From an uncultured Rhodopirellula sp. (GTDB lineage Bacteria > Planctomycetota > Planctomycetia > Pirellulales > Pirellulaceae): a stretch of DNA of 13,900 nucleotides. The notes under the pieces are model-generated. The model made no database searches. It worked only from the letters and a program-made list of their open reading frames with translations, and had not been told where the DNA came from. The stretch's first letter is position 1. Each line of letters starts with the position of its first letter. Location: the NCBI GenBank assembly GCA_913061385.1, contig CAJXTM010000017.1, forward strand, positions 1 through 13,900, written 5' to 3'. A program made the translations under genes and the position numbers. Shown here in pieces: positions 1 to 13,900 of the stretch.

Positions 1-71
1 GAGGCCGATGCGTGGTTGAGGCCGATGCGTGGTTGAGGCCGATGCGTGGTTGAGGCCGATGCGTGGTTGAG
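1..71. repeat. 17-bp tandem array at contig start
   Basis: Four identical, back-to-back copies of the 17-mer GAGGCCGATGCGTGGTT occupy 1-68, and the first three bases of a fifth copy follow at 69-71 before the sequence diverges. The array begins at base 1, so its true length is unknown and it is probably why the assembly broke here. Because 17 is not a multiple of 3, every plus-strand frame meets a TGA within three units, while the minus strand stays open. It lies just downstream of the minus-strand membrane protein gene. There are no spacers, so it is a minisatellite and not a CRISPR array. Confidence 0.95.
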
Positions 72-86
72 GGCTTCGGTGGCAGG

Positions 87-1751
87 TCAGGCAGCGTTTT
101 GTTGTCGCTTCAGTTGCTTTCGAAGTCGCCGTCGCTGGGCTTTGCTCATTGAATTCCAGTCAATGTCGTCTGTCTCAACCAAATCCTCTTCGGATTCGTT
201 TGAATTCTGACGGGGGGCCGACTTGTTGCCGTCCGGATTACGTTGTTCCTCGCCATCGGCTTGGTGTGAGCCTGATGTGTCAATTTCTTCCGCTTGCTCA
301 GCGTCCTTTTTTCGACGCCAGCCCATCAGCCCTTTGCGTGATGCTTTTTCCTCCCTCTGCCCGGGTTCGGTACCTGAGGTGCCCTCGGCCTCGTTCATGT
401 CACGCGTTGCTGATTTCGATTTCGATCGGGATGATGAGCGTGGTTGTTTGTTTTCAGATTCTTCGGTGTGCGGAACTACTGCTTCCGATTCGGAGTCGAT
501 TGCTGCCTCGCTTGCAGAAGCCTTTGGGCCTCTTAGGCCGAACCAACGCCGCTTACCCTCTGGAGGATCTGTCTCCTGTGATTGATCGATATTTTCTTTG
601 ACGGCAGCTTGTTTAACCGCAGCTTGTTTAACCGCAGCTTGTTTCTCGGGTAGGGGAGCCAGCTTTTGCTTCTTTGCGGTACTACGTTTCTTGGTGCTTT
701 CCTGAGCGGTTTCCGTTGCCGGCTGTTCCGGATCTGTTTTTGATCTGTCGTGACTGTCTTTTTCGCTTCGTTGCCACCATCTTCGCTTCGTTGTGGTTTC
801 TGCAAACATCCCAACATTGGGTGTGGATGTTTCTTCATCGATCTTGTCTTCTGACTGTGGGAGACGCAGTCTAATTTGGTGCAGACGCTCCATGATGGAA
901 GGGCCTTCGATCTGCTTGACTTCCCTGTAAAGCACCCGCAGGTAGGTCAGCATGGCGATCAAGAGAGTCGTGCAGCCAAGCATTGGAGCTGTCGTTGCCA
1001 ATGTCCAGTATCCTGCTGATTCAATCTTTAAAATGTTCCATTGCACTGCTTCTGGAATTACGAACAGAATGCAGCTTGTGAGCATCAGAATCAACGCTGT
1101 TCGGCAATGCCAAAGTTCAGCAACCATTCTCAATGCAAGAACGGCTCCACCAAACGTGACTACAAGCCTTACCCAGTCATTTCCTGCCAAGGCGACACGC
1201 TTACCAAAGCCAGCGTCAATGATTGCGCCGCTCCAATCGACTAGTGATACCAGTGCATTAATGCTAGCCAAGACGCTGACAACGATGACAATACGCCAAA
1301 GGCGGTAATGGCCACCAAAGTCATCGTTGCGATAACGACGTAATTGATACGTCATCAAGGCAATGCCAGCAGTTACTGCCAACATTGCCACCATGCACCA
1401 CCTGCCGAAACTATCGGGCCGATCCAAACGTAACGGACGAGCGATCATTGGGCGGTTTGAAAGAGGCGTCCATGTGACCGCAGTGTAATGCGCGATGCAT
1501 AGTGTTGCCGTGAGTAGAAAGATGCTGCCGGTGACCAACAGCATGGATCTTAATCGAATGGGTACAAGCGAGAACCAGCGACCCCGAATTCGACGATGTA
1601 CACGCGAGCCGTATGCCATTTGTGGACACCTCGCTTCACGAAGCTTTTCTGCTTCGCGCCGACTCGCAGCTGACTTCGGTCCATTTTCAGCTTGCTGCGC
1701 CGAATAGAGAACGCGTCGTCGTCGGTCGTTAGTGCGGCGTCCTTGTTGCAT
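87..1751 (-). CDS. multi-pass membrane protein with long charged, low-complexity C-terminal tail
   Basis: I do not recognise a named family. With the ATG at 1751 the protein has 554 residues. A basic N-terminus of about 70 residues precedes six hydrophobic segments (about 70-92, 119-138, 153-171, 194-213, 218-236 and 250-274). A hydrophilic tail of about 280 residues follows, rich in Glu, Lys, Ser and Arg and probably disordered and cytoplasmic. The tail holds three KQAAV repeats (370-384), short basic-aromatic motifs KRRWW (322-326), KRRWF (400-404) and GWRRKK (477-482), and a very basic end (KAQRRRLRKQLKR). The frame stays open up to a TTG at 1820 (577 residues), but that TTG sits inside a perfect 10-bp-stem hairpin. 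The ATG at 1751 has AAGGAA upstream, at long spacing, so I prefer it. The DUF456 gene lies upstream on the same strand, 236 bp away. A role as membrane scaffold is only a guess. Confidence 0.75.
   Translation of the reverse strand: MQQGRRTNDRRRRVLYSAQQAENGPKSAASRREAEKLREARCPQMAYGSRVHRRIRGRWFSLVPIRLRSMLLVTGSIFLLTATLCIAHYTAVTWTPLSNRPMIARPLRLDRPDSFGRWCMVAMLAVTAGIALMTYQLRRYRNDDFGGHYRLWRIVIVVSVLASINALVSLVDWSGAIIDAGFGKRVALAGNDWVRLVVTFGGAVLALRMVAELWHCRTALILMLTSCILFVIPEAVQWNILKIESAGYWTLATTAPMLGCTTLLIAMLTYLRVLYREVKQIEGPSIMERLHQIRLRLPQSEDKIDEETSTPNVGMFAETTTKRRWWQRSEKDSHDRSKTDPEQPATETAQESTKKRSTAKKQKLAPLPEKQAAVKQAAVKQAAVKENIDQSQETDPPEGKRRWFGLRGPKASASEAAIDSESEAVVPHTEESENKQPRSSSRSKSKSATRDMNEAEGTSGTEPGQREEKASRKGLMGWRRKKDAEQAEEIDTSGSHQADGEEQRNPDGNKSAPRQNSNESEEDLVETDDIDWNSMSKAQRRRLRKQLKRQQNAA
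600..644 (-). repeat. in-frame 15-bp repeat encoding (KQAAV)x3
   Basis: Three consecutive 15-bp units encode KQAAV KQAAV KQAAV inside the tail of the membrane protein. The two inner units are identical at DNA level and the third differs by two bases. The unit is a multiple of three, so copy-number change would lengthen or shorten the tail without breaking the frame. It lies in a low-complexity stretch rich in Lys and Ala. Confidence 0.85.
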
Positions 1752-1815
1752 GATGCGATGGCATTCCTTTGCGTGTTTCAGATCACTCGCTTTGTTACTT
1801 GGGTCCCAATCATGG

Positions 1816-1838
1816 AGCAATGCTTGCCAAGCATTGCT
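1816..1838. other. perfect 10-bp inverted repeat at the 5' end of the membrane protein gene
   Basis: AGCAATGCTT (1816-1825) and AAGCATTGCT (1829-1838) are perfect reverse complements around a 3-nt loop. On the minus strand this lies about 65 bp upstream of the preferred ATG (1751) and swallows the alternative TTG start at 1820. It is also about 150 bp past the end of the DUF456 gene. No T-tract follows on either strand, so a classical intrinsic terminator is not supported. A leader hairpin, mRNA processing site or binding site for a dimeric protein are possible. Confidence 0.6.
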
Positions 1839-1987
1839 GAGACCTGATGATCTAGACTAGGAAAATGCACTCATCAAAGTCAATCGAGCTCCAGTTGCTA
1901 TCAATTTGCGAGATATTTGTTGCCGAAGCAATCTGCCCCAAGAGCGATCTGTCCCAAAAATAGCTCACTCTAAAACAATATGGCAAG

Positions 1988-2665
1988 TCAAACAGCGACG
2001 CTGATCATGGCAATCACTATGATCACGGCTCCTGCTGCGACTTTTCCCAGAGTGCCAATCGTTCTTCCCCAGAATGCTGCATGGCCGATAGGCAGGCTTT
2101 CACGCCATGAGCTACCGTTGGACCATTCACCCAGCATTGCGCCTAGGGTTGCACCGAGTCCGCCGAACAGGATTGCAGCCAAGACCTGTCCCACAATGGG
2201 GACGGGCAATCCGACAATCGCACCAAAGATAGCACCCGCCATAGAGCCAACCATCGCTAACAGTGTCGCCTTCCGACTGGCGCCTGCTTTTTGGGCACCC
2301 AACGCCGCGGCGATGAATTCGAATGCTTCCCCAAGCAGAGCAAAGCAAAATGCTGCGACCACTGGGATATAGCCGATCGAAGCATTACCGGTTTCCGGGC
2401 CGAGGAATGCATAAGCGAGTAGAATCGCCACGGCGACCCAGTTTCCCGGCAAGGCGATCAGATTACCGGCCCACGCGATCATGCAGAGTAGGACCAGCGT
2501 GATTGCGGCAAGCACTGTGCCTGTCGGTTCCAGCCACGTGGCCCAGCTATTCGATTCCCCGATGCAGGGAGCCAATAGTTTGACTGGCATAGAGATGGCT
2601 AGCGGAGCTGTTTCAAGGTCCAGTGGGCCAGTCATTGGCATGTCAAATATCATTGAATATCTCAT
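1988..2665 (-). CDS. DUF456 family membrane protein
   Basis: The product has 225 residues in the longest form and is almost entirely hydrophobic after residue 45. Hydrophobic segments lie at about 48-70, 76-88, 98-120, 133-155, 158-178 and 200-223. The Gly-rich pattern fits DUF456: a G-N-x-(I/L)-x-L-P-G-N motif near the first helices, then an AQKAG-SRKAT segment where the family usually has GAKKxGxSK, and a glycine-zipper-like run GSMAGAIFGAIVGLPVPIVG. The family has no established function; members are small inner-membrane proteins. Several in-frame ATGs (2665, 2653, 2641, 2635) precede the first helix and none has a clear ribosome binding site, so the start is uncertain and the first 30-45 residues may not be translated. 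The gene is divergent from the HNH gene. Confidence 0.8.
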   Translation of the reverse strand: MRYSMIFDMPMTGPLDLETAPLAISMPVKLLAPCIGESNSWATWLEPTGTVLAAITLVLLCMIAWAGNLIALPGNWVAVAILLAYAFLGPETGNASIGYIPVVAAFCFALLGEAFEFIAAALGAQKAGASRKATLLAMVGSMAGAIFGAIVGLPVPIVGQVLAAILFGGLGATLGAMLGEWSNGSSWRESLPIGHAAFWGRTIGTLGKVAAGAVIIVIAMISVAV

Positions 2666-3009
2666 TTTGGGTGAGTTAAGTTTGGCCAGTTCGAGCGGGT
2701 TCGACAGAGATTGGAGGAATGCGTCATGGCTAGGTTACAACTTTTACCATCGTTTTTCATGATGATCGCCGTTTTTATGGGGCGTGTGGTGAACCCCAGT
2801 GGGGAGTAATTGCGTCGACAATGGCACTACCAGAGAGTGAACGCTATTAAGTCGTTTACAATTCGTTGATCTTGGCACTGAAAACGGGCAAGCGAATACC
2901 TGTAACCTGCTGAGAACGGCATTAAGATAGTTAAGCGTTTCCCCAATCATGCGAGCCTGATTGATCGTCCCCCGTTTTTTACCACTGGTAACCAGGGATC
3001 AAAGCGACC
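2666..3009. other. 344-bp divergent intergenic region, no gene seen
   Basis: This stretch separates the DUF456 start (minus) from the HNH start (plus), so it should hold both promoters. I see no convincing sigma70 hexamer pair, RNA gene or supported small ORF. It contains a short palindrome CTGGT-A-ACCAG at 2985-2995, just before the HNH start, and a TTAAG repeat spaced 9 bp at about 2923-2936; neither is strong enough to call. Confidence 0.5.
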
Positions 3010-3615
3010 ATGTCACAGAGTGTGTTAGAAACAAGTGTGCTGGTGTTGAATCGCTTTTACATGGCAGTTCGGGTGATCAACGTACGTCGCACTTTTACTT
3101 TGCTGTATCGCGACTGCGCCGAAGTGATTGAGAACGAGAATGGTCAGTACGCCAGTTACGACTTCGAAAGTTGGTGCGAACTTAGTCAGTTGGCTTGCCT
3201 AGAGAAGCACGACGGAGAAGAGTATCTCCGGGCGGTGAATTTTGAGTTACGAGTGCCACGGATTGTCCGGCTCACAAGATTCGACCGTATGCCGATTCAG
3301 TCTATTCGATTTAACCGCAAAAACTTGTTTGCACGGGATGACCATACATGCCAATACTGTGGACAGAATCAGCCTGCTCACAAACTAAGTTTGGATCATG
3401 TCGTCCCTCGTTCGCACGGCGGTCCGACGACTTGGGAAAACATTGTTTGCTGCTGTCTGCGGTGCAATAGTCGCAAGGGAGGTCGCACGCCCAAGCAAGC
3501 CCGTATGAAATTGCTGTCACGACCCCAAAAGCCTCGCGTCAATCCGATGTTGGTACAGTCAGCCGAAGATCCAAGGTATGCATGTTGGAAAACATTCTTA
3601 CCCGCCGCGGGATGA
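3010..3615 (+). CDS. HNH endonuclease
   Basis: The product has 201 residues and probably cuts or nicks DNA with a single metal in a beta-beta-alpha-metal fold. The N-terminal half (about 9-100) matches the conserved stretch VLVLNRxYMxVRVxNVRRxFxLLY seen in a widespread bacterial HNH subfamily. The HNH domain spans about 101-162: zinc-binding C114-x2-C117, catalytic-type D129-H130, then H136, N144 and the second zinc pair C149-x2-C152, followed by N153 and KGGRTP. All key residues are present and the length is usual for the subfamily. It stands alone, with no methyltransferase, specificity subunit or toxin partner beside it, so there is no sign of a restriction or defence system. Its biological role in these chromosomes is unknown. 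An AGGGA sits about 12 bases before the ATG. Confidence 0.9.
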   Translation: MSQSVLETSVLVLNRFYMAVRVINVRRTFTLLYRDCAEVIENENGQYASYDFESWCELSQLACLEKHDGEEYLRAVNFELRVPRIVRLTRFDRMPIQSIRFNRKNLFARDDHTCQYCGQNQPAHKLSLDHVVPRSHGGPTTWENIVCCCLRCNSRKGGRTPKQARMKLLSRPQKPRVNPMLVQSAEDPRYACWKTFLPAAG

Positions 3616-3809
3616 AGAGCCGCGATTCGTTCTGTTTCTGAATCGACCAACAGCTTGAACGATTGCATCGTCCTCAGTTGCGTTTTCTCGTAAGATCACC
3701 CAGCAATCACTCGTATTTGTCCACACCCGTATCTCAGCCAACCTAAAGCAAGTTGTTGGGTGTAAACATCAATGACTCTTCGCTGCTGCTTTGAGATTCA
3801 GAGACGAAG

Positions 3810-3837
3810 GTTCGTGTGCCCGCATCGGCACACGAAC
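3810..3837. terminator. candidate bidirectional terminator hairpin between HNH and ferredoxin
   Basis: GTTCGTGTGCC (3810-3820) pairs perfectly with GGCACACGAAC (3827-3837) around the loop CGCATC. It is the strongest perfect stem I found in the window and lies between convergent genes, where a shared terminator is expected. Neither side has a run of T, so it is either a non-canonical terminator or another structured element. Confidence 0.5.
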
Positions 3838-3852
3838 GAGTCAGCCGCCGGT

Positions 3853-3909
3853 GTCGCTTGGTCTCACCCATTTCGGGGTGCTGCGAGCAGCGAGGCGCGA
3901 GACAGCGAC
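3853..3909. other. self-complementary block, possible branched structure
   Basis: The outer arms GTCGC (3853-3857) plus GTCTC (3861-3865) can pair with GAGAC (3899-3903) plus GCGAC (3905-3909). Inside, CACCC (3865-3869) can pair with GGGTG (3876-3880), and GCTG (3880-3883) with CAGC (3888-3891). A GCGAG motif also recurs every 7 bp at 3883, 3890 and 3897. It may be a REP-like intergenic element, the 3' end of a structured transcript, or chance; the hairpin next to it raises the odds that it is real. Confidence 0.35.
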
Positions 3910-3919
3910 GAAAGACAGA

Positions 3920-4204
3920 TCAACTGTCGGCCAAAGGCTCTTTCTTTTCGGTCAGGACATCGCACTCACCTGATTCGGACTTTGTCGCATTCAGTTCGAG
4001 ATAACTTTTCCATTCCTCTGGGAGGTTGTCCTCGTGGAAAATCGCTTCCACTGGGCATTCCGGAACGCAAGCTTCACAGTCAATGCACTCTTCCGGATGA
4101 ATGTAGAGCATTTGATCGCCTTCGTAGAAGCATTCCACGGGGCATACGACCACGCAATCGGTGTATTTGCATCCTGAGCAGGGCTCAGCTACGACGTGAG
4201 TCAT
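3920..4204 (-). CDS. fdxA: 7Fe ferredoxin ([3Fe-4S][4Fe-4S], FdxA type)
   Basis: This is a 94-residue soluble electron carrier. The cysteine pattern matches the Azotobacter FdI/FdxA class: C9, C17 and C50 would bind the [3Fe-4S] cluster, and C21, C40, C43 and C46 the [4Fe-4S] cluster. C12 and C25 are the extra cysteines also found in that class. The stretches [18 protein letters not shown] and [16 protein letters not shown] are hallmark segments. A C-terminal tail of about 40 residues follows, as in FdxA proteins, here acidic and polar. The ATG start is supported by AAAGG eight bases upstream on the minus strand. The gene is monocistronic and divergent from the methyltransferase gene, with 296 bp between them. 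The redox partner cannot be told from this window. Confidence 0.93.
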
Positions 4205-4500
4205 TAATCAGACCTTTCTTAGCTATTCAATCATTACTGGCGAATGGACACCGTTGATCAATCTCATCGGTGAACCTCGATAAATATATCGTCTGGGCAA
4301 GCGTAGGACTCTACCTCAAACCGCCCATTGTGACGAGTTGGCCGCATTCTCGCGAAAGAGTCGGCTGCGTCGCCAGCCTGATTTTTATCATAAGGCAACC
4401 AGAGCCGAAAAATCGACGACTTATGCTGGGGACCATATTTTGTCACTATTCCTGTCTGTGACGTTTTTCCGCCGACAAGAACAAATTCGAGAGCCTAGCC
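4205..4500. other. divergent intergenic region between ferredoxin and methyltransferase
   Basis: These 296 bp must carry the ferredoxin and methyltransferase promoters. I see no high-quality -35/-10 pair, no RNA gene and no supported ORF. Short ORFs on both strands here show no recognisable motifs. Confidence 0.4.
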
Positions 4501-5697
4501 GTGACGGTTTCTGAGCAGCCAATCCCGCTTCGGCTTAAGCCCACGCGGCAATTCCCCTTTTTAGCACGTCATCCGTGGGTGCATGCTCATGCCTTGGCCG
4601 AAGATGGTCGCGATTTGGCTTGTGGGCAGGTGATCGATTTGCTCGATCACGATGGCAATTGGATTGCGCGAGGTATTTTGAACCCAGCCAGCCGCTTGAG
4701 GATCAGGTTGTACGTGTTCGACTCGGCAACAGCCATCGACGAGACGCTTTGGCACCAGCGAATCGACGCTGCTGTTCGTCGCCGGCGTGTGACTGATCCG
4801 CTGGATGAGCAGGCGGCGGAGAGGCTTGTTTTTAGCGAATCAGACCTGATCAGCGGTTTGATTGTCGATCGTTATGCCGATTGTTTGGGCGTCCAGTTCA
4901 CTTCGGGCGCACTGTTGAGGTGGAGAGATTCAATACTCGATTATTTGCAGGAATCTCAGAAAACACGTGCAATCGTTGCCCGTATTGATCCCAGAACGGC
5001 CAAGCACGAGGGCGTTGAGGAAATCGAAGCCTGCTTGGGTGAGACACTCTCATCGCCAGTCACGTACCGCCAAAATGGTTTGGATCTGGTGGTTGACCTG
5101 CAAAGCGGGCAAAAAACAGGAGGATTTCTGGACCAGAGGTGTAACCACGAGGCTGTTGCTCGCTATCTCAAGGGTCGCAGTGTTCTGGATGTCTGTTGTT
5201 ACACCGGTGGTTTCGGATTGGTCGCAGCAAAGCAGGGAGCCGCAGCGGTACTCGGCATCGATTCTAGCCAAGTTGCACTCGATGCGGCCACTTCGGCTTC
5301 CGAGCGAAACGGTCTGGATTCGATCAGTTTCCAGAAGAGTGACTGCTTTGATGCACTGAAAAAACACGCTCAGGAAGGGCGCGAGTATGACGCTGTGATT
5401 CTAGATCCACCCCGTTTTGCAGGCTCGCGCCATCAGATTGATAGCGCTTTGCGGGCTTATGGGCGTCTTAATTCGCTCGCTTTGGATCTGCTTCAGCCTG
5501 GAGGAATTCTTGTCACCTGCAGTTGCTCGGGACGCGTCTCCAGAGCTGATTTCCTGAATATGTTGCTAGATGTAGGGCGTCGTCGGCGGCGTGATATGGT
5601 TGTGATGGAGAATCGAGGGCCTGCTCCCGACCACCCTGTCGCCATTTCATGCCCAGAGAGTGACTATCTGAAATGTTTGATTGCAGAAATTCGCTAA
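4501..5697 (+). CDS. rlmI: RlmI-type 23S rRNA (cytosine-5) methyltransferase
   Basis: The product has 398 residues, close to the 396 of E. coli RlmI, which makes m5C1962 in 23S rRNA using S-adenosylmethionine. A PUA RNA-binding domain covers about 8-85 (starting PTRQFPFLARHPWVHAHAL), an EEHD-like central domain about 90-200, and the Rossmann methyltransferase domain about 200-398. Visible motifs are SAM motif I at 228-239 (VLDVCCYTGGFG), the motif IV loop DPPRF at 302-306, and TCSCSG at 339-344. C340 or C342 supplies the expected catalytic cysteine. The QKTGGFLDQR segment (about 204-213) is typical of the family. The start is a GTG with no in-frame ATG nearby that keeps the PUA domain whole. 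It stands alone, 133 bp before the FHA gene. Substrate position is inferred from family membership. Confidence 0.9.
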   Translation: MTVSEQPIPLRLKPTRQFPFLARHPWVHAHALAEDGRDLACGQVIDLLDHDGNWIARGILNPASRLRIRLYVFDSATAIDETLWHQRIDAAVRRRRVTDPLDEQAAERLVFSESDLISGLIVDRYADCLGVQFTSGALLRWRDSILDYLQESQKTRAIVARIDPRTAKHEGVEEIEACLGETLSSPVTYRQNGLDLVVDLQSGQKTGGFLDQRCNHEAVARYLKGRSVLDVCCYTGGFGLVAAKQGAAAVLGIDSSQVALDAATSASERNGLDSISFQKSDCFDALKKHAQEGREYDAVILDPPRFAGSRHQIDSALRAYGRLNSLALDLLQPGGILVTCSCSGRVSRADFLNMLLDVGRRRRRDMVVMENRGPAPDHPVAISCPESDYLKCLIAEIR

Positions 5698-5722
5698 ACA
5701 CCTGATTTTTCAAGGGTATAAT
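5695..5722 (+). promoter_or_regulatory. candidate sigma70 promoter P1 upstream of the FHA gene
   Basis: A perfect TATAAT (5717-5722) lies 16 bp downstream of TAAACA (5695-5700, 4 of 6 matches to TTGACA). The -35 overlaps the stop codon of the methyltransferase gene. The start of the FHA protein is about 108 bp downstream. Confidence 0.4.
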
Positions 5723-5747
5723 GTAGAGAGGAATCGAAATTACACGA

Positions 5748-5776
5748 ATGACTAGTGTAAGGACCGTGATTATAAT
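5748..5776 (+). promoter_or_regulatory. candidate sigma70 promoter P2 upstream of the FHA gene
   Basis: A second perfect TATAAT (5771-5776) lies exactly 17 bp after ATGACT (5748-5753, 4 of 6 matches to TTGACA). Transcription would start near 5783 and give a leader of roughly 45 nt to the ATG at 5831. It is the best-looking promoter in the window. Confidence 0.5.
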
Positions 5777-5830
5777 AGGACGGATTCTTATCGAGCCTCT
5801 TCGCAGACTGTCCCAACCGTGGAGTGCCCT

Positions 5831-6496
5831 ATGTCGGGCGTAACGCTAAAAATCCTTCATGGAGCCGACCGTGGCAAGATCTATGAAGATCTTGCTCCGC
5901 CCTTAACCATTGGGCGCGAAGAAGGTAACGAGATCCAACTGAATGACGAGCGAGTTAGCCGCTGTCATTTTAAAGTGCAGCGAGACAATGATCGTCTTGT
6001 TTTGACCGATCTCGACAGCACCAATGGCACGAAGGTTAATGGTGTCGAGTGTCAATTAAAGATTTTGCGACACGGTGACCTGATTTCGGTTGGACGCAGC
6101 TTAATGCTCGTTGGGTCTGAAGCTCAGATTGCAGCCCGTCTTGCCGCGATGGGAAATGAGAATCCGACAGTCAGTCGGGACGAACAACTTGGTGAAGGGG
6201 CGATCTCGCTCAATTTGGGTGCCGAGCCGAAGTCACCCCATCCCGCAGAAATCATTCAGATTCAGGAAGTGCCGGATATTCCTGCGGACTTATCACCGGG
6301 CCAAAAAGCCCAGTTGTGTGAAATTCTTGACTATTTGCAGTCTCGGCTGAAACGTTTAATCGACGCAGCGAGAACAGATGAAAATAGCCAAGAAGTAGTT
6401 TTGAAAATGGCGTCTTGGCAGCGAATGTTGGATACGCAGTCCAAGCTCGCAAACATGGCCCGCCAAATTGCAGATCCCGATTGGCCAGATTCTTAG
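5831..6496 (+). CDS. FHA domain protein (phosphothreonine reader)
   Basis: The product has 221 residues, with an FHA domain at about 4-95. The signature residues are present: G28-R29, S43-R44-x-H46 and T64-N65-G66 with N70-G71. These are the residues that contact phosphothreonine in FHA domains, so binding looks intact. A polar linker (about 100-150) leads to a C-terminal helical segment (about 152-215) with no recognised domain. There is no signal peptide or membrane segment, so it should be cytoplasmic. I chose the ATG at 5831 because GGAG stands 8 bases before it; a GTG at 5819 would add four residues. Two TATAAT boxes precede the gene. The next gene is a Ser/Thr kinase, the enzyme class that makes FHA ligands, so this is a plausible adaptor or output protein for that kinase. 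That partnership is inference. Confidence 0.9.
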   Translation: MSGVTLKILHGADRGKIYEDLAPPLTIGREEGNEIQLNDERVSRCHFKVQRDNDRLVLTDLDSTNGTKVNGVECQLKILRHGDLISVGRSLMLVGSEAQIAARLAAMGNENPTVSRDEQLGEGAISLNLGAEPKSPHPAEIIQIQEVPDIPADLSPGQKAQLCEILDYLQSRLKRLIDAARTDENSQEVVLKMASWQRMLDTQSKLANMARQIADPDWPDS

Positions 6497-6775
6497 GGCA
6501 TCTAAATAATCTCAAGTCACGATGCTCACCAAATCCAGACTGGCATCGAGTAAGTAGGTGATTCGTGTTCGGCATCACGCTCACCGATTGGGAAAAGCAG
6601 AAAACCATCCATTCGGTCTTGCCCGCTAGTTCCCCACGTCCAGCAACCTTGACGAGATCGGGACCACCACTCTCGGTAGCTCAGATCACCCCGTCATTCT
6701 CTCATCATTCCCTACCTGATTACCCAGGAATTGTGCCGATAGCCGGTGGGATTTGTTGGGCCAAACGAGACTGCC

Positions 6776-8339
6776 ATGCACGGATCGATTTGCTGCATCG
6801 TTAAGAAGTTTGTCGATACAAATCATGGTCCAGAGGCCTGGGACGCTATTTTAGAACAGGCTGGCCACAAGGGTTTGGTGCTTTCCCCGATCGGTACGTA
6901 TCCCGACGAGGCGGTGTTTGCCCTGTTGGGTGCTGGGTGCTGGGTGTGAGTTGTTGCAGGTGGAATTAGACGACCTGCTGCGGACGGTGGGACGCTTTGC
7001 CGGACCAGAGTTGATTGGTTTTGCGAACACGATGTTGCATCCGGAGTGGAAGACGTTCGAGTTGCTTGCCAACGTCGAGTCATTGATTCACCGAACTATC
7101 CGGATGCAGAATCCGACTGCACAGCCAGCCAATATTCAAGCTTTTCGGTTGAGTGAAAATGAGGCTCATGTCGTCTACTCCTCACGCCGCGGCCTTTGCA
7201 CCCTTGCTCACGGCATCATCGAGGGTGTTGCCGATTTCTACAAGGAAAATATAACCATTCGCGAAGTTACTTGTGCGAAGCAGGGGCATCCCTTCTGCAC
7301 ATTTGAGGCGAAGCGAGTTGTTGTTCAAGACGAGATTACAGAAGGTAAAAGTATCGTTATTGAACCGACTGTCACTTCTGAAAGTTTCCAAGAAACGTTC
7401 GTTGCGTCTGATAGCGTGGGCGATTCAAGTGCTGCATCAAATTCAAGCAGTTTCGATTGGTTTCCAGCCAACGCTGCTGCAAGTCGAGAAGGTTCGGGAA
7501 TCCGAGGTTCCCAAAAAAATGTCATTCCGTTTCCCAAACGGCTCGGTCGTTATGCGATTCAAGAGATCATCGGCGTTGGTGGAATGGGTGTTGTCTACCG
7601 GGGGACGGACGATGTTCTCAATCGAGTTGTCGCGATCAAAACACTGAAGTCGGTCAAGATTGGACGGGAGTTGGCTGACCCTTTTATTGAAGAAGCCCGC
7701 GCGATGGCGAGATTATCCCATGAAAATGTCGTGCGTGTTTACGACGTGGGTGAAATTGATGGCCGTCCCTTTTTCGTGATGGAATATCTGACCGGGCAAG
7801 CTCTTTCAAAACGCATCCGACAGGGGCAGGTTTCGCTTCAGCTGGGGGCGGAACTCTTCAAGAAAATTTTGCAGGGTGTGAATGCCGTGCATAAAATCGG
7901 ACTCGTGCACCGTGATATCAAACCCGACAATATCATGTTGAGTCTCGATTCACGGAAATGCCATTTGCTTGATTTTGGATTGGCTGATGAGTTGTGTGTG
8001 AAACGCGATGTTAGTAAGCGTTTGAGCGGTACGCCGGGGTTCATCGCCCCTGAGCGATTGCGTGGATATCCTGCTGACTACAAGAGTGACTTTTTTAGCC
8101 TCGGATGTGTGGCCTATGAAATCTTCAGCGGCAGACGTGCATTTGACAGTGACAGCACCCAGGCTGTAATCAGTTCCATGCAGCGTTTTGAACCTCGGGA
8201 ATCGGATTGGCGAGATACACCTGATGAGCTTCGTAAGTTAATTGTCAGCATGATGCATATCGACGCATCAGAACGCATGACTGATTATGAGGAAATTGAC
8301 AATGTTCTCGATGCAATGTTGATTCAGCTGTCAAAGTGA
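6776..8339 (+). CDS. H-NOX haem sensor / Ser-Thr protein kinase fusion, frameshifted in this sequence
   Basis: The gene is in two frames. ATG 6776 to TGA 6947-6949 encodes the start of an H-NOX (haem NO/oxygen binding) domain (MHGSICCIVKKFV...YPDEAVFALLGAGC). The rest, to 8339, is open in the +1 frame. Deleting one 7-bp GGGTGCT unit at 6928-6941 joins them into a 518-residue protein. In that numbering H103 is the expected proximal haem ligand and Y132-x-S134-x-R136 the propionate-binding motif, both at canonical positions and spacing. The GIIEG run (144-148) and EITI-like C-terminal strand region also fit. The linker spans about 182-254. A complete Hanks-type kinase covers about 255-515: glycine loop G264-x-G266-x-x-G269, K286, E304, H376-R-D378-x-K380, N383, D397-F-G399, TPG and A422-P-E424. 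There is no membrane segment, so it should be cytosolic, unlike many bacterial kinases. The likely role is phosphorylation controlled by NO or another haem ligand. Without repair only the fragment downstream of the repeat could be made. Confidence 0.85.
6928..6947 (+). repeat. 7-bp tandem repeat causing the kinase frameshift
   Basis: GGGTGCT at 6928-6934 is repeated at 6935-6941 and followed by a partial third copy GGGTGT (6942-6947). With one unit fewer the reading frame is continuous and reads LLGAGCELLQ, as expected for an H-NOX domain. As written, the first frame stops at the TGA at 6947-6949. A gain of one unit by slipped-strand mispairing, or an assembly error in the repeat, explains the break. 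Confidence 0.85.
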
Positions 8340-8677
8340 TTTTTATTCATGGAACGTAGCTCTTTGAATTGCTGAGGCTTGAGCTTGGTTCCCGGCTTTG
8401 TGATTCCTTGCCTTGGTTTGCAAGTTTAGGTTCTGTCAGTAAGAAATTGTTTCTGGATGTGTTTTCTTTATGTAAAACGCCGACCGCTCGGTTATGAGTG
8501 GTTGTTAGAAATGTGGATCGCACCAAGAGATTCCTGTTGCGGCTGGTCGCAAACGTCGACGAAATGAATTTCTGTTCCAGTCGAACTCAACGTAACTCAA
8601 CGAGCCCGCTCTCTTTGGGTATCATGTGGCTCTGCAGACTGCTGTTTGAAGATGCTTATAAGACTCGGAGATGATGA
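8340..8677. other. 338-bp intergenic region upstream of the phosphatase
   Basis: No gene or RNA is supported. It must contain the end of the kinase transcript and probably the phosphatase promoter. I see a small perfect stem TTGCG/CGCAA (8537-8541 with 8548-8552) and a direct repeat AACTCAACG (8584-8592 and 8594-8602). A ribosome binding site GGAG (8667-8670) lies 7 bases before the ATG at 8678. Confidence 0.5.
8584..8602 (+). promoter_or_regulatory. 10-bp-period direct repeat upstream of the phosphatase
   Basis: AACTCAACG occurs twice, separated by one base, so the copies sit on the same face of the helix one turn apart. It lies 76 bp before the phosphatase ATG. This layout suits a dimeric or tandem-binding regulator, but no known box is matched and chance cannot be excluded. 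Confidence 0.25.
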
Positions 8678-10582
8678 ATGCTTGCCCGAACTTGTTGTGT
8701 TGTGGTTCTTCTCGTTGCTTGCTTTGCCCAAGTGAGTGGTGAGTCGACGAAACCGTTTGGATCTGATTTTCCACGGCTTGATTCAGATGCAGTCGGTGAA
8801 TGGTGGAAAACAAAAAGCAAGGGCGGTGGTGGACCGCGTTTGATGGTCCCTCGAGATGAAGTGCTTGGATTTGCGGTCTACGCCGTTGCGAATGGCACTT
8901 TGAAGCTGACTGCTCAATTATTTCCCCTGCTCCCTGATGAGTCGCGAGAAGTGGTCTTGGAAGTGCGTCCAGTGGGTGATGATGCTTGGCAGGAAATCGC
9001 TGTTGAAAAAGTGCTGTATCCAGGGTGGTCCGCACACTTTCGCATCAAGGATTGGGATGTGACTCGCGATTTTCAGTATCGCTTAAGTCATGGAGAAAAA
9101 GCAACATTCGAGGGCCTGATACGCAAAGATCCGATCGACAAAGAAACGATCGTGGTCGGCTCGCTTTCCTGCAACAGCAGCCGGACGCCTGGACCTCGAC
9201 CGCGAATGGTTGAAAATCTGATCAAGCAGGATCCGGACCTCTTATTCTTCGCAGGTGATCAGTCATATCATCACACCCAGCATACATTTGGGTGGCTTGA
9301 GTTTGGTATGCAATTTCGAGATGTCATGAAGGATCGCCCCACCATCACGATCCCAGATGATCATGATGTCGGGCAAGCCAATATTTGGGGCGAGGACGGC
9401 AAGAAGGCGCGGACTCCAGCTGGCCCAGCAGGAGGCTTTTTTTACCCTGCTGAATACGTCAACATGGTTCAGCGATGTCAGACTTGGCATCTGCCAGATC
9501 CATTTGACGCAACACCGATTGAACGCGGGATTGGCGTTTACTACACCAATTTACTGCTGGGTGGAATTGATTTTGCCATTCTCGAGGACCGCAAGTTCAA
9601 GAGTGGACCTCAAGGGAAAATTCCGAAGATGGGGCCACGCCCCGACCATATTAATGACCCTGCTTATGACCGCGCTTCGGTCGACCTTCCACAATTGAAA
9701 CTGCTTGGTGACCGCCAACTGCAGTTTTTAGATCAGTGGACCGATGATTGGACTGGCGCCGATATGAAAGCAGTGTTGAGCCAGACCGCTTTTTGTGGTG
9801 CTGTGCATCTTCACGGTAGTCCTTCCAATAGGCTGTTGGCTGATCTTGATTGCAACGGATGGCCACAAACCGGAAGACAAGTGGCGTTGGAGAGAGTACG
9901 TCGGGTGTGGGCACCGCACTTGTGTGGGGATCAGCACCTGGCGGTTCTGGTGCAGCATGGTCTCGAAACAGCATCCGATGGTCCCTACGCATTCACCTCT
10001 CCTGCCATCGTGAATACTATTTACGGTCGCTGGTGGCATCCCGAAGACGAGCAGCCGGGTGAAAATCCGGTAGCAGATAGTCCCCTGCGATGGACGGGAG
10101 AATACGAGGATGGCTTGGGGAACTTAATCCGTATGTTGGCATATGCGAATCCGCAGGATCGCAAAGATGAAACCCAGCGTGCAGACGGGCATGGGATTGT
10201 GCGGTTTAACAAGAAAGACCAGACAATCACATTTGAGTGTTGGTCACGGTTTGCTGACGTGGACGACGGTGATGTAGCTCAATTTCCCGGCTGGCCTGTG
10301 ACAATCCGTAGAAGCCAAAACGATGGTCGAACAGTAGCAGGTTACTTGCCCGAACTACAATTCACAGGCTCAAAGTCACCCGTCGTTAAGGTCATTCGTG
10401 AACGGGACGGCGAGGTGCTTTACAGTGTTCGTGTGCAGGGTGACCGTTTTCGACCAGCTGTCTATGAGTCAGGTAAGTACACCATCAAACTAGGCACGGA
10501 TCGACCCGATCAGAAAACCATGAAAGGGGTCACCAGTGGATCGATGACGGATCAACGCATTGAGCAGATCAATTTGCCTTAA
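8678..10582 (+). CDS. secreted PhoD-like metallophosphatase
   Basis: The product has 634 residues. An N-terminal signal peptide (hydrophobic core about 8-17, likely cleavage after SG at 20-21) directs export. An N-terminal beta domain of about 55-150 residues precedes the PhoD-type metallophosphatase domain at about 157-480. Motifs in order are GSLSCNSS (161-168), F-A-GDQSY (191-197), PDDHD (226-230), LEDRKF (302-307), LGDRQLQFL (343-351) and C-GDQH (416-420). These parallel the PhoD metal and substrate motifs, where classical members have GDxIY, WDDHE and GDxH. PhoD enzymes release phosphate from phosphomonoesters and diesters and use Ca and Fe ions. The start is supported by GGAG seven bases upstream. 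The gene is monocistronic and converges on the recombinase gene with a 26-bp gap. The substrate is uncertain because the planctomycete-type motifs are variants. Confidence 0.85.
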   Translation: MLARTCCVVVLLVACFAQVSGESTKPFGSDFPRLDSDAVGEWWKTKSKGGGGPRLMVPRDEVLGFAVYAVANGTLKLTAQLFPLLPDESREVVLEVRPVGDDAWQEIAVEKVLYPGWSAHFRIKDWDVTRDFQYRLSHGEKATFEGLIRKDPIDKETIVVGSLSCNSSRTPGPRPRMVENLIKQDPDLLFFAGDQSYHHTQHTFGWLEFGMQFRDVMKDRPTITIPDDHDVGQANIWGEDGKKARTPAGPAGGFFYPAEYVNMVQRCQTWHLPDPFDATPIERGIGVYYTNLLLGGIDFAILEDRKFKSGPQGKIPKMGPRPDHINDPAYDRASVDLPQLKLLGDRQLQFLDQWTDDWTGADMKAVLSQTAFCGAVHLHGSPSNRLLADLDCNGWPQTGRQVALERVRRVWAPHLCGDQHLAVLVQHGLETASDGPYAFTSPAIVNTIYGRWWHPEDEQPGENPVADSPLRWTGEYEDGLGNLIRMLAYANPQDRKDETQRADGHGIVRFNKKDQTITFECWSRFADVDDGDVAQFPGWPVTIRRSQNDGRTVAGYLPELQFTGSKSPVVKVIRERDGEVLYSVRVQGDRFRPAVYESGKYTIKLGTDRPDQKTMKGVTSGSMTDQRIEQINLP

Positions 10583-10608
10583 TGAGATGGCATTGCACCA
10601 CACATGGG

Positions 10609-11562
10609 TCACGCTCGTGGATGAAACTGATTGTGCACTTTTTTGAGTCGGGAGTGCTCGACGTGTGTATAAATCTGTGTGGTTTGTATACTCGCGTGCC
10701 CCAGCATCTCCTGGACGAGCCTAAGGTCTGCACCGCCTGCGAGCAGATGGGTGGCAAAACTGTGCCGAAGGCTATGCGGGCTAACTTCGTCAGAAATGCC
10801 AACGCGTTTTGCATAAAGCTTCACTAGACGCCATAACTGGATTCTGTCCAGTGCTCGGCCGCTTCGGGACAAGAAAAGTTCTTCCGGAGGATGAGTGTTC
10901 TTGGCAGCAAGTTTGCCCCGCAATCCCTCGCAATAAGTTTGGATTGCGGCAATGGCTCGTGACCCAATTGGAACGAGTCTTTGCTTGCCGCCCTTGCCCT
11001 GACACTTGACGTGACGTTCGGCGAGCGACAGATCGCGGATTCTGAGCGTGCATACCTCAGAAGCACGGCAACCTGTCGCGTAAAGTACTTCCAGCAGGGC
11101 TCGGTCACGAAGGCAATAGCTGTCTGATTTCTTCGGTGCGTTGAGGAACTTGTCTACTTGCTCAGAGGTCAGGACATTGGGGATACGCTCCCACATCTTC
11201 TGTGTTGCGATCAGTTCAGCGGGGTTCTCGCGAATCAAACCCTCTAACTGCAGGAACTTAAAGAACGTGCGAATCGCCACTATGTTTCTTGCGATCGACG
11301 AAGGTGCAAGCTGTTCGTCATGAAGACTTGCGACGTAGTCGGATAACTCATTGACTCTGAGATTCGCCAGATCCTTGCTGCCGAGCCAATTTGTGAAACG
11401 TCGCATGTCGCGGCGGTACGCATCGATCGTGTTATCGGCCAGATGGCACTCGCCACGCAGATAATCCAGATAGTCATTGCAGACAGCTTCCGTTGCACGA
11501 CTTTTTTTTGCTGGTGCACCAGACTGCTTTAGTTTCTGTAGTTTAGTAACTCGTTTGGCCAA
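10609..11562 (-). CDS. xerD: tyrosine recombinase, XerD type
   Basis: The product has 317 residues. It is a site-specific recombinase of the kind that resolves chromosome dimers at dif with its partner XerC and FtsK. A SAM-like N-terminal core-binding domain covers about 23-112 (DYLDYLRGECHLADNTIDAYRRD), and the catalytic domain about 128-310. The full catalytic set is visible: R166, K190, H263, R266, H289 and nucleophile Y298. The C-terminus ends in HPRA, a feature of XerD rather than XerC, which is why I use that symbol. The start is a TTG; no ATG lies upstream of the core-binding domain, and the first 22 residues form a basic extension. No att sites, integrase cargo or inverted repeats are nearby, so a chromosomal housekeeping role is more likely than an integrated element. 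Confidence 0.9.
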   Translation of the reverse strand: MAKRVTKLQKLKQSGAPAKKSRATEAVCNDYLDYLRGECHLADNTIDAYRRDMRRFTNWLGSKDLANLRVNELSDYVASLHDEQLAPSSIARNIVAIRTFFKFLQLEGLIRENPAELIATQKMWERIPNVLTSEQVDKFLNAPKKSDSYCLRDRALLEVLYATGCRASEVCTLRIRDLSLAERHVKCQGKGGKQRLVPIGSRAIAAIQTYCEGLRGKLAAKNTHPPEELFLSRSGRALDRIQLWRLVKLYAKRVGISDEVSPHSLRHSFATHLLAGGADLRLVQEMLGHASIQTTQIYTHVEHSRLKKVHNQFHPRA

Positions 11563-11730
11563 GTTTCTTTTTCGTAGTAGGATTCTGCGGAAGCGGTATT
11601 AAACTGAGTTTGAAGTTCGTAGCCACGGGATTATTCCAACCCTATATTCAATCGACCGACCGATTCCCAAATTCCCAGCTGTTGTCAAACTCTGACGCTT
11701 ATCCCTTTTGCTTAAGAAACACCGTTTGCC
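11563..11730. other. divergent spacer between xerD and galE
   Basis: These 168 bp should hold two divergent promoters. A TATATT at 11643-11648 could serve as a galE -10, but it lacks a well-spaced -35. No RNA or ORF is supported. Confidence 0.35.
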
Positions 11731-12714
11731 ATGAATATTCTAGTTGTCGGTGGCGCTGGCTACATTGGCTCACACGCCGTCAGATTTTTGTTGGCTGCAG
11801 GGCATCAAGTAACTGTTTATGACAATCTGTCTCGTGGCCACCGTGAGGCTGTTCCAGATGGATTGCTCGTGGAGGGTGAACTTACTGATCGGTCCAAGTT
11901 GGTTTCGGTGTTTCGAGAGCATCAGATTGAGTCCGTCATGCACTTTGCCGCCTTCGCGCTGGTGAATGAGTCAGTCAATGATCCCAGTCTTTATTACCGC
12001 AATAATGTGATCGCGGCCCTTGAATTGCTCGAAGCAATGAAAGAAGCGGAAGTCAAAAAAATCGTATTCAGTAGCACAACGGCTACGTATGGCGAGCCTG
12101 AGGCCATGCCAATCAGTGAGGCGACACCTCAGCAGCCAATCAATCCTTACGGGTTCACTAAGTTGGTCATTGAGCGTGCTCTGGCTGATTACGCGACAGC
12201 TTACGGTTTTGGCTACGCTGCCCTGCGGTATTTCAATGCGGCCGGCGCACACCCAGATGGCATGATTGGTGAAGATCACGATCCCGAGTCACACTTGATT
12301 CCTGTTGTCTTGCAGGTTGCTCTCGGGCAACGGGAGCAGATCACCGTTTTTGGTGATGACTTTGCCACGCCTGACGGGACCTGTTTGCGAGACTACATCC
12401 ACGTTGATGATCTTGCCAGCGCACACCTTCGTGCACTTGAGCAGATTGAACCGGGCAAGGGGATTTGCGTCAACTTGGGAACGGGCCGCGGGACGAGCGT
12501 GCGGGAAATCGTTGAAGCTTGTCGTAAAGTCACAGGGCATCTGATCCCCACTGTCATGGGGGATCGCCGTGCGGGCGATCCAGCAGAGTTGGTTGCAGAC
12601 AATCGTTTAGCGAAAAAACTTTTGGACTGGACGCCCAAGTACGAGAGCGTTGAGTCCATTGTTGAGACGGCGTGGCGATGGCACAAATCACATCCCAATG
12701 GCTTCGCATCCTAA
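11731..12714 (+). CDS. galE: UDP-glucose 4-epimerase
   Basis: The product has 327 residues, the usual size. It interconverts UDP-glucose and UDP-galactose using tightly bound NAD, feeding galactose metabolism and cell-surface sugar synthesis. The Rossmann NAD motif GGAGYIG is at 7-13, with D31-N-L-S-R-G-H after the second strand. The SSTTATYGEP segment (114-123) carries the active-site Ser/Thr, and the catalytic pair is Y140-x3-K144. LRYFNAAGAHPDGMIGE, a C-terminal substrate-binding stretch including VFGDDFATPDGTCLRDYIHVDDL, and NLGTG are classic for bacterial GalE. The ATG has no clear Shine-Dalgarno. It ends in a good terminator that overlaps its stop codon. Specificity for N-acetylated sugars cannot be excluded from sequence alone. 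Confidence 0.95.
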   Translation: MNILVVGGAGYIGSHAVRFLLAAGHQVTVYDNLSRGHREAVPDGLLVEGELTDRSKLVSVFREHQIESVMHFAAFALVNESVNDPSLYYRNNVIAALELLEAMKEAEVKKIVFSSTTATYGEPEAMPISEATPQQPINPYGFTKLVIERALADYATAYGFGYAALRYFNAAGAHPDGMIGEDHDPESHLIPVVLQVALGQREQITVFGDDFATPDGTCLRDYIHVDDLASAHLRALEQIEPGKGICVNLGTGRGTSVREIVEACRKVTGHLIPTVMGDRRAGDPAELVADNRLAKKLLDWTPKYESVESIVETAWRWHKSHPNGFAS

Positions 12715-12731
12715 ACGGATGCGAGGCTTTA
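12701..12731 (+). terminator. intrinsic terminator of galE, overlapping its stop codon
   Basis: GCTTCGCATCC (12701-12711) pairs with GGATGCGAGGC (12717-12727) over 11 positions with one G-U pair. The loop is TAAAC and TTTATTAG follows. The TAA stop codon lies in the loop, so the last four galE codons form the left arm. Stem strength and T-rich tail make it the best terminator in the window. Confidence 0.75.
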
Positions 12732-12753
12732 TTAGATTGAATCACGGTGGGTT

Positions 12754-12774
12754 CGGCAGTGCAGCGTGCTGCCG
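12754..12774. terminator. second hairpin between galE and folD, possible folD terminator
   Basis: CGGCAG (12754-12759) pairs with CTGCCG (12769-12774), and a further TCACGG/CCGTGA pairing around it competes. It lies just past the folD stop on the minus strand. On that strand the bases after it (12753 downward) are AACCCACC, so there is no T-run and the call is weak. Confidence 0.35.
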
Positions 12775-12780
12775 TGACTT

Positions 12781-13680
12781 CTACGATTGGTTCTGCAATT
12801 TTGCTGCGAGCAGGGTGTTGTGCAGCAGCATGGCGATCGTCAGCGGGCCAACTCCGCCGGGAACCGGAGTGATCGCAGAAGCGACTTCCTTGGCCTCATC
12901 GAACGCAACATCACCGACTAATTTCTCGCCAACGCGGTTGATTCCAACATCGATCACGATCGCTCCTTTACGGATCATATCTCCTCGGATCATTTCCGGA
13001 ACACCCACTGCAGCGATCAGGCAGTCTGCTGTTTTGCAAACGGATTTAAGGTCCGCTGTGCGGCTGTGTGCGAGTGTGACAGTGGCGTTCGCGATTTCAC
13101 TGCCGCAGGAGCCGTCTTTTTGAGCAAGCATCATTGCCATCGGTTTACCCACAATATCGCTGCGGCCGACGACCACCACGTGCTTGCCGGCGACGCTTAA
13201 GTTGCAGCGATGAAGTAATTGCACGATTCCGTGAGGTGTGCAGGGCAGAAATCTGGGGCGGCCCTGCATCAGCAAGCCGACGTTGATTGGTGAGAAAGCA
13301 TCGACATCTTTCAGCGGAGCCACCGTGTCGAGAATCGCACGGTCCTCGAATCCGTTCCCATCGTTGCCGTCAGCCGGTAAGGGCAATTGGACAAGAATGC
13401 CGTGGACCCCCGGATCGTCGTTCAGCGTCTGGATCGTCTCCAGGAGTTGCTGTTGCGTTGTGCCAGCGTCGAGCCGCAACGTTCGGCCGTCGATCCCTGC
13501 TTTTTCACAGGCCCGGCTTTTATTGCGTACATACACCTGGCTGGCTGGATCCTCGCCAACCAGAACGGCTGTCAGGCAGGGCTGTGGGCCGCCGTCACTG
13601 ACGAATTGCCGCACTTTCTCGGCTACTTCAGCACGGATTTCTGACGCAACTCGTTTCCCATCAAGTAGATCAGCAGTCAT
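12781..13680 (-). CDS. folD: bifunctional methylenetetrahydrofolate dehydrogenase / methenyltetrahydrofolate cyclohydrolase
   Basis: The product has 299 residues. FolD converts 5,10-methylene-THF to 10-formyl-THF in the cytosol, supplying one-carbon units for purines and formyl-Met. Catalytic residues are visible: Y50-V-R-N-K54, Q98 in GILVQLPLP, and D127 in KDVD. The PCTPHGI segment follows, then the dinucleotide-binding GRSDIVGKPMA (about 173-183) and the C-terminal TPVPGGVGPLTIAMLL signature. The loop after LPLP carries about six extra residues (NDGNGFE region, 104-112) compared with E. coli FolD, and KDVD is followed by A where G is usual; neither removes a catalytic residue. The ATG at 13680 gives the standard N-terminus. 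It converges with galE and is divergent from the truncated last gene. Confidence 0.95.
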   Translation of the reverse strand: MTADLLDGKRVASEIRAEVAEKVRQFVSDGGPQPCLTAVLVGEDPASQVYVRNKSRACEKAGIDGRTLRLDAGTTQQQLLETIQTLNDDPGVHGILVQLPLPADGNDGNGFEDRAILDTVAPLKDVDAFSPINVGLLMQGRPRFLPCTPHGIVQLLHRCNLSVAGKHVVVVGRSDIVGKPMAMMLAQKDGSCGSEIANATVTLAHSRTADLKSVCKTADCLIAAVGVPEMIRGDMIRKGAIVIDVGINRVGEKLVGDVAFDEAKEVASAITPVPGGVGPLTIAMLLHNTLLAAKLQNQS

Positions 13681-13760
13681 GGTTTCAGTTCGTCCTGTTC
13701 AGTTGTGATCGCCATAGTGGCATTTTCTACTGGCCGCTATAGTTGCCTAAAACGCCAAGT

Positions 13761-13800
13761 TTGCGGAAAATCTATTATTCAGTGGAATCGCATTCCGCAA
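13761..13800. promoter_or_regulatory. inverted repeats in the divergent folD upstream region
   Basis: TTGCGGAA (13761-13768) and TTCCGCAA (13793-13800) are perfect 8-bp inverted repeats 24 bp apart. GGAAT-CGC-ATTCC (13784-13796) is nested at the right arm. A further near-perfect 8-bp stem, ATAGTGGC/GCCGCTAT (13714-13721 with 13733-13740), lies closer to folD. They sit between two divergent starts, where operators are common, but no known regulator site is matched. Confidence 0.3.
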
Positions 13801-13843
13801 TCTGCAACTCCGTGAAACGAAATCACACAGGATTTGAGCCCCG

Positions 13844-13877
13844 ATGTCTACCGACGCGCCAAAATTGAGTCCAGTTG
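13844..13877 (+). CDS. start of an unidentified gene, cut by adapter sequence
   Basis: An ATG at 13844 opens a frame reading MSTDAPKLSPV up to base 13877. An AGGA lies about 12 bases upstream. Everything after 13877 is adapter, so the apparent continuation VSYTHLT is artificial. The gene would be divergent from folD. Eleven residues are too few to assign a family. Confidence 0.4.
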
Positions 13878-13900
13878 CTGTCTCTTATACACATCTGACG
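13878..13900. other. Nextera transposase adapter (sequencing artefact)
   Basis: CTGTCTCTTATACACATCT at 13878-13896 is the Nextera/Tn5 mosaic-end sequence as read through at the 3' end of short inserts. It is followed by GACG, the next bases of the standard read-through adapter. All 23 bases match. This is untrimmed library adapter carried into the contig end, not a biological Tn5 end. Confidence 0.97.

Follow-up and report, generated by a model that had tools for sequence, protein, structure and literature searches.

A conserved, uncharacterised H-NOX-Ser/Thr kinase architecture of planctomycetes, with a split gene in one fragmented Rhodopirellula assembly

The window considered here (the whole stretch of 13,900 bases) is contig 17 of G000, an assembly of 5.7 Mb that is fragmented into 1197 contigs and 77.7% complete. 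Two overlapping frames within it, ORF1 and ORF2 (Table 1), encode a Ser/Thr kinase and an H-NOX domain, a relative of the animal nitric oxide receptor. ORF1 matches the HNOB profile (positions 2-52, 32.1 bits, over the Pfam cut-off) and terminates at a stop that arises from a change of frame. ORF2 matches both HNOB (51-162, 61.3 bits) and Pkinase (178.6 bits), again above the cut-offs. The two frames meet at GGGTGCTGGGTGCTGGGTG, the tandem repeat of Table 1, which occurs only once within the window. In six genus-mates, comparison of orthologues finds one unbroken frame across the junction, without the extra 7 bases. A database protein of 518 amino acids, P0001, has the residues of ORF1 at its start (55) and those of ORF2 at its end (the final 468), so the two frames explain it entirely. 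P0001 stands for seven member sequences, and the longest contig among these, 195,718 bases, is not that of the window.

Table 1. Features of the H-NOX-kinase gene, in window coordinates; residue numbers are those of P0001.
Feature	Position	Strand	Remarks
ORF1	6776..6949	+	MHG start and first third of H-NOX domain; 57 aa; HNOB match
ORF2	6918..8339	+	Remaining H-NOX, linker and kinase; 473 aa; frame open from 6855
7-base tandem repeat, GGGTGCT x2 + GGGTG	6928..6946	+	Site of frame change
H-NOX domain	6776..7316	+	Residues 1-178
Proximal haem histidine, H103 codon	7089..7091	+	Present in 96/96 homologues that cover it
Y132-x-S134-x-R136, haem-propionate motif	7176..7190	+	Y, S and R present in 97/97 homologues
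C139, C164, C172	7197-7199, 7272-7274, 7296-7298	+	Numbered like the zinc-binding cysteines in Shewanella H-NOX
Residue 161 (Glu)	7263-7265	+	Place of Shewanella His161
Linker	7326..7523	+	Residues 182-247; pLDDT under 50
Ser/Thr kinase domain	7551..8282	+	Pfam match, residues 257-500; K286, E304, D378, D397, activation-loop T417

The original prediction, of a full H-NOX domain and a complete Hanks-type kinase in one chain lacking a membrane segment, is borne out by P0001, the repaired 518-residue protein. HNOB (PF07700) matches residues 3-160 with 103.2 bits (cut-off 25.5, E 1.7e-29), and Pkinase matches residues 257-500 with 178.3 bits; the catalytic Lys, HRD Asp and DFG Asp are all present, which on sequence would place the kinase in the Hanks type. 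The MHG start, H103, Y132, S134 and R136 lie where they had been said to lie. The highest 19-residue Kyte-Doolittle mean is 1.15, consistent with a chain free of membrane segments (the highest windows reach 1.6 in 4 of the 97 homologues described below, P0001 not among them). Structure prediction recovered the folds of both domains; because fold searches with the whole predicted model listed kinases only, the H-NOX domain was folded alone, and its predicted structure has the H-NOX fold. The two domains had also been called directly joined. They do share a single chain, but the junction is not immediate, since a low-confidence linker of about 66 residues, probably disordered in view of the model, lies between them. 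The C-terminal part of the H-NOX domain gives a V4R match over the cut-off and a weak match to the MsvR family model.

Conservation was assessed in 97 homologues from three protein searches, a set that leans towards conserved members because it was collected by similarity to the H-NOX part. Both HNOB and Pkinase are found in 94 of them (50/51, 7/7 and 37/39 by search). Of the other three, P0042 has a broken kinase part, and two are PilZ-H-NOX proteins. These two (P0095 and P0097, the latter named Magnetococcales) carry PilZ and H-NOX in one chain, another little-known H-NOX architecture. H103 is present in all 96 homologues that cover the position, Y132, S134, R136, C139, C164 and C172 each in 97/97, and Pro115 in 95/97. 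Because the residues of the haem pocket are invariant, haem binding is likely, as far as sequence can tell. Residue 141, which we take, on a numbering offset by one, to correspond to Tyr140 of Thermoanaerobacter H-NOX, where that Tyr stabilises oxygen, is Leu in 92 homologues, Phe or Val in 2 each, Gly in 1 and Tyr in none. The kinase is similarly constant, the catalytic Lys and both Asp being kept in 94/94 fusions. No VAIK pattern was seen in L212 and L216. In the window gene past the break, dN/dS is 0.05-0.08 against five orthologues, and by part the linker (0.12-0.35) exceeds the domains (0.02-0.06), all of these being rough values, as synonymous sites are near saturation.

Among 23 stand-alone planctomycete H-NOX rows (23 of 24 hand-chosen ones, L115 being the other; L135, L137-L141 and unnumbered loci lay outside the choice), the haem residues are mostly retained, but just 3 rows have the full set of three cysteines. 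In Shewanella H-NOX, zinc is bound by Cys139, His161, Cys164 and Cys172 (PMC7108781). P0001 has the three cysteines of such sites and Glu rather than His or Gln at residue 161; across the 97 homologues, Glu is the commonest residue there (69), followed by Gln (13), His and Lys (6 each) and Asp (3), so that His or Gln stands in 19.

The architecture recurs in other planctomycetes, where it had been suggested it should be sought. Within the genus, 13 of 22 genomes carry the gene and 9 lack it. Within the family, it is found in 37 of 241 genomes, a count that rests on match scores: 31 copies are intact (open frames of at least 500 residues, in each of which the kinase was read or matched), three are decayed (G006, G612 and G492), one is split (that of the window), and two are interrupted, by a run of N in G004 and by contig ends in G532. 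A sample of the phylum (392 genomes, with every site having an open frame of at least 450 read) yielded fusions to a kinase in G000 and, in three copies, in G103, besides a haem-less one in G166. Those loci that were located in the GTDB collection all lie in planctomycete records (19/19), the pattern scan covering close relatives only. Two stand-alone H-NOX domains, L145 (G205) and L146 (G313), score near the fused class, and no kinase motif was flagged in their neighbouring ORFs of at least 120 aa. The locus is a real, conserved and uncharacterised receptor-kinase architecture, of which the window holds a split copy.

The family is not uniform, however, in its haem residues. L191 (G612:C1, minus strand 1080-2765) combines an H-NOX-like domain with a Ser/Thr kinase, and L150 (G166:C1, minus strand 2996-4975) adds TPRs to the same pair; both exceed the HNOB cut-off, and both lack the proximal His and YxSxR. 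Judged by sequence, they would count against a family that uniformly binds haem. By its kinase, L191 belongs to the main clade of fusions; L150 does not. G612 holds not only L191 but also one of the decayed copies of the fusion gene.

Nor is a single origin of the fusion easily maintained. In the H-NOX tree (from which P0042 and P0051 were left out, and whose stand-alone part consists of the 23 chosen rows), the fused domains group together with support of 95/94, joined by the PilZ pair and a single stand-alone domain, and the other stand-alone domains fall outside; the tree carries long-branch warnings. The kinase tree was made from 32 of the 94 fusions, two from G103 included, together with 22 of 30 kinase loci of G103, and it places those two fusions among G103's own kinases. 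(The G103 genome, of 12.3 Mb, has 151 kinase matches, and of 1017 first-look candidates, 150 were scored.) Forcing all fusions into one clade costs 69 log units (p-AU 1.1e-6), while one clade without the G103 pair is not rejected (p-AU 0.175), the groups in both tests having been named after the tree was seen. Since the kinase tree rejects a single origin of all fusions, H-NOX and kinase were probably joined at least twice, or else the kinase part was exchanged. Across pairs of the 32 fusions, H-NOX and kinase identities are correlated (Pearson 0.91, not corrected for kinship). The probable multiple origins, the haem-less variants, the decayed copies in relatives, the linker and the three-cysteine site had all been missed in the earlier reading.

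The gene has no constant company. In seven close relatives, it is flanked on one side by an FHA gene and on the other by a PhoD-like gene, as far as the contigs extend (FHA in 6, PhoD in 6), and it is the copy so flanked that is decayed in G006. At 14 other loci of the genus, the FHA and PhoD-like genes directly adjoin in 8, the PhoD-like gene is absent beside FHA in 5, and a contig end cuts 1. Eight more distant carriers have none of the window's neighbours in common, and no neighbouring gene is conserved across lineages of carriers. Such shifting neighbourhoods indicate a gene that is transferred or lost whole, without a fixed partner. The FHA gene upstream (5819-6496) was considered as a partner of the kinase and rejected: FHA is present in 40/40 relatives searched, across the order, adjoins the kinase gene only in close kin of the window, and, at 4 of 5 loci in carriers that have the kinase gene elsewhere, has the PhoD-like gene as its neighbour. 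In one genus clade, the kinase gene adjoins a TauE/SafE gene (5/5 loci) and an M50 peptidase gene (4/5), assignments made by clustering with one member per cluster scanned. Upstream, an alignment of intergenic DNA from six species is poor except in the start region and reveals no conserved control site. No NO-related gene is linked to the locus, and copper nitrite reductase, the one NO enzyme covered, exceeds the cut-off in none of the 22 genus genomes.

Two other genes of the window may be mentioned. A PhoD-like phosphatase (8678-10582) scores 22.2 bits, against a Pfam cut-off of 27, and many but not all genus-mates have it beside FHA. On the minus strand (87-1820), a protein of 577 aa, without a match in NCBIfam, is charged and rich in repeats towards its C-terminus.

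How did the gene come to be split? The assembly contains 659 exact copies of a 34-base Nextera adapter, at contig ends (none of the reversed control), and adapter is found also at the end of the window (13878-13896, the last bases being 13878-13900), which indicates that G000 was built from untrimmed reads. In view of this, and of the intact P0001 in the database, the split may be an error of assembly, or the extra 7-base unit may represent a recent allele. Alternatively, though with considerable doubt, the locus might be a pseudogene of recent date, reflecting one of several times that a gene dispensable to its lineage was lost. The broken frame itself, the decayed copies in G006, G612 and G492, the gene's absence from 9 of 22 genomes of the genus and the lack of a second copy of this stretch in G000 all suit that possibility. 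It sits poorly, however, with the existence of an identical intact protein in seven database members (longest contig 195,718 bases, which exceeds the 13,900 of the window), with the rest of the window gene, which past the first break has no other and a low dN/dS, and with untrimmed reads as the source of the assembly. Phase variation at the 7-base repeat is unsupported, the repeat being absent from the six orthologues.

We consider it reasonably likely that the intact gene encodes a single-chain cytoplasmic sensor kinase, with a PknB-like Ser/Thr kinase domain, that would be under the control of haem and NO, perhaps with a redox input through a zinc-cysteine site. The N-terminal H-NOX domain would bind haem via H103, in a pocket where Leu at residue 141 would favour NO over oxygen. 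Binding of the ligand would shift the H-NOX subdomains, and the shift, acting on autoinhibition of the kinase or on pairing across the flexible linker, would alter how far the kinase of that chain autophosphorylates; the kinase would in turn phosphorylate cytoplasmic substrates. The three conserved cysteines may bind zinc, a site through which a second, redox input is plausible. NO could either activate or inhibit the kinase. In soluble guanylate cyclase (sGC), the NO-bound H-NOX activates. In Shewanella, it inhibits its histidine kinase (PMC8846402). When NO binds at the H-NOX haem, the haem and the proximal His move, and the subdomains shift (PMC8846402, PMC7108781).

Perhaps, though this seems unlikely, it is the cysteines rather than the haem that do most of the sensing, the domain responding mainly to oxidants through C139, C164, C172 and residue 161, with haem structural or secondary. 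The contrast between cysteines in 97/97 homologues and in 3/23 stand-alone rows is consistent with such a sensor, as are the V4R and MsvR matches in the C-terminal part and the zinc site of Shewanella H-NOX taken with the behaviour of haem-free Vibrio cholerae H-NOX, which reacts to oxidation at its zinc site (PMC7108781, PMC8738867). Yet H103, Y132, S134 and R136 are equally invariant, and a haem-independent sensor would not need them; and with residue 161 mostly Glu (69/97), the fourth ligand would be unlike the His or Gln of described sites. Or the haem might bind O2 or CO instead of NO, making the kinase an oxygen or CO switch. We regard this as very improbable, because residue 141, the presumed place of the distal Tyr on a numbering offset by one, is never Tyr in the 97, and a distal Tyr is what O2-binding H-NOX domains require (PMC8738867). 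In its favour, obligate anaerobes have H-NOX domains that bind O2 (same source), and no NO-making gene accompanies the locus, copper nitrite reductase being the only one covered.

More broadly, we suggest, tentatively and with rather more doubt than for the sensor kinase itself, that a planctomycete class of three-cysteine H-NOX domains was joined at least twice to Ser/Thr kinases, giving one-component receptors that would convert gas and redox signals to phosphorylation and so parallel sGC in bacteria, with a kinase as output; some members would since have lost the haem site and may sense something different. Each of the two domains is well known singly, and it is their combination in one chain that is uncharacterised. 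Searches of the open-access literature, to which most subscription papers do not belong, showed no report of it, in agreement with the earlier remark that the architecture is little studied. Precomputed Pfam annotation already displays the architecture, which is therefore better described as uncharacterised than as hidden. A soluble H-NOX-Ser/Thr kinase would allow ligand, haem state and phosphorylation to be measured in one protein and would give a named input to a bacterial Hanks-type kinase, a class often without one. Repeated joining, together with haem-less relatives, would supply natural variants with which to study how H-NOX governs its output.

Bacterial H-NOX outputs described in PMC8738867 and PMC8846402 are histidine kinases, c-di-GMP enzymes and chemoreceptors. 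The H-NOX chemoreceptors of obligate anaerobes are, like P0001, one-chain receptors, but they are membrane-bound, have a distal Tyr and bind O2 (PMC8738867), whereas P0001 has neither a membrane stretch nor Tyr at 141. Unlike the Hanks-type kinases PknB and PknA, and the PASTA kinases of the PknB/Stk1 kind, P0001 has no membrane segment and no PASTA match, with its sensor at the N-terminus and in the cytoplasm. The HnoX/HnoK pair known from Shewanella oneidensis and Vibrio cholerae shares with P0001 the H-NOX fold, the proximal His, YxSxR, the numbers of the three zinc cysteines and a kinase output; there, however, a separate sensor acts on a histidine kinase and phosphorelay (PMC8846402), while P0001 is one chain with a Ser/Thr kinase. 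The locus is not such a two-gene system, but G000 has one elsewhere, at L048 (G000:C597), where a stand-alone H-NOX gene (2187-2735) directly precedes one for a GAF-histidine kinase (2736-4001); the end of that contig resembles translated adapter. The beta subunit of sGC has a cyclase output, and Pfam finds neither HNOBA nor a guanylate cyclase domain in P0001; what the two have in common is an N-terminal H-NOX domain, matched in fold, within the enzyme's own chain.
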